Source: Kaistia granuli DSM 23481
GTDB taxonomy: Bacteria > Pseudomonadota > Alphaproteobacteria > Rhizobiales > Kaistiaceae
DNA: 64,000 nucleotides
Direction: 5' to 3'
Assembly (NCBI RefSeq): GCF_000380505.1
Contig: NZ_AQYH01000010.1
Span: 496,001-560,000 of the forward strand
Shown here: positions 1-64,000 of the stretch, piece by piece
Layout of the letters: each line of letters begins with the position of its first letter
How positions within the stretch are numbered: the first letter of the stretch is position 1
Program-made: the position numbers and the translations under genes
The notes under the pieces: generated by a model
The model's database searches: none
The model's input: the letters and a program-made list of their open reading frames with translations, nothing else
What the model was told of the DNA's origin: nothing

Positions 1-2
1 TC

Positions 3-350
3 GACGACTATGTGACGACCGACGAGTTCGGGACCGAGACGCATGTGCCGCGCTACAAGGAAACGTTGCCGAACGGCGTCAGCTATACGGTGCTCGACCT
101 CGATCCGCGCAGCTTCTCGGACGACACGCCAGTATATGAAGTGCCGGCGGATCACTATTTTATGATGGGCGACAACCGCGACAATTCCACCGACAGTCGC
201 GTTCTGGGAGCAGTGGGCTACGTTCCGTTCGAGAACTTTGTCGGCCGTGCCGGCATGGTGTTCTTCTCCGTCGAGGAGGGTGCGCAGGCCTGGCAATTCT
301 GGAAGTGGCCCTGGACCGTTCGTTTTGACCGACTTTTTAAGGTGATCTGA
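3..350 (+). CDS. lepB: Signal peptidase I (C-terminal part)
   Basis: This is the 3' end of a membrane-bound leader peptidase that removes signal peptides from Sec-exported proteins on the outer face of the inner membrane. The reading frame is open from base 3 to the stop at 350. It holds the conserved SPase I box GDNRDNSTDSR, followed by the usual C-terminal part with GYVPFENFVGRAG. The N-terminal membrane anchor and the catalytic Ser and Lys lie upstream of the window, so they cannot be checked. The stop is 2 nt before the rnc start, which points to one transcript with rnc and era, as is common in alphaproteobacteria. Confidence 0.95.
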   Translation, partial: DDYVTTDEFGTETHVPRYKETLPNGVSYTVLDLDPRSFSDDTPVYEVPADHYFMMGDNRDNSTDSRVLGAVGYVPFENFVGRAGMVFFSVEEGAQAWQFWKWPWTVRFDRLFKVI

Positions 351-352
351 GC

Positions 353-1069
353 TTGGCCTCCGAAGAACCGTTGCAGCGTCTCGAAGAAAGGATTGGTCAT
401 CGGTTTTCGAGCCGCGGTCATCTGGTTCGTGCGCTGACCCATGCGAGCGCCGTGGCGGAGAGCCATCTGGCGCCGGGCGAAAGCTATCAGCGCCTGGAGT
501 TTCTGGGCGACCGCGTGCTGGCGCTCGTCATCGCCGACATGCTCCTCGAAGCGTTTCCCGATGCCGACGAGGGCGAGCTGGCGCGCCGGCTGACCGGGTT
601 GGTACGCAATGAGAGCTGCGCCGAAGTGGCGCTCGATATCGATCTCGGCAGCTGGATCCGGCTCGGCGGCGGCGAAGTGCAGTCCGGCGGACGGCGCAAG
701 GCCGCGATCCTCGGCGATGTCTGCGAGGCGGTGATCGGTGCTATCTTCGTCGATGGTGGATTGCCGGCGGCACGCGCCTTCATCGATCGCAACTGGCGCA
801 AGCGCATGCTCAACTGGACCGGGCCCTTGCGCGACGCCAAGACGACGCTGCAGGAATGGGTGCAGGGCCGCGGCCTTGCCGCCCCGAAATATGAAATTGC
901 CGAGCGGAGCGGGCCTGACCACGCTCCGCATTTTACAGTCGAAGTGAAGATCGAGGGCATGCCTATCGTCCTCGGTTCGGGCCGATCGCGGCGCGAGGCA
1001 GAGCAGAAGGCGGCGACCGCCGTGCTGCGTGCCCAGGGCGTATGGAGAGAAGAAACGCATGCCGTCTGA
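353..1069 (+). CDS. rnc: Ribonuclease III
   Basis: Endoribonuclease for double-stranded RNA that processes rRNA precursors and structured mRNAs; 238 aa, normal for the family. The RNase III signature (YQRLEFLGDRVLAL) is at residues about 45-58, the second acidic motif (DVCEAVIGAIFVDGG) is near residue 125, and a double-stranded RNA-binding domain fills about residues 155-233. The start is TTG, 2 nt after the lepB stop, and I see no better in-frame start nearby. The end overlaps the era start by 11 nt, so translation of rnc and era is probably coupled. Confidence 0.95.
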   Translation: MASEEPLQRLEERIGHRFSSRGHLVRALTHASAVAESHLAPGESYQRLEFLGDRVLALVIADMLLEAFPDADEGELARRLTGLVRNESCAEVALDIDLGSWIRLGGGEVQSGGRRKAAILGDVCEAVIGAIFVDGGLPAARAFIDRNWRKRMLNWTGPLRDAKTTLQEWVQGRGLAAPKYEIAERSGPDHAPHFTVEVKIEGMPIVLGSGRSRREAEQKAATAVLRAQGVWREETHAV

Positions 1070-1985
1070 TCTGGTGAATACCGAGGAGACCCCGACCCGC
1101 TGTGGTTTTGTCGCGCTGATCGGCGCGCCGAACGCCGGCAAGTCGACCCTCCTCAACCAGCTGGTGGGCACGAAGATATCGATCGTCACCCACAAGGTGC
1201 AGACGACGCGCGCCATCATGCGCGGCATCGCGCTCGAAGGCGCCTCGCAGATCATCTTCGTCGACACGCCCGGCATCTTCCAGCCGAAGCGCCGCCTCGA
1301 CCGCGCCATGGTGGAGACCGCCTGGGGCGGCGCCAAGGATGCCGATCTCATCTGCGTGCTGATCGATGCCGAGCGCAGCAACAAGGGCGAGACGGCCCAG
1401 ATCCTGGACAAGGTCGCGGCGATCAAGGGTCCGAAGATCCTGGTGATCAACAAGATCGACACGGTTCGCCACGAATCGCTGCTGGAAATGGCGGCGAAGG
1501 CCAATGCGACCGTGAAGTTCGAGCAGACCTTCATGATCTCGGCCCTCAAGGGCCATGGCTGCAAGGATCTGATGAGCTTCCTGGCCGGCCGCGTTCCGCT
1601 CGGTCCCTGGCTCTACCCCGAGGACCAGATCTCCGACCTGCCGCTTCGCGCGCTGGCCGCCGAGATCACGCGCGAGAAGATGTTCCTGCGCCTGCATGAC
1701 GAGCTGCCCTACCAGTCGACCGTCGAGACGGAACTCTGGAAGGACCAGGCCGACGGCTCGACCCGAATCGAGCAAACGATCTATGTCGAGCGCGAGAGCC
1801 AGAAGAAGATCGTCATCGGCCACAAGGGCGAGACGATCAAGGGTATCTCGATGGCCGCGCGCACCGAGATCCAGGAAATGGCCGAGCGGCCGGTCCACCT
1901 GTTCCTGTTCGTCAAGGTTCGCGAGAACTGGGGCGACGACCCGGAGCGATATCGCGAGATGGGGATCGAGTTCCCCCGCGGCTGA
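1059..1985 (+). CDS. era: GTPase Era
   Basis: Ras-like GTPase that binds the 3' end of 16S rRNA and helps mature the 30S subunit; 308 aa. The P-loop GAPNAGKS is at residues 22-29, followed by DTPGIFQPKRRLD (G3) and NKID (G4). A C-terminal KH domain contains VIGHKGETIKGIS. I chose the ATG at 1059, preceded by GGAGAGAAG, over an in-frame GTG at 1029 because of this ribosome-binding site and because the longer N-terminus would lie deep inside rnc. recO, often the next gene in related genomes, is not found after it. Confidence 0.96.
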   Translation: MPSDLVNTEETPTRCGFVALIGAPNAGKSTLLNQLVGTKISIVTHKVQTTRAIMRGIALEGASQIIFVDTPGIFQPKRRLDRAMVETAWGGAKDADLICVLIDAERSNKGETAQILDKVAAIKGPKILVINKIDTVRHESLLEMAAKANATVKFEQTFMISALKGHGCKDLMSFLAGRVPLGPWLYPEDQISDLPLRALAAEITREKMFLRLHDELPYQSTVETELWKDQADGSTRIEQTIYVERESQKKIVIGHKGETIKGISMAARTEIQEMAERPVHLFLFVKVRENWGDDPERYREMGIEFPRG

Positions 1986-2063
1986 GGCAGGATTTTGTTG
2001 CCTCTCCCTGAGGGATGCCTTTGCGAACATCGAAGGCGGTCACGGCGCACCGGCAGGGCCTCG

Positions 2064-2171
2064 TCGCCCCGGCGAAGGCCGGGGCCCATGAGCACCGGCC
2101 AGGCAAGCCGAATGCCAGCCTTCTGGCTGCTGGCCGGTGTGTCTGGATCCCGGCCTTCGCCGGGATGACGG
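2064..2171 (+). repeat. REP-like palindrome pair
   Basis: Part of the 450-base gene-free stretch 1986-2435. One palindrome has stem CCCCGGC (2067-2073), loop GAAG and stem GCCGGGG (2078-2084). A second has stem ATCCCGGC (2147-2154), loop CTTC and stem GCCGGGAT (2159-2166). Their cores are reverse complements of each other, so these are two copies of one unit in opposite orientation, as in REP/BIME doublets. A weaker CCAGCC/GGCTG hairpin lies between them. The tail CCGGGATGACGG recurs at 20289-20300 and 30725-30736. Confidence 0.7.
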
Positions 2172-2234
2172 CGGAAGGGCGCCGGTGTTGTGCGAAGTTC
2201 TCTCAGAGGAGACCTTTGCAGACCCCGTCCCTCT

Positions 2235-2356
2235 CATGCTGAGGAGCCCCGAAGGGGCGTCTCGAAGCAGGCAGAGCGGACGTGCAAGTCCAAGTGAATC
2301 CTGCCCTTCGGTCGTGCGTCTTCGAGACGGCTTTCTCCGAAAGCCTCCTCAGGATG
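2235..2356 (+). repeat. Palindromic MITE-like repeat element
   Basis: A roughly 122-bp non-coding unit bounded by imperfect inverted termini, CATGCTGAGGAG (2235-2246) and CTCCTCAGGATG (2345-2356), which match at 11 of 12 positions. Inside are three hairpins: GCCCC/GGGGC (2246-2258), CGTCT/AGACG (2317-2329) and GGCTTTC/GAAAGCC (2329-2345). The layout resembles the dispersed 'CCTCATG...CATGAGG' elements of many Hyphomicrobiales genomes. That link is from memory and not tested here. It carries no ORF with a recognisable product. Confidence 0.55.
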
Positions 2357-2435
2357 TTGGATATGGGGTGCTGCAGGACTGCTTTCAGGGTTCTGCAAGG
2401 GGCTCCAGAGGGTGAGGTGAAGAACGGCGGTCCGT

Positions 2436-3137
2436 TCAGCGCGGCGGATGCCCCGCGCGCTCGTCCCGCAGCCGCTTCATATAGTCCGCCAGCGTCCGGC
2501 CCTTCTCGGGTTTGAAGATGTCGTCGAGGATCGACGCATCGACGATGCGGTCTAGGCGGAACATGCGGAAATCCCCGCGCAGTTCGCACCAGGCCGTCGC
2601 CGTCCAGGCATGGCCCCAGGCCTCGATCGCCAGCGGTCGGATGACTCGCCCGGTCAGTGCCTCGGTGGCGCTGCGATAGTTCAATTGCATCTTGCGTCGC
2701 TGCCGGATCGCCTGCCGGAACAGGGGCAGTTGCGCATTGGCGGCGGCGATCAGGGCCGGTGAATTGACGCTGACCGCATCGCGCCAGATCTCGCCTCGGC
2801 GCGCTTCCGGGAGCACAGCGTCGATCTTGACCAGTGCCTCGCGGGCGGCCGCGGCGAGTTCGGGATCGGCCCAGGCCTCGACGAAACGGGCGCCGAGCGC
2901 CAGGCCCTCCAGCTCCGCCTGCGAGAAGGCGAGGGGCGGCAGCAGCAGAGTTCCGCGCAGCACATAGCCGACGCCGCGCTCGCCCTCGATCGGAACGCCG
3001 GTCGCCACCAGGGCGTCGATGTCGCGATAAACCGTCCGGACCGACACTTCCAGCCGATCGGCAATCTCCTGCGCCGTCCTGAGGCGGGCGCCGCGCAGGA
3101 TCTGCACGATATCGAACAGGCGGTCGGCGCGCCGCAT
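2436..3137 (-). CDS. WYL-domain transcriptional regulator (YafY type)
   Basis: A 233-aa DNA-binding regulator. An N-terminal winged helix-turn-helix (HTH_11) spans about residues 1-60 (MRRADRLFDIVQILR, then SVRTVYRDIDAL). A WYL ligand-sensing domain follows in the second half (MQLNYRSATEALTGRVIRPLAIEAWG). I chose the ATG at 3137 because the HTH begins directly there; the longer upstream frame is proline- and arginine-rich shadow sequence. The start lies 5 nt after the stop of the small gene at 3143-3445, so both are probably one operon read from the promoter near 3500. The ligand is unknown; autoregulation is an inference from the operator upstream. Confidence 0.88.
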   Translation of the reverse strand: MRRADRLFDIVQILRGARLRTAQEIADRLEVSVRTVYRDIDALVATGVPIEGERGVGYVLRGTLLLPPLAFSQAELEGLALGARFVEAWADPELAAAAREALVKIDAVLPEARRGEIWRDAVSVNSPALIAAANAQLPLFRQAIRQRRKMQLNYRSATEALTGRVIRPLAIEAWGHAWTATAWCELRGDFRMFRLDRIVDASILDDIFKPEKGRTLADYMKRLRDERAGHPPR

Positions 3138-3142
3138 GCGGA

Positions 3143-3445
3143 TCAGCCGGAATAGGCGACGGGATAGTAGCCGCGTTCGAAGGTCGGCCTGTCGATCAGG
3201 GCAGAGAAGGCGGCGGCATCGGGATTGGCGGCGAGCCGCTCGCTGGCAGTGCGGGCCGAGTCGCGATCGAGCCAGTGAACGATCTCCGTCCACCTGCCAT
3301 TTTCCGCGCGCGCGATGCTGCGCGCGAGAAAACCGCGCTGCCGGCGCAGGATCCCCATCGTGTCGTCGGCGGCCCGGACAAACTGGTGTTCGTCGATGCC
3401 GGGGACGAGGGAATAGGAGCTGATTTCCAGCACATTGCTGTTCAT
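3143..3445 (-). CDS. Small alpha/beta-barrel protein (ABM/NIPSNAP-like)
   Basis: A 100-aa protein beginning MNSNVLEISSYSLVPGIDE. Its pattern (short beta strand, 'PG..E.F..A', long helix, 'GF..R....ENG.W.E.V.W') is that of the dimeric ferredoxin-like barrel superfamily, which contains antibiotic-biosynthesis-monooxygenase-like and NIPSNAP proteins. No catalytic residue can be assigned. It is the first gene of a two-gene operon with the WYL regulator, so it may be the regulator's main target or act on its ligand; this is inference. The ATG at 3445 gives a compact domain, and upstream sequence is a promoter with an operator. Confidence 0.75.
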   Translation of the reverse strand: MNSNVLEISSYSLVPGIDEHQFVRAADDTMGILRRQRGFLARSIARAENGRWTEIVHWLDRDSARTASERLAANPDAAAFSALIDRPTFERGYYPVAYSG

Positions 3446-3489
3446 GGCGCGATCCCCGCGGATACTTTCGATGCTGCCAATATAACCAT

Positions 3490-3518
3490 ACCCAACTGAC
3501 AACGTTGTGTCAGTTGGT
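3490..3518 (-). promoter_or_regulatory. Promoter with symmetric operator for the WYL operon
   Basis: A perfect 9-bp inverted repeat, CCAACTGAC (3492-3500) and GTCAGTTGG (3509-3517), is separated by 8 bp. Read on the minus strand it lies across a sigma70-like promoter: -35 CTGACA, a 17-bp spacer and -10 TATGGT, about 35-55 bp upstream of the ATG at 3445. A bound dimer would block RNA polymerase. The inverted repeat is seen directly; its recognition by the WYL regulator encoded at 2436-3137 is inference. Confidence 0.65.
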
Positions 3519-3558
3519 TTCATGGCTCCTGACAGAATCGTCATGAGCCGAAGTCGGT

Positions 3559-4611
3559 CTATCGGGGGCTCCAGTCGACGAACCGGCCGTGGAAATCGGC
3601 GCGCGCAATCTCGCGGGTAGCGCCGCCGGGCCAGGTCGTCAGACGAACGCCGGCGGTTCCGGGTTTCTCGTCCGCCTCCATGCGGAGCCAGGCAAGCGGT
3701 GTCGCGGCCGTCGCCTTCCGCCCGACTTCGTCGAGGCTCGCCGTGATCGCCGCCTGCGTCGCGCCCGGCAGGTACTGCCACATGATGGTATGGGCCAGCA
3801 CACGCAGCGTCCCCGAAGTCTGAGGCGCGGACAGTCGCCGCTCGACCCAGGCCGCGGCATCCGCTTTCTCGACCCGCCATGAGGCGGCCGCCGCGACGTC
3901 GAGCGCGGCGCTGGCCCGAGCGAGCCGCTCCGTCTGGTCGGCCCAGATATAGGCGAGGAGCCGCTCGCGATCCCGCTTCGATCGGGGATCGAGCGGCTGG
4001 AGGTCGCAGCCGGCCCGTTCGAGGATCTTCAGCGGGGCGGCGGTGTCTGGCGCCGGGCCGCGCCATTCGGAGCGGATCCGGACGGGTGAATCCGCCGCGC
4101 CCCACGAGGCAGCGCCGAGTTCGTAGCGGTAGCGATCGAAACCGAGATTGAGCCCGATGCTGGCGCCGATTTCGTGCCAGGCGATCGGCAGGCCGATTTC
4201 CTGGCCAAGGATCAGGGCGCCTCCAAGCAGCACGGAGGAGCGGGCGACTTCGTTGGTCTGCGGCGGGCTGTCGAGCCAGTCGTGCAGGAATTGATCGTGC
4301 TCGCCGATCGCAGCGGTCAGCGCGTCGGCGAGAGTCTCGCCGTCGATGGTGTTTGGTGGGTAGGCGGCGGTGAGAGCCGGCGATCGGCCGGCGCGCTTCA
4401 AGGCGTGGAATCCGGCGGCTGCCCGAAGCGCCAGCGCGTCAGCGACGGGGTCGCCGGACCAGCCGAGGATACGCCGCCCGAAGCGGCTGGTCTCGTCCAG
4501 TCGCGCGCCGACGGCGTCGCAGACATCGGCGGTGAAGGGGGAGCCGAGGCCCCGGCACGCGGCAGCCTGGGCTTGAAACGCTTTCAGCACGGTCGCGGCC
4601 AGGCTCGTCAT
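3559..4611 (-). CDS. DUF2332 family protein
   Basis: A 350-aa cytoplasmic protein. I recognise the DUF2332 family from the N-terminal 'F..QA.AC...GSPF', the 'LGWSGDP..DALALRAAAGFHAL' stretch, and the later 'GASIGLNLGFDRYRYELG' and 'ERLARASAALDVA' segments. No biochemical function is established to my knowledge. The ATG at 4611 follows GAGGAAG on the minus strand. It is the last gene of a tight operon with the GFA protein (11-nt gap) and exonuclease III. The grouping does not reveal a pathway. Confidence 0.8.
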   Translation of the reverse strand: MTSLAATVLKAFQAQAAACRGLGSPFTADVCDAVGARLDETSRFGRRILGWSGDPVADALALRAAAGFHALKRAGRSPALTAAYPPNTIDGETLADALTAAIGEHDQFLHDWLDSPPQTNEVARSSVLLGGALILGQEIGLPIAWHEIGASIGLNLGFDRYRYELGAASWGAADSPVRIRSEWRGPAPDTAAPLKILERAGCDLQPLDPRSKRDRERLLAYIWADQTERLARASAALDVAAAASWRVEKADAAAWVERRLSAPQTSGTLRVLAHTIMWQYLPGATQAAITASLDEVGRKATAATPLAWLRMEADEKPGTAGVRLTTWPGGATREIARADFHGRFVDWSPR

Positions 4612-4622
4612 CGGTGGCTTCC

Positions 4623-5033
4623 TCAGCCGGTCGGTTCATCCAGATGCGAAGGCAGTTCGGCGTCGAAGCCCTTGCTGGCGCCGCGGCGGCTGCCGACCCA
4701 GATATTGTGCTGGACGGCGAAGCGGTCCGGCTCGTCGAGCGAGGCGAGGGTGACGTCGATCTTCAGGGGATCGTCGGTCGTCGTCATCATCAGCGGCGTG
4801 CCGCAATCGGCGCAGAAGTGCCGGCGGCCGGTGGCCGAGGATTCGTGGATCGCCGGCGTGCCGGCGGTCAGGCTGAAGGCGCTGGCGTCGAAGGTCGCCC
4901 AGGTCAGGAACAGCGCGCCGCTTGCCAGCTGGCACATGCGGCAATGGCAATGGCACACGATCCGCGGCGGCCGGTCGATGTTGTAGTGGATCCGGCCACA
5001 CAGGCAGCCGCCCGTGATCGGCGCCGCGCTCAT
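4623..5033 (-). CDS. GFA/CENP-V family zinc protein
   Basis: A 136-aa protein of the glutathione-dependent formaldehyde-activating (GFA) fold family. The zinc-binding cysteines typical of the fold are present: GGCLCG near the N-terminus, CHCHCRMCQ, and FCADCGTPL. Most bacterial members have no known substrate, so formaldehyde activation should not be assumed. I prefer the ATG at 5033; an in-frame TTG at 5045 would add four residues and overlap the stop of the exonuclease gene. It sits between the exonuclease III gene (8-nt gap) and the DUF2332 gene (11-nt gap), and is very likely cotranscribed with them. Confidence 0.85.
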   Translation of the reverse strand: MSAAPITGGCLCGRIHYNIDRPPRIVCHCHCRMCQLASGALFLTWATFDASAFSLTAGTPAIHESSATGRRHFCADCGTPLMMTTTDDPLKIDVTLASLDEPDRFAVQHNIWVGSRRGASKGFDAELPSHLDEPTG

Positions 5034-5041
5034 CACCTGGC

Positions 5042-5824
5042 TCAAATTGAAAGCTCCACATGGACCGGCACGTGATCGGACGGCTTGTCCCAGCCGCGCA
5101 CATGCTTGTCTATTCCGACGGAAACAAGCCGGTCGGCCGCCTGCGGCGACAACAGCAGATGATCGATGCGAATGCCGTTGTTCTTCTGGAAGGCGCCGGC
5201 CTGATAGTCCCAGAACGTATAGAGGCCGCCCTCGTCGGTGGTGGCGCGCAGCGCGTCGGTCAGGCCCAGCGTCTCGATCGCCCGGTAGGCCCTGCGGGTC
5301 TCGGGCTGGTAGAGCGCGTCGTTCAGCCAGAGCGACGGATCCTTGGCGTCGCGCGGCTCGGCGATCACGTTGTAGTCGCCGGCCAGAACCAGCGGCTCCT
5401 CATAGGTCAGCCGCTCGGCCGCCCACAGGCGCAGCCGTTCCATCCAGGCGAGCTTGTAGGGGAATTTCGGCGTGTCGATCGGATTGCCGTTCGGCAGATA
5501 GAGCGAGACGACGCGCAGCGCGCCGCTTGGCACCGAGAACACACCTTCGATGAAGCGGGCATGATCGTCGCCGTCGTCGCCCGGCAGGCCGCGGTTGACC
5601 TCGTCGAAGGGAAGTTTCGACAGCAGCGCGACGCCGTTGAAGCCCTTCTGGCCGTGGGTGGCGACATTGTAGCCGAGATCCTCGAAGGCCGAGGTCGGGA
5701 AGCCTTCGTCGACCGATTTGATCTCCTGCAGGCAGGCGATATCGGGCGAGGCTTCCTTCAGCCAGGCGAGGGCGGTGTCGATGCGGGCTTTGACGCCGTT
5801 GATGTTCCAGGTCGCGATCTTCAT
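5042..5824 (-). CDS. xth: Exodeoxyribonuclease III
   Basis: A 260-aa member of the exonuclease-endonuclease-phosphatase fold. It acts at abasic sites and 3' blocked ends in base excision repair. Visible family motifs are MKIATWNINGVKAR at the start, CLQEIKS with the metal-binding Glu, YLPNGNPIDT, LAGDYNVI, and the C-terminal IDHLLLS and SDHVPV with the catalytic His. The ATG at 5824 starts exactly at the canonical MKIATWN; upstream codons in frame look like noise. It heads the operon with the GFA and DUF2332 genes. Confidence 0.94.
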   Translation of the reverse strand: MKIATWNINGVKARIDTALAWLKEASPDIACLQEIKSVDEGFPTSAFEDLGYNVATHGQKGFNGVALLSKLPFDEVNRGLPGDDGDDHARFIEGVFSVPSGALRVVSLYLPNGNPIDTPKFPYKLAWMERLRLWAAERLTYEEPLVLAGDYNVIAEPRDAKDPSLWLNDALYQPETRRAYRAIETLGLTDALRATTDEGGLYTFWDYQAGAFQKNNGIRIDHLLLSPQAADRLVSVGIDKHVRGWDKPSDHVPVHVELSI

Positions 5825-6030
5825 GCGAAGCACACTAGCCGATCCGCCGCGCGTTGCCACCGGGGGGGCATGGCTTCGATCGTCTTGCACATCTGCTGTG
5901 CGACTTCCGCCACGAGCGCCAACGAGCCAACGGCGCGAAGCGCGCCTCGCCCCTTGGATCGGCCGTCGTCGCGACCTAACTCTAGGGCTCCGGCGAGGGC
6001 CGGAGTGTGAACCCGCAGAAGGAGGCTCGA

Positions 6031-6459
6031 ATGCCGGTCAGGACATCGGACGCGAAGTGGCAGGGTGATCTCAAGAGCGGCAAGGGGACCGTTCACGTCG
6101 GCAATGGCGTCTGGGAAGGCCAGTACAATTTCTCGTCGCGCTTCGAGGAAGGCAAGGGAACCAATCCCGAGGAGCTGATCGCGGCGGCCCATGCGGGCTG
6201 CTACTCGATGGCGCTGTCCGGCGGACTTTCCGGGGCCGGCTTCACGGTCGATACCATTTCCACCACGGCCAAGGTGAAGGTCGAGCCGGTGCCGTCCGGC
6301 GGATTCGCGATCACCCATATCCAGCTCATCACCGAGGCGAAGGTGCCGGGAATCGACAAGGCCACCTTTGACGGCATCGCCGCGGCGACCAAGGAAGGCT
6401 GTCCGGTATCGAAGGCCCTGAAGGCTGTGCCGATCGATCTCGACGCCAAGCTCGTCTGA
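6031..6459 (+). CDS. OsmC family peroxiredoxin
   Basis: A 142-aa OsmC-type protein predicted to reduce organic hydroperoxides with a reactive cysteine pair. The first cysteine is in the family motif NPEELIAAAHAGCYSMAL (near residue 55). The second is in the C-terminal half (KEGCPVSKAL). It begins MPVRTSDAKWQGDLKSGKG like E. coli OsmC rather than Ohr. The ATG at 6031 is preceded by an excellent GGAGG. It appears to be a single-gene unit. The 206-bp region before it, divergent from the xth gene, shows no clear regulatory motif. Confidence 0.9.
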   Translation: MPVRTSDAKWQGDLKSGKGTVHVGNGVWEGQYNFSSRFEEGKGTNPEELIAAAHAGCYSMALSGGLSGAGFTVDTISTTAKVKVEPVPSGGFAITHIQLITEAKVPGIDKATFDGIAAATKEGCPVSKALKAVPIDLDAKLV

Positions 6460-6545
6460 TCACCGGCCGCCCTTTCAAACCGCCGGCGCGTGGCTTGACC
6501 GCATGCGCCGGCTGGCCGACAGTCGCGCCCGAAAGTGGGGGTGAT

Positions 6546-8030
6546 ATGACCGATCCCGAGCCGTTCGACGTTCCGAAGCCGATTGCCAGCGAGGCATTCA
6601 CCGATCCCGATCTGGCGATTGCCCGGCTCGAGGAAATCTACGACCTCCACACGGCGCATCTGCGCGACCGTTTCGACGCGCTGCTGAAGGGGCATCCGCC
6701 CGTCGGCCGCGTCCGTGCGACCTATCCCGAGATCCGCTTCACCACGACGAGCTACGCCAAGATCGATTCGCGCCTCGCCTACGGCCATGTCTCGGGACCG
6801 GGCATCTACGCCACCACGGTGACGCAGCCGGGGCTGTTCCGGAACTATCTGAAGGAGCAGATCAAGCTTCTCGTGCGCAATCACGGCCTGCCGGTGACGG
6901 TCGGCCCATCGACGCTGCCGATCCCGCTGCATTTCGCCTTCCCGAACGGTGTGCATGTCGAAGGCCAGCTGGCCGAGCGGATCGAGCGGCCGCTGCGCGA
7001 CATGTTCGACGTGCCGGATCTCGCCGTCACCGACGACGCGATCGCCAACGGCACCTTCGAGCCGCTGCCGGGCATGCCGCTGCCGCTGGCGCCGTTCACC
7101 GCGCCGCGCATCGATTATTCGCTGTTCCGCCTGGCGCACTACACGGCGACCAATGCCGAGCATTTCCAGAACTTCGTGCTGTTCACCAACTACCAGTTCT
7201 ACATCGACGAGTTCTGCGTCCGCGCCCGCAAGCTGATGGCCGAGGGCGGCGGCGGCTACGAGGCGTTCGTCGAGCCCGGCAATGTGATCACGCCGGCGGG
7301 AAGCATGGAGCCTACCTCCGGCATCGCGCCGCCGCGCCTGCCGCAAATGCCCGCCTATCACCTGAAATTCGCCGGCAATGCCGGTCTGACGATGATCAAT
7401 ATCGGCGTCGGTCCCTCGAACGCCAAGACGATCACCGACCACGTGGCCGTGCTGCGGCCACACGCCTGGCTGATGCTCGGCCACTGCGCCGGCCTGCGCA
7501 ACACGCAGGCGCTCGGCGATTATGTGCTGGCGCATGGCTATGTGCGCGAGGACCATGTGCTCGATGCCGACCTGCCGACCTGGATCCCGATTCCGCCGCT
7601 CGCCGAGGTGCAGATCGCCCTCGAGGACGCGGTCGAGGCCGTGACCGGGCTCGAGGGCTACGACCTGAAGCGCATCATGCGGACGGGGACCGTCGCAACG
7701 ATCGACAACCGCAACTGGGAACTGCGCGACCACCGCGAGCCGGTGCAGCGCTTCTCGCAGTCGCGCGCCATCGCGCTCGACATGGAGTCGGCCACGATCG
7801 CGGCGAACGGCTTCCGCTTCCGCGTGCCCTACGGAACGCTGCTCTGCGTCTCGGACAAGCCGCTGCATGGCGAACTGAAGCTGCCGGGCATGGCGTCCGA
7901 CTTCTATCGCCGCCAGGTCGGCCAGCATCTGGAGATCGGCATCCGCGCCATGGAGATGCTGCGCGACATGCCGCCGGAGCGCCTGCATTCGCGCAAGCTC
8001 CGGAGCTTCACCGAGACGGCGTTCCAGTAG
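6546..8030 (+). CDS. amn: AMP nucleosidase
   Basis: A 494-aa enzyme that splits AMP into adenine and ribose 5-phosphate, so it adjusts the adenylate pool. It has the N-terminal AMP_N domain (about residues 10-175, with RATYPEIRFTTTSYAKIDSR) and a C-terminal nucleoside-phosphorylase-like domain (about 260-480). The latter includes INIGVGPSNAKTITDHVAVLRP and ALDMESATIAANGFRFRVPYGTLLCVSDKPLHGE, both characteristic of Amn. The ATG at 6546 follows a GGGGGTG stretch; the longer frame from 6495 has no family support. It converges on erpA with a hairpin in between. Confidence 0.95.
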   Translation: MTDPEPFDVPKPIASEAFTDPDLAIARLEEIYDLHTAHLRDRFDALLKGHPPVGRVRATYPEIRFTTTSYAKIDSRLAYGHVSGPGIYATTVTQPGLFRNYLKEQIKLLVRNHGLPVTVGPSTLPIPLHFAFPNGVHVEGQLAERIERPLRDMFDVPDLAVTDDAIANGTFEPLPGMPLPLAPFTAPRIDYSLFRLAHYTATNAEHFQNFVLFTNYQFYIDEFCVRARKLMAEGGGGYEAFVEPGNVITPAGSMEPTSGIAPPRLPQMPAYHLKFAGNAGLTMINIGVGPSNAKTITDHVAVLRPHAWLMLGHCAGLRNTQALGDYVLAHGYVREDHVLDADLPTWIPIPPLAEVQIALEDAVEAVTGLEGYDLKRIMRTGTVATIDNRNWELRDHREPVQRFSQSRAIALDMESATIAANGFRFRVPYGTLLCVSDKPLHGELKLPGMASDFYRRQVGQHLEIGIRAMEMLRDMPPERLHSRKLRSFTETAFQ

Positions 8031-8044
8031 GCGGCAGATCGGAG

Positions 8045-8064
8045 CCGCTTCCCTCGGGAAGCGG
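8045..8064 (+). terminator. Hairpin between amn and erpA
   Basis: CCGCTTCC (8045-8052) and GGAAGCGG (8057-8064) form a perfect 8-bp stem with a CTCG loop, 15 nt after the amn stop and 5 nt before the erpA stop. The plus-strand tail TCCCTT is only weakly U-rich, so efficiency is uncertain. The convergent position supports a terminator role. Confidence 0.5.
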
Positions 8065-8068
8065 TCCC

Positions 8069-8407
8069 TTACAGCGCGAAGCTGGTGCCGCAGCCGCAGG
8101 ATGCGGTAGCGTGCGGGTTCCTGATCTGGAAGGACTGGCCGATCAGATCGTCGACGAAGTCGATCTCCGAGCCGTCCATATAGGGCAGGGAGATCTGGTC
8201 GATCAGCACCAGCGCACCGTCGCGCTCGATCACGAGGTCGTCGTCGGCCCGGGTGGTGTCGAGGTCGAAGCCGTACTGGAAGCCGGAACAGCCGCCGCCG
8301 GAGACGCTGACGCGCAGCGCCGTGCCGCTCGGTTCCTTCGAGAGGATCCTCGCAATCCGCTTGGCGGCGCGGTCGGACAGGGTGACGTCGAGCGTTTCAG
8401 TGGTCAT
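8069..8407 (-). CDS. erpA: Iron-sulfur cluster insertion protein ErpA
   Basis: A 112-aa A-type carrier that delivers Fe-S clusters to apo-proteins. All three conserved cysteines are present: one in SGGGCSGFQYGF and the pair in the C-terminal ASCGCGTSFAL. The start MTTETLDVTLSDRAAKRI suits the family. It is transcribed divergently from dgt with about 110 bp between starts, a usual arrangement in rhizobial genomes. Distinguishing ErpA from IscA by sequence alone is not fully certain, but no isc or suf operon is near, which favours the stand-alone ErpA type. Confidence 0.92.
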   Translation of the reverse strand: MTTETLDVTLSDRAAKRIARILSKEPSGTALRVSVSGGGCSGFQYGFDLDTTRADDDLVIERDGALVLIDQISLPYMDGSEIDFVDDLIGQSFQIRNPHATASCGCGTSFAL

Positions 8408-8516
8408 GGCTACTTCCGAAATTGGGGGTACCTTGCGGGCGCCCGTCCCCGATAGTTAGGAATGCGATTGGCGGTGTCAATCGCTGCGATGCAACAGGCG
8501 GGAGAGAGAAGCGCAA

Positions 8517-9734
8517 ATGGAAGGCCAGATCGGCTTCGGCATTGGTCCGCACGCCGCCTTCGCCGTCGACCCGGCGGCGAGCCGCGGCCGGCTCTATCCC
8601 GAGCCCGAGAGCCCGACGCGTACGCCCTATCAACGCGATCGCGACCGCATTGTCCATTCGACCGCCTTCCGTCGCCTGAAGGACAAGACGCAGGTCTTCC
8701 TGTTCGACACCGGCGATCACTACCGCACCCGACTGACTCACACGATAGAGGTGGCGCAGATCGCACGGGCGCTCGCCCGCGCGCTGCGCCTTGACGAGGA
8801 TCTCGCCGAGGCGATCGCGCTGTCGCATGATCTCGGCCATACGCCGTTCGGCCATGCCGGCGAGCGGGCGCTCGACCGGCTGATGCAGGGACATGGCGGC
8901 TTCGACCACAACGCGCAGAGCCTGCGCGTTGTCACCAAGCTGGAGCGGCGCTACCCGCATTTCGACGGGCTCAACCTCTCCTGGGAGGCGCTGGAGGGGC
9001 TGGTCAAGCACAACGGCCCGCTGGTCGACGCGGAGGGCAGGGGCGTCGGCGCCTATGCCGGCAAGACGCTTCCCGCCGCGATCCTGGCCTATGCGGCCGA
9101 GCAGGATCTGCAGCTCGCGACCTATGCCTCGGCCGAGGCGCAGGCCGCCGCGATCGCCGACGACATCGCCTATGACGCGCACGATATCGATGACGGGCTG
9201 AGGGCAGGGCTGCTGAAGGTGGAGGGCCTGCGCGAGGTCGATTTCCTGCGCGATATCATCGACGAAATCGATGCCCGCTATCCCGGGCTGGAAAAGCCTC
9301 GCCTCGTCAACGAAATCGTCCGGCGCGTCATCACCCGGATGATCGAGGATGTCATTGCCGAGGCGCTGCGCCGGCTCGAAGCGACGGCGCCGCGCTCCGC
9401 CGATCAACTCCGCCATGCCGGCCGGCCGATGATCGCCTTCTCGGATGCGCTGTTGGAAGCCGACAAGGCGATCAAGGCGCATCTCTGGCACAACGTCTAT
9501 CGCCACCCGCGCGTCATGCAGGTGATGACGGCGGCGGAAGGCGTGGTGCAGCGCCTGTTCGAGCGCTACTGGAACGATCCCGACGCCCTTCCCGGCGAGT
9601 GGCGGCGCGAGCTGGATGTCGGGGATCTCGACCGCCGAGCCCGCCGTATCGCTGACTTTCTCGCCGGCATGACCGACCGCTATGCACTGCGCGAGCATCA
9701 GCGTCTGTTTGACGCTTCGCCCGATTTGGGTTAG
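8517..9734 (+). CDS. dgt: Deoxyguanosinetriphosphate triphosphohydrolase-like protein
   Basis: A 405-aa HD-domain phosphohydrolase that probably converts dNTPs to deoxynucleosides and triphosphate. Metal-binding residues are visible: His in RLTHT (residue 75) and the HD pair in [14 protein letters not shown] (H104, D105). The family stretch [15 protein letters not shown] is at about 47-61. Length and the 'type 2' pattern fit the dGTPase-like proteins that precede argS in many alphaproteobacteria. The ATG at 8517 follows GGGAGAGAGAAG. The stop is 47 nt before argS, so cotranscription is plausible. Confidence 0.92.
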
Positions 9735-9781
9735 GCGCGCAGCACAAATCTCCGTTTCCGCCCGAAGGGCCCGATCCCGCT

Positions 9782-11539
9782 ATGAACATTTTCCGCGACT
9801 TCACCGCACGCGTCACCTCGGCCGTCGAGATTATCCTGGCGGCGCGCGACAGCGCGCCCGTCGATCTCTCCCGCATCGTCGTCGAGCCCCCGCGCGACGC
9901 AGCCCATGGCGATCTCGCGACCAATGCCGCGATGGTGCTGGCGAAGCCGCTCGGCCTGAAGCCGCGCGATCTGGCCGAGGCGATCGCCGGCCGGCTGCGC
10001 GATGACGAGGATGTCGCCTCGGTCGAGGTCGCCGGTCCGGGCTTCATCAACCTGACGCTGGCCGCGCCCTATCGCGCCCACGCCCTGAAGACGTTGATCG
10101 GCGCCGGGCAGGATTATGGCCGCAGCCGGCTCGGCGACGGGCTCAAGGTCAATGTCGAATATGTCTCGGCCAATCCGACCGGCCCGATGCATGTCGGCCA
10201 TTGCCGCGGTGCTGTGGTCGGCGACGCGCTCGCCAATCTGCTCGATTGGGGCGGCTTCGACGTCACCAAGGAATATTACATCAACGACGCCGGCGGCCAG
10301 GTCGACGTGCTCGCCCGGTCGGCCTTCCTGCGCTATCGCGAGGCGCTCGGCGAGGAGATCGGCGCGATCCCCGAGGGCCTCTATCCGGGCGACTACCTGA
10401 TGCCGGTCGGCGCCGCGCTGGCGGACGTCCATGGCCGCAAGCTGCTCGACATGCCGGACGCGGAATGGATGCCGATCGTCCGCGACGCGGCGATCAGCGC
10501 CATGATGATCATGATCCGCGACGATCTCGCGCTCCTGAACGTGCATCACGACGTCTTCTTCTCGGAGCGGACGCTGAGCGGCGAGAACGGCGGCAAGATC
10601 GCCGAGACAATCGCCGACATGGAGCAGAAGGGCTTCGTCTATAGCGGCACGCTGCCGCCGCCCAAGGGCCAGCTTCCCGACGATTGGGAAGATCGCGAGC
10701 AGCTTCTGTTCCGCGCCACCGATGTCGGCGACGACATCGACCGGCCGCTGGTCAAGTCGGATGGCAGCTACACCTACTTCGCCGGCGACGTGGCCTATTT
10801 CAAGGACAAGTTCGACCGCGGCTTCCGGCAGATGATCTATGTGCTGGGCGCCGATCATGGCGGTTATGTCAAGCGCCTGCAGGCGGTCGGCCGCGCCATT
10901 TCGGGTGGCACGGCCTCCGTCGACGTGCTGCTTTGCCAGCTGGTGAAGCTCTTCCGCGCCGGCGAGCCGGTGCGCATGTCGAAGCGCTCGGGCGATTTCG
11001 TCACGTTGCGCGAGGTGGTCGAGGAAGTCGGCCGCGACGCCGTCCGCTTCATGATGCTCTACCGCAAGAGCGACGCGCCGCTCGATTTCGATTTCCAGAA
11101 GGTGACGGAGCAGTCCAAGGACAACCCGGTCTTCTACGTCCAGTACGGCCATGCGCGCGCCGCCTCGATCCTGCGCAATGCGGCGCAGGACCTGCCGGCG
11201 CTCGACCTGTCGGCGGCGGCCCTCGCCGAAGCCGATCTCTCGCTGCTCGACGATGCTGGTGAAATCGGCCTGCAGCGGCGGCTCGCCGAGTTCCCTCGAA
11301 TCATCGAATCCGCCGCCGAAGCGCACGAACCGCACCGGATCGCCTTCTACCTTTACGATCTCGCAGCAGAGTTCCATCAACAGTGGAACAGGGGTAAAGA
11401 TCTGCCGCAATTACGCTTTATTAACCTTGAACAACCACAGTTGACTGCGGCCCGGCTTGCCCTTGTTCATGCCACAAAGCTGGTGCTGTCATCCGGTTTG
11501 CTGGTGCTCGGCGTTAATGCGCCCGAAGAGATGCGGTGA
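9782..11539 (+). CDS. argS: Arginyl-tRNA synthetase
   Basis: A 585-aa class I synthetase that charges tRNA-Arg. An N-terminal Arg-specific domain (about 1-110) is followed by the HIGH-type motif in [11 protein letters not shown] (about 133-140). The KMSKS counterpart RMSKRSGDF lies near residue 400, and the C-terminal anticodon-binding domain ends with the usual GVNAPEEMR. The last part of the gene (about 11388-11480) uses many codons that are rare in this G+C-rich window, such as TTA, ATT, CTT and ACA; see findings. It is followed 65 nt later by the SPOR protein gene. Confidence 0.97.
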
Positions 11540-11604
11540 GGTCTCCCCCGGAGCTTTGCGCCCGGCAGACGGACAGCACCGGCTAAGACGGAAAGTGGAG
11601 CGCG

Positions 11605-13308
11605 ATGGCAGATCGCTACGATAACTCGTTCTCGCGGCGACCCCAGTCGCCCGACGGGAACACGGGCCGGCGCAACGAGCAGCCGACCCCTGTGGAGGAC
11701 GATCCCCTGGTCGAGCTGGCGCGGATCGTCTCCGGAAAATCAAGTTTCGACGACCTCGTTGGCGGCCGTTCCCCCGCGGCTGCTCCGGCGGTGAGGCCCA
11801 CCCAGGCGGCGAATGTCCGGGATACGTCGTTCGACCTCGAATCCGAGCTGATGAACGACCTTCAGTCTTCCTTTGATCCGTCCGTCCGTTCGGCTTCCGG
11901 CCGGCCGACGCAGGTCGAACCGCAGCCGCCGCGCGCCGCACCCGCGCGCGATCCGGGCTTTGATCACATGGGGCTTCGGCCCGGCGCCCCGGCCGCGCCG
12001 CCGCAGTGGCAGGCCGTCCAGCCGCCGCGTCCGGCGGAGCCGCGCTATCAGGCCGAGCCGCGCTATCAGCCGCAGCCGCAGCCGCCGATCGAGGAAGAAG
12101 ATCCCTACGCCGGCACCGCTTATGCGGGCGCGGCGGATTATGGTCGCGAGCGGACGCAGGCTTCCTATGCCGGGGCCTATCATCCTGGACAGGAGAACGG
12201 CGCCGACGATCAGTCGACCGGCTATGAGACCGATTATGGCGACGATCCCAATGGCGGCTATGATGACGGCTATGACGACGTCCCGCCCTATTCGCGGGAT
12301 CAGGACTATGCCGAGCCGCGTCGCTCCCGCAAGGGACTGATGCTGGCCGCAGCCGGCCTCGCGGTCGTTCTCGCCGGCGGCCTTGGCGCGTTGGCGCTCA
12401 AGGGCGGCAGCGACGGCGGCAGCAGCGGCGCTCCCCGCGTGATCGCGGCGGATGAAGGCCCGACCAAGGTGCAGCCGACCGTCCAGCCGACCGAGACGGA
12501 TGCCGCGCAGAACAAGCTAATCTACGACCGTGCCAGCCCCGAGCTGGCCGGTGACGAACAGCTGGTTCTGCCGGACGATGGCCCGATCGACGAGCGGCCG
12601 GGCGCCGACGAATCCGAGGCGAGCCGCGGGATTTCGCGGATCATCCTGCCGGGCGCGCCCGGCGAGGGCGCCGCGCCGCAATCGATCGACGACCTGGCCG
12701 GACCGGTTTCGACCGCCCCGGCGGCCGATGTCGACGCCGGTCCGCGCAAGGTTCGCACCGTCGTCGTGAAGCCGGACGGCACGATCATTTCGAGCGAGGC
12801 GCAGCCCCGCAACGGCGCTGGCGTGGCGGAGCCGGCTCCGGCCGCTTCCGCCCCGGCTCCCGCTGCCGTCGCGCCTGCCGCGCCCGCTCCGACGGAGACG
12901 GCCGAGGCGCCGCCGATGGATCTCGGCGCGCCCGAGAAGGATCCGTCGCATCTGGAGGCTCCGGCCCCGGCACCCGCCAAGCCGCGCCCGCAGCAGACCG
13001 CGGCGACCGCTCCGGAGCCGGCTCCGGCAGCAGCACCGCGCGCCGCCGCGCCGACCTCTGGCGGCTTCGTCGTCCAGGTCTCCTCGCAGCGTTCGGAAGA
13101 GCAGGCGGCTGCGGCCTACAGGGCCATGCAGCGCAAGTTCCCCGGCATCCTCGGTGGTCAGGAGCCGAACATCGTGCGGGCCGATCTCGGCGCGAAGGGC
13201 GTCTATTATCGCGCCCGCGTTGGTCCGATGGCGACGCGTGACCAGGCCGTTTCGCTGTGCGAAAGCCTGCGCGCCGGCGGCGGCGACTGTATCGTCCAGA
13301 AGAACTGA
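11605..13308 (+). CDS. SPOR-domain membrane protein
   Basis: A 567-aa bitopic protein likely to act at the division site or in the cell wall. Residues 1-235 are acidic, Pro/Tyr/Asp-rich and probably disordered in the cytoplasm. One transmembrane helix (KGLMLAAAGLAVVLAGGLG) starts near residue 241. A Pro/Ala-rich periplasmic linker of over 200 residues follows. The C-terminal SPOR domain (about 488-567, beginning GGFVVQVSSQRSEEQA) binds denuded peptidoglycan glycans in other bacteria. It is followed by nagZ, another peptidoglycan gene, and this argS-SPOR-nagZ-scpAB order is typical of alphaproteobacteria. Confidence 0.9.
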   Translation: MADRYDNSFSRRPQSPDGNTGRRNEQPTPVEDDPLVELARIVSGKSSFDDLVGGRSPAAAPAVRPTQAANVRDTSFDLESELMNDLQSSFDPSVRSASGRPTQVEPQPPRAAPARDPGFDHMGLRPGAPAAPPQWQAVQPPRPAEPRYQAEPRYQPQPQPPIEEEDPYAGTAYAGAADYGRERTQASYAGAYHPGQENGADDQSTGYETDYGDDPNGGYDDGYDDVPPYSRDQDYAEPRRSRKGLMLAAAGLAVVLAGGLGALALKGGSDGGSSGAPRVIAADEGPTKVQPTVQPTETDAAQNKLIYDRASPELAGDEQLVLPDDGPIDERPGADESEASRGISRIILPGAPGEGAAPQSIDDLAGPVSTAPAADVDAGPRKVRTVVVKPDGTIISSEAQPRNGAGVAEPAPAASAPAPAAVAPAAPAPTETAEAPPMDLGAPEKDPSHLEAPAPAPAKPRPQQTAATAPEPAPAAAPRAAAPTSGGFVVQVSSQRSEEQAAAAYRAMQRKFPGILGGQEPNIVRADLGAKGVYYRARVGPMATRDQAVSLCESLRAGGGDCIVQKN

Positions 13309-13378
13309 TCGTGAAAGACCGGGCGGCGGAGCCACTCCGCCGCTTGCGGTCCGCACGGCAAGCGGCTAAGGCCGAAGA

Positions 13379-14413
13379 ATGACCGCCAAAGCATTCATTT
13401 CGGGCTGCGCGGGCCGCAGCCTTTCGGCCGATGAAATCGCGTTCTATCGCGACGAGCGGCCTTGGGCGCTGATCCTTTTCAAGCGCAATATCGGCACCCC
13501 GGAAGAGGTTTGCGACCTGGTCGCGACCTTCCGCGACATTCTCGATGATCCTGACAGGCCCGTCCTGATCGACCAGGAGGGCGGTCGCGTCCAGCGCATC
13601 GCCCCGCCGCACTGGCGCAATCGCCCGGCGGCGAAGTTCGCCGGCGATCTCTATGCCGACGACCAGGCGGCCGGACGGCGCATGGCCTGGCTGCACGGAC
13701 GGCTGATCGCCTCCGACCTGATCGACCTCGGCATCACCGTCGACTGTCTGCCGGTGCTCGATGTCGGCACGCCGCAGACGCATGCCGCGATCGGTAACCG
13801 TGCCTATGCGGAGAGTGCCGAGATCGTCTCGATCCTCGGCCGCGCGACGTCCGAGGGACTGGCTGCCGGTGGCGTCCTGCCCGTCGTCAAGCACATGCCC
13901 GGCCACGGTCGCGCCACCGTCGACAGCCATCTGAGCCTGCCGGTGGTAGATGCGCCGCTCGAGACGCTGCACGCCTCCGATTTTGTCCCCTTCAAGGCGC
14001 TGAACGACCTGCCGATGGCGATGACGGCGCATATCGTCTTCACGGCTGTCGACCGCGAGCGCCCGGCCACCACCTCGCCCGTCGTCGTCCGCGACATCAT
14101 CCGCGGGGCCATCGGCTTCGACGGCCTGCTGATGAGCGACGATCTTTCGATGAACGCGCTCGGCGGCGATTTCGCCAGCCGTGCCGACGCCGTGCTTTCC
14201 GCCGGTTGCGACATGGTCCTGCATTGCAACGGCGTCATGGACGAGATGCGCGACGTGGCGCGCGCTGTTCCCGAATTGACTGGCCGGGCCGCGGAGCGCG
14301 CCGCAGCGGCGCGGGCAGCCCGCAAGCCGTCGCATCCGCTCGACCGCGAGGCCGCCGAGGCGGAATATGCAACCCTCGCCGAACGCGCCGGCTGGCCGCC
14401 GGCGATGGCCTGA
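13379..14413 (+). CDS. nagZ: Beta-N-acetylhexosaminidase NagZ
   Basis: A 344-aa glycoside hydrolase family 3 enzyme of the cytoplasm that removes N-acetylglucosamine from anhydro-muropeptides during cell-wall recycling. The substrate site DQEGGRVQR and the catalytic His-Asp loop KHMPGHGRATVDSH are intact. The nucleophile Asp lies in LLMSDDLSMNAL. No signal peptide is present, as expected. It lies 70 nt after the SPOR gene and 16 nt before scpA, so it is probably cotranscribed with scpAB. Confidence 0.94.
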   Translation: MTAKAFISGCAGRSLSADEIAFYRDERPWALILFKRNIGTPEEVCDLVATFRDILDDPDRPVLIDQEGGRVQRIAPPHWRNRPAAKFAGDLYADDQAAGRRMAWLHGRLIASDLIDLGITVDCLPVLDVGTPQTHAAIGNRAYAESAEIVSILGRATSEGLAAGGVLPVVKHMPGHGRATVDSHLSLPVVDAPLETLHASDFVPFKALNDLPMAMTAHIVFTAVDRERPATTSPVVVRDIIRGAIGFDGLLMSDDLSMNALGGDFASRADAVLSAGCDMVLHCNGVMDEMRDVARAVPELTGRAAERAAAARAARKPSHPLDREAAEAEYATLAERAGWPPAMA

Positions 14414-14429
14414 GCCAGGGATCGACAGG

Positions 14430-15257
14430 ATGGCCGGGACGAGCGACCAGAACGGCCAGAGCGAACTCTGGGAGATGGAGGGGCGCGTCGACCGCAAGGA
14501 TGGCGACGCGGCGCTCGTCGTCGACGTCGACGGTTTCGAAGGCCCGCTCGATCTGCTGCTGGCGCTGGCGCGGACCCAGAAGGTCGATCTCGCCAAGGTC
14601 TCCATTCTGGCACTGGCCGAGCAGTATCTCGCCTATATCGAGGAGCTGCGGCTGCTTCGGCTCGAACTGGCGGCCGACTATCTCGTCATGGCCGCCTGGC
14701 TCGCCTATCTGAAGTCCCGCTTGCTGCTGCCGGCCCCGGCCCCCGACGAGGAGCCGAGCGGCGAGGAGATGGCGGCGGCGCTGGCCTTCCGGCTGCGTCG
14801 TCTGGAAGCGATGCGCGACGCCGCGGCGAAGCTGGTCAACCGGGATCGCCTCGGCCGCGAGGTGTTCGCGCGCGGCATGCCCGAGCCAATCGAGGTGATT
14901 GATCACAGCGAATATGGCGCCACCCTGTATGACCTGCTGACGGCCTATGCGTCGCAGCGCCAGCGCCAGATGGTGTCGGTGGTCCATGTCCGGCGACGGC
15001 AGGTCTGGTCGCTGGCCGAGGCGCGCGAGGTGCTGTCGCGGATGATCGGCAGCATCGCCGACTGGACGCCGGTCGACGTCTTCCTGTCGCCCTGGATCGT
15101 GACGCCGGAAATGCGCGCCACGGTGCTGGCAAGTTCCTTCAGCGCCAGCCTCGAGCTGGTGCGCGAGGGCAGGGTGGAACTGCGCCAGACGGCGGCGTTC
15201 GCCTCGCTCTATATGCGCGATCGCGACCGCGACGGCGCGGAGACAAGCCATGGTTGA
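14430..15257 (+). CDS. scpA: Segregation and condensation protein A
   Basis: A 275-aa kleisin that joins Smc and ScpB in the bacterial condensin. The N-terminal Smc-contacting region carries the family signature FEGPLDLLLALARTQKVDLAKVSI in two parts around residues 35-60, followed by LAEQYLAYIEELR and AADYLVMAAWLAYLKSRLLLP. The C-terminal winged helix is at about 195-265. I chose ATG 14430 because the frame upstream (from 14367) is inside nagZ and shows no family similarity. It overlaps scpB by 8 nt. Confidence 0.94.
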   Translation: MAGTSDQNGQSELWEMEGRVDRKDGDAALVVDVDGFEGPLDLLLALARTQKVDLAKVSILALAEQYLAYIEELRLLRLELAADYLVMAAWLAYLKSRLLLPAPAPDEEPSGEEMAAALAFRLRRLEAMRDAAAKLVNRDRLGREVFARGMPEPIEVIDHSEYGATLYDLLTAYASQRQRQMVSVVHVRRRQVWSLAEAREVLSRMIGSIADWTPVDVFLSPWIVTPEMRATVLASSFSASLELVREGRVELRQTAAFASLYMRDRDRDGAETSHG

Positions 15258-15939
15258 TGCATCGCCTTCCGAACGCGGAAATCTCACTTTGCTGGCGACA
15301 GAGCCGCATCGCATGGCGCTTCGCATGCTCGAAGCCATGCTGTTCGCCAGCGACGAACCGCTCGGCAAGGCCGAGCTCGCCGCGCGCCTGCCCGAGGGCA
15401 GCGATGTCGAGGGGCTCCTGCGCGAGATCGAGCATGCCTATTCCGGCCGGGGCGTGAACCTCGTCAAGGTCGCCGGCAAGTACATGTTCCGCACCGCGAG
15501 CGATCTCGCCTTCCTGCTGCAGCGCGATGCCCACGACCAGAAGAAGCTGTCGCGCGCTGCCCTCGAGACGCTTGCCATCATCGCCTACCACCAGCCGGTG
15601 ACGCGGGCGGAGATCGAGGAGATCCGGGGCGTGTCGATCTCCAAGGGCACGATCGACGTGCTGATGGAGGCGGGCTGGATCCGCATGCGCGGCCGGCGGC
15701 GCACGCCGGGCCGTCCGGTCACCTATGGCTCGACCGAGACGTTCCTCGTCCATTTCGGCCTCGAGGCGATCGGCGATCTGCCGGGGCTCGACGAGCTCAA
15801 GGGCGCCGGCCTGCTCGACGGCCGCATCCCGCCCGGCTTCTCCGTGCCGGAGCCGCGCGACGGCGACGCGCTGACGGACGACGAGGATCCGCTCGATCCC
15901 GGCGATCTGCTGGCGGCCGGCCTCAGCGAGCACGACTAG
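15250..15939 (+). CDS. scpB: Segregation and condensation protein B
   Basis: A 229-aa partner of ScpA in the Smc-ScpAB condensin, with two winged-helix domains. The recognisable core is RMLEAMLFASDEPLGKAELA at the start of domain one, and LETLAIIAYHQPVTRAEIEEIRG in the second. The ending RRRTPGRPVTYGSTETFLVHFGL is standard. The C-terminal ~40 residues are acidic and not conserved. The ATG at 15250 overlaps the scpA end. In many relatives tatA follows directly; here a transport cassette lies in between. Confidence 0.94.
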   Translation: MVDASPSERGNLTLLATEPHRMALRMLEAMLFASDEPLGKAELAARLPEGSDVEGLLREIEHAYSGRGVNLVKVAGKYMFRTASDLAFLLQRDAHDQKKLSRAALETLAIIAYHQPVTRAEIEEIRGVSISKGTIDVLMEAGWIRMRGRRRTPGRPVTYGSTETFLVHFGLEAIGDLPGLDELKGAGLLDGRIPPGFSVPEPRDGDALTDDEDPLDPGDLLAAGLSEHD

Positions 15940-16149
15940 ACCGTCGCAATCCTGTCGCTGGCGTCGGCGGGCGGCGCTGGACCAAGGGCCCATGGACTTC
16001 GTGGATCTATCCCGAAGTCGATCGGCGTGGTCCGGCAGAATTCGTTGACCTTGTTTCTTGACGTTCCCTTGCGTCGTATTGACCGCCTTCTATGATCTGG
16101 CGCGTCCGATGCGGCGATGCATGCCGTTCCGGCTTTGGGGGGAAGTGTC

Positions 16150-17133
16150 GTGGTCGTATCTGTCCTGAACCGCCGCCATGTTCTGGCCGCCGGCCTCGGC
16201 GCCTCGGTCTTCGCCTTGGTACCGGGCCGGTCTGTTGCCCAGGAGCCCATGCGTGCCGTGATCGTGTCCGGCGGCGTCGGCGGGGTATTCTATCCCTACG
16301 GCCAGATCCTCGCGAGCCTGCTGTCCGCCGCCGTGCCGGCCCTGGCCCCGATCGGCCAGCTGACGCGCGGCTCGGTTGACAATGCCCGCCTCATCCAGCG
16401 TGGCCAGGCGGATATCGGCTTCTCGACGCTCGACTCCGCCTATGACGCGGTCAACGGGGTCGGGGCGTTCGCCGGCGACGGCAAGCTCGACCTCTCCGTG
16501 CTCGCGGTGCTCTACGATTCCTACCTGCACATCGTGGCGGCGGGCGACAAGGGCATTGCCGGGATCGGCGATCTCAAGGGCAGGAAGGTCTCCGTCGGAT
16601 CGACCGGCTCCTCGACGGAGACAATCGCCAACCGGGTCCTGGCCGCCGCGGGGCTCGATCCGCACAAGGATGTCGAACGACTCAATTTCGGCGTCGCGGA
16701 ATCGGCGGACGCGCTCAAGGCTGGCCAGATCGATGCGTTCTTCTGGATCGGCGGCGTGCCAACCGCCGCGGTGTCGAGCCTCGCCGCCGCCGGTCAGCCG
16801 AAGCTTGCCTTCCTTCCGACCGAGAACGTCGCGTCGATCGAAAAGGAGTATCCGGGGCTCTACCGCCCGGCCGTCCTGCCGAAGACCGCCTATGCCGGCA
16901 TGACGGAAGACGTTCCGTGTCTGGGCGTGGCGAATGTGCTGATCGTTTCGTCGAAGGCCGAGGCGCGCTTCGTGACGACGGTGCTCGACGGCATCTTCGC
17001 CAACGTCGAACTCATTCGCGGTTCCCACCCGGAGGCCGCGAAGCTCTCGCTCGAAAGCGCGGCGGTCCGGACGGCGGTGCCGTTCCATCCGGCGGCCGAG
17101 GCCTATTACGCTTCGAAGGGCGTGCCGAAGTAG
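16150..17133 (+). CDS. TAXI family TRAP solute-binding protein
   Basis: A 327-aa periplasmic binding protein of the TRAP-associated extracytoplasmic immunogenic (TAXI) family. The mature part begins VIVSGGVGGVFYPYGQILA, and TRGSVDNARLIQRGQADIGFSTLDSAYDA plus VSVGSTGSSTETIANRVL are family hallmarks. Residues 1-30 are a signal peptide containing NRRHVL, a possible Tat motif. I chose GTG 16150, since GGGGGGAAG precedes it; ATG 16117 is an alternative that would extend the signal. TAXI proteins normally work with a fused TRAP permease, but none is in the window; the next gene is an ABC ATPase. The substrate is unknown. Confidence 0.85.
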   Translation: MVVSVLNRRHVLAAGLGASVFALVPGRSVAQEPMRAVIVSGGVGGVFYPYGQILASLLSAAVPALAPIGQLTRGSVDNARLIQRGQADIGFSTLDSAYDAVNGVGAFAGDGKLDLSVLAVLYDSYLHIVAAGDKGIAGIGDLKGRKVSVGSTGSSTETIANRVLAAAGLDPHKDVERLNFGVAESADALKAGQIDAFFWIGGVPTAAVSSLAAAGQPKLAFLPTENVASIEKEYPGLYRPAVLPKTAYAGMTEDVPCLGVANVLIVSSKAEARFVTTVLDGIFANVELIRGSHPEAAKLSLESAAVRTAVPFHPAAEAYYASKGVPK

Positions 17134-17190
17134 GGGCGCGACCGTTATGTCGAACTCGACGGCGGCCGCTTCAGTCGCTAAACCGCAGGC

Positions 17191-18306
17191 ATGAGCGCAA
17201 GCACCCAATCGATTGAACGCACCGCCTGGGGCCGTCGCGGCACGGCCGGGGTCACCATCGCCGCCCGCCTGGGCTTCGATGACGTCACGCATCATTACGG
17301 CAATGCGCCGTCGCTGCGCGGCATCAAGCTCGACGTCGAACCGGGGGAGGTGGTCTGTCTTCTCGGTCGCTCGGGCTGTGGCAAGACGACGCTGCTGCGC
17401 GTCACGGCGGGCCTCGAACGGCCCTCGTCGGGGCGCATCACCGTCAATGGCCGCGAGATGGCCGGTCCGGCCGTATTCGTGCCGCCTGAAAAGCGCGGCG
17501 TCGGCCTGATGTTCCAGGACTATGCCCTGTTTCCGCACATGACGATCCTGAAGAACGTCATTTACGGCCTTGATGATCTGCCGCGCGCCGAGGCGGAGCG
17601 GCAAGGTCGGCTGGCGCTCGCCCGCGTCGGCCTCGACGGCTATGCCTCGGCCCATCCGCATGCTCTTTCGGGCGGTGAGCAGCAGCGCGTGGCACTCGCC
17701 CGCGCCATCGCGCCGCGTCCGTCCATGCTGCTGATGGACGAGCCGTTCTCCGGCCTCGACAAGCGCCTGCGCGACCATGTCCGCGAAGAGACGATGGCGA
17801 TCATCCGCGAGACGCGGGCGACCTGCATCATCGTCACCCACGATCCCGAGGAAGCGATGCGGATGGGCGACCGTATCGCGCTGATGCGACACGGCAAGCT
17901 GCTCCAGGTCGGCACCGCTCGCTACCTCTACGAGAAGCCGGTGGACCTCTATGCCGCCCGCTTCTTCTCCGAGCTGAACGAGTTCGAGGCCGTCGCGCAG
18001 AGTGGCCGGGTCGAGACGCCGATCGGCGTGTTCGGCGCGCATGGCCACGCCGATGGCGCGGCGCTTTCGGTCGGCATCCGGCCGCAGGGCGTGGGCTTCA
18101 CGATCGCCGGCGACGGCGTGCCGGGGCGCATCGTCGGCCACCAGTTCCTGGGCGAGGTGGATCTGCTCAGCGTCGTCATCGACGGCGTCGATCGTCCGAT
18201 CCGGGTGCGGACGCGCGACAATAGCGAGCCCTTTGTCGTCGGCAGCACGGTCTGGCTGACGGTCGATCCGCGCGAGGTTCTGGTGTTTGCTAAACAGGCC
18301 GAATAA
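17191..18306 (+). CDS. ABC transporter ATP-binding protein (Fbp/Pot-like)
   Basis: A 371-aa importer-type ATPase. Walker A is GRSGCGKTT, the Q-loop region FQDYALFPHMTI, the signature LSGGEQQRVALARA, Walker B LLMDEPFSG, and the switch His is in IVTHDPEEAM. The C-terminal ~100 residues form an OB/TOBE-type regulatory domain as in FbpC, PotA and CysA. No permease is encoded nearby, so its membrane partner must lie elsewhere, or the gene is a remnant of a larger system. It starts 57 nt after the TAXI gene, so cotranscription is likely. A TAXI protein with an ABC ATPase is an unusual pairing. Confidence 0.88.
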   Translation: MSASTQSIERTAWGRRGTAGVTIAARLGFDDVTHHYGNAPSLRGIKLDVEPGEVVCLLGRSGCGKTTLLRVTAGLERPSSGRITVNGREMAGPAVFVPPEKRGVGLMFQDYALFPHMTILKNVIYGLDDLPRAEAERQGRLALARVGLDGYASAHPHALSGGEQQRVALARAIAPRPSMLLMDEPFSGLDKRLRDHVREETMAIIRETRATCIIVTHDPEEAMRMGDRIALMRHGKLLQVGTARYLYEKPVDLYAARFFSELNEFEAVAQSGRVETPIGVFGAHGHADGAALSVGIRPQGVGFTIAGDGVPGRIVGHQFLGEVDLLSVVIDGVDRPIRVRTRDNSEPFVVGSTVWLTVDPREVLVFAKQAE

Positions 18307-18404
18307 CCCTACATGCCGGTCAGATGGTTGGTTGCGGCCGCAGGGTGTCTCTGCGATAGTCTCGCACCAAACGCGTTAGGCGTGATTTTTGTGGAGATGA
18401 GTTG

Positions 18405-18626
18405 ATGGGTTCTTTCAGCATCTGGCACTGGCTGATCGTGCTGGTGATCGTCCTCCTGCTCTTCGGCAAGGGGAAGATTTCGGATGTGATGGGCGACATG
18501 GCGAAGGGCGTTAAGAGCTTCAAGAAGGGGCTTGCCGACGACGATACCGCCGAAAAGCCGACGATCGACCACAAGCCTTCCGATGTCGTCTCGTCGAACA
18601 CCGACGAGAAGACCCGCGCCAGCTAA
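18405..18626 (+). CDS. tatA: Twin-arginine translocase subunit TatA
   Basis: A 73-aa single-pass protein that oligomerises to form the Tat translocation site. The N-terminal helix ([21 protein letters not shown]) ends in the conserved Phe-Gly, followed by an amphipathic helix ([14 protein letters not shown]) and a polar tail. I chose the ATG at 18405, with GGAGATGAG upstream; an in-frame TTG at 18402 adds one residue. It is first in a tatABC operon, 78 nt before tatB. Confidence 0.94.
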
Positions 18627-18703
18627 GGCCTGAACAAGGGCCGCGAAGCTGCCGGATTCGCGCCCATGCGCGAATTCCAGGTTAGGCCGATCGGTGTGAG
18701 ATA

Positions 18704-19327
18704 ATGCTGGATATCGGCTGGAGCGAATTGCTCGTCATCGCAGTGGTGGCGATTGTCGTGGTTGGTCCCAAGGATCTGCCACCGATGATGCGCGCGCTGG
18801 GACGCTCCCTCTCCAAGATGCGGAAGATGGCGGGCGAATTTCAGGGTCAGTTCAACGAGGCCCTGAAGGAAGCGGAACTCGACGACGTCAAGAAGTCGTT
18901 CGACGAGCTGCGCGGCCTGAACCCGATGAACGACATCAAGAACAGCCTGAACCCGCTGTCCGGGCCCGTCGCCAAGCCGGCGCCCGCGCCGGTGCCGCCG
19001 TCGGCCGACCAGCCGGCGCAGCTGATGACCGCCAGTGACGTCGTGCCCACTCCGGCGCCCGCCGCGGCGGAGCCGGTCGTCGCGGCCGAGGCAAAGCCTC
19101 CCCGCGCCAAGAAGAAGCCTGCCACGGCCCAGGCTGGCGACGCGCCGGCGACAAAGCCGCGGGCATCCCGGGCCAAGACGGTCAACGGGGAAGCCACTGC
19201 CAGCACGGGCGACGCGCCGGTTCGCCGGGCGCGCAAGCCGAAGCCGGCGGCCGACACTGCCGTCGCTTCGACGCCGGCCGCTGTCGAGCCCTCCGTCGCC
19301 AGTGTGACTGAAGAGCCCAAGACATGA
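18704..19327 (+). CDS. tatB: Twin-arginine translocase subunit TatB
   Basis: A 207-aa subunit of the TatBC receptor for twin-arginine signal peptides. The N-terminal membrane segment [20 protein letters not shown] and the hinge [13 protein letters not shown] are typical of TatB. The amphipathic helix with many charged residues follows to about residue 75. The rest is a long Ala/Pro/Lys-rich tail, a common feature of alphaproteobacterial TatB. The last codons overlap the tatC start (ATGA), which suggests translational coupling. Confidence 0.94.
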
Positions 19328-20136
19328 GCGACAAACCGACGGCCGAAGACGAGATCGAAGCGAGCCGCATGCCGCTGATGGACCATCTGATCGAGCTGCG
19401 CTCGCGGCTGATCAAGACGCTGGTCGCGGTTCTCGTCGCCTTCCTGGTCTGCTTCTATTTCGCCGGCACGATCTACAACATCCTCGTGCTGCCCTACGAG
19501 TGGGCGGTGGGTCCGGCCCAGGACGTGAAGCTGATCTACACGGCGCCGCAGGAGTATTTCCTGACGCAGATGAAGCTGGCGCTCTACGGCGCGGTGTTCA
19601 TCGCCTTCCCGGTCATCGCGATGCAGATCTACAAATTCGCGGCGCCGGGGCTCTACAAGCACGAGAAGCAGGCCTTCGTGCCTTACCTGATCGCGACGCC
19701 GGTGCTGTTTATCATCGGCGCGGGTCTGGTCTATTTCCTCGTCCTGCCGATGGCGCTGCACTTCTTCCTGTCGTTCCAGCAGACGGGCGGCGAGGGCAAG
19801 GCGCAGATCGAGGCGTTGTTCAAGGTCAACGAGTATCTCGGCCTGATCATGACGCTGACGCTCGCCTTCGGCATCGTGTTCCAGCTGCCGGTGGTGCTGA
19901 CGCTGCTGGGTCGGGCCGGCATCGTGTCGAGCCAGATGCTCAAGGACAAGCGCCGCTATGCGATCGTCATCGCTTTCGTCGTCGCGGCCGTTCTGACGCC
20001 GCCGGACGTCATCAGCCAGATCTCGCTGGCGATCCCCGCCATGCTTCTCTACGAGATCTCGATCTTTTCCGTGCGGATGGTCGAGCGCAAGCGCGCGGAA
20101 GCGGCTGCCGACGACGAAGAGGAAGAGGCGGCCTAA
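19324..20136 (+). CDS. tatC: Twin-arginine translocase subunit TatC
   Basis: A 270-aa integral membrane protein, the core of the Tat receptor. It shows six hydrophobic segments. The diagnostic N-terminal [18 protein letters not shown] with the conserved HLxELRxR motif is at about residues 17-34. The first periplasmic loop contains [18 protein letters not shown]. The cytoplasmic tail is acidic ([10 protein letters not shown]). A hairpin terminator lies shortly after the stop, so the operon probably ends here. Confidence 0.96.
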
Positions 20137-20164
20137 GGTCGACCTGTTTCTCCGGCTCCGATTG

Positions 20165-20203
20165 GAAGGCCGCGTCTCGCAGAGGCGTGGCCTTCTTCGT
20201 TTT
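20165..20203 (+). terminator. Intrinsic terminator of tatABC
   Basis: GAAGGCC (20165-20171) pairs with GGCCTTC (20189-20195), with further partial pairing inside the loop region, and the stem is followed by TTCGTTTT. It starts 28 nt after the tatC stop. Confidence 0.7.
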
Positions 20204-20254
20204 CGGGCGCGGCCTCGCCGCTCGCGGGTTGATCCGCCGGCCCAGTCACACTAT

Positions 20255-20300
20255 CCGTCATCCGGCGACACGCTTCGCTCCGCTGCGGCCGGGATGACGG
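20255..20300 (+). repeat. Dispersed inverted repeat upstream of serS
   Basis: CCGTCATCCGGC (20255-20266) and GCCGGGATGACGG (20288-20300) form a near-perfect hairpin with one unpaired base. The right arm shares CCGGGATGACGG with the repeats at 2160-2171 and 30725-30736, so this is a third copy of a family of intergenic palindromes. It ends 24 nt before serS. Confidence 0.65.
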
Positions 20301-20324
20301 CCGCCTTCTCTTCGAGGCTCGATC

Positions 20325-21638
20325 ATGCTCGACATCAAATGGATCCGCGAAAACCCCGACGCGCTCGACCGTGCGCTCGCCAGTCGTGGGGCCGAGCCGA
20401 TCTCGTCGAAGCTGATCGCGCTGGACGAGGCGCGCCGCGCCCACATCGTCCAGGTCCAGGCCGCCCAGGAACGCCGCAATGCCGCCTCGAAGGAGATCGG
20501 CAAGGCCAAGGCCGCCAAGGACGAGGAAACGGCCCAGCGCCTGATGGCGGAAGTGTCGACGATCAAGGAATTCCTGGCGCATGCCGAGGACGAGGAGCGC
20601 CGGCTCAACAAGGAGCTGGACGACGCGCTCGCCGTCATCCCGAACCTGCCGCTCGAGGATGTTCCCGTCGGCAAGGACGAGGCCGACAACGTCCTCTATT
20701 TCGGTCGCAACCAAACGGAGGAGCAGGCGGCCGCGGCGCGTCCGAAGAAGCGCGTCCATGCCTTTGCCGCGAAAGAGCATTTCGAGATCGGCGAGGCCAT
20801 GGGCCTGATGGATTTCGAGGCGGCGGCGAAGCTTTCGGGCAGCCGCTTCGTCGTGCTCAAGGGCCAGCTGGCCCGGATGGAGCGCGCCATCGGCCAGTTC
20901 ATGCTCGACCTGCACACCAACGAGAACGGCTATACCGAGGTGCAGCCGCCGCTTCTGGTCAAGGACGATCCGCTCTATGGCACGGCGCAGCTGCCGAAAT
21001 TCGCCGAGGATCTGTTCAAGGCGGGCGAGCAGCATTGGCTGATCCCGACTGCCGAGGTGCCGCTGACCAATCTGGTGCGCGAGAGTATCCTCGACGAAAA
21101 GGAGCTGCCGCTCCGCTTCACGGCGCTGACGCCCTGCTTCCGCTCGGAAGCGGGTTCGGCCGGCCGCGACACGCGCGGCATGCTGCGCCAGCACCAGTTC
21201 AACAAGGTCGAGCTCGTCTCGATCACTACGCCCGAGACGTCGATCGACGAGCATGAGCGCATGCTCGGCTGCGCCGAGGAAGTGCTGAAGCGGCTCGACC
21301 TGCATTACCGCGTCATGACGCTCTGCACCGGCGACATGGGCTTCGGTTCGCGCAAGACCTACGACATCGAGGTCTGGCTGCCGGGGCAGAACACCTATCG
21401 CGAGATCTCGTCCGTCTCCGTCTGCGACGATTTCCAGGCACGGCGCATGAATGCGCGCTATCGCCAGGGCGCCGAGAAGGGCACCCGCTTCGTCCACACG
21501 CTGAACGGTTCGGGCACGGCGGTCGGCCGCGCGCTGATCGCCGTCATCGAGAACTACCAGAACGAGGACGGCTCCATCACGGTGCCGGCGGCGCTGAAGC
21601 CCTATATGGGCGGGCTCGACAAGGTGGGGGCGGCATAA
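20325..21638 (+). CDS. serS: Seryl-tRNA synthetase
   Basis: A 437-aa class II synthetase that charges tRNA-Ser and tRNA-Sec-type substrates. The N-terminal coiled-coil arm that grips the tRNA occupies about residues 30-105. Motif 2 is in [25 protein letters not shown], and motif 3 near the C-terminus is in [19 protein letters not shown]. The start [15 protein letters not shown] is canonical. It is preceded by the tatC terminator and a repeat, so it probably has its own promoter. Confidence 0.97.
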
Positions 21639-21718
21639 CCGCTCCAGCCGGGCATCCTCCCGACCCATCGGCTTCCTCTCGACCGACACTCAGACGAATA
21701 GCGAAGGCTGACCCAGAC

Positions 21719-22477
21719 ATGCGCATCCTGATCACCAATGACGACGGCATCCACGCGCCCGGCCTTGCGGTGCTGGAGCGCATCGCGCGGACGCTTTCCG
21801 ACGATGTCTGGGTCGTCGCGCCCGAGACCGACCAGTCGGGCCTCGCCCATTCGCTGACGCTGAACGATCCGCTGCGCCTGCGCCAGGTCTCCGAGCAGAC
21901 CTATGCGGTTCGGGGCACGCCGACGGATTGCGTGATCATGGCAGTGCGCAAGGTGCTGGACCGTGCGCCCGATCTCGTCCTGTCCGGCGTCAATTCCGGC
22001 CAGAACGCCGCCGACGATGTCACCTATTCCGGCACCGTCGCCGGCGCCATCGAGGGGACGCTGCTCGGCATCCCGTCGATCGCGCTCAGCCAGGCCTATG
22101 ACTTCACCGACGGCCGCCGGGTCATTCCGTGGGAAACCGTCGAGGCGCATGCGCCGCGCATCCTGAAGAAGCTGATCGCGCATGGCTGCCCGCGCGGCGT
22201 GCTCTACAATCTGAACTTCCCGAACCGGGCGCCCGGCCTGGTTGCCGGCGTCGAGGTCACCTCGCAGGGCGTCGTCACGCACGGCCTGACGGTCGACGAG
22301 CGCAATGACGGCCGCGGCAATCCGTATTTCTGGCTGAAGCATCAGCGCATCGCCGAGGAACACGCGGCCGGCACCGATGTCGACGCGATCCGTCGCGGCG
22401 TCATCTCCGTCACGCCGCTTCGGCTCGACATGACGGCCTATGACCAGGCGCATGAGCTTAGGGCCCTGTTCGACTGA
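21719..22477 (+). CDS. surE: 5'/3'-nucleotidase SurE
   Basis: A 252-aa metal-dependent phosphatase for nucleoside monophosphates. The metal-binding DD in [16 protein letters not shown] is at residues 8-9, the catalytic segment [15 protein letters not shown] follows, and [22 protein letters not shown] is the second conserved metal site. The serS-surE-pcm-nlpD arrangement is widespread in proteobacteria and suggests a shared role in survival of stationary or stressed cells. Confidence 0.95.
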
Positions 22478-22643
22478 GCGGCGCTTTCCTGCCGGCAGAG
22501 GGCCGGGATCGCGCGCGGAATGGCGTGCGATCGGCCCGATGTCGCGATTTGGAACGAAATTGCAGAACGCGCCGCGTGCACTAAGACGGCGTTTACCACC
22601 TTTGCCGCATGATTATCGTTGTGTAGGCGAGGGCGCGTAGCGT

Positions 22644-23336
22644 ATGGCACTCGAAGCGGTTCAGTTTTACCCGACGGATTACGAGGCGTTCGACGACAGT
22701 CTTGTCCCGATCGCCGAATTCCTGCTGCGTCTTCGCCAGTTCGGCATCATGGACCGCCGCATGGTCGACGCCTTCGAGTCGATCTCGCGCGAGCCGTTCA
22801 TGCCCTCCGACATCCGCCGGGCGCCGCTGTTCGCGGAGCGTCCGCAGCCGATCGATTGCGGCCAGCTCAACACGCCGCCCATCCTCGCCGCCCGCATGAT
22901 CGAGGCTTTGGCGCCGACGACACGCTGTCGCGTGCTCGAGATCGGCACCGGCACGGGCTATCTGGCGGCCGTGCTCTCCCGTCTGTCCCGGCGCGTCTAT
23001 ACGATCGATCGCTTTCGCACGCTGGTGATGGCGGCGCAGTCGCGCTTCGAGATGCTGCGGATCGCCAACATCACCTCGGTCTTCGGCGACGGCCTGATCG
23101 GCTGGCCGGAGAAGGGGCCGTTCGACCGCATCGTCTGTTCCGCCTCGGCGCAGGCGGTGCCGCAGGCCTTCGTCGAATCGCTCAGCACGAGCGGCATACT
23201 GGTAATGCCGATCGGCCCCGATGACGGCATCCAGACCATGACCCGTTTCATCCGCGTCGACCGCCAGCTGGTGGCGACGCCGATCTGCCCGGTCCGCATG
23301 GTGCCGCTGATCCGGGGCAAGGCGGCCCGGCTCTAG
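22644..23336 (+). CDS. pcm: Protein-L-isoaspartate O-methyltransferase
   Basis: A 230-aa SAM-dependent enzyme that starts repair of isoaspartyl residues in damaged proteins. The SAM-binding motif is VLEIGTGTGYLAAVLSRL, preceded by the family element AERPQPIDCGQLNTPPILAARM. ACSASAQAVPQA-like acceptor sequence (CSASAQAVPQAF) is also present. It has no poly-lysine or other tail. The ATG at 22644 lies 166 nt after surE, in a gap without a clear terminator. Confidence 0.9.
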   Translation: MALEAVQFYPTDYEAFDDSLVPIAEFLLRLRQFGIMDRRMVDAFESISREPFMPSDIRRAPLFAERPQPIDCGQLNTPPILAARMIEALAPTTRCRVLEIGTGTGYLAAVLSRLSRRVYTIDRFRTLVMAAQSRFEMLRIANITSVFGDGLIGWPEKGPFDRIVCSASAQAVPQAFVESLSTSGILVMPIGPDDGIQTMTRFIRVDRQLVATPICPVRMVPLIRGKAARL

Positions 23337-23510
23337 GCTCTGTCCTCATCCCTCATCGAACGCTGATTCGACGCGATCTTGCTTCGCCGAATGTCGCGCG
23401 GTCTTAACCGTGTCCGGCGTGCGTGCTCCACAGCCATGTGTCCGGATGGAGGCGAGTTGGCGCGGCTTTGCGAGGGTTGCACGTGGCGCCGGCGAAATTT
23501 CAGTTCGTGC

Positions 23511-23526
23511 TTAAGCCTTTATAAAC
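23511..23526 (+). promoter_or_regulatory. Possible CtrA-like site upstream of the LysM/LytM gene
   Basis: TTAA (23511-23514), 7 bases, then TAAAC (23522-23526) resembles the CtrA box TTAA-N7-TTAAC with one mismatch. It lies about 50 bp before the ATG at 23579, in a place suited to promoter control. A further TTAACC half-site is at 23404-23409. This is a pattern match only. Confidence 0.3.
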
Positions 23527-23578
23527 GTTACCAGCGTTTAGTGGCGTCATGTGTGGTGTGGCGTTGCGAGTAGGCTCG

Positions 23579-25093
23579 ATGTGCAGAAATGTTTCCTCTT
23601 TTCGGTCTCGGACTCTCTCTCAGGTCGCGGTTGTCGCGCTTCTCGCGGGCCTGACCGCGGCGTGCAGCTCCGACGGCGGGCGCTACGGTTCCATCTTCAC
23701 CGGTAGCACGGCCAATCAGAAGCAGATCATCGGCGGCGGCAACCAGCCGATGCCGGCTCCGGTTGACTACAGCTACAGCAACGACGTGGTGGCAACGCCG
23801 CCGCCGTCGCGGTCTGTCAGCCGCTCTGACCTGCCGCCCATGTTGCCGGGCGTTCAGCAGGGCTCGCAGCAGGTGGCTGCGGCTCCGTCCTATGGCACGC
23901 CCAGTTACGAAGCGCCGCGCGGCTACACGCCGCCTTCCGCCTCGAACCAGCCGGTTGCCCCGACTCAGGTCGCCTCGGCCGCCCAGCCGCCGCGTCGCGG
24001 CGGTGCCTGGTCGACCGAGGGTGGCACGGTCGTGACGCTCGGACCGGGCGAGACCCTTTCGTCGGTATCGCGTCGCTACGGTGTTCCGATCAAGGAGCTG
24101 GCGAAGGTCAACAACATCGCCAACCCGTCCCAGGTCGGCTCCGGCACCCGCCTGACCATTCCGACCTACGGCATGAGTGGCGCCGCCGTCGCGTCGGCCC
24201 AGAACGCGCCGCAGTCGGGCGACGCGACGCAGCTGGTCGCCGGTCCGGCACCGGCCGGCGAGCGCAAGCCCGTTGCTGCCGCCGAGGCGCCGCTCAATGG
24301 CCTGCACACGGTATCGCCCGGCCAGACGCTGTCGTCGATCGCCCGTCTCTATGGCGTCAGCGCCAAGCAGCTCGCGGCCGCCAACAGCCTTACCTCGGCC
24401 AATCAGCTGAAGTCCGGCCAGAAGCTCCGCATTCCGGGCAACGACCAGAATCCGCAGGCCGTGGCGCTGCGCAACGATCCGTCCCGTCGCGAGGAAAAGC
24501 CGCACGGCGAGGATCCGAACAGCAAGCCGCTCGCCGCGAACGCCCCGCAGAAGGCCGATCCGACGACGACCGCGGCGATCGCCAAGCCGGGCGCGCCGTC
24601 GGCCGGTCTGGCCGAGGCTACCGCCGTTACCAAGAACCAGCCCGTCGCCTACGAGCCGCCGTCCGAGGACAAGGCGACCGCCACCAATGCGAGCCTCGAT
24701 CCGGGTTCAGCCAACGGAACCACGTTCCGCTGGCCGGTGCGCGGCCGCATCATCACCGGCTTCGGCGCTTCGGCGACCGGCGAGAAGAATGACGGCATCA
24801 ATCTCGCCGTGCCGGAAGGCACGTCGATCAAGGCCGCCGAGGCCGGCACCGTGATCTATGCCGGCAACGAGCTCGAGGGTTACGGCAATCTGGTGCTCGT
24901 CCGTCACTCGGACGGCTGGGTCTCGGCCTATGCCCACAACAGCAAGATCCTGGTCAAGCGCGGCGATACGGTCCGTCGCGGCCAGATCATCTCGCAGGCG
25001 GGCTCGTCCGGCTCGGTCAACGCGCCGCAGCTGCATTTCGAGCTCCGCAGGGGCTCGAAGCCGGTCAACCCGCTGGACTACTTGCAGGGCTGA
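23579..25093 (+). CDS. LysM/LytM lipoprotein, NlpD/DipM-like amidase activator
   Basis: A 504-aa lipoprotein. The signal ends in lipobox LTAAC with Cys29. A Pro/Ser-rich linker is followed by LysM 1 (about 149-198), LysM 2 (about 240-290), a second linker and a C-terminal M23/LytM domain (about 381-503). Three of four zinc ligands are missing: the usual H-x3-D is N404-x3-N408, and the usual HxH is Q484-x-H486. So it is probably not a peptidase but an activator of cell-wall amidases in septum splitting, like E. coli NlpD. The ATG at 23579 gives the best lipoprotein signal. Confidence 0.88.
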   Translation: MCRNVSSFRSRTLSQVAVVALLAGLTAACSSDGGRYGSIFTGSTANQKQIIGGGNQPMPAPVDYSYSNDVVATPPPSRSVSRSDLPPMLPGVQQGSQQVAAAPSYGTPSYEAPRGYTPPSASNQPVAPTQVASAAQPPRRGGAWSTEGGTVVTLGPGETLSSVSRRYGVPIKELAKVNNIANPSQVGSGTRLTIPTYGMSGAAVASAQNAPQSGDATQLVAGPAPAGERKPVAAAEAPLNGLHTVSPGQTLSSIARLYGVSAKQLAAANSLTSANQLKSGQKLRIPGNDQNPQAVALRNDPSRREEKPHGEDPNSKPLAANAPQKADPTTTAAIAKPGAPSAGLAEATAVTKNQPVAYEPPSEDKATATNASLDPGSANGTTFRWPVRGRIITGFGASATGEKNDGINLAVPEGTSIKAAEAGTVIYAGNELEGYGNLVLVRHSDGWVSAYAHNSKILVKRGDTVRRGQIISQAGSSGSVNAPQLHFELRRGSKPVNPLDYLQG

Positions 25094-25162
25094 CCGACTG
25101 ATCCTGGCCGGTGTGATCTCGTCTCGTGAGGATCATCCGGTCACAACGCTGGTGGGGCGGCT

Positions 25163-26047
25163 TCAGCCTGCAAGAGCGACCCCAAGTCGCCCCGCCAGAT
25201 CCTGCACATACTGCCAGGCGACGCGGCCCGACCGCGCGCCGCGCGTCGTGGACCATTCCAGCGCCTCGGCCCTGAGAACGTCCGGCGCCACATCCAGCCC
25301 GAAATGCTCGGCATAGCCGTTCACCATCGCGAGATAGTCGTCCTGGCTACATTTGTGGAAACCGAGCCACAGTCCGAAGCGATCGGACAGCGACACCTTC
25401 TCCTCGACAGCTTCACCCGGATTGATCGCCGTCGAGCGCTCGTTCTCCATCATGTCGCGCGGCAGCAGGTGGCGGCGGTTCGACGTCGCGTAGAACACGA
25501 CATTCTCCGGCCGTCCCTCGACGCCGCCGTCCAGCGCTGCCTTGAGCGACTTGTAGGACGTGTCGTCATTGTCGAAGGAGAGATCGTCGCAGAACAGGAT
25601 GAAGCGACGATCGAGCCCGCGCACCAGCGTCATCAGTTCCGGCAAGCTGTCGATGTCCTCGCGATGAATCTCGATCAGCTTCATCGGATGGCCGCCGGGC
25701 AGCTTGGACGGATCGCCATTGATGGTGGCGTGCGCCGCCTTGACCAGCGAGCTCTTGCCCATGCCGCGCGCGCCCCAGAGCAGCACGTTGTTGGCCGGCA
25801 GGCCGCGGGCGAAACGATCGGTGTTCTCGACCAGGATATCGCGCACGCGGTCGACGCCCTTCAGGAGCACCATCTCGACGCGGTTGACCTTTGGCACCGG
25901 CTGCAGCGTGCCAGTTGAGGCCTGCCAGACGAAGGCGTCGGCGGCGTCAGGGTCGAATTTCGGCCGCGCCGGCGGCACGGCGCGTTCGATCAGGGCGATG
26001 AGCCGGTCGAGGCGATCGGCGACGGACTTCAGGGGATCTTCTGTCAC
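25163..26047 (-). CDS. DUF815 family AAA ATPase
   Basis: A 294-aa ATPase. Walker A is GARGMGKSS, Walker B is RFILFCDDLSF, and the sensor region FYATSNRRHLLPRDMMEN with the following SLSDRFGLWLGFHKC is diagnostic of DUF815. The role is not established. I chose GTG 26047 because GAGGAAAT precedes it; the longer frame to 26218 is upstream noise. It converges on the LysM/LytM gene and diverges from yajC, which is the usual position in Hyphomicrobiales. Confidence 0.87.
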   Translation of the reverse strand: MTEDPLKSVADRLDRLIALIERAVPPARPKFDPDAADAFVWQASTGTLQPVPKVNRVEMVLLKGVDRVRDILVENTDRFARGLPANNVLLWGARGMGKSSLVKAAHATINGDPSKLPGGHPMKLIEIHREDIDSLPELMTLVRGLDRRFILFCDDLSFDNDDTSYKSLKAALDGGVEGRPENVVFYATSNRRHLLPRDMMENERSTAINPGEAVEEKVSLSDRFGLWLGFHKCSQDDYLAMVNGYAEHFGLDVAPDVLRAEALEWSTTRGARSGRVAWQYVQDLAGRLGVALAG

Positions 26048-26232
26048 AGTGCATTTCCTCGGGCCGCACCTTACCTCACGCGTGTTGCGAGGCCTGCGGG
26101 CGGCGCCGGCAGCTGGGGGTGAAGGCGTTCGGAGGAAGGGGAAACCCTTCATCCAGCCCTCCGGAGGCTGGCTTCGCGCTTGCTGGCGCAGGTTCCGGAC
26201 GACAATCGCCACTATCATGCGGGCGCGGCCAT

Positions 26233-26260
26233 TTGCAAAGGCTTGCCGCGTGGTTATATT
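26233..26260 (+). promoter_or_regulatory. Predicted promoter of yajC-secD-secF
   Basis: TTGCAA (26233-26238), a 16-bp spacer and TATATT (26255-26260) fit a sigma70-type promoter about 115 bp before the yajC ATG. It sits in the 328-base gene-free region 26048-26375, which otherwise holds only an imperfect CCAGCC/GGCTGG palindrome near 26153-26171. Confidence 0.45.
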
Positions 26261-26375
26261 CCGCGCCGTTTCGCGTACCGCTGTCTCTCCCTATGTGAAG
26301 GTCGGCGCAAACCACGCGTCTTGATCCGACGGGCCATCAGCGGACCCGCCAACGCCACAGGGAGCTTCTATTTTC

Positions 26376-26714
26376 ATGTTCATTACACCCGCCTTCGCAC
26401 AGGCCGCCGGCGCTTCCGCCGGTGGAGCCGACCTGCTCATTCAGTTCGTCCCCTTCATCTTCGTCTTCGCCATCATGTGGTTCCTGATGATTCGGCCGCA
26501 GCGGCAGAAGCAGAAGGCGCACCAGGAGATGATCAAGGGCGCCCGTCGTGGTGACACGGTCGTGCTTTCGGGCGGCCTGATCGGCAAGATCAACAAGGTC
26601 GTGGACGATTCCGAGTTGCTGCTGGAAGTCGCCGAGGGCGTGCGCGTTCGCGTGTCGCGTGCTGCCATCGCCGATGTGCGCGCCAAGGGCGAGCCGGCCA
26701 AGGACGGCGAATAA
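26376..26714 (+). CDS. yajC: Preprotein translocase subunit YajC
   Basis: A 112-aa single-pass membrane protein associated with SecDF-YidC. The transmembrane helix (LIQFVPFIFVFAIMWFLMI) is followed by the signature RPQRQKQKAHQEMI and the conserved GDTVVLSGGLIGKINKV core. The N-terminus MFITPAFAQAAG is like other alphaproteobacterial members. It opens the yajC-secD-secF operon. Confidence 0.95.
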   Translation: MFITPAFAQAAGASAGGADLLIQFVPFIFVFAIMWFLMIRPQRQKQKAHQEMIKGARRGDTVVLSGGLIGKINKVVDDSELLLEVAEGVRVRVSRAAIADVRAKGEPAKDGE

Positions 26715-26778
26715 GCCGCCTCACGCTCCCCTGATGAAACGGCCCGCCTAAGGGCCGAAATCGACTGGAACGGTTTCC

Positions 26779-28380
26779 ATGCTGCACTTCACACGCTGGA
26801 AGATGATTGCGATCCTGGCTGTCGTATTGGCCGGGTTTGTCATCGCACTTCCCAATCTGTTCTCTAAGGAAACCGTCGATTCCTGGCCGAGCTGGGTGCC
26901 CAAGCGGCAGCTGGTTCTCGGCCTGGATCTCCAGGGGGGCGCCTATCTGCTCTATGAGGTCGACAAGCAGGACTATGTCCAGAAGCGCCTCCGCTCGCTT
27001 GTCGGCGACATCCGCAAGGCGATGCTGGAAGAGCCGCGCATCGGCTATTCCGGCCTCGGCGTGCAGGGGCAGGGCGTACAGTTCCGCGTCCGCGATCTCT
27101 CGCAGCTTCCCGAGGTCAAGAAGCGGCTCGATCTGCTGCTGAACCCACTCGGAACGTCGGCGCTCGGCGGTCCCGGCGTCAACGAATTCGATCTCGAGAT
27201 CGGCAGCGATGGCGTCGTGAAGATGGGCTACACGCAGGCCGGTCTCGACCAGCGCGTCCGCCAGATCGTAGACCAGTCGATCGAGGTCATCGGCCGTCGT
27301 ATCGACCAGCTCGGCACGGTCGAGCCGTCGATCCAGCGCCAGGGTTCCGACCGTATCCTGGTCGAGGCCCCTGGCCTTGGGGATCCGGAGCGCCTGAAGG
27401 CCCTGGTCGGCCAGACCGCCCAGCTTACCTTCCATCTCGTCGATACCGGCGTCGCGCCGGATGCCGCGACCCGCAAGCCGGGCACGCTGGTTCTCGATTC
27501 GACCGACACGCCGCCGGTTCCCTATGTCGTCGAGGAGTTGCCGCTGCTGACCGGTGAAGACCTCACCGACGCGCAGGCGACCTTCGACTCGCGCACCAAC
27601 GAGCCGGTCGTTTCCTTCCGCCTTTCCAGCGCCGGCGCCCGTGTCTTCGGTGAAGTCACGCAGAAGAACGTCAACCGGCCATTCGCCATCGTCCTCGACG
27701 ATCATGTGATCTCGGCACCGGTCATCCGGGAGCCCATCCTCGGTGGCTCCGGCCAGATCAGCGGCAATTTCTCGATCCAGTCCGCCAACGACCTCGCCAT
27801 CCTGCTGCGCGCCGGTTCGCTGCCGGCCAAGCTGACGATCGTCGAGGAGCGGAGCATCGGCCCGGGCCTTGGCGCCGATTCGATCCGCGCCGGCAAGATC
27901 GCGGCCGTCATCGGCACGATCGCTGTCTGCGCCTTCATGGTGATGACCTACGGCTTCCTCGGCTGGCTCGCCAACATCGCCGTGATCGTCAACGTTGTCC
28001 TGATCTTCGCGGTGGTGACCTTGCTCGGGGCGACCTTGTCGCTACCCGGTATCGCCGGCGTGATCATCACCGTTGGAACGGCGGTGGATTCGAACGTTCT
28101 GATCTATGAGCGCATACGCGAGGAGTTCCGAGCGGGACGATCCGCGATCGCCTCGATTGACGCCGGCTTCCACAAGGCGCTGGGTACCATCCTCGACGCG
28201 AACGTGACGACGCTGATCGCGGCCCTCGTTCTGTTCTACCTCGGCTCGGGTCCGATCCGCGGCTTCGCCGTCACGCACGCCATCGGCGTCGCGACGACGA
28301 TGTTCACGGCGTTCACCTTCACCCGCCTCATGGTCGCGATGTGGGTGCGCTGGCGCCGTCCGACCAAGATCACGCTCTGA
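26779..28380 (+). CDS. secD: Protein translocase subunit SecD
   Basis: A 533-aa membrane protein that uses proton flow to pull exported proteins out of the Sec channel. One N-terminal helix is followed by a large periplasmic domain with the SecD motif LVLGLDLQGGAYLLYEVD and by QRQGSDRILVEAPGL. Five C-terminal helices start near ADSIRAGKIAAVIG and contain TVGTAVDSNVLIYERIREE. It is 15 nt from secF and cotranscribed. Confidence 0.97.
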   Translation: MLHFTRWKMIAILAVVLAGFVIALPNLFSKETVDSWPSWVPKRQLVLGLDLQGGAYLLYEVDKQDYVQKRLRSLVGDIRKAMLEEPRIGYSGLGVQGQGVQFRVRDLSQLPEVKKRLDLLLNPLGTSALGGPGVNEFDLEIGSDGVVKMGYTQAGLDQRVRQIVDQSIEVIGRRIDQLGTVEPSIQRQGSDRILVEAPGLGDPERLKALVGQTAQLTFHLVDTGVAPDAATRKPGTLVLDSTDTPPVPYVVEELPLLTGEDLTDAQATFDSRTNEPVVSFRLSSAGARVFGEVTQKNVNRPFAIVLDDHVISAPVIREPILGGSGQISGNFSIQSANDLAILLRAGSLPAKLTIVEERSIGPGLGADSIRAGKIAAVIGTIAVCAFMVMTYGFLGWLANIAVIVNVVLIFAVVTLLGATLSLPGIAGVIITVGTAVDSNVLIYERIREEFRAGRSAIASIDAGFHKALGTILDANVTTLIAALVLFYLGSGPIRGFAVTHAIGVATTMFTAFTFTRLMVAMWVRWRRPTKITL

Positions 28381-28395
28381 AGCGAGGACAGAAAC

Positions 28396-29334
28396 ATGGC
28401 TTATCTTCGCATCGTTCCCGACAACACCAACATCCCGTTCATGCGGATGCGGAAGTGGACGTTCCCGCTTGCCGCGTTCCTGTCGATCATGTCGGTGGTG
28501 CTGTTCTTCACCGTTGGCCCGAACTACGGCATCGACTTCCTCGGTGGCACTGTCATCGAGATCCAGACCAAGGACGAGAAGCCGGATCTCGGCAAGCTTC
28601 GTTCGACGCTGAACGATCTCGGCCTTGGCGACGTGCAGGTGCAGACGATCGGTGCCGACAACTCGGTCCTGATCCGCATGGGCCAGCAGGCCGGCGGCGA
28701 GGAAGCCCAGCAGGCGGCGGTCGGCAAGATCCGCGCGGCGCTCGAGGGCGAGGCCGAGTTCCGCCGCATCGACATCGTCGGTCCGCGCGTCTCGGGCGAG
28801 CTCGCCTTCAATGGCGGACTCGCCATGCTCGTCACCTTCGCCGCCATCGCCGTCTATGTGTGGTTCCGGTTCGAATGGCAGTTCGCCGTCGGATCGATCA
28901 TCTCGGCGGCGAACGTCGTGGTGATGACCTTCGGCTTCTATGTCGTCACGCAGCACGAGTTCAACCTGACCTCGCTCGCCGCGATCCTGACGACCATCGG
29001 CTACTCGCTGAACGACACGGTCGTGGTCTATGACCGAATTCGAGAAACGCTGCGCAAGTACAAGAAGATCCCGCTCGGCGACCTGATCGACCGCGCCATC
29101 AACGACATGCTGGGTCGTACCGTGATCACCACGGTGACCACTTTGATCGCGCTGCTGTCGCTCTATATCTTCGGCGGCGAGGTTATCCAGGCCTTCACGC
29201 TGGCCATGATCTTCGGCGTGCTGGCGGCGATCTTCTCGTCGATCTGCGTCGCCGCGCCGATCCTGATCTATTTCGGCCTGCGCCAGGACCAGATGACCAA
29301 GAAGCAGGATGCGGAGGCGGCCGGCAAGGCCTGA
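28396..29334 (+). CDS. secF: Protein translocase subunit SecF
   Basis: A 312-aa partner of SecD. The N-terminal helix is followed by the family element NYGIDFLGGTVIEIQT and a small periplasmic domain. The C-terminal helix bundle includes TTIGYSLNDTVVVYDRIRE and LGRTVITTVTTLIALLSLY. It is followed after 5 nt by the Mth938 gene. Confidence 0.97.
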   Translation: MAYLRIVPDNTNIPFMRMRKWTFPLAAFLSIMSVVLFFTVGPNYGIDFLGGTVIEIQTKDEKPDLGKLRSTLNDLGLGDVQVQTIGADNSVLIRMGQQAGGEEAQQAAVGKIRAALEGEAEFRRIDIVGPRVSGELAFNGGLAMLVTFAAIAVYVWFRFEWQFAVGSIISAANVVVMTFGFYVVTQHEFNLTSLAAILTTIGYSLNDTVVVYDRIRETLRKYKKIPLGDLIDRAINDMLGRTVITTVTTLIALLSLYIFGGEVIQAFTLAMIFGVLAAIFSSICVAAPILIYFGLRQDQMTKKQDAEAAGKA

Positions 29335-29339
29335 GCGTC

Positions 29340-29738
29340 ATGGCGCTTTTCACGCGACCGTCGGTTTCGCTCCGGGCCCAGCATTTTCCGGGTCAGGCTC
29401 CGATCGACGTCTACGGCGAAGGGGTGTTCCGCTTCGCCGAGATGTCGCATCCGGGCTCGCTGCTCTGCCTGCCAAGCGGCATCTATGGCTGGCCGGTGGC
29501 GAGCGCTTCGGAGATCACCGAGGACTCGCTGGCGGATGTGTTCGCCGAAGCCGCCGACATCGCCGTGCTGGTCGTCGGTTGCGGCCGCGACATCGCCGTC
29601 TTCCCGAAGCCGCTGCGGGAGCGGCTGCGCGAGAGCGGCATCGCCGTCGAAGTGATGGGGACGGGCCCGGCGGTCCGAACCTACAATATCCTGCTCGCCG
29701 AGGGCCGCCCTGTCGCGGCGGCGCTCGTCGTCCTCTGA
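29340..29738 (+). CDS. Mth938-like protein (NDUFAF3 family)
   Basis: A 132-aa cytoplasmic protein of the Mth938/DUF498 family, whose eukaryotic member NDUFAF3 is a complex I assembly factor. Visible features are the start (PSVSLRAQHFPGQAPIDVYGEGVFRF, in parts), LCLPSGIYGWPV, and the glycine-rich VLVVGCGRDIAVFP. It is 5 nt after secF and 12 nt before the next gene. A role in inserting or assembling the membrane arm of complex I is inference from the eukaryotic homologue and the secDF linkage. Confidence 0.85.
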   Translation: MALFTRPSVSLRAQHFPGQAPIDVYGEGVFRFAEMSHPGSLLCLPSGIYGWPVASASEITEDSLADVFAEAADIAVLVVGCGRDIAVFPKPLRERLRESGIAVEVMGTGPAVRTYNILLAEGRPVAAALVVL

Positions 29739-29750
29739 TCGGTTTCAATC

Positions 29751-30593
29751 ATGGATGTCTTCGCCCTCTGCGCCGATGAAGTGCGCGCGCACGACCGCGA
29801 CCGCTTCCTCGCCGATCTGTTCGCGCCGGAAGCGAAGCGGCGCTATCTGTTCGCTCTGCATGCCTTCAATCTCGAGGTCGTCCGCGTGCGCGAGCTCGTC
29901 AGCGATCCGATGCCGGGCGAGATCCGCCTGCAATGGTGGCGCGACGTGCTGACCGGCGACGCGCGCGGCGACGTGGCCGGTCATCCGGTCGCGGCGGCGC
30001 TGCTCGAGACGATCGGCCTCAACGACCTGCCGCGCGCCGCCTTCGACAATCTGGTCGCCGCGCACATCTTCGATCTCTACAACGACCCGATGCCGAGCCT
30101 GACCGATCTCGAAGGCTATGCCGGCGAGACGGCCTCGGCGCTGATCCAGCTTGCCGCCCTGGTGCTGGCCGGTGGTCGCGATCCCGGCACGGCTGACGCG
30201 GCTGGCCATGCCGGCGTGGCGCAGGCGCTGGCCGGGCTGATGCGGGCGCTGCCCTATCACGCGCGCCGGCAGCAATTGTTCCTGCCCGCCGACATGATGG
30301 AGCGCCATGGAGTTCAGCGAGCGGACGTCTTCGCCGGCCGGACGACGCCGGAACTGCTGCGGTTGCTCGCCGATCTGCGCGCCACGGCGCGTCGGCATCT
30401 CGAGGCCGGCCGCAAGGCGCTGGCCGCCGCTGATCCGGTCGCCAGGCCGGCTTTCCTGCCGGTGGCGCTCGTCGAGCCGGTCTTGAGACTGATGGACCGG
30501 TCCGACTACAACCCGTTCACGATGGCGATCGACCCGCCGCAATGGAAGCGGCAATGGTGGCTCTGGCGCGCCGCCCGGAAGGGCACGTTCTAG
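29751..30593 (+). CDS. Squalene/phytoene synthase family protein (NDUFAF6-like)
   Basis: A 280-aa all-alpha protein of the squalene/phytoene synthase superfamily. It contains RYLFALHAFNLEVVRVRELVSDP-like sequence near residue 35 and PMPGEIRLQWWRDVL. The aspartate-rich DxxxD motifs of true synthases are not clear. I therefore favour the NDUFAF6 (complex I assembly) branch over isoprenoid synthesis, and no carotenoid or hopanoid gene is adjacent. It is the last gene of the yajC-secDF cluster. Confidence 0.75.
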   Translation: MDVFALCADEVRAHDRDRFLADLFAPEAKRRYLFALHAFNLEVVRVRELVSDPMPGEIRLQWWRDVLTGDARGDVAGHPVAAALLETIGLNDLPRAAFDNLVAAHIFDLYNDPMPSLTDLEGYAGETASALIQLAALVLAGGRDPGTADAAGHAGVAQALAGLMRALPYHARRQQLFLPADMMERHGVQRADVFAGRTTPELLRLLADLRATARRHLEAGRKALAAADPVARPAFLPVALVEPVLRLMDRSDYNPFTMAIDPPQWKRQWWLWRAARKGTF

Positions 30594-30699
30594 GTCCGGC
30601 ACTGGACGTCCGGGGCTCGGCGTCCAGTCTGCGTCCGTCGCGGGCTGACGCTGCCCCGCCGCGCCAAGCGGCCGGCCGTTCCATAATGCGGACGGATGG

Positions 30700-30736
30700 A
30701 TCCGGGATCTCCGCTTCGCTGCGTCCGGGATGACGG
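30700..30736 (+). repeat. Dispersed intergenic repeat, third copy
   Basis: Two direct copies of TCCGGGAT (30701-30708 and 30724-30731) flank GCTTCGCTGCG, and the unit ends in CCGGGATGACGG, as at 2160-2171 and 20289-20300. It lies between convergent genes. Confidence 0.5.
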
Positions 30737-30757
30737 CGAGCGGGTGCCGGGTTGCCC

Positions 30758-32512
30758 TCAGGCAGCGCCATGCGTCAGCAGGTCGATCTGGTGGGCATGG
30801 CGGACAGCGCCGCGGGCGGCCTCGTTCTGGTTGAAGATCTCCAGCGTCTCGGTCTCGTCGTCGACAACCGGCATCAGCGCCGCGTCGATATAGCTCTTCT
30901 TGTCGGGCATCGCCTCGATGCGGCGGCGCTCGCGTTCGAGCTTCAATCCCAGCCAGATCAGCTTCGCGCTCTTTGACAGCGTCTCCCAGGCATGATGCGG
31001 GTAGAAGCGCCAGGCGGGTTCGATCGGCAGGCCGGGACGGCGGTCGAGCCGGTCCTTGAAGCGGATGACCCCGCCCTGCAGCGGGTGCACATGCTCGACG
31101 TCGACGGAGGTCGAGAACCAGATCAGCAGCTTCTGGATGCTCTTGGTCCGAACGCCGGTGGCGGCGGCGCGGCGCAGGATCGTCACCATGTGCTCGGGCG
31201 AATAGAACAGCCGCCACGCCTCGCGATAGATGCCTTCCCATTCCTGCTGCGACATCTGGCTGTGGCCGGTGACGGCATGCTCCAAATCGTACTTGTTGAG
31301 GTCGGCGTCCATCGCCACGCCCTTGCGGTGCAGGGTCTGGTGGTCCTCGGAGCCGGGCAAAGGGGTCAGGAAGAAGAATTCGAGGATATCGAGCGGCAGC
31401 TCGCGCTGGATGATGCCGATGTCGCGGCGGATGCTCTCCGGCGTGTCGTTCGGGAAGCCGAGGATATAGCCGGCATAGGTAATGATACCCACGTGCTTCC
31501 AGTCGAGCAGCATTTTCCTGTATTCGGTGATCTTGTTCTGCCGCTTCTTCGCCGCCATCAGGTTGTCGGGGTTGATGTTCTCCAGCCCGATGAAGACGCG
31601 GCTGACGCCGGCGCGCTTGCACTTCGAAATGAAGTTCGGGATCTTGTGGCAGAGCGTGTCGACCTGGACCATCAGGCCGATCCACATGCCTTCCTTCTCG
31701 CGCAGCGCGATGATGCGGTCGAGGATGATCTCCCAGTCCTTGTTGCGAGCGAAATTGTCGTCGGTGATGAAGTAGTTGTGGATGCCCTGCGCCAGGTTTT
31801 CGCGGATGAGTTTCTCGATGTCGTCGGGCGAGCGGCGGCGCGACTTGCGGCCCTGGACGTTGATGATCGTGCAGAACGAGCACTGGAACGGGCAGCCGCG
31901 GCCGGCGTCGAACGAGGTGTTGCCGCCCAGCGTGCGGGTCACGTAACCGGCGGGCAGGAAGGGGGGCGGCGTGCCTTCGACGCTCGGCAGCTCCTTCATG
32001 TAATTGTAGAGCGGCTCCAGCGTCCCGGCGGCGGCATCGAGCAGCACGCGGTCGAGACGCTCCTCCGCCTCGCCGGCGAACAGGCTGACGCCGATATCGA
32101 GCGCCTGCTGCAGGTCGACATGCAGGTCTGGCAGCATGGCGAGGCAGCCCGAGACATGAAACCCGCCCATGGCGACTGCAATACGGGCCTCCCGCAGCGG
32201 CCGGGCTAGATCTAGCGCGCGCGGATACTGGTTCGACTGGACACCGACCAGCCCGACCAGGCCGAAATTGCCGTTCTGGCGGAACTCCTCGACGATCCGC
32301 TCGACCCGGACGCGGGTGTTGGTCTCGTCGATGGCGCGGATATCGAGGGTGACGTCCTCGCCGAGCACCTTGCGAGCCTCGCAATCGGAGGCGAGGCCAT
32401 AGAGGCTCGCCAGCGAATTGGACGGGATCATCGAGCGATGCCAGCGGATCACATAGCCGTCGTCGTCATAATGCGACGGCTTGATCAGCATCAGAAGAAA
32501 GCGCCGCGTCAT
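30758..32512 (-). CDS. B12-binding domain radical SAM protein
   Basis: A 584-aa enzyme with an N-terminal Rossmann-like cobalamin-binding domain (about 1-170) and a radical SAM domain. The [4Fe-4S] motif is C207-x3-C211-x2-C214 within GRGCPFQCSFC. After the core are the family elements FITDDNFARNKDW and AGYILGFPNDTPESI, then a ~150-residue C-terminal extension. The domain pair is typical of radical methylases and of BchE-like cyclases. No pathway genes lie nearby, so the substrate is unknown. It begins 158 nt after the trmFO stop. Confidence 0.85.
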   Translation of the reverse strand: MTRRFLLMLIKPSHYDDDGYVIRWHRSMIPSNSLASLYGLASDCEARKVLGEDVTLDIRAIDETNTRVRVERIVEEFRQNGNFGLVGLVGVQSNQYPRALDLARPLREARIAVAMGGFHVSGCLAMLPDLHVDLQQALDIGVSLFAGEAEERLDRVLLDAAAGTLEPLYNYMKELPSVEGTPPPFLPAGYVTRTLGGNTSFDAGRGCPFQCSFCTIINVQGRKSRRRSPDDIEKLIRENLAQGIHNYFITDDNFARNKDWEIILDRIIALREKEGMWIGLMVQVDTLCHKIPNFISKCKRAGVSRVFIGLENINPDNLMAAKKRQNKITEYRKMLLDWKHVGIITYAGYILGFPNDTPESIRRDIGIIQRELPLDILEFFFLTPLPGSEDHQTLHRKGVAMDADLNKYDLEHAVTGHSQMSQQEWEGIYREAWRLFYSPEHMVTILRRAAATGVRTKSIQKLLIWFSTSVDVEHVHPLQGGVIRFKDRLDRRPGLPIEPAWRFYPHHAWETLSKSAKLIWLGLKLERERRRIEAMPDKKSYIDAALMPVVDDETETLEIFNQNEAARGAVRHAHQIDLLTHGAA

Positions 32513-32670
32513 GGGCGACGCCTGGAATGCACATTGGACTGCATGTCTGGCTTCCCCGTGTCGGCGGTTCTAGCGCATGCGAATTCTCAATCTGGGCATT
32601 GATAGACAAGGGTTACTTTACGGAGTGCCGACGCGTTCGGCAATGCCGAGCGCGCCGGACGGTCCGTGGG

Positions 32671-34080
32671 CTATTCGGCGGCGGCGACGGAGGCCGGGCC
32701 GTTCAGCCAGGCGGCGGCATCGGCGCGGGCGCGCGCCGTCAGGGCCTTCTTCTTGGCGACGGTCTTGTCGGTGCCGCGCAGCTTGACGCCCGGCTCCTTG
32801 GGGATCTCCACCGGCGGGAACAGACCGAAATTGACGTTCATCGGCTGGAACGACCGGCTGCCGGCTTCCTCGTCGACGAGGTGGCCGCCGGTGATGTGGC
32901 CGAGCAGGGCGCCGAAAGCCGTGGTAGCGGGCGGCGGCACCGGCACTTCGCCGAGACGCTCGGCGGCGGCGAAGCGGCCGGCCAGCAGGCCGATCGCGGC
33001 GGATTCGACATAGCCTTCGCAGCCGGTGATCTGGCCGGCGAAGCGCAGCCGCGACTGGGCCTTGAGGCGCAGCAACGGGTCGAGCAGCTTCGGCGAGTTC
33101 AGGAAGGTGTTGCGGTGCAGGCCGCCGAGGCGCGCGAACTGGGCGTTCTCGAGCCCGGGGATCATGCGTAGCACGTCGGTCTGAGCGCCGTATTTCAGCT
33201 TCGTCTGGAAGCCGACCATGTTGTAGAGCGTGCCGAGCGCATTGTCCTGGCGGAGTTGGACGATGGCATGCGCCTTGACGGTCGGGTTGCGCGGATTGGT
33301 GAGGCCGACCGGCTTCATTGGGCCGAAACGAAGCGTCTCGCGGCCGCGCTCCGCCATGATCTCGATCGGCAGGCAACCGTCGAAATACGGCGTCGAGGCT
33401 TCCCAATCCTTGAAATCGGTCTTGTCGCCGGCGATCAGCGCGTCGAGGAAGGCGTTGTACTGCGCCTCGTCCATCGGGCAGTTGATGTAGTCGGCGCCGT
33501 TGCCGCCCGGCCCGACCTTGTCGTAGCGCGACTGGAACCAGGCAACGTCCATATTGATCGAGTCGAAATAGATGATCGGCGCGATGGCGTCGAAAAAGGC
33601 GAGCGAATCGGCGCCGGTCAGGTCGCGGATGGCTTCGGACAGCGCCGGCGAGGTGAGGGGGCCGGTCGAGACGATGACATTGTCCCATTCGGCCGGCGGC
33701 AGGCCGTCGATCTCGCGGCGGTCGATGGTGACGAGCGGGTGGTCTTCCAGCGCCTTGGTGACGGCCTGTGAGAAGCCGTCGCGATCGACGGCGAGCGCGC
33801 CGCCCGCAGGCACCTGGTTGCTGTCGCCCATCCGCATGATCAGCGAATTGGCCATCCGCATCTCGGCATGCAGCAGGCCGACCGCATTGGTCTCGGCGTC
33901 ATCCGAACGGAAGGAGTTGGAGCAGACGAGCTCGGCCAGGCCGTCCGTCTTGTGCGCATCCGTGGCGCGGACGGGCCGCATCTCGTGCAGGACGACGGGG
34001 ATGCCGCGATTGACGATCTGCCAGGCAGCTTCCGTGCCGGCCAGTCCGCCGCCGATGATGTGAATTGGATCTGTTTTCAT
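32671..34080 (-). CDS. trmFO: tRNA (uracil-5-)-methyltransferase TrmFO
   Basis: A 469-aa FAD- and folate-dependent enzyme that makes 5-methyluridine-54 in tRNA. The FAD-binding [16 protein letters not shown] starts at residue 7, and [23 protein letters not shown] is the catalytic-domain signature. The C-terminal [17 protein letters not shown] and NVNFGLFPP are also typical. I chose ATG 34080 over the longer frame to 34116 because the Rossmann motif then starts at its usual distance. Confidence 0.96.
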
Positions 34081-34142
34081 GGCGCGGAGATTATTGCGCC
34101 GGAGCGGTTCGGACAACCGCGCAAATGCCGGTTCGGCCCGGA

Positions 34143-34258
34143 CAAAAGGAAACGCCCGCCGGGGAGGAGGTCGGCGGGCGTCTCTTCTGATGGCGCTTCG
34201 CGAGGGAGGAGGTTCGCTAGCGCCGGATCGCAGGGAACAAGGGAGGAGGTTTGTTCCC
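34143..34258 (-). ncRNA. Cuckoo-type RNA: three hairpins with anti-SD loops
   Basis: Downstream of the DUF1127 stop, read on the minus strand, come three hairpins. Arms are 34233-34240/34251-34258; 34192-34203/34214-34224 (4+6 bp with a small internal loop); and 34152-34161/34172-34181 (10 bp). Each loop contains the same decamer, ACCTCCTCCC on the RNA strand, complementary to Shine-Dalgarno sequences. The last hairpin is followed by GTTTCCTTTTG and is also an intrinsic terminator. DUF1127 followed by such loops is the layout of alphaproteobacterial cuckoo RNAs (CcsR of Rhodobacter). Family membership is from memory. Confidence 0.75.
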
Positions 34259-34277
34259 GCGCGAATTTCGTATCGGC

Positions 34278-34436
34278 TTAGTAACCGGCCGACTGCTTGG
34301 CAATCTGGGTGATGTCACCGCGATTGATACCAAGGTCATTGAGCTCGCGGTTCGTCAGGCGCATCAACTCGCCATAAGTCTCGCGGTACTTGCGCCAGTT
34401 CTTGTAGGAAGCGAGGATGTTCACGGACACGGTCAT
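34278..34436 (-). CDS. DUF1127 small protein
   Basis: A 52-aa protein starting [19 protein letters not shown] and ending [12 protein letters not shown]. The arginine-rich helix and the core '[15 protein letters not shown]' are the DUF1127 signature. In Rhodobacter the protein next to cuckoo RNAs (CcaF1) is reported to bind RNA; this homologue may do the same, by inference. The ATG at 34436 follows AAGGAAT; the longer frame lacks similarity. The gene and the RNA hairpins after it are probably one transcript from which sRNAs are cut. Confidence 0.9.
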
Positions 34437-34508
34437 ATTCCTTCGGACAATCGGACATCTGGGGCAGCGGGGAAGTTCTGTTTCGGTCCCGCCGTCCTTG
34501 TTGATCCG

Positions 34509-34533
34509 AATATAGGAGAAGCCCGCGCAAAGG
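34509..34533 (-). promoter_or_regulatory. Possible promoter of the DUF1127/cuckoo locus
   Basis: On the minus strand, CCTTTGCG (34526-34533) and CCTATATT (34509-34516) resemble -35 and -10 elements of an alphaproteobacterial heat-shock-type (RpoH) promoter, about 75-95 bp before the ATG. The match at -35 is imperfect. Confidence 0.3.
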
Positions 34534-34596
34534 AGCACTGCGAGAATTCGCATGGCTGTCTTGCATATGATGCAGGGCAGCAATCGATTCTGATTA

Positions 34597-34615
34597 AATA
34601 TTGCACTGCAATATT
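34597..34615. promoter_or_regulatory. AT-rich inverted repeat with TGC-N3-GCA core
   Basis: AATATTGCA (34597-34605), C, TGCAATATT (34607-34615) is a perfect 9-bp inverted repeat in the divergent region between the DUF1127 gene and the gene at 34702. The core TGCACTGCA resembles sites of the PHB regulator PhaR/AniA. The regulator is not identified. Confidence 0.4.
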
Positions 34616-34701
34616 GCTCAAGCGGGCATCACTGGGCCAGTATGAAGGCCGGTTCGGGCCGCCTGCGGCCACTCACCAGCGAACCGTGCGGGGAAGATCG
34701 G

Positions 34702-35286
34702 ATGTTGAACAGAAGCGCCCTCGGCGGCCTCGTCGCCGGGCTCATCCTTGCGCTTGCCGGTCCCGCCGCTGCCCAGGGCCTGGCTCCGGTCAAGATCCGC
34801 TACTGCCATGGCTTCGGCTGCAAGATGCGCTCGCCCGTGACGTTCTCCAGCGGCGATCTCGCCGCCCTGAAGCGGATCCTGGATGTGGGACGGGGTAGTC
34901 CGGCGGCTGAGCGCGCCGCGATCTCGCGCGCCGACCAGTGGTACGAGCGCAAGGCCGGCGCGCAGACCGGTACCTCGGGCGACGACGCCAAGGGCGAGTT
35001 CGGGCTCTACACGCCGCTGTCGCAGCTCGATTGCGTCGACGAGATGACCAATACGACGACGCTGCTCAAGCTTCTGGCCAAGCAAGGCTGGTTGCGGCAC
35101 CACACGGTTGGCCCCTCCGCCAGCCGCGGCGTGCTGTTCGACGGCCGCTATCCGCACAACACCGCCACGATCGTCGAGACGGCCAGCGGCAAGCGCTGGG
35201 TGGTCGACAGCTGGGTGCGCGCCAATGGCGAGCCGCCGGATATCAAACTGCACGACATCTGGAAACAGGAAGGCCGGCGCGGTTAG
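34702..35286 (+). CDS. Secreted protein, possible transglutaminase-like cysteine hydrolase
   Basis: A 194-aa protein I do not recognise as a named family. The signal peptide (MLNRSALGGLVAGLILALAG, then PAAAQG) is clear. The mature part has a C35-x4-C40 pair, and C111 (LDCVDEMTNTTTLL), H152 (YPHNTATIVE) and D169 (WVVDSW). Their order and spacing recall the Cys-His-Asp triad of bacterial transglutaminase-like cysteine proteinases. Such activity is inference. The ATG at 34702 has GGGGAAG upstream. It stands alone, with a symmetric operator-like site 87-105 bp upstream. Confidence 0.7.
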   Translation: MLNRSALGGLVAGLILALAGPAAAQGLAPVKIRYCHGFGCKMRSPVTFSSGDLAALKRILDVGRGSPAAERAAISRADQWYERKAGAQTGTSGDDAKGEFGLYTPLSQLDCVDEMTNTTTLLKLLAKQGWLRHHTVGPSASRGVLFDGRYPHNTATIVETASGKRWVVDSWVRANGEPPDIKLHDIWKQEGRRG

Positions 35287-35334
35287 CGCCGACCTTGTCT
35301 TGAAGACTGGGATCGCCGGTCAGGCCTTGCGGGG

Positions 35335-36153
35335 CTAGACGACGACCTTGCGATAGAGGTGCCAGGTTGCGTGGCCGAGCACCGGCAGCACGATGGCGAG
35401 CCCGAAGAACAGCGGGATCGAGCCGAGCGCCAGGCTGACGGCGACGATCAGGCCCCAGAGCGCCATCGGTCCCGGATTGGCGAGCACGGCGCGGATCGAG
35501 GTCAGGATGGCCGGCGCCAGGCCGACGTCGCGGTCGAGCAGCAGCGGGAAAGACACCACGCTGATCGTCAGCACCATCAGGGCGAACAGGAAGCCGACGC
35601 CGTTGCCGACGAGGATCAGCGCCCAGCCGGCCGGCGTCGTCAGCACGCGATGCAGGAAGTCCGGCATCGAGGCCGCCGGCGTATAGCCGAAATTGGCGAC
35701 ATAGATCGCTTGCGCGACGGCGATCCAGACGAAGAAGATCACCATCAGCCCGACGCCGAGCATCAGTATGGCGCCCATCGACGGGGAATGGCGCGCTTCG
35801 AGGATCTGCGGCAGCGAGACGTCGAGGCCCTGTTCCCGGCGGCGGGACAACTCGTAGAGCCCGAGGGCTGCGAATGGGCCGAGCAGGGCGAAGCCCGCCA
35901 TCAGCGGAAACAGCAGCGGCAGGATGTCCGATCCGAACACCGCCCGGCCGATGAAGAGGCCGACGACGGGATAGATGACGATCAGGAAGATCGCGTGGGT
36001 TGGATAGGCCGAAAAATCGTCCCATCCCTCCTTCAGCGCGTCCTTGATGTCCTGGACGGAGATGTGTCGGACGACCGGCATGCTGGCGTCCGGCGAAGTC
36101 GACCCAGTGATGAGATGGGAATGGGCCGAAGTCTCACTGATTGGTGCGGCCAT
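35335..36153 (-). CDS. DUF2189 membrane protein
   Basis: A 272-aa integral membrane protein with about six hydrophobic segments. The family core is VQDIKDALKEGWDDFSAYPTHAIFL in the first third, then LFPLMAGFALLGPFAALGLYELSRRREQG, and later NGVGFLFALMVLTISVVSFPLLLDRDVG. These match DUF2189, proteins annotated in some genomes as cytochrome oxidase-associated; the function is unproven. The ATG at 36153 follows GGAGAG on the minus strand. It converges on the gene at 34702. Confidence 0.82.
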   Translation of the reverse strand: MAAPISETSAHSHLITGSTSPDASMPVVRHISVQDIKDALKEGWDDFSAYPTHAIFLIVIYPVVGLFIGRAVFGSDILPLLFPLMAGFALLGPFAALGLYELSRRREQGLDVSLPQILEARHSPSMGAILMLGVGLMVIFFVWIAVAQAIYVANFGYTPAASMPDFLHRVLTTPAGWALILVGNGVGFLFALMVLTISVVSFPLLLDRDVGLAPAILTSIRAVLANPGPMALWGLIVAVSLALGSIPLFFGLAIVLPVLGHATWHLYRKVVV

Positions 36154-36379
36154 GAACGTGCTCTCCGGATCTGCCCCCCAGATAAGCGAACGCCAGTCCT
36201 GGCTCGGACATGCCTTGTGGCCCAGCCGCACCGCGACCCGTTCTGCGACAGATTAGCGCAGAAGCGGCGGCGAGGCGATGGCGATTTTAGCGTGCGGCCG
36301 GCGATTGCCGTCCGTCCGTCGCTGATAGAGTGGAAGCGGGCGTCGGGGACACCCATATGTTGTGCAGGGAGCATCCGCC

Positions 36380-37777
36380 GTGAAACCTGCGCGCGTGGCC
36401 CTTCTCGCAGCGTTCGCCGCTGCCATCCTCGTCCTGCTTCCGGCCGCCGCGCGGCCATCCGCCCCGGAAGCAGGCGGAGGGACGCGCGCTGCCCTACGGA
36501 TCGAGATCGATGGCGCCATCGGTCCGGCGACGGCGCGCGCGGTGAAGGAAGGGCTCGAGGCCGCGGTGGCGCGGCAGGCCGAGATCGTCATCTTGCGCCT
36601 CAACACGCCGGGCGGTCTCGTCGCCAGCATGCGCGAAATCCTGGTCGATATCCTCGCCTCCCGCATTCCCGTCATCGGCTATGTCGCTCCGTCGGGCGCG
36701 CATGCCGCCAGCGCCGGCACCTATATCCTCTACGCCACCCACATCGCCGCCATGGCGCCGGGCACCAATATCGGCGCCGCGACGCCGATCGAGCTCGGGC
36801 CGCCCATTCCGGGCTTGCCCGGCGGCGGCAAGCGGGAAGAGGCGCCCAAGGAGGCGGCACCGGACGCCGGCATCGCCAAGGCGACCAATGACGCGGTCGC
36901 CCTGATCCGCAGCCTCGCCGAATTGCGCGGCCGCAATGCGGACTGGGGCGAAAAGGCGGTGCGCGAGGCGGCGAGCCTTTCCGCCAACGCCGCGCTCGAA
37001 GCCCATGCGATCGATCTGGTGGCGCGCGACGAGGCGGAACTGACCGACCGGATCGACGGCCGCACGGTCGAAGTGGCGGGCGGCGAGACGCGGACGCTCG
37101 CCACGCGTGGCATCGCGGTCGAGGCCTATGACCCGGGATGGCTGATCCGGCTGCTGTCCGTCATCACCGATCCCAACATCGCCGTCCTCTTGATGCTGGT
37201 CGGCGTCTACGGCCTGCTGTTCGAGGTCATGAGCCCCGGCCTGATCGCGCCCGGGGTCATCGGCACGATCTGCCTTTTGCTCGGCTTCTATGCGTTGAAC
37301 CTGCTGCCGATCGATTATGCCGGCCTCGCCCTGATGCTGATCGGACTGACCTTCCTCGCCATCGAAATCTTCAATCCGACCGTGGTGCTGGGGCTGGGCG
37401 GGCTCGTCGCCTTCCTGCTCGGCACGGCGATGCTGCTCAGGGTCGAGGCGCCGGGCTTCACCCTGTCGTGGTCCATCGTCGGCGCTGTCGCGATACTCGT
37501 CTTCGGCCTGTCCGCCTTCACCGCGCGCGCCCTTTGGCGCATTCGCAAGCGACCTTCCCCGGTGGGCGGCGACGCCATGCTGGGCATGCCGGCCGAGGTG
37601 ATCGACTGGCGGGGCGGCGAGGGCCATGTTTTCGCGCATGGCGAGCGCTGGCAGGCGCGCGGCGCCGAGGCCTTCAATCCCGGCGAAACGGTCGAGGTGT
37701 CGGCGATCGACGGCCTGAGCCTGTCGGTGCGCCGTCCGGTCGGCCACGACGCCGAACGCGATGGAGAACTGCCATGA
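36380..37777 (+). CDS. NfeD family protein with ClpP-like protease domain
   Basis: A 465-aa long-form NfeD protein. After a signal or anchor segment, residues about 35-235 form a ClpP-class serine protease domain with [15 protein letters not shown] and the nucleophile region [15 protein letters not shown]. Four or five membrane helices follow (about 255-385), then a C-terminal OB-like NfeD domain ([24 protein letters not shown], in parts). It overlaps the slipin gene by ATGA. Long NfeD proteins cleave stomatin C-termini in archaea, so the pair probably works together. GTG 36380 is preferred; GTG 36362 is possible. Confidence 0.88.
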
Positions 37778-38538
37778 CCTTGATCTATGTGCCCTATCTG
37801 ATCGTCCTGGTCCTCTTGGTCGTCTTCCTGCTGGCGGCGATCCGCGTCCTGCGCGAATACGAGCGCGGCGTCGTCTTCACGCTTGGCCGCTTCACGGGCG
37901 TCAAGGGACCGGGACTGATCGTCCTGGTGCCTTTCGCGCAGCAGATGGTGCGGGTCGATTTGCGCGTCATCGTCCACAACGTGCCGCCTCAGGACGTCAT
38001 CTCGCGCGATAACGTGCCGGTGCGGGTCAATGCGGTGCTGTATTTCCGCGTCATCGATCCCGAGCGCGCCATCATCCGGGTCGAGGACTTCATGGCGGCG
38101 ACCAGTCAGCTGGCGCAGACGACGCTTCGCTCGGTGCTCGGCAAGCACGAGCTCGACGAGATGCTGGTCGAGCGCGACCGCCTCAACGCCGACATCCAGT
38201 CGATCCTCGACCGGCAGACCGAACCCTGGGGCATCAAGGTCGCCAATATCGAGATCAAGGATATCGACCTGAACGACAACATGGTGCGCGCCATCGCCAA
38301 GCAGGCCGAAGCCGAGCGCCTGCGCCGGGCCAAGGTCATCAACGCCGAGGGTGAGCAGCAGGCGGCGGAGAAGCTGGTCGAGGCAGGCCGCATCCTCGCG
38401 CGCGCGCCACAGGCGATGCAGCTTCGCTATTTCGCAGCCCTGCACGACATCGCCGGCGAGCGCACGTCGACCATCGTCTTCCCGTTGCCGACCGATCTCC
38501 TCCGCCACTTCGAGGGGCTGATGCCGGCGCCGAAATGA
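37774..38538 (+). CDS. Slipin family (stomatin-like SPFH) protein
   Basis: A 254-aa membrane-anchored SPFH protein. A hydrophobic N-terminal hairpin (residues 5-25) precedes [14 protein letters not shown], the typical entry into the band-7 domain. [25 protein letters not shown] and [15 protein letters not shown] are prohibitin/stomatin motifs. A charged coiled coil ([20 protein letters not shown]) follows. It is translationally coupled to the NfeD gene upstream. It likely organises membrane microdomains or stabilises partner proteins. Confidence 0.93.
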
Positions 38539-38617
38539 GGGGGCACCGGGGTTGGAAAGGTATCGAGTGCATGTCGATATGCATCATTCGGAGTTTTTGC
38601 TGCAAAGGGAGAGAAGC

Positions 38618-39022
38618 ATGATCGTCATCGACCATCTGGATCACCTGGTGCTGACAGTCGCGAGCATCGAGCGCACCTGCGAGTTCTACGATCGCGTTCT
38701 TGGAATGACGGTCGAGACCTTCGAATCGGGACGGGTTGCACTTCGCTTCGGCCGACAGAAGATCAATCTGCACAAGGTCGGGCAGGAGCTCGAGCCGAGG
38801 GCGAGGTTCCCGGTCGCGGGTTCTGCGGATCTCTGCTTCCTCGCCAGCACGCCGCTCGAGGACGTCGAGGCGCATCTTGCGCGGATGGGCATTGCGATAG
38901 AAGTCGGGCCGGTGCTTCGGACCGGCGCGATGGGCACGATCCTGTCGATCTATATCCGCGATCCCGACGGCAATCTGATCGAAATCGCCAACGCCAGCCG
39001 CGCTTCCGGCGCCGCCGGCTGA
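38618..39022 (+). CDS. VOC family protein (glyoxalase-like)
   Basis: A 134-aa single-unit vicinal-oxygen-chelate protein. It begins MIVIDHLDHLVLTVASIERTC and has FYDRVLGMTVETF, KINLHKVGQE and the C-terminal IYIRDPDGNLIEIAN, with the usual His and Glu metal ligands. Similar short proteins are annotated as virulence or biphenyl dioxygenase-like, without proof. I chose ATG 38618, with AAAGGGAGAG in front, over the frame from 38552. It stands 79 nt after slipin. Confidence 0.85.
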   Translation: MIVIDHLDHLVLTVASIERTCEFYDRVLGMTVETFESGRVALRFGRQKINLHKVGQELEPRARFPVAGSADLCFLASTPLEDVEAHLARMGIAIEVGPVLRTGAMGTILSIYIRDPDGNLIEIANASRASGAAG

Positions 39023-39103
39023 GCCGGCCGGCGGACGTCAGGGCTCCGCTGAAGCCAACCGCCTCTGTCGTGGCCGAGACGGGGGCGGTCGGCCTTGGCT
39101 GGA

Positions 39104-39895
39104 TCAGGCTCCGGCCTGGATGCGGGCGCCGACCAGGGCGAACATGGCGCCTTGCGGGTCCTCGCACTGGATGATCCAGGCGCCGCCCGGCACCTCCATC
39201 GGGCCGTTCAGAACCTTGCCGCCGCCGCCCTCGACCCGCGTCACCGCCGCGTCGATATCGTCGACGTTGAAGTAGAACAGCCAGAATGTCGCCGGCACGG
39301 AGCGCGGCCGGTTGAACATGCCGCCGATCGGCTGCCCGTCGACCGCGAACAGCTGGTAGGTGCCCATCTCGCCCATGTCGATCGCCTCGGCCTTCTGCCA
39401 GCCGAACATCGTCCCGTAGAAGTCGAGCGCCTTTTCCCAATCGTCGGCATAGAGCTCGTGCCAGCCGGCATAGCCGGGCGTCCCCATCGCCGGCGGTTCG
39501 GGTTCCCCGCCCTGCATCGGCAGCGGCGTGAACAGCGTGAACACGGCCTTTTGCGGGTCCGAGACGACGGCGAAGCGTCCAACCTCGGGAATGTCGGCGG
39601 GCGGCACATGCACCGTACCCCCGAGGCTCCTGACCTTGGCGGCGGCGGCGTCGACATCCGCGACCGAAATGTAGCCGATCCAGCTTGGTGGCGCACCCAT
39701 CTGGCGAGCCTGTTCCGGCAGGTTCATCACCCCGCTGACCGGGTTTTCACCCACCGTGAACAGCGTGTAGGCCATGTGGGGCTGCGAGGCGTCGCGCGTG
39801 CCCCATCCGACCACCGAGCCGTAATACGCCTTGGCGCTTCCGGTGTCGGTGGTCATCAACTCGTACCAGACGAAACGGCTTGCAAGATCGCTCAT
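39104..39895 (-). CDS. Two-domain VOC family protein
   Basis: A 263-aa protein with two glyoxalase-like units. Unit one is about residues 8-125 (FVWYELMTTDTGSAKAYYGSV to FTLF). Unit two is about 140-260 (GWHELYADDWEKALDFYGTMFGW to MFALVGARIQ). This duplicated form is common in actinobacteria and proteobacteria and mostly of unknown substrate. The ATG at 39895 suits the family start. It converges on the VOC gene at 38618. Confidence 0.85.
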   Translation of the reverse strand: MSDLASRFVWYELMTTDTGSAKAYYGSVVGWGTRDASQPHMAYTLFTVGENPVSGVMNLPEQARQMGAPPSWIGYISVADVDAAAAKVRSLGGTVHVPPADIPEVGRFAVVSDPQKAVFTLFTPLPMQGGEPEPPAMGTPGYAGWHELYADDWEKALDFYGTMFGWQKAEAIDMGEMGTYQLFAVDGQPIGGMFNRPRSVPATFWLFYFNVDDIDAAVTRVEGGGGKVLNGPMEVPGGAWIIQCEDPQGAMFALVGARIQAGA

Positions 39896-40020
39896 TCCGG
39901 CCTCCTTCCGCTGGGGAACCATGGTTCTACACGAGATATAGCGGCGACGAAATTGTACAATGGGTGGTTGTTCCGACAGCCGGCCGGTCCTCGTCCGGCC
40001 GATTCCGTATCGGCAGGACA

Positions 40021-40116
40021 GTGCCGTTGCCGCGATGCTGTTGCATCGGCACGCAAGCTCCGGCTAAGAGGGGAGTATTCGACTGGACCCGGTGCAAATC
40101 CGGGTGGCTCTTCCGG
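40021..40116 (+). ncRNA. Structured leader upstream of SulP gene
   Basis: Within the 318-base gene-free region 39896-40213. GTGCC (40021-40025) pairs with GGCAC (40048-40052), enclosing GATGC/GCATC (40034-40038/40043-40047). Next, CCGG plus AAGAG (40060-40063, 40066-40070) pairs with CTCTT plus CCGG (40108-40116). This encloses the hairpin ACCCGG-TGCAAAT-CCGGGT (40087-40105). The hairpin resembles the GGTG-N-AA-N-TCC element of B12 riboswitches, but the rest of that riboswitch is missing. A 'sul1' RNA motif is known upstream of alphaproteobacterial SulP genes; I cannot confirm a match. Another stem, CGGCCGG/CCGGCCG, is at 39981-40001. Confidence 0.45.
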
Positions 40117-40213
40117 CCGCCGATCCGCCGGACCACGCAGATGACTTGATGGATTTCCTCACCGCCGTCCTGGCCGTGTCGATACGTGCATCTGCCGCGA
40201 AGCATTCCAACCC

Positions 40214-41695
40214 ATGAACCTTTCCTCCACCGTCCGTCGCGACTGGTTTTCCAACATCCGTCGCGACACGCTCGCAGGCCTCGTCGTTGCGCTGGCTCTG
40301 ATCCCCGAGGCGATCGGCTTCTCGGTCATCGCCGGCGTCGATCCGAAGATCGGCCTCTATGCCTCCGTGGTGATTGCCTGCGTGATCGCCTTCACCGGCG
40401 GCCGCCCGGCCATGATCTCGGCCGCCACCGCGGCGACCGCCGTTCTGATGACCGGCCTCGTGCGCGACCACGGCATCCAGTATCTCTTCGCCGCCACGAT
40501 CCTGATGGGCGTCTTCCAGATCCTCGCGGCGCTGCTCAAGCTAGGACGGCTGATGCGCTTCGTGTCGCAATCGGTGATGACCGGCTTCGTCAACGCGCTG
40601 GCAATCCTGATCTTCATGGCGCAGCTGCCGGAGCTGGTGAATGTGCCGACGGCCACCTACGGGCTGATCGCGCTGGGGCTCGCCATCATCTATCTGCTGC
40701 CGCGCGTGACCCGCGCCGTGCCGTCGCCGCTGGTGGCGATCGTCGTCGTGACGGCGGTCGCGGCGGTGTTCGGCATCGATGTCCGCACCGTGGCGGATCT
40801 CGGTGAACTGCCCTCGGCGTTGCCAAGCTTCGCCTTGCCGGACGTGCCGTTCACGTTCGAGACGCTGCGCATCCTGATGCCGGTGGCGCTGACGCTGGCG
40901 GCGGTGGGGCTGCTCGAATCCCTGCTGACGGCGCAGATCCTCGACGACATGACGGATACGCCGAGCAACAAGAACCGCGAATGCGCCGGCCAGGGTATCG
41001 CCAACATGGCGTCGGCCCTGTTCGGCGGCATGGGCGGCTGCGCCATGATCGGCCAGTCGGTGATCAACGTCTCGTCCGGCGCGCGCGGCCGGCTGTCGAC
41101 CCTGGTCGCCGGCGTCTTCCTGCTCGTCCTGCTGGTGGCGTTGCAGGACCTTCTGGCGGTCGTGCCTGTCGCGGCGCTGACGGCGGTGATGATCATGGTG
41201 TCGATCAACACCTTCTCCTGGCGCTCGATCGCGCGGCTCCGGAGCAATCCCTTGCCGTCGTCGGTCGTCATGCTGGCCACCGTCGGCACGGTGGTGGCCA
41301 CGCACGATCTCGCCAAGGGCGTGCTGGTCGGCGTCCTGCTCTCCGGCGTCTTCTTCGCCGGCAAGGTGGCGCGCCTGAGCCGGGTGACCTCGACGCTGTC
41401 GCCGGACGGCACGACGCGCACCTACCGCGTCGAGGGCCAGGTCTTCTTCGCTTCTGCCGGCACGCTGTCGGAGGCGTTCGACCTGCAGGAAGAGCTGGAG
41501 CGCATCGTCATCGATGTGGGAGCTGCCCATTTCTGGGACATTTCGGCGATTTCCGCGCTCGACCGCGTCGTCCTGAAGGCGCGGGCCCGCGGCCGGATCG
41601 TCGAGGTCGTCGGTCTCAATGCCGCCAGCGCCACCATGGTCGAGCGCTTCGGCGAGCACGACAAGGATGGAACCGCGCCGGCATCCACCCATTGA
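40214..41695 (+). CDS. SulP family anion transporter
   Basis: A 493-aa permease with about 11-12 hydrophobic segments and a C-terminal STAS domain (about residues 395-480, [20 protein letters not shown] in its first strand). The SulP core is seen in [34 protein letters not shown] and in [33 protein letters not shown] (both longer than shown as motifs). Members carry sulfate, bicarbonate or related anions, and the sequence does not say which. No sulfate-assimilation or carbonic anhydrase gene is next to it. The structured leader suggests ligand or ion control. Confidence 0.9.
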
Positions 41696-41828
41696 GGCTT
41701 GGGGAGACGAGGGATAGAAGCGCCGTTCTGTCGCAATTCCGACGTGATGCTGCTAGTCTTCGCCGTCCATGTATCGTCGCGTCCGGCGTCGGCCCCCGAA
41801 CGAAACGCTTTGAACAGAGAAATTTCCC

Positions 41829-42161
41829 ATGATTCATAGAATTCCCGCAGTGATCGCAGTGCTGGCTGCTGTCGCCTTGGCTGGCTGCGTCTCGTCGCAA
41901 CCGGTGCAGGTTTCGGCGCCTCCCGGCCTGTCGACCTCCGAGGCCCTGACCTGGGTTCGCCGCGACGGCCAGAGCGGCCGCGCCAATCCGGCGCTCGCCG
42001 ATCAGTTCGCCGCCGACCGCGCCGCCTGCGTCCAGGCGCCGGGCGACAACGCCGCCCTGCGCGCCGCCGAGGCCTGCATGGGCCAGCGCGGTTATGCGCT
42101 GGTGCCGGCGTCGCAGGCAGCGGCCCGCGCGGCCGAATACCGCCGCATGGCCGGCTACTGA
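41829..42161 (+). CDS. Small lipoprotein
   Basis: A 110-aa predicted lipoprotein of unknown function. The signal sequence MIHRIPAVIAVLAAVALAGC ends in lipobox LAGC (Cys20). The mature part has DRAACVQAPGDNAALRAAEACMGQRGY, with two cysteines that could pair. No homologous family is recognised with confidence. It is monocistronic and convergent with the HTH_42 gene. Confidence 0.75.
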   Translation: MIHRIPAVIAVLAAVALAGCVSSQPVQVSAPPGLSTSEALTWVRRDGQSGRANPALADQFAADRAACVQAPGDNAALRAAEACMGQRGYALVPASQAAARAAEYRRMAGY

Positions 42162-42194
42162 TTGATCCCTTCGGGACAAGGAACGTCGACGCGC

Positions 42195-43310
42195 TCAGCG
42201 CGCGTCGACGAACCGGATTTCGTGCGCCGTCGCGTCTGGTTCCAGGAAGGGGAGCAGGGCCTCTGCCTCCCGTGCCAACGCTGAGCGGTCCTTGCCGGTG
42301 AGCCTCACCAGCGGCGTGATCGTCATCGTCGCCCGGCCCTTGTCGCGGTCCAGCCGCCAGCTCCCGCCCGCCATGCCGTCGAGCAGGAACGCCGGCAGCA
42401 GGCCGTTCTCCTTCTTGAAGTGCGCGCGGTGGGCATCTTCCAGGATGCGGCGCCGGTCGTCATGTCCGAGCAGCACGTTGTCGTAGTCCGGCAGGAAGCG
42501 CGCCGGGGCCTCGATATCGGCTCCGGGCCTGGGTGCATCCGGCAGGTCGTAGAGAATGCGGTTGTCCTCGTCGCGGAATTCGACAAGTTGCGGCCTGAGC
42601 CGCGCCAGCGCGCCGGCGAGCCGCGTCAGCCCCGACCAGGCCTGCATGTCGGCGACCGAGGCCGGTCCGAAGGCGGCCAGATAGCGCGGGATCATCGCAT
42701 CCGGCGCATCGTCCTCGGCAAGCCGCTCGCCCGTCCAGCTTTCGATCGTTGTCGAGATCGCCAGCCCGCCCTGGCGCCAGAGACCGCGCGGCGTCACCTG
42801 CACCAGCGGCAGGATCGCGCGCACCGCCTGCGACAGCGCATGGCCGTCCCTGTCCTGAAAATGAGGCGCAAGAACGTCGGATAACTCCTTGTTGGATCGT
42901 GGTTTTTCTTCAAGTAGTCTTCGGCCCGTCTCCATCAGCGCCGCCATGTCGACGCCGGCCAGGGCCTTCCCGTAGACGCTGCCGGGCGTCATGTTGCGCT
43001 CGAAGACCTTCTGCAGGACAGGGCGCAGCCACAGCGCGTCCCGGACGGTGACGAGATGCAGCGTGCCGCGCATCAGCGCGATGCGGACGAGTTTTCGCGA
43101 GCGCGTAAGTTCCGAGACGGTTTCGGGATCGAAATCGCGCAGCCGCGACCAGAGCGCGACATAGGGATTGCCGGGGATCTGCGACTGCAGTCCGAGCAGA
43201 TGTTCCACCGCCGCCTCGGCCGGTAGGTCGACGCGTTCGAGCAGCATCTGGCGGGCCAGCAGCGCCCGGTTGAGGGCGCGGCGCAACAGCGTGGCTGTTG
43301 GCCCCGACAT
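42195..43310 (-). CDS. Winged-helix DNA-binding domain protein (HTH_42)
   Basis: A 371-aa protein of the HTH_42 (formerly DUF1006) family. The N-terminal RRALNRALLARQMLLERVDL and HLLGLQSQIPGNPYVALWSRL are characteristic, as are ALMRGTLHLVTVRDALWLRP and the C-terminal LPDYDNVLLGHDDRRRI and LLDGMAGGSWRLDR. Some members (AlkZ/YcaQ) are DNA glycosylases for crosslinks; this protein belongs to the broader group, so a repair role is only possible. It follows LysE by 5 nt in the same direction and is probably cotranscribed. Confidence 0.85.
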   Translation of the reverse strand: MSGPTATLLRRALNRALLARQMLLERVDLPAEAAVEHLLGLQSQIPGNPYVALWSRLRDFDPETVSELTRSRKLVRIALMRGTLHLVTVRDALWLRPVLQKVFERNMTPGSVYGKALAGVDMAALMETGRRLLEEKPRSNKELSDVLAPHFQDRDGHALSQAVRAILPLVQVTPRGLWRQGGLAISTTIESWTGERLAEDDAPDAMIPRYLAAFGPASVADMQAWSGLTRLAGALARLRPQLVEFRDEDNRILYDLPDAPRPGADIEAPARFLPDYDNVLLGHDDRRRILEDAHRAHFKKENGLLPAFLLDGMAGGSWRLDRDKGRATMTITPLVRLTGKDRSALAREAEALLPFLEPDATAHEIRFVDAR

Positions 43311-43315
43311 CCCGA

Positions 43316-43942
43316 TCAGCGCGCTTCGAGCAGCAGGCGGATGCCGAGTACGCCGATCACGGCGCCGGCGGCGCGGTCGATCCAGCTCTTGGCGCCGAGA
43401 TAGAGTGCGCGCGGCCGCGACGACGAGAAGGCGAGCGCCACCAGCGCGTACCAGGCCGTTTCCTGGACGAAGATGAGTGTAGGCAGCGTGAGGTCGAGCC
43501 AGAGCGGCCTTGCCGCCGGCAGCAGCGCCGCGAAGACCGCGCCGAACACGGCGATGATCTTCGGATTGCTCATCTGGGTGGCGAGCGCCAGCCCGAAGGA
43601 GTGGCCGAGGCTGCTGCCGCCCGAGCCGCCATTGCGCACCACTTCGACCGGGTCCTTGGCGCCGCGCCAGATCCGGACCGCCAGATAGACCAGATAGAGG
43701 CCGCCGGCAATCTTCAGCACGGTGTAGAGGCCGGCCGCCTCGGTCATCAGCGTGCGCAGGCCGAGCAGAGCGAGCGTGCCGAAGATCATCGCGCCGACGC
43801 CCATGCCGAGGGCGGCGGCGATGCCGTCGGCCCGCGACTGCGCCACGGCCGTCCGCACGACGAAGACGAAGCTCGGACCGGGACTGATCGCCCCGATCAG
43901 CAGGGCCCCGAGAATGGCGAAGAGCGCGGCAAGCGGGGTCAT
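43316..43942 (-). CDS. LysE family translocator
   Basis: A 208-aa membrane protein with about six helices, of the LysE/RhtB amino-acid exporter superfamily. The N-terminal ALLIGAISPGPSFVFVVRTAVAQSR contains the signature PGP, and LATQMSNPKIIAVFGAVFAALLP is the second conserved block. The exported solute is not known. I chose ATG 43942, since upstream sequence is arginine-rich noise. It leads the two-gene unit with the HTH_42 gene. Confidence 0.9.
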   Translation of the reverse strand: MTPLAALFAILGALLIGAISPGPSFVFVVRTAVAQSRADGIAAALGMGVGAMIFGTLALLGLRTLMTEAAGLYTVLKIAGGLYLVYLAVRIWRGAKDPVEVVRNGGSGGSSLGHSFGLALATQMSNPKIIAVFGAVFAALLPAARPLWLDLTLPTLIFVQETAWYALVALAFSSSRPRALYLGAKSWIDRAAGAVIGVLGIRLLLEAR

Positions 43943-44045
43943 GGCGGTTCCTTCGGGCAGCGGGCCGGATGGCGCGGCGTCCCGAAGGATTATCCGGCGA
44001 TCCCCGGCGCGACAAGTCGCGCGAGGGATCACGCAGCGGCGGCGG

Positions 44046-44822
44046 CTATTCGCCCGCCTGCTCGCCTTCATGCAGGCCGACGCCGGCGGCCGCGAGCTTT
44101 TCCCAGACCTCTTCGGCCGTCTCGGCGAAATCGAACAGCTCGAGATCCCTGGCGGCGATCATGCCTTCCTCGACCAGGGCCTCGAAATTGATGACCTTGG
44201 TCCAGTAGGCGCGATCGAACAGCACGATCGGGATCGCGGGCGCCTTGTTGGTCTGGCGCAGCGTCAGCATCTCGAACAGCTCGTCGAAGGTGCCGAAGCC
44301 GCCCGGGAACACGATGAGCGCATTCGCCCGCATGGCGAGATGCATCTTGCGCATGGCGAAGTAGTGGAAGCGGAAGGTGAGTTCCGGCGTCGAATAGGTG
44401 TTGGGAACCTGCTCGTGCGGCAGGGTGATGTTGAAGCCGATCGTCGGCGCGCCGGCTTCGGCGGCGCCACGATTGGCCGCTGCCATGATGCCGGGGCCGC
44501 CGCCCGTGGCGATGACGTTGTCGCGGAAGGTGCCGTTCGAGACGAGGGCGCCGCCGCGCTCCGAGACGATACGGCCGACCGCGCGGGCTTCTGCATACCA
44601 GCGCGAATGCTCGCCGACACCGTCCTCGTGAATGCGGGCGCTGCCGAACACGACGATGGTCGAGCGCACGCCCCACCGGCGCAGGACTTCCTCGGCCTTG
44701 GCATATTCGAGCAGGAAACGGACGCCGCGCATCGAATCGCCGAGCAGGAAATCGCTATCGAGGGCCGGCAGGCGGTAGGACGGGGAATCCATCTGGGGCG
44801 TATTGGGATTTTCTTCAGTCAT
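44046..44822 (-). CDS. LOG family protein (TIGR00730-like)
   Basis: A 258-aa Rossmann-fold protein of the LOG/YvdD/'lysine decarboxylase-like' family. IVVFGSARI, ATGGGPGIMAAANRGAAEAG and the catalytic PGGFGTFDELFEMLTLRQ are present. Family members are cytokinin riboside 5'-monophosphate phosphoribohydrolases or nucleotide 5'-monophosphate nucleosidases (PpnN). This longer form with an N-terminal ~50-residue extension is closer to the latter type; the substrate is not settled. It is divergent from the kinase gene at 44925. Confidence 0.88.
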   Translation of the reverse strand: MTEENPNTPQMDSPSYRLPALDSDFLLGDSMRGVRFLLEYAKAEEVLRRWGVRSTIVVFGSARIHEDGVGEHSRWYAEARAVGRIVSERGGALVSNGTFRDNVIATGGGPGIMAAANRGAAEAGAPTIGFNITLPHEQVPNTYSTPELTFRFHYFAMRKMHLAMRANALIVFPGGFGTFDELFEMLTLRQTNKAPAIPIVLFDRAYWTKVINFEALVEEGMIAARDLELFDFAETAEEVWEKLAAAGVGLHEGEQAGE

Positions 44823-44924
44823 CTCGCTATCGCATCAGGAATCAAAACCGGAGTATGCCGCGCGGGAGCGGCCGGTGATAGCGCGGGAGCGCCGGATGAA
44901 GCCGCCAGCGATGAAAGGGACCGC

Positions 44925-45734
44925 ATGTCGCACGCTGCCACGCCGTTCGAGATCTATCTGCGGCGCTGGTCGCTCGTGCCGGACGGAGCGCCCGTCGTCA
45001 CCCATACCAGCGAATTGCTGCCCGTCCGTCGCGACGGCGAGCCGCTGATGCTGAAGGTCTCGCAGGCCGAGGAGGAACGCTTCGGCGGGCTGCTGATGCT
45101 CTGGTGGAATGGCGACGGCGCCGTACGGGTCGTGGCGCATGACGAGGACGCGCTCCTGATGGAGCGCGCCGTCGGCTCGCGCTCGCTCGCCGATATGGCG
45201 CGGCGGGGGGAGGACGACGAGGCCAGCGCCATCCTCTGCGCCGTCGCGGCCCGGCTGCATGCGCCGCGCTCCGAGCCGCCGCCGGCGCTGCAGCCGCTCG
45301 ACGCGCGGTTTCGCGCCCTGTTCGCCGGGGCCGGGCAGGGCGGTGTGCTCGCCGAAGCCGCCGCGACGGCGCGGGCCCTGCTCGACAGCCCGCGCGACAT
45401 CGGCGTGCTGCATGGCGATCTGCACCACGACAACGTGCTCGATGCCGGCCGGCGCGGCTTTCTCGCGATCGACCCGAAGCGGCTTCTGGGCGAACGCGGC
45501 TTCGATTTCGCCAATCTCTTCTGCAATCCCGACGCCGCCGTGGCGCTCGCGCCCGGCCGCCTGGCGCGGCAGGCCGGCATCGTCGCGGCGGCGGCCGGGC
45601 TGGATCGCCGGCGACTGTTGCAGTGGATCCTGGCCTATGCCGGCCTGTCGGCGGCCTGGCATGTCGAGGACGGCACCGATCCCGACCTGGCGCTCCGGGT
45701 CGCCGCGCTGGCGCTGGCCGAGCTGGACCGGTGA
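44925..45734 (+). CDS. Aminoglycoside phosphotransferase family (APH(6)-like)
   Basis: A 269-aa kinase-fold protein. The catalytic loop is H163-G-D165-LHHDN, and the metal-binding Asp183 lies in FLAIDPKRLLGERGFDFANLF. The 'AIDPK....GE..FD.AN' pattern is that of the aminoglycoside/hydroxyurea resistance kinase group, which includes streptomycin 6-phosphotransferases. Whether it confers resistance is unknown; chromosomal homologues often act on other substrates. The ATG at 44925 follows AAAGGGA. No mobile element flanks it, so recent transfer is not indicated. Confidence 0.85.
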   Translation: MSHAATPFEIYLRRWSLVPDGAPVVTHTSELLPVRRDGEPLMLKVSQAEEERFGGLLMLWWNGDGAVRVVAHDEDALLMERAVGSRSLADMARRGEDDEASAILCAVAARLHAPRSEPPPALQPLDARFRALFAGAGQGGVLAEAAATARALLDSPRDIGVLHGDLHHDNVLDAGRRGFLAIDPKRLLGERGFDFANLFCNPDAAVALAPGRLARQAGIVAAAAGLDRRRLLQWILAYAGLSAAWHVEDGTDPDLALRVAALALAELDR

Positions 45735-45785
45735 GCGCACGGAGCGGCGCTGGTTACGCGAAGACGCGATAGGGGCCGTCGGTGC

Positions 45786-46613
45786 TCAGGGGTGCCCGTA
45801 TCGCGCCATGCAATGCCAGACCCATTTCGCCGTCTGGTAGTCGAGCCGGCGATCGCGGGCGCGCCACAGGATCTCCGGCGTCACGATCCCGCTCTCCGCG
45901 ATCCGCGCGATGGCGCTGGCGGCGTCCGGTCCCCGAAATTGTTCGCAGTCGGCGATCCGCTCCAGGGGCAAGCGAAAGCCGTCGTGCCATTCCACCGTGC
46001 AGCCGAGCGAACCCGCGACTTCCTCGATCATCGTGCCTCGAAACGAGGGATCGAGGACGAGGGCGTCGACATCCCTGTCGATATGCAGGGGGCCATGGAC
46101 GTGAGCTTCGATGTAGTTGTCCAGCCACGGATCGAGGTCCCTGCTATTCGCCTTGGCCATGGTGACGAGCGGGCCGGCATCGCCGACGGCGAAATCGCTC
46201 GGCTGCCAATGGCTGTCCGGATAGCAGAACGATGTGCGCGAGCGGACATGGGGCGCGAGGCGAAAATGGGAGGAGCCGAAGCGACGCGATCCGCCGACGG
46301 GATCGTCGCGATAGTTCAGGGCGCCATATTTCGGCCGGAAGGAGGGATCGCCGTCGTCATAGGCGCCTCCGAACATCCGGCTCTCCCAATTCCAGCGGTC
46401 GCCGCCACGATAGGCCGTCAGACCGCCGCTGCTGGTGCCTGTCTCGAACTGAGAGCGATAGGTGCCATGCTGGGCGAGGAACTCGATGACCGTGCTGTCT
46501 GCAACGCCGATATCCGGGTGGAAATTCAGCGTGATCGGATGCGCCGCGCCGTCCGGTGCCGGTGCGGAGAGCTGGCGTAGATGGGTGAGCGCGCGTTCGA
46601 CGAAGTCGTTCAT
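45786..46613 (-). CDS. DUF3626 domain protein
   Basis: A 275-aa protein. The stretch FRPKYGALNYRDDPVGGSRR and then FGSSHFRLAPHVRSRTSFCYPDS is the core I associate with DUF3626. An upstream block has HGTYRSQFETGTSSGGLTAYRGGDRWNWESR. A conserved EAHVHGPLHIDRDVDALVLDPSF follows. No function is established. It has no signal peptide or membrane segment. It is flanked by single genes on the other strand, so it has no evident partner. Confidence 0.7.
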   Translation of the reverse strand: MNDFVERALTHLRQLSAPAPDGAAHPITLNFHPDIGVADSTVIEFLAQHGTYRSQFETGTSSGGLTAYRGGDRWNWESRMFGGAYDDGDPSFRPKYGALNYRDDPVGGSRRFGSSHFRLAPHVRSRTSFCYPDSHWQPSDFAVGDAGPLVTMAKANSRDLDPWLDNYIEAHVHGPLHIDRDVDALVLDPSFRGTMIEEVAGSLGCTVEWHDGFRLPLERIADCEQFRGPDAASAIARIAESGIVTPEILWRARDRRLDYQTAKWVWHCMARYGHP

Positions 46614-46915
46614 GGTCTCGCGTGCATATCAAGGGCGGGATCGAAGTTCCACTGATCCACCGCCAGGGATGCATGCCGCCTGCGCTGGCGATGCCATTTC
46701 GACCCTTTCCTGTTCGCGTCTGCCGTAGAGGCGAGAGAGTATCCGGGCATGGATGACCCAGAGGACCCGCCTTCGTCTATTTGTGCAGTGCGAGATGAGA
46801 TTGGCCGTCTTTTGCTCAGCGCGTGCAAAGTTCATAAATCCGTTTGAATGGTGGATCAACCTGCGGCATGCTCACCTTCAGCCCCAATTCAAAGAGGGCA
46901 TGGGAGGGAAATAGA
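46614..46915. other. Gene-free region upstream of the sugar ABC importer
   Basis: A 302-base divergent intergenic stretch between the DUF3626 gene and the binding-protein gene. It must contain the importer's promoter. I see no convincing operator or riboswitch; only the ribosome-binding site GGGAGGGAAAT directly before the ATG at 46916 is clear. Confidence 0.5.
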
Positions 46916-47875
46916 ATGTCGAATATTGCAAGGTCAGTGCTTGCTGCCGGTGCGATCGCGCTCGCGGCCATGTCCACCGCGCCGACGCAGGCGGTCGCGC
47001 AGGAAAAGATCGAGATCCTGACCTCGGTCCCGGGCCTGACCTTCCCGTTCTTCGTCCACATGATGAACGCATTCAAGGCCGAGGCCGAGAAGCAGGGCGT
47101 CACGGCGATCGAGAGCGATGGCCAGGTGTCCTCGCCCAAGCAGACGGCCGACGTCGAAGCGGCGATCGCTCGCGGCGTGAAGGGCATCGTCATCAGCCCG
47201 AACGAAGTCGACGCCATGGCGCCGGCGCTGCAGCAGGCCGTCGAGGCCGGCATTCCGGTCGTCACCGTCGACCGTCGCGTCGCGCAGGTTGAAGGCATTC
47301 TCGGTCATATCGGCGCCGACAATGTCAAGGGCGGCGAAGCCCAGGCTGAGCTGATCATGAAGCTCTATCCCGATGGCGCCACCATCGTGAACCTGCAGGG
47401 CCAGTCGGGCGCCTCGCCGGCGATCGACCGCAACAAGGGCCTGCACAACGTCCTCGACAAGGCGGCCGACAAGTACAAGATCGTGTTCGAGCAGACGGCC
47501 GGCTTCGATCGCGCCAAGGGCCTCTCGGTCACCGAAGCGGCGCTCGCCGCCCTGCCGGAAGCCCCGAAGGTCATCGTCGCCGCCAATGACGACATGGCGC
47601 TCGGCGCGATGGAAGCGGTGAAGGCCCGCAATCTCTCGGGCATCGCCATCATCGGCTTCGACGCTCTGCCGGAAGCGCTCGGCCAGGTTCGTGACGGCGG
47701 CCTGACCGCCACGATCGAGCAGTTCCCGGGCAAGCAGAGCGCCATGGGCGTCGACATGCTCGTCGACTTCATCAAGAACCAGAAGAAGCCGGCCGAGGCA
47801 CTCACCCTGCTCACGCCGGTCGCGATCACCAAGGACAACCTCAACGTCGCCGAGCGTCTCAGCGAACTGAAGTAG
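46916..47875 (+). CDS. Sugar ABC transporter substrate-binding protein (ribose type)
   Basis: A 319-aa periplasmic protein of the RbsB/FrcB fold (Peripla_BP_4). The signal peptide (MSNIARSVLAAGAIALAAMS to AVAQ) is followed by ILTSVPGLTFPFFVHMMNAFKAEAEKQG, and then GVKGIVISPNEVDAMAPALQQAVEAGIPVVTVDRRV (shown in parts here). NDDMALGAMEAVKA and IIGFDALPEAL are typical ribose-binding-type motifs. The sugar is probably a pentose, fructose or similar; sequence alone does not decide. It is first in the importer operon, with a hairpin after it. Confidence 0.92.
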   Translation: MSNIARSVLAAGAIALAAMSTAPTQAVAQEKIEILTSVPGLTFPFFVHMMNAFKAEAEKQGVTAIESDGQVSSPKQTADVEAAIARGVKGIVISPNEVDAMAPALQQAVEAGIPVVTVDRRVAQVEGILGHIGADNVKGGEAQAELIMKLYPDGATIVNLQGQSGASPAIDRNKGLHNVLDKAADKYKIVFEQTAGFDRAKGLSVTEAALAALPEAPKVIVAANDDMALGAMEAVKARNLSGIAIIGFDALPEALGQVRDGGLTATIEQFPGKQSAMGVDMLVDFIKNQKKPAEALTLLTPVAITKDNLNVAERLSELK

Positions 47876-47895
47876 TCCCCGGGATCCGGGGCGAG

Positions 47896-47929
47896 GGCGT
47901 TTCGCGCGGTCAGCGCGCGGAACGCCTTT
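47896..47929 (+). terminator. Hairpin after binding-protein gene (partial terminator)
   Basis: GGCGTT-T-CGCGCG (47896-47908) pairs with CGCGCG-G-AACGCC (47914-47926), 13 bp including one U-G pair, loop GTCAG, followed by only TTTG. It lies 20 nt after the stop and 185 nt before the ATPase gene. Such hairpins often raise the amount of binding-protein mRNA over the downstream genes. Confidence 0.6.
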
Positions 47930-48110
47930 GTCGTCTCTGGCCCTCGCATCGGCCACGCCGAGGGGCCTCCCGGATCTTCCACGACGCGCCGCGCCGGACA
48001 TTTCGATATCGGATTCAGGCGCGCCCGCCGCGCCATCCCGTCCTGCCGTCTCGCTCGCTCCCCTGTCGGGGAGGGCGGACGTTCCCGTGCTCCATCGCAA
48101 GCGAAGACCG

Positions 48111-49649
48111 ATGACCGATCCTGAAATCCTCCTGAAGATGACCGGCATCGCCAAGAGCTTTCCCGGCGTCAAGGCGCTCGATGGCGTCGATCTCGAGATC
48201 GCGCCCGCCGAGATCCACGCGCTGCTTGGCGAGAACGGCGCCGGCAAGTCGACCCTCCTGAAGATCCTCGCCGGCGCGCAATCGCCGGACCGCGGCACGA
48301 TCTCGTTCGAGGGGAACGACGTCACCCTGCCGACGCCGCAGGCGGCCCAGAAGCTCGGCATCGTCACGATCTATCAGGAATTCACGCTCGCCCCCGACAT
48401 GACGATCGCCGAGAACGTCTTCATCGGTCGCGAGCCCGGTTCCCGCCTCTTCCTCAACTGGTCGAAGATGGCGGCGGAAACGCTGAAGCTGATCCGCCGC
48501 ATCGGCCTCGAGCGCAGCCCGATGACGCTGGTACGCGACCTCTCTGTCGCCGAGCAGCAGATGGTCGAGATCGCGCGGGCCCTGTCGATGCATTCGCGCG
48601 TCATCATCATGGACGAGCCGACCTCGGCGCTCAGCCTGGCCGAGGTGGACAAGCTGTTCCGCATCGTCCGCCAGCTGAAGTCGGAAGGCATCTCGATCAT
48701 CTTCGTCACCCACCGGCTCGAAGAGGTGATCGAGATCTGCGATCGCTTCACGGTGCTGCGCGACGGCCGCAATGTCGGCGCCGGCAAGGTCAGCGAGATC
48801 ACCATCGACGGCATCATCCGCCTGATGGTCGGCCGCGAGGTCAACGCGCTGTTCGCCCATCGCGAGGATAGCGGCGCCGGCGAGGTGGCGCTCGCCGTCG
48901 AAGGGCTGACCCGCCGCCGCAGCGCGCACGACCCGCACGCCACCGAGCTGCAGGACGTGTCGTTCCATGTGCGGCGCGGCGAGATCCTCGGCATTGCCGG
49001 CCTCGTCGGGGCGGGGCGCACCGAGACGGCCCGGGCGATCTTCGGCGCCGATCCGTTCGATTCCGGCCGCGTCCTGATCGACGGCCAGCCGGTCGACATC
49101 CGCTCGCCGCGCGATGCGATCAAGCATGGCGTCGGCCTGGTGCCGGAGGACCGCAAGCAGCAGGCGCTGTTCCTGAGCCAGGCGATCCGCACCAATCTCT
49201 CGATCGCCGCCCTCGACCGCATCGACCGCTTCGGCCTGTTCATCGACGAGCGCAAGGAGCGCAGTCTCGTCGAGGAATACCGCAAGCTGCTCAACATCCG
49301 CATGGCGAGCATCGACCAGGCCGTCGGCAATCTCTCCGGCGGCAACCAGCAGAAGGTGGTGCTGGCCCGCTGGCTGGCGCTGCGGCCGAAGGTGCTGATC
49401 GTCGACGAGCCGACCCGTGGCATCGACATCGGCGCCAAGGTCGAGGTGCACAATCTGCTTTTCGAGATGGCCCGCTCCGGCATCGCCGTGATCGCCATCT
49501 CGTCCGAACTTCCCGAGGTTCTCGCGGTCGCCGACCGGATCGTCACGATGCGCGAAGGGCGCGTCACCGGCGAGGTCATGCGGGCCGACGCGACCCAGGA
49601 AAAGCTGATGACCATGATGACGCTCAGCGCCGCCGGCCGAGCTGCGTGA
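48111..49649 (+). CDS. Sugar ABC transporter ATP-binding protein (double domain)
   Basis: A 512-aa ATPase with two ABC domains in tandem, like RbsA, XylG or AraG. In domain one, Walker A is GENGAGKST (about 39-47), with LSVAEQQMVEIARAL and IIMDEPTSAL. In domain two, the P-loop is the degenerate GLVGAGRTE, and the signature NLSGGNQQKVVLARWLA and IVDEPTRGIDIGAK are intact. Asymmetry of this kind is normal in the group. The ATG at 48111 begins the family-like MTDPEILLKMTGIAKSFPGV. It precedes the permease by 19 nt. Confidence 0.94.
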   Translation: MTDPEILLKMTGIAKSFPGVKALDGVDLEIAPAEIHALLGENGAGKSTLLKILAGAQSPDRGTISFEGNDVTLPTPQAAQKLGIVTIYQEFTLAPDMTIAENVFIGREPGSRLFLNWSKMAAETLKLIRRIGLERSPMTLVRDLSVAEQQMVEIARALSMHSRVIIMDEPTSALSLAEVDKLFRIVRQLKSEGISIIFVTHRLEEVIEICDRFTVLRDGRNVGAGKVSEITIDGIIRLMVGREVNALFAHREDSGAGEVALAVEGLTRRRSAHDPHATELQDVSFHVRRGEILGIAGLVGAGRTETARAIFGADPFDSGRVLIDGQPVDIRSPRDAIKHGVGLVPEDRKQQALFLSQAIRTNLSIAALDRIDRFGLFIDERKERSLVEEYRKLLNIRMASIDQAVGNLSGGNQQKVVLARWLALRPKVLIVDEPTRGIDIGAKVEVHNLLFEMARSGIAVIAISSELPEVLAVADRIVTMREGRVTGEVMRADATQEKLMTMMTLSAAGRAA

Positions 49650-49668
49650 CCCAACAAGGAATACGGTA

Positions 49669-50688
49669 ATGACGGACGTGAAACGAGAAACGGCGGAAAA
49701 CGCGGGCTTCGACCTGTTCGGGGCGCTGGCGCGGTTTGCGCCGCTGATCTTCCTGATCGCCCTGATGATCATCTTCGCGGTGCTCGAACCGCGCTTCATG
49801 TCGTCGATCAACCTGTTCAACGTGATGCGGCAGGTGTCGATCACGGGTCTGCTGGCGATCGGCATGACCTTCGTCATCCTGACCGCCGGCATCGACCTGT
49901 CGATCGGCTCGCTGCTGGCCTTCGCCGGCCTCGTCGCCGCCGCCGTCGCCAAGGGCGGCATGCAGGACCGCTTCACGGTAGGCGAGGGCGTTATCGGCTA
50001 TGGCTGGCAGCTGGCAGCACTCGCCGCGATCGCGGTCGGCGTCTGCGGCGGGATGCTGCAGGGTCTCGCCATCACGCGGCTGAAGGTGCCGCCCTTCGTC
50101 GTGACGCTGGGCGGCATGTCGGTGTTCCGCGGCGCGGCGCTGCTGTTCGCCGCCGGCGGCCCGATCTCCGGCTTCCAGCCCGACTATACCTGGTGGGGCC
50201 AGGGCAAGATCGGCCCGGTGCCGGTTCCGGTCATCATCTTCCTGGTCGCGGCGCTGCTGGCCCATATCGCGCTGCGCTACATGCGCTACGGCCGGCAGGT
50301 CTATGCGGTCGGCGGCAATCCGGAAGCGGCGCGGCTATCCGGCCTCAACGTCAACTGGGTGATCTGCAGCGTCTACGTCATCATGGGCTTCTTCGCCGGC
50401 CTCGGCGCCTTCGTGCTGTCGGCCCGCCTGAATTCCGCCGAGGCCGTGGCCGGCACCGGCTACGAGCTGACCGTGATTGCCTCGGTCGTCATCGGCGGCA
50501 CCTCGCTGTTCGGCGGCGTCGGTACGATCTTCGGTACCGTGATCGGCTCGATCCTGATCGGTGTTCTGCTGAACGGCCTCGTGCTGATGAACGTCTCGTC
50601 CTACATCCAGCAGATCATCATCGGCGTGATCATCGTCCTGGCGGTCGCCTTCGACACCTTCGCCAAATCGCGCCGCCGCAAGGCGTAG
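49669..50688 (+). CDS. Sugar ABC transporter permease (RbsC type)
   Basis: A 339-aa permease with about 8-10 membrane helices. SITGLLAIGMTFVILTAGIDLSIGS contains the diagnostic GIDLS, followed later by MRYGRQVYAVGGNPEAARLSGLNV and LTVIASVVIGGTSLFGGVGTI. It completes the importer with the binding protein and the ATPase. A strong terminator follows. Confidence 0.94.
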   Translation: MTDVKRETAENAGFDLFGALARFAPLIFLIALMIIFAVLEPRFMSSINLFNVMRQVSITGLLAIGMTFVILTAGIDLSIGSLLAFAGLVAAAVAKGGMQDRFTVGEGVIGYGWQLAALAAIAVGVCGGMLQGLAITRLKVPPFVVTLGGMSVFRGAALLFAAGGPISGFQPDYTWWGQGKIGPVPVPVIIFLVAALLAHIALRYMRYGRQVYAVGGNPEAARLSGLNVNWVICSVYVIMGFFAGLGAFVLSARLNSAEAVAGTGYELTVIASVVIGGTSLFGGVGTIFGTVIGSILIGVLLNGLVLMNVSSYIQQIIIGVIIVLAVAFDTFAKSRRRKA

Positions 50689-50724
50689 GCGGATCGGCAC
50701 AAGCCGGTCGCCTGGAAAACACGA

Positions 50725-50760
50725 GACATGGCCGCGCTTCTGCGCGGCCATGTCCGTTTT
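50725..50760 (+). terminator. Intrinsic terminator of the sugar importer operon
   Basis: GACATGGCCGCGC (50725-50737), loop TTCT, and GCGCGGCCATGTC (50742-50754) form a perfect 13-bp stem followed by CGTTTT. It starts 36 nt after the permease stop. Confidence 0.85.
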
Positions 50761-50898
50761 GGGCGCGGCACGCGCTGTCGTCACGATCGCGCGAAGTCGA
50801 ACGGGATGGTTCCTGTTCCGGCGATAGTGTCGTAACGTCAACCTGCTATCTGGCCGCGTGGCCGACAGCGTCTTGCCAACGACCCTGAGGAGGAAGCA

Positions 50899-51747
50899 AT
50901 GCTCAAGCATGCACTGACGCCACCAAAGGGATCGGGAGGCGGGTGGCGGATCGCGGTTGTGGCTGGCATCATGGCCTTCGCGGCGACGGGCCAGCCCGCC
51001 TGGGCCCAGGATGCCAAGCAGGCAGACGCTGCCGCCGAGCAGAACCGCCAGGAAGCGATCGAGATCGTCAAGGGCATGGCGAAGTATGTCGGTGGTCAGA
51101 AGAACATCGACATCGAGTACGACAGCGCCCTCGAGGTTGTCTCGCCACAGCTGGAGAAGCTCCAGTTCAACAGTTCCGGCGAGGCGAAGATCAGCCGTCC
51201 CGACCAGTTCCGGGTCAGCCGCACCGGCGGCTATGCCGATGTCGAGCTGATCTATGACGGCAAGAGCGTGACCGTGTTCGACAAGAATACGAACACCTAT
51301 GCCAGCGAGCCGATGACCGGATCGATCGATGAGGTCGTTGACCGGCTGCGCAACGCCTTCATGCTCGACCTTCCGGCCGCTGACCTTCTCGTCACCGATT
51401 CCTTCAACGCGCTGATGGCCGACGTCGTCGACGCCAAGCATATCGGCAGGGGCGTCATCGACAATGTCAGCTGCGAGCATGTCGCGTTCCGCAATGCCGA
51501 CACGGACTGGCAACTCTGGGTCGAGACCGGCGCGCAGCCGATTCCCTGCAAGATGGTGATCACCAGCAAGGCCGTGACCGGCGCGCCGCAATACACGATC
51601 CAGTTCACGGACTGGGAGACCGGCGACGCCTTCCCGCCGGGCACCTTCACCTTCACGCCCCCCGCCGGCGCGAAAAAGGTCGATTTCAACGCGCTCTCCG
51701 GCATCGACGAGATACCGCCCGGCGCCACGGCAGGAGACACGAAATGA
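50899..51747 (+). CDS. DUF2092 periplasmic protein
   Basis: A 282-aa exported protein. The signal peptide (IAVVAGIMAFAATGQPAWAQ) is near residue 35. The mature part has a LolA/LolB-like beta pattern with MSRPDQFRVSRTGGYADVELIYDGKSVTVFD-like strands and the ending PPAGAKKVDFNAL. I recognise DUF2092, a family of putative outer-membrane-related carriers of unknown function. It overlaps the next gene by ATGA, so the two act as a unit. Confidence 0.82.
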   Translation: MLKHALTPPKGSGGGWRIAVVAGIMAFAATGQPAWAQDAKQADAAAEQNRQEAIEIVKGMAKYVGGQKNIDIEYDSALEVVSPQLEKLQFNSSGEAKISRPDQFRVSRTGGYADVELIYDGKSVTVFDKNTNTYASEPMTGSIDEVVDRLRNAFMLDLPAADLLVTDSFNALMADVVDAKHIGRGVIDNVSCEHVAFRNADTDWQLWVETGAQPIPCKMVITSKAVTGAPQYTIQFTDWETGDAFPPGTFTFTPPAGAKKVDFNALSGIDEIPPGATAGDTK

Positions 51748-52052
51748 CTCGAATTACCCATAGTCCCCTACGCGCCCTGGGCATGGTCGTGGCCATCGTC
51801 GCCGGCGCCGGCGGCCTGTTCATCGGTGAGGAGCCGACGGCTTATGCGCCGTTTTCGATCGTCAGCCAGGCAGAGGCCCGCGTCGGCCGGCCCCTGACTC
51901 CGGTGAGCTATGCCGGCGTCGCGCGCCGGACGACGCGACGCGCCGTTGTCGGTACTGCGGCCGTCGCCGGAACCGCCTATGCGGTGGCCCCGCGCGCCGG
52001 CTGCATCGAGGCGATCGACGCTTATGGCCGCACCTATTGGCGCTGCCCGTAG
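51744..52052 (+). CDS. Small exported protein partnered with DUF2092
   Basis: A 102-aa protein of unknown function. It has an N-terminal hydrophobic segment (ALGMVVAIVAGAGGLFIG) and a C-terminal part with a Cys pair (AGCIEAIDAYGRTYWRCP). Small proteins of this kind often follow DUF2092 genes. Translational coupling (ATGA overlap) implies a shared role. Convergent with uvrA; a terminator for uvrA lies just beyond. Confidence 0.7.
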   Translation: MTRITHSPLRALGMVVAIVAGAGGLFIGEEPTAYAPFSIVSQAEARVGRPLTPVSYAGVARRTTRRAVVGTAAVAGTAYAVAPRAGCIEAIDAYGRTYWRCP

Positions 52053-52095
52053 CCTCAGACCCTTTCACGTTCCCGCTGGCAACGGTGTGCGATCC

Positions 52096-52123
52096 AAAAA
52101 AGACCCCGCCGGTTGGCGAGGCC
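52096..52123 (-). terminator. Intrinsic terminator of uvrA
   Basis: On the minus strand, GGCCTCGCC (complement of 52115-52123), loop AACC, and GGCGGGGTC (complement of 52102-52110) pair over 9 bp with two G-U pairs, followed by six Ts (complement of 52096-52101). It lies 43 nt after the uvrA stop. Confidence 0.85.
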
Positions 52124-52165
52124 CCGTTTGGGCCGGGCAGCCGCCGGCGGTGCTGCGGCGAGGGG

Positions 52166-55093
<2,928 letters not shown>

Positions 55094-55244
55094 GTGTCGT
55101 CTATCCAATGGAAGGGGCGGGCGCGGCAGCGCCAAGGCCCAAATTTAGGCTATTGGCCTCTCCATACAAGGAGGCGGCCCAGATTGTCGCGGCATTCGAG
55201 TGACTCACCTGACGCGATCTTGCCAGTTCAGCTGGAATTGTCTA

Positions 55245-55259
55245 GAACAAAAAGGGAAC
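55245..55259. promoter_or_regulatory. LexA (SOS) box between uvrA and ssb
   Basis: GAAC (55245-55248), 7 bases, GAAC (55256-55259) is a perfect alphaproteobacterial SOS box (GAAC-N7-GAAC). It lies 152 bp from the uvrA start and 121 bp from the ssb start, in the 286-bp divergent region. Confidence 0.85.
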
Positions 55260-55379
55260 AATGTGAGGTAAGGCTCCCCAGGCTCAATTGTCTGATGTGG
55301 ACAAGGCCGGATTGTCGCGGGCGGGCCGTGTCATTTCGGGATAGTTTGGGGTCAGCAAAGAGGCAAGAAGGAACAGACC

Positions 55380-55886
55380 ATGGCCGGAAGCGTCAACAAG
55401 GTCATTCTCGTCGGCAATCTCGGGCGCGACCCCGAAGTGCGGCGCATGAATTCGGGCGAGTCGGTCGTCAATCTGAACATCGCGACGTCTGAGAGCTGGC
55501 GCGACAAGCAGAGCGGCGAGCGCAAGGAAAAGACCGAGTGGCATCGCGTGGTGATCTTCAACGAGAACCTCGCCAAGATCGCCGAGCAGTATCTGAAGAA
55601 GGGCTCGAAGGTTTACGTCGAGGGCCAGCTGCAGACGCGCAAGTGGACCGACCAGCAGGGCGCCGAGAAGTTCACCACCGAGATCGTGCTGCAGCGCTTC
55701 CGCGGTGAGCTGACGCTGCTCGACGGACGTTCGGGCGGCGGCGAGCAGTCGGACTACCAGGGCGGCGGCGGCAGCGATTTCGGTCGCTCGAGCCCGCTCG
55801 AGGCTCCGCGTGGCGGCGGCCAGTCGCGCCAGCCGGCGGCTTCCTCGTCCTACGCGGCCGACCTCGACGACGACATCCCGTTCTAG
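55380..55886 (+). CDS. ssb: Single-stranded DNA-binding protein
   Basis: A 168-aa SSB. The OB fold (about 1-110) starts [21 protein letters not shown] and includes [31 protein letters not shown]-type sequence. A Gly/Ser/Gln-rich linker and the acidic tail DLDDDIPF follow; the tail is the docking site for repair proteins. It is divergent from uvrA, with a shared LexA box, and ends at a strong terminator. Confidence 0.97.
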
Positions 55887-55946
55887 GGTCGTGGGCGCTT
55901 CTCTCCCGTGTGAGAGAGGCCGATCCTCGCGGATCCCGAATGAAGA

Positions 55947-55976
55947 CCCGGGAAGCGGCCGCTTCCCGGGTTTTTT
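55947..55976 (+). terminator. Intrinsic terminator of ssb
   Basis: CCCGGGAAGCGG (55947-55958) and CCGCTTCCCGGG (55959-55970) form a perfect 24-bp palindrome directly followed by TTTTTT. It lies 60 nt after the ssb stop. Confidence 0.9.
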
Positions 55977-56001
55977 GTTGGTGACCGCCTGGCGTCGCCG
56001 C

Positions 56002-57129
56002 CTACACCATCACTTCGTCGAGGATGGCGCGGAACTCGTCCGCCGTCGCGGCGCGCGGGTTGGTGGCGTAGGAATGGTCGGCGAGCGCCCGCTCCACCAC
56101 CCAGGGCAGCACGTCGTCGGTGACGCCGAGCGTCCTGAGGCCGGCAGGGATGCCGAGCCGGCGGTTGAGCGCGTCGAGTTCGTCGGCGAGATCGGCCGTC
56201 TCCGGCAGCCCCATCGCGGCGGAGAGCCGGCGGATCTTCTCCGGCACCGTCTCCCGGTTGAAGCGCACGATCGGCGGCATCAGGATCGCATTGAGCGTGC
56301 CGTGATGCAGGCTCGGGCTCTTGAGGCCACCAAGCGCGTGGCTCAGCGCATGCACGGCGCCGAGGCCCTTCTGGAAGGCGAGGCCGCCCTGCAGCGCGCC
56401 CATCATCATTTCGCTGCGCGCTTCGAGATCGCCGCCATTCGTGCAGGCGCGTTCGATGTGATCCCAGATCCGCCGGGCGCCGTCGAGGCCGATGGCGTCG
56501 GCAACCGGATTGATGCGCGGCGACAGGAAGGTCTCGATGCAATGCGACAGGCCGTCCAGGCCGGTCGCGGCGGTCAGCCCGCGCGGCAGGCCGAGCGTCA
56601 GCTCGGGATCGCAGATGGCGCGCTTCGGGATCAGATGCGGGCTAATGAAGCCGAGCTTGCGGCCGTCGTTCAGCGTCAGCAGCGCGGCGCGACCGACTTC
56701 GGCGCCGGTGCCGGCCGTGGTCGGCACGGCGAGGATCGGTGCCACCTTGCCGCTGATGCGGGCGACGCCGCCATAGATCGCCGCATAGGGCTCGAGCGGG
56801 CCCTCATGGGTCGCGAGCAGGGCGACGCCCTTGGCGAGATCGATCGGCGAGCCGCCGCCGACGGCGACGACGCCGTCGCAGCCCTTGGCCCGATAGACGT
56901 CGAGCGCGGCGAGCACGGCCGCCTCGGTCGGGTTGGTCGGAATGTCGAGGAAGACCGGCGCGCCGGCGGGGAGCAGGGCGGTCACGCGGTCGAGCAGCCC
57001 GGAAGCCTGAAGGCCGCGGTCGCTGACGACGAGGGGGCGCGTCACGCCGAGGGTGGCGAGGGCGTCGGGCAGGACCGACACCACGCCGGGGCCGAACTCG
57101 ATCTGGGTGAGGTAGTTTATCGTGCTCAT
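56002..57129 (-). CDS. Iron-containing alcohol dehydrogenase
   Basis: A 375-aa group III dehydrogenase, using NAD(P) and a divalent metal. The nucleotide-binding [11 protein letters not shown] (91-101) and the metal ligands D192 and H196 ([10 protein letters not shown]), H260 ([12 protein letters not shown]) and H275/H276 (HHGTLNA) are all in place. [12 protein letters not shown] is the family signature. The alcohol or aldehyde used is unknown. The ATG at 57129 gives the normal start [17 protein letters not shown]. It is alone on this strand. Confidence 0.93.
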
Positions 57130-57273
57130 GCGTGTCTCTTCCCGGGTCTCTCTTGCGGGCCGCGGCCCGGCGGGAGAGTGGCAGCTATGGCCGCGAAACG
57201 ACAGATGGTTTTTGCGCGCCGGGTGCATTAACGATCGACTCGCTCACGAGGCGAGAAAAAGGAACCCCGATCG

Positions 57274-57810
57274 ATGCCGATCTTGCCGGATGTGCTGGCG
57301 CCGGGCCTCCGGATCGTCTTCTGCGGCACGGGCGCCGGGACGTGGTCGGCGCGAGTTGGCGCCTATTATGCCAATCCGGGCAACAAGTTCTGGCCGACAC
57401 TTCATGCGGTCGGCTTGACGCCGCGCCGGATCGCTCCGGCCGATTTCCGCGCGGTTCTGTCCTTCGGCATCGGTCTCACCGATGTCGCCAAGGAGCATAT
57501 CGGCCAGGATACGGCGATCGATCTCGCGCTCGTCGACGCGCTCGCGTTGCGCGCCAAGATCGAAGCGCAGGCCCCGGCGATCCTCGCCTTCACCTCGAAG
57601 CGCGCGGCGAGCCTGTATCTCGGCCTGCCGACCGGCGCGATTCCCTATGGCCGGCAGGAGACGCGGATCGGCGCCACCGAGCTCCATGTCCTGACCTCGC
57701 CCTCCGGCCAGGCCGGGCCGCACTGGTCGATCGAGCCGTGGCGCCATCTCGCCGGCGCCGCGCCGCCCTGGACTGGACAAACCGGCGGGACTTTGCTCCT
57801 CAATGATTGA
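57274..57810 (+). CDS. mug: Mismatch-specific uracil-DNA glycosylase (Mug type)
   Basis: A 178-aa G:U/G:T mismatch glycosylase of the Mug/TDG branch. It holds VFCGTGAGTWSARVGAYYANPGNKFWPTL in parts, with the NPGNKFW motif, and the active-loop equivalent TSPSGQAGPHW. Length matches E. coli Mug (168 aa). The start MPILPDVLAPGLRIVFCG fits the family. It ends 37 nt before the MOSC gene, so the two may be cotranscribed. Confidence 0.87.
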   Translation: MPILPDVLAPGLRIVFCGTGAGTWSARVGAYYANPGNKFWPTLHAVGLTPRRIAPADFRAVLSFGIGLTDVAKEHIGQDTAIDLALVDALALRAKIEAQAPAILAFTSKRAASLYLGLPTGAIPYGRQETRIGATELHVLTSPSGQAGPHWSIEPWRHLAGAAPPWTGQTGGTLLLND

Positions 57811-57847
57811 ACGCGCCGGCCGCCAGAAGGCCGGGACAGGAGACCGG

Positions 57848-58600
57848 ATGCCCCAGATTGCCTCGCTCTACCGCTACCCGGTGAAGGGCTTCTCGCCGGA
57901 GAAGCTCGACATGGCCGATCTGCGTCCGCTTCATCGTTTCGACGGCGACCGGGTCTATGCGGTCGAGAACGGGCCCTCGGGTTTCGACCCGGAGGCGCCC
58001 GGCTATCTTCCCAAGGCGAAATTCCTCTGCCTGATGAAGAATGCGCGGCTCGCCGCGCTCGATACGCATTTCGATCACGCTACCCATGTCTGGACGATCG
58101 ACGGCCATGGCGAGCGTTTCTCCGCCGATCTGTCGGATCGGCGCGGCCGCATCGCGACCGAGATCTTCCTCGCCGACTTCATGGGTGACGAGCGGCGCGG
58201 GCCGCTCAAGGTGCTGTCGGCGCCCGGCCATGCCTTCACCGATGTCGGCAAGCCCTATGTGTCCTTCATCAATCTCGCTTCAGTGGCGGCCATCTCCGCC
58301 ATGGTCGGCCAGGAGGTCGATCCCCTGCGCTTTCGCGCCAACATCAATCTCGACGGGCTGCAGCCCTGGCAGGAGCTGGAGCTGGTCGGCCGCGAGGCGC
58401 GCATCGGCGACGTCCGGTTTCGCTTCACCAAGCGGACCCAGCGTTGCGCGGCGACCAACGTCAATCTGGAAACCGCGATGCGCGACCTCGACATCCCGAA
58501 GACGCTGCTGCGCGAATTCGACCATATGGATTGCGGTATCTATGCCGATGTGCTCGAGGGCGGCCGCATAGAAGTCGGCGACAGCCTCCGCTTCGCCTAG
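57848..58600 (+). CDS. MOSC domain protein
   Basis: A 250-aa protein with an N-terminal MOSC_N beta-barrel (about 1-110; MPQIASLYRYPVKGFSPEKL) and a C-terminal MOSC domain (about 120-250; RFRANINLDGLQPWQELEL, FTKRTQRCAATNVN with the conserved Cys). MOSC proteins bind molybdenum cofactor or act as sulfur carriers and some reduce N-hydroxylated compounds. A partner reductase is not evident. I chose ATG 57848, preceded by GGAG, over ATG 57803. Confidence 0.86.
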   Translation: MPQIASLYRYPVKGFSPEKLDMADLRPLHRFDGDRVYAVENGPSGFDPEAPGYLPKAKFLCLMKNARLAALDTHFDHATHVWTIDGHGERFSADLSDRRGRIATEIFLADFMGDERRGPLKVLSAPGHAFTDVGKPYVSFINLASVAAISAMVGQEVDPLRFRANINLDGLQPWQELELVGREARIGDVRFRFTKRTQRCAATNVNLETAMRDLDIPKTLLREFDHMDCGIYADVLEGGRIEVGDSLRFA

Positions 58601-58695
58601 CCCGGCCGACGCGTGCGCCGAAAGTGCGGCCAGGCCCATGGAAACCGCCGCCGACATTCAGTAGCTTGCCGCCGAGGATTCGAACGGGGTGTGTT

Positions 58696-59484
58696 GTGCG
58701 GGCCGTAGTCATCAATCTGGATCGTTCGCCGGAGCGGCTGGCAATGTTCCGCGATCAGGCGGAGCGCCTGGGTTTCGCCTTCGATCGGCTCGCCGCCGTC
58801 GATGCGCACAATTGCACGCAGACGCGAGGACGGTTGACACCGGGCGAAATCGCCTGCTTCGAGAGCCATCGCAAAGCTTGGCAATTGCTGGTTGACAGCG
58901 GCGAACCCTGGCTGGCGGTTTTCGAGGACGACGCGCTGCTGGCGCCTCCGATCGCCACTTTGCTGGCGTCGGATCGCTGGATCCCCGCCCAATCGGACAT
59001 TGTGAAGCTGGAGACATTCGAGGCCCGCGTGGCGATCGCTGCCAAGGGGATCTCGGTCGAAGGGGTGTCGCTGCATCGGCTGCAGACTGCCCATTGCGGC
59101 TCCGCCGGCTACATTCTGTCTAGGCAGTGCGCGATCGATCTGCTTCGGCAAACCAAGAACTTCACTCGGCCGGTGGACATCGTCTTGTTCGATCATGAGC
59201 ATGAGGTCAGCCGAAAGCTCCAGATTCTACAGATGGTCCCGGCCGTCTGCATCCAGGAGCGTTTCATCGCAGATCGAGTGCAGCAACTGCCCAGAGCAGA
59301 CAGTCTGATTTCAAGATCGGAAGTGGCACCTGCCTCACCAGGGCAAAGTGGCCCGTTGACGAAGCTGAAGCGTGAAGGCACGCGCATCATGCGGCAGTTC
59401 AGCAGTCCCATGCGTCTGTCGCGGTTGGTCCGGCGTGCCTTGCAGCCGTCGCGCCATTTGGTAGTTCCCTATATCGAGGCGTGA
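58696..59484 (+). CDS. Glycosyltransferase family 25 protein (copy 1)
   Basis: A 262-aa GT25-type transferase. The start MRAVVINLDRSPERLAMFRDQ, EIACFESHRKAWQLLV and the metal-binding FEDDALL are the family marks, followed by HCGSAGYILSRQCA. GT25 enzymes add galactose to lipopolysaccharide or glycoproteins in other bacteria. GTG 58696 is the most likely start because the next gene begins with the same MRA. The C-terminal ~60 residues are basic and variable. No other glycan genes are near. Confidence 0.85.
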   Translation: MRAVVINLDRSPERLAMFRDQAERLGFAFDRLAAVDAHNCTQTRGRLTPGEIACFESHRKAWQLLVDSGEPWLAVFEDDALLAPPIATLLASDRWIPAQSDIVKLETFEARVAIAAKGISVEGVSLHRLQTAHCGSAGYILSRQCAIDLLRQTKNFTRPVDIVLFDHEHEVSRKLQILQMVPAVCIQERFIADRVQQLPRADSLISRSEVAPASPGQSGPLTKLKREGTRIMRQFSSPMRLSRLVRRALQPSRHLVVPYIEA

Positions 59485-59541
59485 CTTATCAGATAGGTGC
59501 CGGGTCCTATCTGAAATCGGCTCTCGCGACTGAGGCGTTTG

Positions 59542-60315
59542 ATGCGGGCGTATTTGATCAATCTCGACCGGGCGACCGAGCGGCTCGCTGCCTTTAGCCG
59601 GCAGGCCGAGCGCATCGGATTGGACTTCGAACGGATTGCCGCCGTTGACGCGTCGACGATCGTGGCGGTGCCGCCCGGAATGTCCCCCCCCGCCGTCGCA
59701 TGCTTCGCCAGCCATCGCGTCGCCTGGCAGAAGCTGGTGGCGGGGGATCATGCCTGGTGCGCCGTCTTCGAGGACGACGTGCATCTGAGCCCTGATGTCG
59801 TGGGCCTTCTGGCCGACGAGCGCTGGATTCCCCACGGTGCGGCGCTGGTCAAGCTGGAGACCTTCTCCTATCCGATCAAGGTCCGTCGCAAGGGCGTCGC
59901 CGTCGGCGGTCGGCGCAAGCTGCACGAGTTGCTGACCTATCATTGCGGCACGGGCGGCTATGTGATCAGCCGCGAATGCGCCCGCACGCTGCTGGCAGTC
60001 ACGGCGAATATGGAGCGCCCGGTGGACGACGTCATGTTCGATCTCGCCGTCGCGCGCTCGCTGGATCTCGCGGTGCTGCAGCTCGTTCCGGCCGTCTGTG
60101 TCCAGGATTGCGTGCTGGCCGAGATCGAGGGCCGCGCCGTCTTGCATGAATCGCAGATGCAGTCCGTCCCCAAGGTCACGCCGCCTCGCTTGAAGGGCAT
60201 GGCTAAGCTGGCCCGCGAACTCGGCAGGATCGGGCGACAGGCCCGGGACTTCGCAAAACGAATTCCGCAGGGCACAGCCTGGCGGCGCACGCTGACCGTG
60301 CCCTATGAGCCCTGA
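59542..60315 (+). CDS. Glycosyltransferase family 25 protein (copy 2)
   Basis: A 257-aa paralogue of the preceding gene. MRAYLINLDRATERLAAFSR, ACFASHRVAWQKLVAGD, VFEDDVHLSPD and HCGTGGYVISRECARTLL align with copy 1 over the whole catalytic domain, so the two arose by tandem duplication and have since diverged. The ATG at 59542 follows GAGG. It starts 57 nt after copy 1. The acceptor sugar is unknown. Confidence 0.86.
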   Translation: MRAYLINLDRATERLAAFSRQAERIGLDFERIAAVDASTIVAVPPGMSPPAVACFASHRVAWQKLVAGDHAWCAVFEDDVHLSPDVVGLLADERWIPHGAALVKLETFSYPIKVRRKGVAVGGRRKLHELLTYHCGTGGYVISRECARTLLAVTANMERPVDDVMFDLAVARSLDLAVLQLVPAVCVQDCVLAEIEGRAVLHESQMQSVPKVTPPRLKGMAKLARELGRIGRQARDFAKRIPQGTAWRRTLTVPYEP

Positions 60316-60331
60316 CGGCGGCTGACGCGGC

Positions 60332-60652
60332 TCAGCTCATCGGCACCAGGCGCAGGATGCTCCAGCGGGAGGTGCCGGAAACGACGTGCGGCTCCAGCTT
60401 CTTGCCCCAGGCGGCATGCGCGGGGTTCTTGCCGATTGCCTCGAAGATGCGCTCCAGCTCCGCCAGGCTGTCGACCGTCACGTTGTTTTCGATCGTTGCC
60501 TCGAGTGCGCCGATCGAGCCGGTGGCGATCGAGGATCGGGACGCGTCGAGCCCCACCTTGGCGCCGATCTCCCGTTCCCATTCCCGCATCAGTTCGAGGG
60601 CTTCCTGCTTGTGCCCGAAACGAGCGTCGATCTGCCAGCGTGCGATGAACAT
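60332..60652 (-). CDS. Hypothetical small protein
   Basis: A 106-aa protein I do not recognise. It begins MFIARWQIDARFGHKQEALELM, whose strand-helix pattern resembles a ferredoxin-like barrel (ABM-type) fold. LELERIFEAIGKNPAHAAWGKKLEPHV-like sequence and the end SRWSILRLVPMS complete a typical two-helix, four-strand layout. No catalytic residue is visible. It is convergent with copy 2 of the GT25 pair. Confidence 0.65.
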   Translation of the reverse strand: MFIARWQIDARFGHKQEALELMREWEREIGAKVGLDASRSSIATGSIGALEATIENNVTVDSLAELERIFEAIGKNPAHAAWGKKLEPHVVSGTSRWSILRLVPMS

Positions 60653-60750
60653 GATCTGTCCTTCCGGCTCGAAGACCGCCCGGTGCCGGGCAGCATCAAT
60701 GGAAGGGTATCACGGGCCTGAAACGGCGGAACTTCACGACTCTGTGCCGC

Positions 60751-61668
60751 TCACCAGAACGGTTTGGCCGATCGGAAAGCGCGCCATAGACGGTCGATCG
60801 AGGCGAGCTGATCGCGCTTGTCGCGCGCCGACCAGCCGAGAATGGCGCCGATCGCCTTATGGACCTCGGGGGAAATGGTCTCCGAGCCGATCCGGTCGAG
60901 GAGGCGATGCGTCGTTTCGGTGTCGCACAGCGCTCCGAGTACGTCCTGCAGACGCTTCACATCGCGCCGGTAGGCGAGGCGCTTCCGGGGCTTGGTCCAG
61001 ACCGGGCCGAGGAAGTCGATCGTGTAGCCGAGACGCTTGGTATCGATGCGCAGCCGATGCCGCGCCTCGTCCGAGAGCGCCAGGATCCGCTTGCCGTGGC
61101 GCATCTGGCGGCGGTGGGCGCGTTCGAGCTCTCGTACGGCGCCGGCCTTCGTCGTGCCGGTCAGGCGAGGCGGCAGGTTGCCGTCACTTCCGCGCCAGCG
61201 CCGTTCCGACAGGAGCAGCGCCAGGCCCAGCAGCAGCTTTTGCGGGAGGGGACCGTCGAGGCTGCCCAGCATGCGCCGATAGCTCGCGTCGCGCGCGCCT
61301 GTCGCCGCGCCGAGCAGCGGCACGAGGTCGGCGATGCCGGCCAGCTCGGCGGCGTGGCGCGGTAGCGTCTCGGTGACCAGAACGTCCCAGTCGCGCGCCT
61401 CGCCGAGCGCCGACGCCAGGTCGTGCGCATCGCCCTTGACCCCGTCGAAGCTGTCGGACCGGGCCCAGCGAGCCGCGATATCGAGCGCTGCGCGCAGCTT
61501 TCGCAGGGCGACGCGGAGCGCGTGCACCTGGTCGGGAAGGGGGCGGTCGAGTGCCGCACGTAGCGTCGTCACCAACTCCGCCTGACAGCCGGTCAGGATC
61601 GTGACGATCGCCGTGTCGATCGACTGCCTCGCGTTCAGATCGACGGGATCGGGGCGGGTTTCCAGCAT
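60751..61668 (-). CDS. CHAD domain protein
   Basis: A 305-aa all-helical protein. The CHAD signature of conserved histidines and positively charged residues is present: VHALRVALRKLRAALD near residue 50, ARDWDVLVTETLP, RHRLRIDTKRLGYTIDFLGPV, and RDVKRLQDVLGALCDTE. CHAD domains bind inorganic polyphosphate. There is no adjacent CYTH triphosphatase domain, so it is a stand-alone CHAD protein, possibly a polyphosphate-associated phasin-like protein by inference. Confidence 0.88.
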   Translation of the reverse strand: MLETRPDPVDLNARQSIDTAIVTILTGCQAELVTTLRAALDRPLPDQVHALRVALRKLRAALDIAARWARSDSFDGVKGDAHDLASALGEARDWDVLVTETLPRHAAELAGIADLVPLLGAATGARDASYRRMLGSLDGPLPQKLLLGLALLLSERRWRGSDGNLPPRLTGTTKAGAVRELERAHRRQMRHGKRILALSDEARHRLRIDTKRLGYTIDFLGPVWTKPRKRLAYRRDVKRLQDVLGALCDTETTHRLLDRIGSETISPEVHKAIGAILGWSARDKRDQLASIDRLWRAFRSAKPFW

Positions 61669-61790
61669 GTTGGGTCCTGGCGCGGGCAGAGAGCAGACGG
61701 GCCTTCTAGATCATTCTACCGCGGCGTCGATACCTCATGCATGGAAATCCGCATGCTGTCCTTGCCGTTTCAGGCGGATTGGCGCCGGCA

Positions 61791-62450
61791 TCAGATCCCT
61801 CCAGCAGTCGCGGCGCGGACGATCTCGGTGACGCCGTCGGCGACGAATTGCACAGCGAGGGCGGCGAGCAGCACGCCGAGCAGGCGCGTCAGCACGATCC
61901 GGCCGGTCTTGCCGAGCATGCGGTCGAGCGGCCCCGCGAGCAGGAACACGGCCAGGCAGGAGCCGACCAGCGCGCCGACGATGACCAGCAGGCCGACGAC
62001 GCCCAGCGTGCTGGGTGCCGAGGCCGCGATCAGGATGGTGGCGGAGATCGCCCCGGGGCCGGCGATCAAAGGAATGGCGAGCGGGAAGATGGCCAAATGG
62101 TGGATATCCGCCAGGTCATGCGTTCGCTCCTCCTCGATGGCTTTGGCCGCGTTGGCCATCTTGCGCTGGTCACGCCGCTCGAACACCATTTCGAAGCCGA
62201 TCCAGAACAGCATCAGCCCGCCGGCGATGCGGAAGGCGGCGAGCGATATGCCGAGGAAGCCGAGCAGCCCTTCGCCGACCAGTGCGAAGGCGTAGAGGAT
62301 GATGGCGGCGGTGACCGTGGCGCGGATCGCCGTCTGTCGGCGCTGGTCCTTGGTCATGCCGCGCGTAAGGCCGACGAAGATCGGCGCGAGGCCGATCGGA
62401 TCGATCGTCACGAACAGGGTGATCAGCGCGTTGAGCAGATAATCGAGCAC
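61791..62450 (-). CDS. MarC family membrane protein
   Basis: A 219-aa protein with six helices. LFVTIDPIGLAPIFVGLTRGM, then GLMLFWIGFEMVFERR and IFPLAIPLIAGPGAISATIL are MarC/UPF0056 features. It has no proven drug-resistance role. I chose GTG 62450, with AGGGG upstream. In Hyphomicrobiales a marC gene often lies just before gyrA, as here. Confidence 0.88.
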   Translation of the reverse strand: MLDYLLNALITLFVTIDPIGLAPIFVGLTRGMTKDQRRQTAIRATVTAAIILYAFALVGEGLLGFLGISLAAFRIAGGLMLFWIGFEMVFERRDQRKMANAAKAIEEERTHDLADIHHLAIFPLAIPLIAGPGAISATILIAASAPSTLGVVGLLVIVGALVGSCLAVFLLAGPLDRMLGKTGRIVLTRLLGVLLAALAVQFVADGVTEIVRAATAGGI

Positions 62451-62683
62451 ATCGGGCCCCTGTGACGGTGGGAAGGTGATGTATCGTGACAGGCGGCAGG
62501 TGGCTCCGCCAGTGCGGTGAATCGAGGCCGTTGCGCGGGCCAGTCCGTCGTCCGGGAAGGGAGGCCGGGAGGCAATTTCGGGTGGCGGTGTCGGCCGATC
62601 CCGCCGTGGCCGCCGACAGGGCGCGGCAAATCGCCGGCCCTGGGGTGAAAGGGCCCTGAATCCAGCGGTTTTGGCGGGATTCC

Positions 62684-62712
62684 TTGAAGCCGCCACAGGG
62701 TGGCTCTATGAT
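62684..62712 (+). promoter_or_regulatory. Predicted promoter of gyrA
   Basis: TTGAAG (62684-62689), a 17-bp spacer and TATGAT (62707-62712) are close to the sigma70 consensus, 33 bp before the gyrA TTG. The rest of the 295-bp gap 62451-62745 shows no other motif. Confidence 0.55.
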
Positions 62713-62745
62713 GTTGGCAATCGAAACTGATTCCGGAAAAAATAC

Positions 62746-64000
<1,255 letters not shown>

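Follow-up and report, generated by a model that had tools for sequence, protein, structure and literature searches.

A DUF1127 gene of Kaistia granuli with an ar14 (cuckoo-type) small RNA as its likely 3′ UTR and a LysR-type box upstream

The 64,000-nt stretch of the Kaistia granuli DSM 23481 genome analysed here (the window) encodes a small DUF1127 protein on its minus strand, and we consider it quite probable that the mRNA of this gene carries an ar14 (cuckoo-type) small RNA (sRNA) as its 3′ UTR, under an activator of the LsrB/VtlR kind and with loops that block Shine-Dalgarno (SD) sequences. In the proposed mechanism, this LysR-type activator would turn on a weak sigma-70-type promoter with an inferred start near position 34503, and the resulting single transcript of about 355 nt would, judged by its sequence, end at the third hairpin of the array and be translated into the 52-aa DUF1127 protein. 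The array would then probably be cut off near the stop codon as one stable RNA of about 120 nt, whose three identical loops would imitate the anti-SD tail of the 16S rRNA, cover the SD of chosen mRNAs, above all those of nutrient-uptake genes, and so lower their translation. The family match, covariation, synteny, paralogy and promoter box were read directly in the sequence, while processing, target pairing and the identity of the activator are carried over from studied relatives and would hold here by analogy.

The three-hairpin array and its DUF1127 gene

The DUF1127 gene, a 52-aa reading frame that an earlier note on this DNA had placed upstream of the hairpins, spans 34278–34436 (−), and its product matches Pfam PF06568 (E = 7.8e-14). 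It is preceded by a weak SD, GAAGGA at 34439–34444 (−), without GGAGG, so that the array should pair little with its own DUF1127 message. Only 8 nt separate the stop codon from the array in the window, which leaves no room for a separate intergenic promoter. The array itself (34147–34269, −) is placed as the 3′ UTR of the gene and was matched end to end by the ar14 model in an Rfam search of the whole window (RF02344, model positions 1–123 of 123 nt; 71.3 bits over a gathering cut-off of 58.8, E = 7.2e-11), the kind of covariance-model search for cuckoo RNAs that the note had proposed. Beyond ar14, the window-wide search at curated cut-offs returned nothing but one sul1 RNA (RF03058) at 40082–40137 (+), with 77.3 bits against a cut-off of 36.2.

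As the note had described, the array consists of three minus-strand hairpins that share a decamer loop and differ from one another in their stems. Hairpin 1 covers 34228–34264 (loop ACCTCCTCCC at 34250–34241), hairpin 2 covers 34192–34224 (loop at 34213–34204), and hairpin 3 with its T-rich tail covers 34143–34189 (loop at 34171–34162), each seen both in the fold and in covariation, as helices 1–2, 3–4 and 5, respectively. In the predicted fold the decamer is the whole 10-nt loop of each hairpin, and the array reaches −64.7 kcal/mol (z = −6.55), with none of 200 shuffles as good. It bears the trait of ar14, the motif CCUCCUCCC unpaired in each of three loops on variable stems. By count alone, three CCTCCTCCC in 64 kb are not rare (1.04 expected on average, three or more in 10 of 100 shuffles); three motif copies within 100 nt on one strand occurred in none of 300 Markov-1 windows. 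Hairpin 3 is followed on the minus strand by TTTCCTTTT, which makes plausible the role of probable intrinsic terminator earlier given to it, although a strict scan of 34050–34700 returned no terminator, as a scan that admits loops of 3–8 nt where hairpin 3 has 10.

What had been called a CcsR-like cuckoo array keeps its cuckoo type and its DUF1127 link, but not its place next to CcsR: the CcsR1 model (RF02791) scores 35.4 bits on it, below a cut-off of 65.3, and on these scores the nearest defined family is ar14/NfeR1. Since what is conserved is a single three-hairpin RNA of about 120 nt, one sRNA is more likely than three. A cuckoo RNA family associated with DUF1127 genes was reportedly described by Reinkensmeier and Giegerich in 2015. 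The locus has the arrangement of such RNAs, with CCUCCUCCC hairpins immediately after a short DUF1127 gene, an association that goes under the name CIN1 (PMC10253847, citing Reinkensmeier and Giegerich 2015). Matches of Rhizobiales-2 and CC3664 at the array stay below their own cut-offs and were taken as side-effects of the shared motif. With respect to AbcR (ar15), the suhB model RF00519 has no match at the locus; its sole match in the genome lies at C2:164847, and was rejected as an AbcR–lsrB neighbour because no LysR gene is evident there on inspection of the frames of at least 200 aa.

The K. granuli genome (4.77 Mb, 20 contigs) holds three ar14 copies over the cut-off, all directly 3′ of a DUF1127 gene, and at its other two DUF1127 genes, out of five in all, array and box are both absent. 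Sub-threshold matches to the anti-hemB, SorY and SorX RNAs were noticed in the sequence flanking the third unit (L003, 2123–2214, minus). The first gene downstream of the window array on its strand is trmFO (tRNA U54 methyltransferase, 32671–34080, −; NCBIfam TIGR00137, 535.5 bits), which is a conserved neighbour and for which we claim no membership in the DUF1127–array unit. On the other side lies a divergent gene (34642–35286, +) with an apparent signal peptide, whose product matches nothing in Pfam or NCBIfam at E 0.001 and which shares the intergenic region that contains a 19-bp palindrome.

Conservation in the genus and the family

Across 61 genomes, that of K. granuli and those of 60 relatives, ar14 was matched at E up to 0.001 in 37 and over the cut-off in 23, giving 82 matches in total and 79 outside the K. 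granuli genome. All 14 genomes of the genus have two to five matches each, or two to four once two spurious ones are removed; these weak matches (L162 and L184), at which no DUF1127 gene and no box were found (best sites with 7 and 8 mismatches), stand outside all genus counts. We examined 63 arrays, namely the three K. granuli copies and 60 stretches from relatives (two of which hold two matches, with one used from each), and found a DUF1127 gene just upstream in 54 and trmFO downstream on the same strand in 29. In every one of the 14 genus genomes trmFO follows an array on the same strand after 61–116 nt, and in other genera of the family it lies downstream in all 13 genomes with an ar14 match, within 300 nt in 11; the fourteenth such genome (G024) has no ar14 match. 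Two genomes from other families (G053 and G043) have trmFO farther from the array, at about 1 and 2 kb. In three genomes of one genus (G019, G023 and G025; loci L207, L211 and L212) the trmFO-side array is hairpin-like with degenerate loops, no DUF1127 gene was found at it, and it is apparently decaying.

The alignment for compensatory changes that the earlier note had suggested was made from 34 of the 44 genus arrays, setting aside one truncated array and nine whose first hairpin is altered, an omission that may flatter the pair counts of hairpin 1. Supplied with no structure, RNAalifold recovered the three hairpins from these arrays, and 15 of the 31 pairs show double compensatory changes with the pair kept. 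Paired cells amount to 98.5%, and double-change cells number 60 against 12.4 in shuffles, none of 500 being as high, with shuffles that ignore relatedness. None of the slid versions of the consensus structure came near the real one, in a control that favours this structure as it derives from the same alignment, and the count of further pair types was equalled by 15 of 500 shuffles. The loops are near-fixed rather than wholly so, with ATCTCCTCCC, CCCTCCTCCC and two single changes seen. Stems thus covary while loops mostly stay, the opposite of the pattern (stems not preserved, loops varying) that the note had named as contrary evidence. Across the family, 20 trmFO-linked arrays gave a poorer consensus fold than the genus set (24 pairs, with hairpins 1 and 2 partly recovered), because their stems diverge too far for that alignment.

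One DUF1127–ar14 unit of a sister species (G013:C3, L198) has lost its DUF1127 gene by a deletion that begins in the 5′ UTR, ends near the stop codon and keeps the box, the promoter, the three hairpins and the T-rich tract. That box and array are kept without the gene argues that such an array works without its own DUF1127 protein in cis, and the deletion amounts to a natural version of a test of protein versus sRNA.

Promoter and LysR-type box

Upstream of the DUF1127 gene, the minus strand carries a perfect 19-bp palindrome, AATATTGCAGTGCAATATT (34597–34615), whose conserved columns in the genus alignment read TGC-N3-GCA; a composite LysR-type (LsrB/VtlR-like) box, TGCTGCCCTGCATCATATGCAAGACAGCCATG (34551–34582), which was found by genome scan and genus alignment and holds TGCA-N6-GCA at 34574–34562; and a predicted promoter (34510–34537) with −35 TGCTCC (34537–34532), a spacer of 16 and −10 CTATAT (34515–34510). 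Genus orthologs and paralogs repeat this order upstream of DUF1127, with TGC-N3-GCA, then TGYTGCYNTGCRTNNNNNGCANNNCNGSCATG, then TGCTC, 16 nt and CTANAT. Allowing at most two mismatches, the box has three sites in the K. granuli genome, all at DUF1127–ar14 units (none in the reversed control), and precedes 44 of 44 genus arrays, the same arrays from which the pattern was read; in the seven genus genomes of an order-wide search, 25 of 26 sites lie at such units. The −35 is TGCTC or TGCAC in 43 of the 44 genus promoters and the spacer, read by script, is 16 in 32 of them, while TTG occurs anywhere 5–25 nt after the box in six. A sigma-70 scan of 34050–34700 returned nothing, and so missed the proposed promoter as well.

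The box resembles published sites of LsrB and VtlR. In the nfeR1 promoter, which LsrB is described to activate, the LsrB site TGCA-N6-GCAT is given at −72 to −60 (a motif of 14 nt in a stretch of 13, as printed; PMC10746234); the window has TGCA-N6-GCAA, identical in 7 of 8 letters and at about −71 to −59 of the inferred start, and we regard it as a putative site. The second half of the box, CAAGACAGCCATGCG, agrees in 12 of 15 positions with the Brucella VtlR motif CAATGCAGCCATGCA (PMC12595884). A LysR gene (2953–3873 of L258) directly follows trxB (frame 1847–2941) in the K. granuli genome, the synteny described for vtlR (PMC7486931), and is by this synteny a putative LsrB/VtlR gene, although no equivalog model names it. 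LsrB/VtlR regulons are reported to differ strongly between species (PMC7486931), a point against carrying the regulator over. In the same genome, a shorter core of the box (TGCR-N6-GCA-N3-C-N-GC-N2-TG) has seven sites against three in the control and is not specific outside promoters; three of the seven are relevant, at the window unit, at the C7 unit (read from the opposite strand) and at a small gene on C6. This last copy (L301, G000:C6:160053–160076, minus), which comes close to the nfeR1-type form, lies upstream of a gene whose product, another arginine-rich protein (about 52 aa), matches DUF3563 below threshold (E = 7.8e-4); the gene may be another target of the same LysR-type regulator.

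Across the order, the long element was matched in 62 of 297 genomes, with 63 matches outside the genus compared to nine in the reversed control. Nineteen of the 63, hand-picked as motif-like and therefore biased in rate, were inspected: a DUF1127 gene lies at most 900 nt downstream in 13, L267 has an array but no DUF1127 gene, and the remaining five lack both. The shorter core was also scanned on named contigs, a set of at least 120 loci (not a census, with orders assigned by reading record titles and eight loci titled outside the alphaproteobacteria) in which we counted, among the matches listed, 127 arrays preceded by 420 nt or more of sequence. It precedes 59 of these 127, whereas the opposite strand gives two and 1270 shuffles give one. 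By the first array per locus among the matches listed, it is found in 33 of 83 loci of Hyphomicrobiales, 16 of 19 of Rhodobacterales, two of four with unclear title and none of eight from outside the alphaproteobacteria, with six loci short of upstream sequence. The order is box–DUF1127–array in 34 of the 127 arrays among the matches listed, while in two the box stands between gene and array and in 23 there is no DUF1127 gene and the box is at most 130 nt from the first loop, usually 84–94 nt. The other 68 among the matches listed (50 without and 18 with DUF1127) lack the exact core, a further point against our reading; eight of them come from outside the alphaproteobacteria, and some have a looser form, with L053, L106 and L112 scoring high on the genus matrix. 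The core box is thus common at arrays, but not universal.

Several Rhodobacterales loci (L035, L066, L087, L099, L109 and others) have a second conserved element, ATTGTGCA-N3-GCAGC, about 11–12 nt after the LysR-type box that precedes the DUF1127 genes of their CcsR-like arrays; this element may combine a −35 region with a half site. In Brucella rhizosphaerae (L085), a DUF1127 gene is followed by a four-loop array whose first motif begins 30 nt after the first base of the stop codon, and the core box stands 297 nt before that motif.

We give about even chances to the broader idea that a single LsrB/VtlR-type box is the ancestral switch for both DUF1127 genes and cuckoo/ar14 arrays in Hyphomicrobiales and Rhodobacterales, with the lineages shuffling the parts behind it into box–DUF1127–array (this genus, Mesorhizobium, Rhodobacterales), box–array (many Rhizobium loci, NfeR1) and box–DUF1127 without array. 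If this is true, part of what is ascribed to small DUF1127 proteins or to the LysR regulator may be due to the 3′ UTR sRNA of the same mRNA, and the CcsR-type operons of Rhodobacterales would have an overlooked LysR input.

The promoter also bears on whether the array is instead an NfeR1-like sRNA transcribed on its own, from a promoter within the DUF1127 frame, and merely positioned behind that gene, which we think unlikely. NfeR1 is indeed published as an independent transcript from CTTAGAC-N17-CTATAT (PMC10746234), which speaks against our own reading as does its −35 when set beside TGCTCC, and the 23 listed arrays with a nearby box and no DUF1127 gene point the same way; in the genus, however, box and −35/−10 precede the DUF1127 gene, the sigma-70 scan found nothing within the gene either (with the reservation given above), and the G013 array retains the same promoter after gene loss.

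It is rather improbable that the locus is a CcaF1–CcsR operon of the Rhodobacter type, under RpoH and cut into several short sRNAs. In R. sphaeroides, CcsR1–4 are described as cut from the ccaF1 3′ UTR by RNase E with the help of the CcaF1 protein (PMC10253847, PMC8625941), and transcription as driven by RpoHI/RpoHII (PMC10253847), another point against an LsrB/VtlR-type switch here. Gene order, loop motif and DUF1127 partner are all alike and the CcsR1 model does give a score, but one under its cut-off, the 34 aligned genus arrays (with the ten set aside above) share one three-hairpin layout, and the −35 letters and rarity of TTG in the genus promoters speak against an RpoH promoter, in a comparison that held no RpoH model. 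On the same promoter comparison, the heat-shock control earlier suggested for this locus is unsupported. An oxidative link is possible by analogy, because LsrB is described with a potential redox-sensing function (PMC11975290). For an S. meliloti DUF1127 gene, uORF-dependent attenuation is reported (PMC12218461), which again differs from the control by an LsrB/VtlR-kind activator that we prefer.

Related systems and candidate targets

The locus itself is ordinary, since both its family and its link to DUF1127 have been described before: for ar14 RNAs the three hairpins, the loop motif, the variability of the stems, the multiple copies and the association with DUF1127 are all on record, as is, separately, the control of nfeR1 and of DUF1127 genes by LsrB/VtlR. 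The less expected part is the LysR-type box common to two orders, and in the open-access literature, as far as its available text goes, we found no publication that joins LsrB/VtlR control, DUF1127 genes and CcsR/ar14 sRNAs. One promoter element, and often one transcript, seems to unite LsrB/VtlR-activated DUF1127 genes with the anti-SD sRNAs of the NfeR1/CcsR kind, and this would allow the shares of DUF1127 protein and 3′ UTR sRNA in a DUF1127 or LsrB phenotype to be separated.

The closest known RNA is the ar14 member NfeR1 (Smr14C2/SmelC397) of Sinorhizobium meliloti, RF02344, which has three hairpins with identical CCUCCUCCC loops on variable stems, the same length of 123 nt, several copies per genome and, as reported, an LsrB site about as far from its start as the putative one of the window is from the inferred start. 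In contrast to NfeR1, a 123-nt transcript described with its own promoter and −35 CTTAGAC, the window array stands behind a DUF1127 gene with the box before that gene and −35 TGCTCC, a layout that suggests processing from a longer transcript. CcaF1–CcsR1–4 of Rhodobacter sphaeroides, a CIN1 locus with cuckoo RNAs, likewise has a DUF1127 gene followed by same-loop hairpins that give 3′-UTR sRNAs; it differs by four RNAs instead of three hairpins, by the below-cut-off CcsR1 score and by a reported RpoHI/RpoHII promoter where we find a LysR-type box. The VtlR-activated DUF1127 genes of Brucella and Agrobacterium share with the window unit a LysR regulator next to trxB and a related box, whereas the passages available describe them as protein genes (Atu1667 as a putative sRNA) and leave a 3′ UTR array unmentioned. 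AbcR1/AbcR2 (ar15) are likewise described as anti-SD motif sRNAs acting on transporter mRNAs, some of them VtlR/LsrB-activated, but they form another family, with two motifs and Hfq binding, that has no match at the window locus. As for the DUF1127 proteins themselves, RNA versus protein binding is disputed (PMC12501420).

The loops have ACCTCCT in common with the K. granuli 16S rRNA 3′ end, which makes their pairing with SD sequences, as the earlier note had it, a candidate mode of action. For NfeR1, the three loops are described to silence target mRNAs redundantly, and its predicted targets, of which ntrB was tested, are mostly transport genes (PMC10746234, PMC7143759). That the hairpins merely terminate and stabilise the DUF1127 mRNA, with loops that have no target, is highly improbable, for while hairpin 3 does end in a T-rich tract and the structure is stable, loop letters are mostly kept where stem letters change in pairs, the array outlives the deletion of DUF1127 in G013, and in NfeR1 these same loops are published to silence targets redundantly.

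On the reading of the array as an SD-blocking 3′ UTR sRNA, the perfect 9-mer in the arrangement GGGAGGAGG-N3-9-ATG occurs nowhere in the whole genome (one site in the control), which counts against it, and the 8-mer GGAGGAGG-N3-10-ATG has 21 sites in the genome versus three in the control; eight of the 21 begin a reading frame of 150 aa or more. By Pfam, four of these eight candidate targets are parts of ABC transporters, namely a permease, two solute-binding proteins and a frame with a TOBE domain that looks like an internal start; the set fits the published target class of NfeR1, in a fit made with no background comparison. The other four are HSP33, a carbamoyltransferase, an AHSA1 protein and one without family, and the HSP33 and carbamoyltransferase sites both look internal. 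The two solute-binding-protein genes (L286 and L297) are the most convincing candidate targets.
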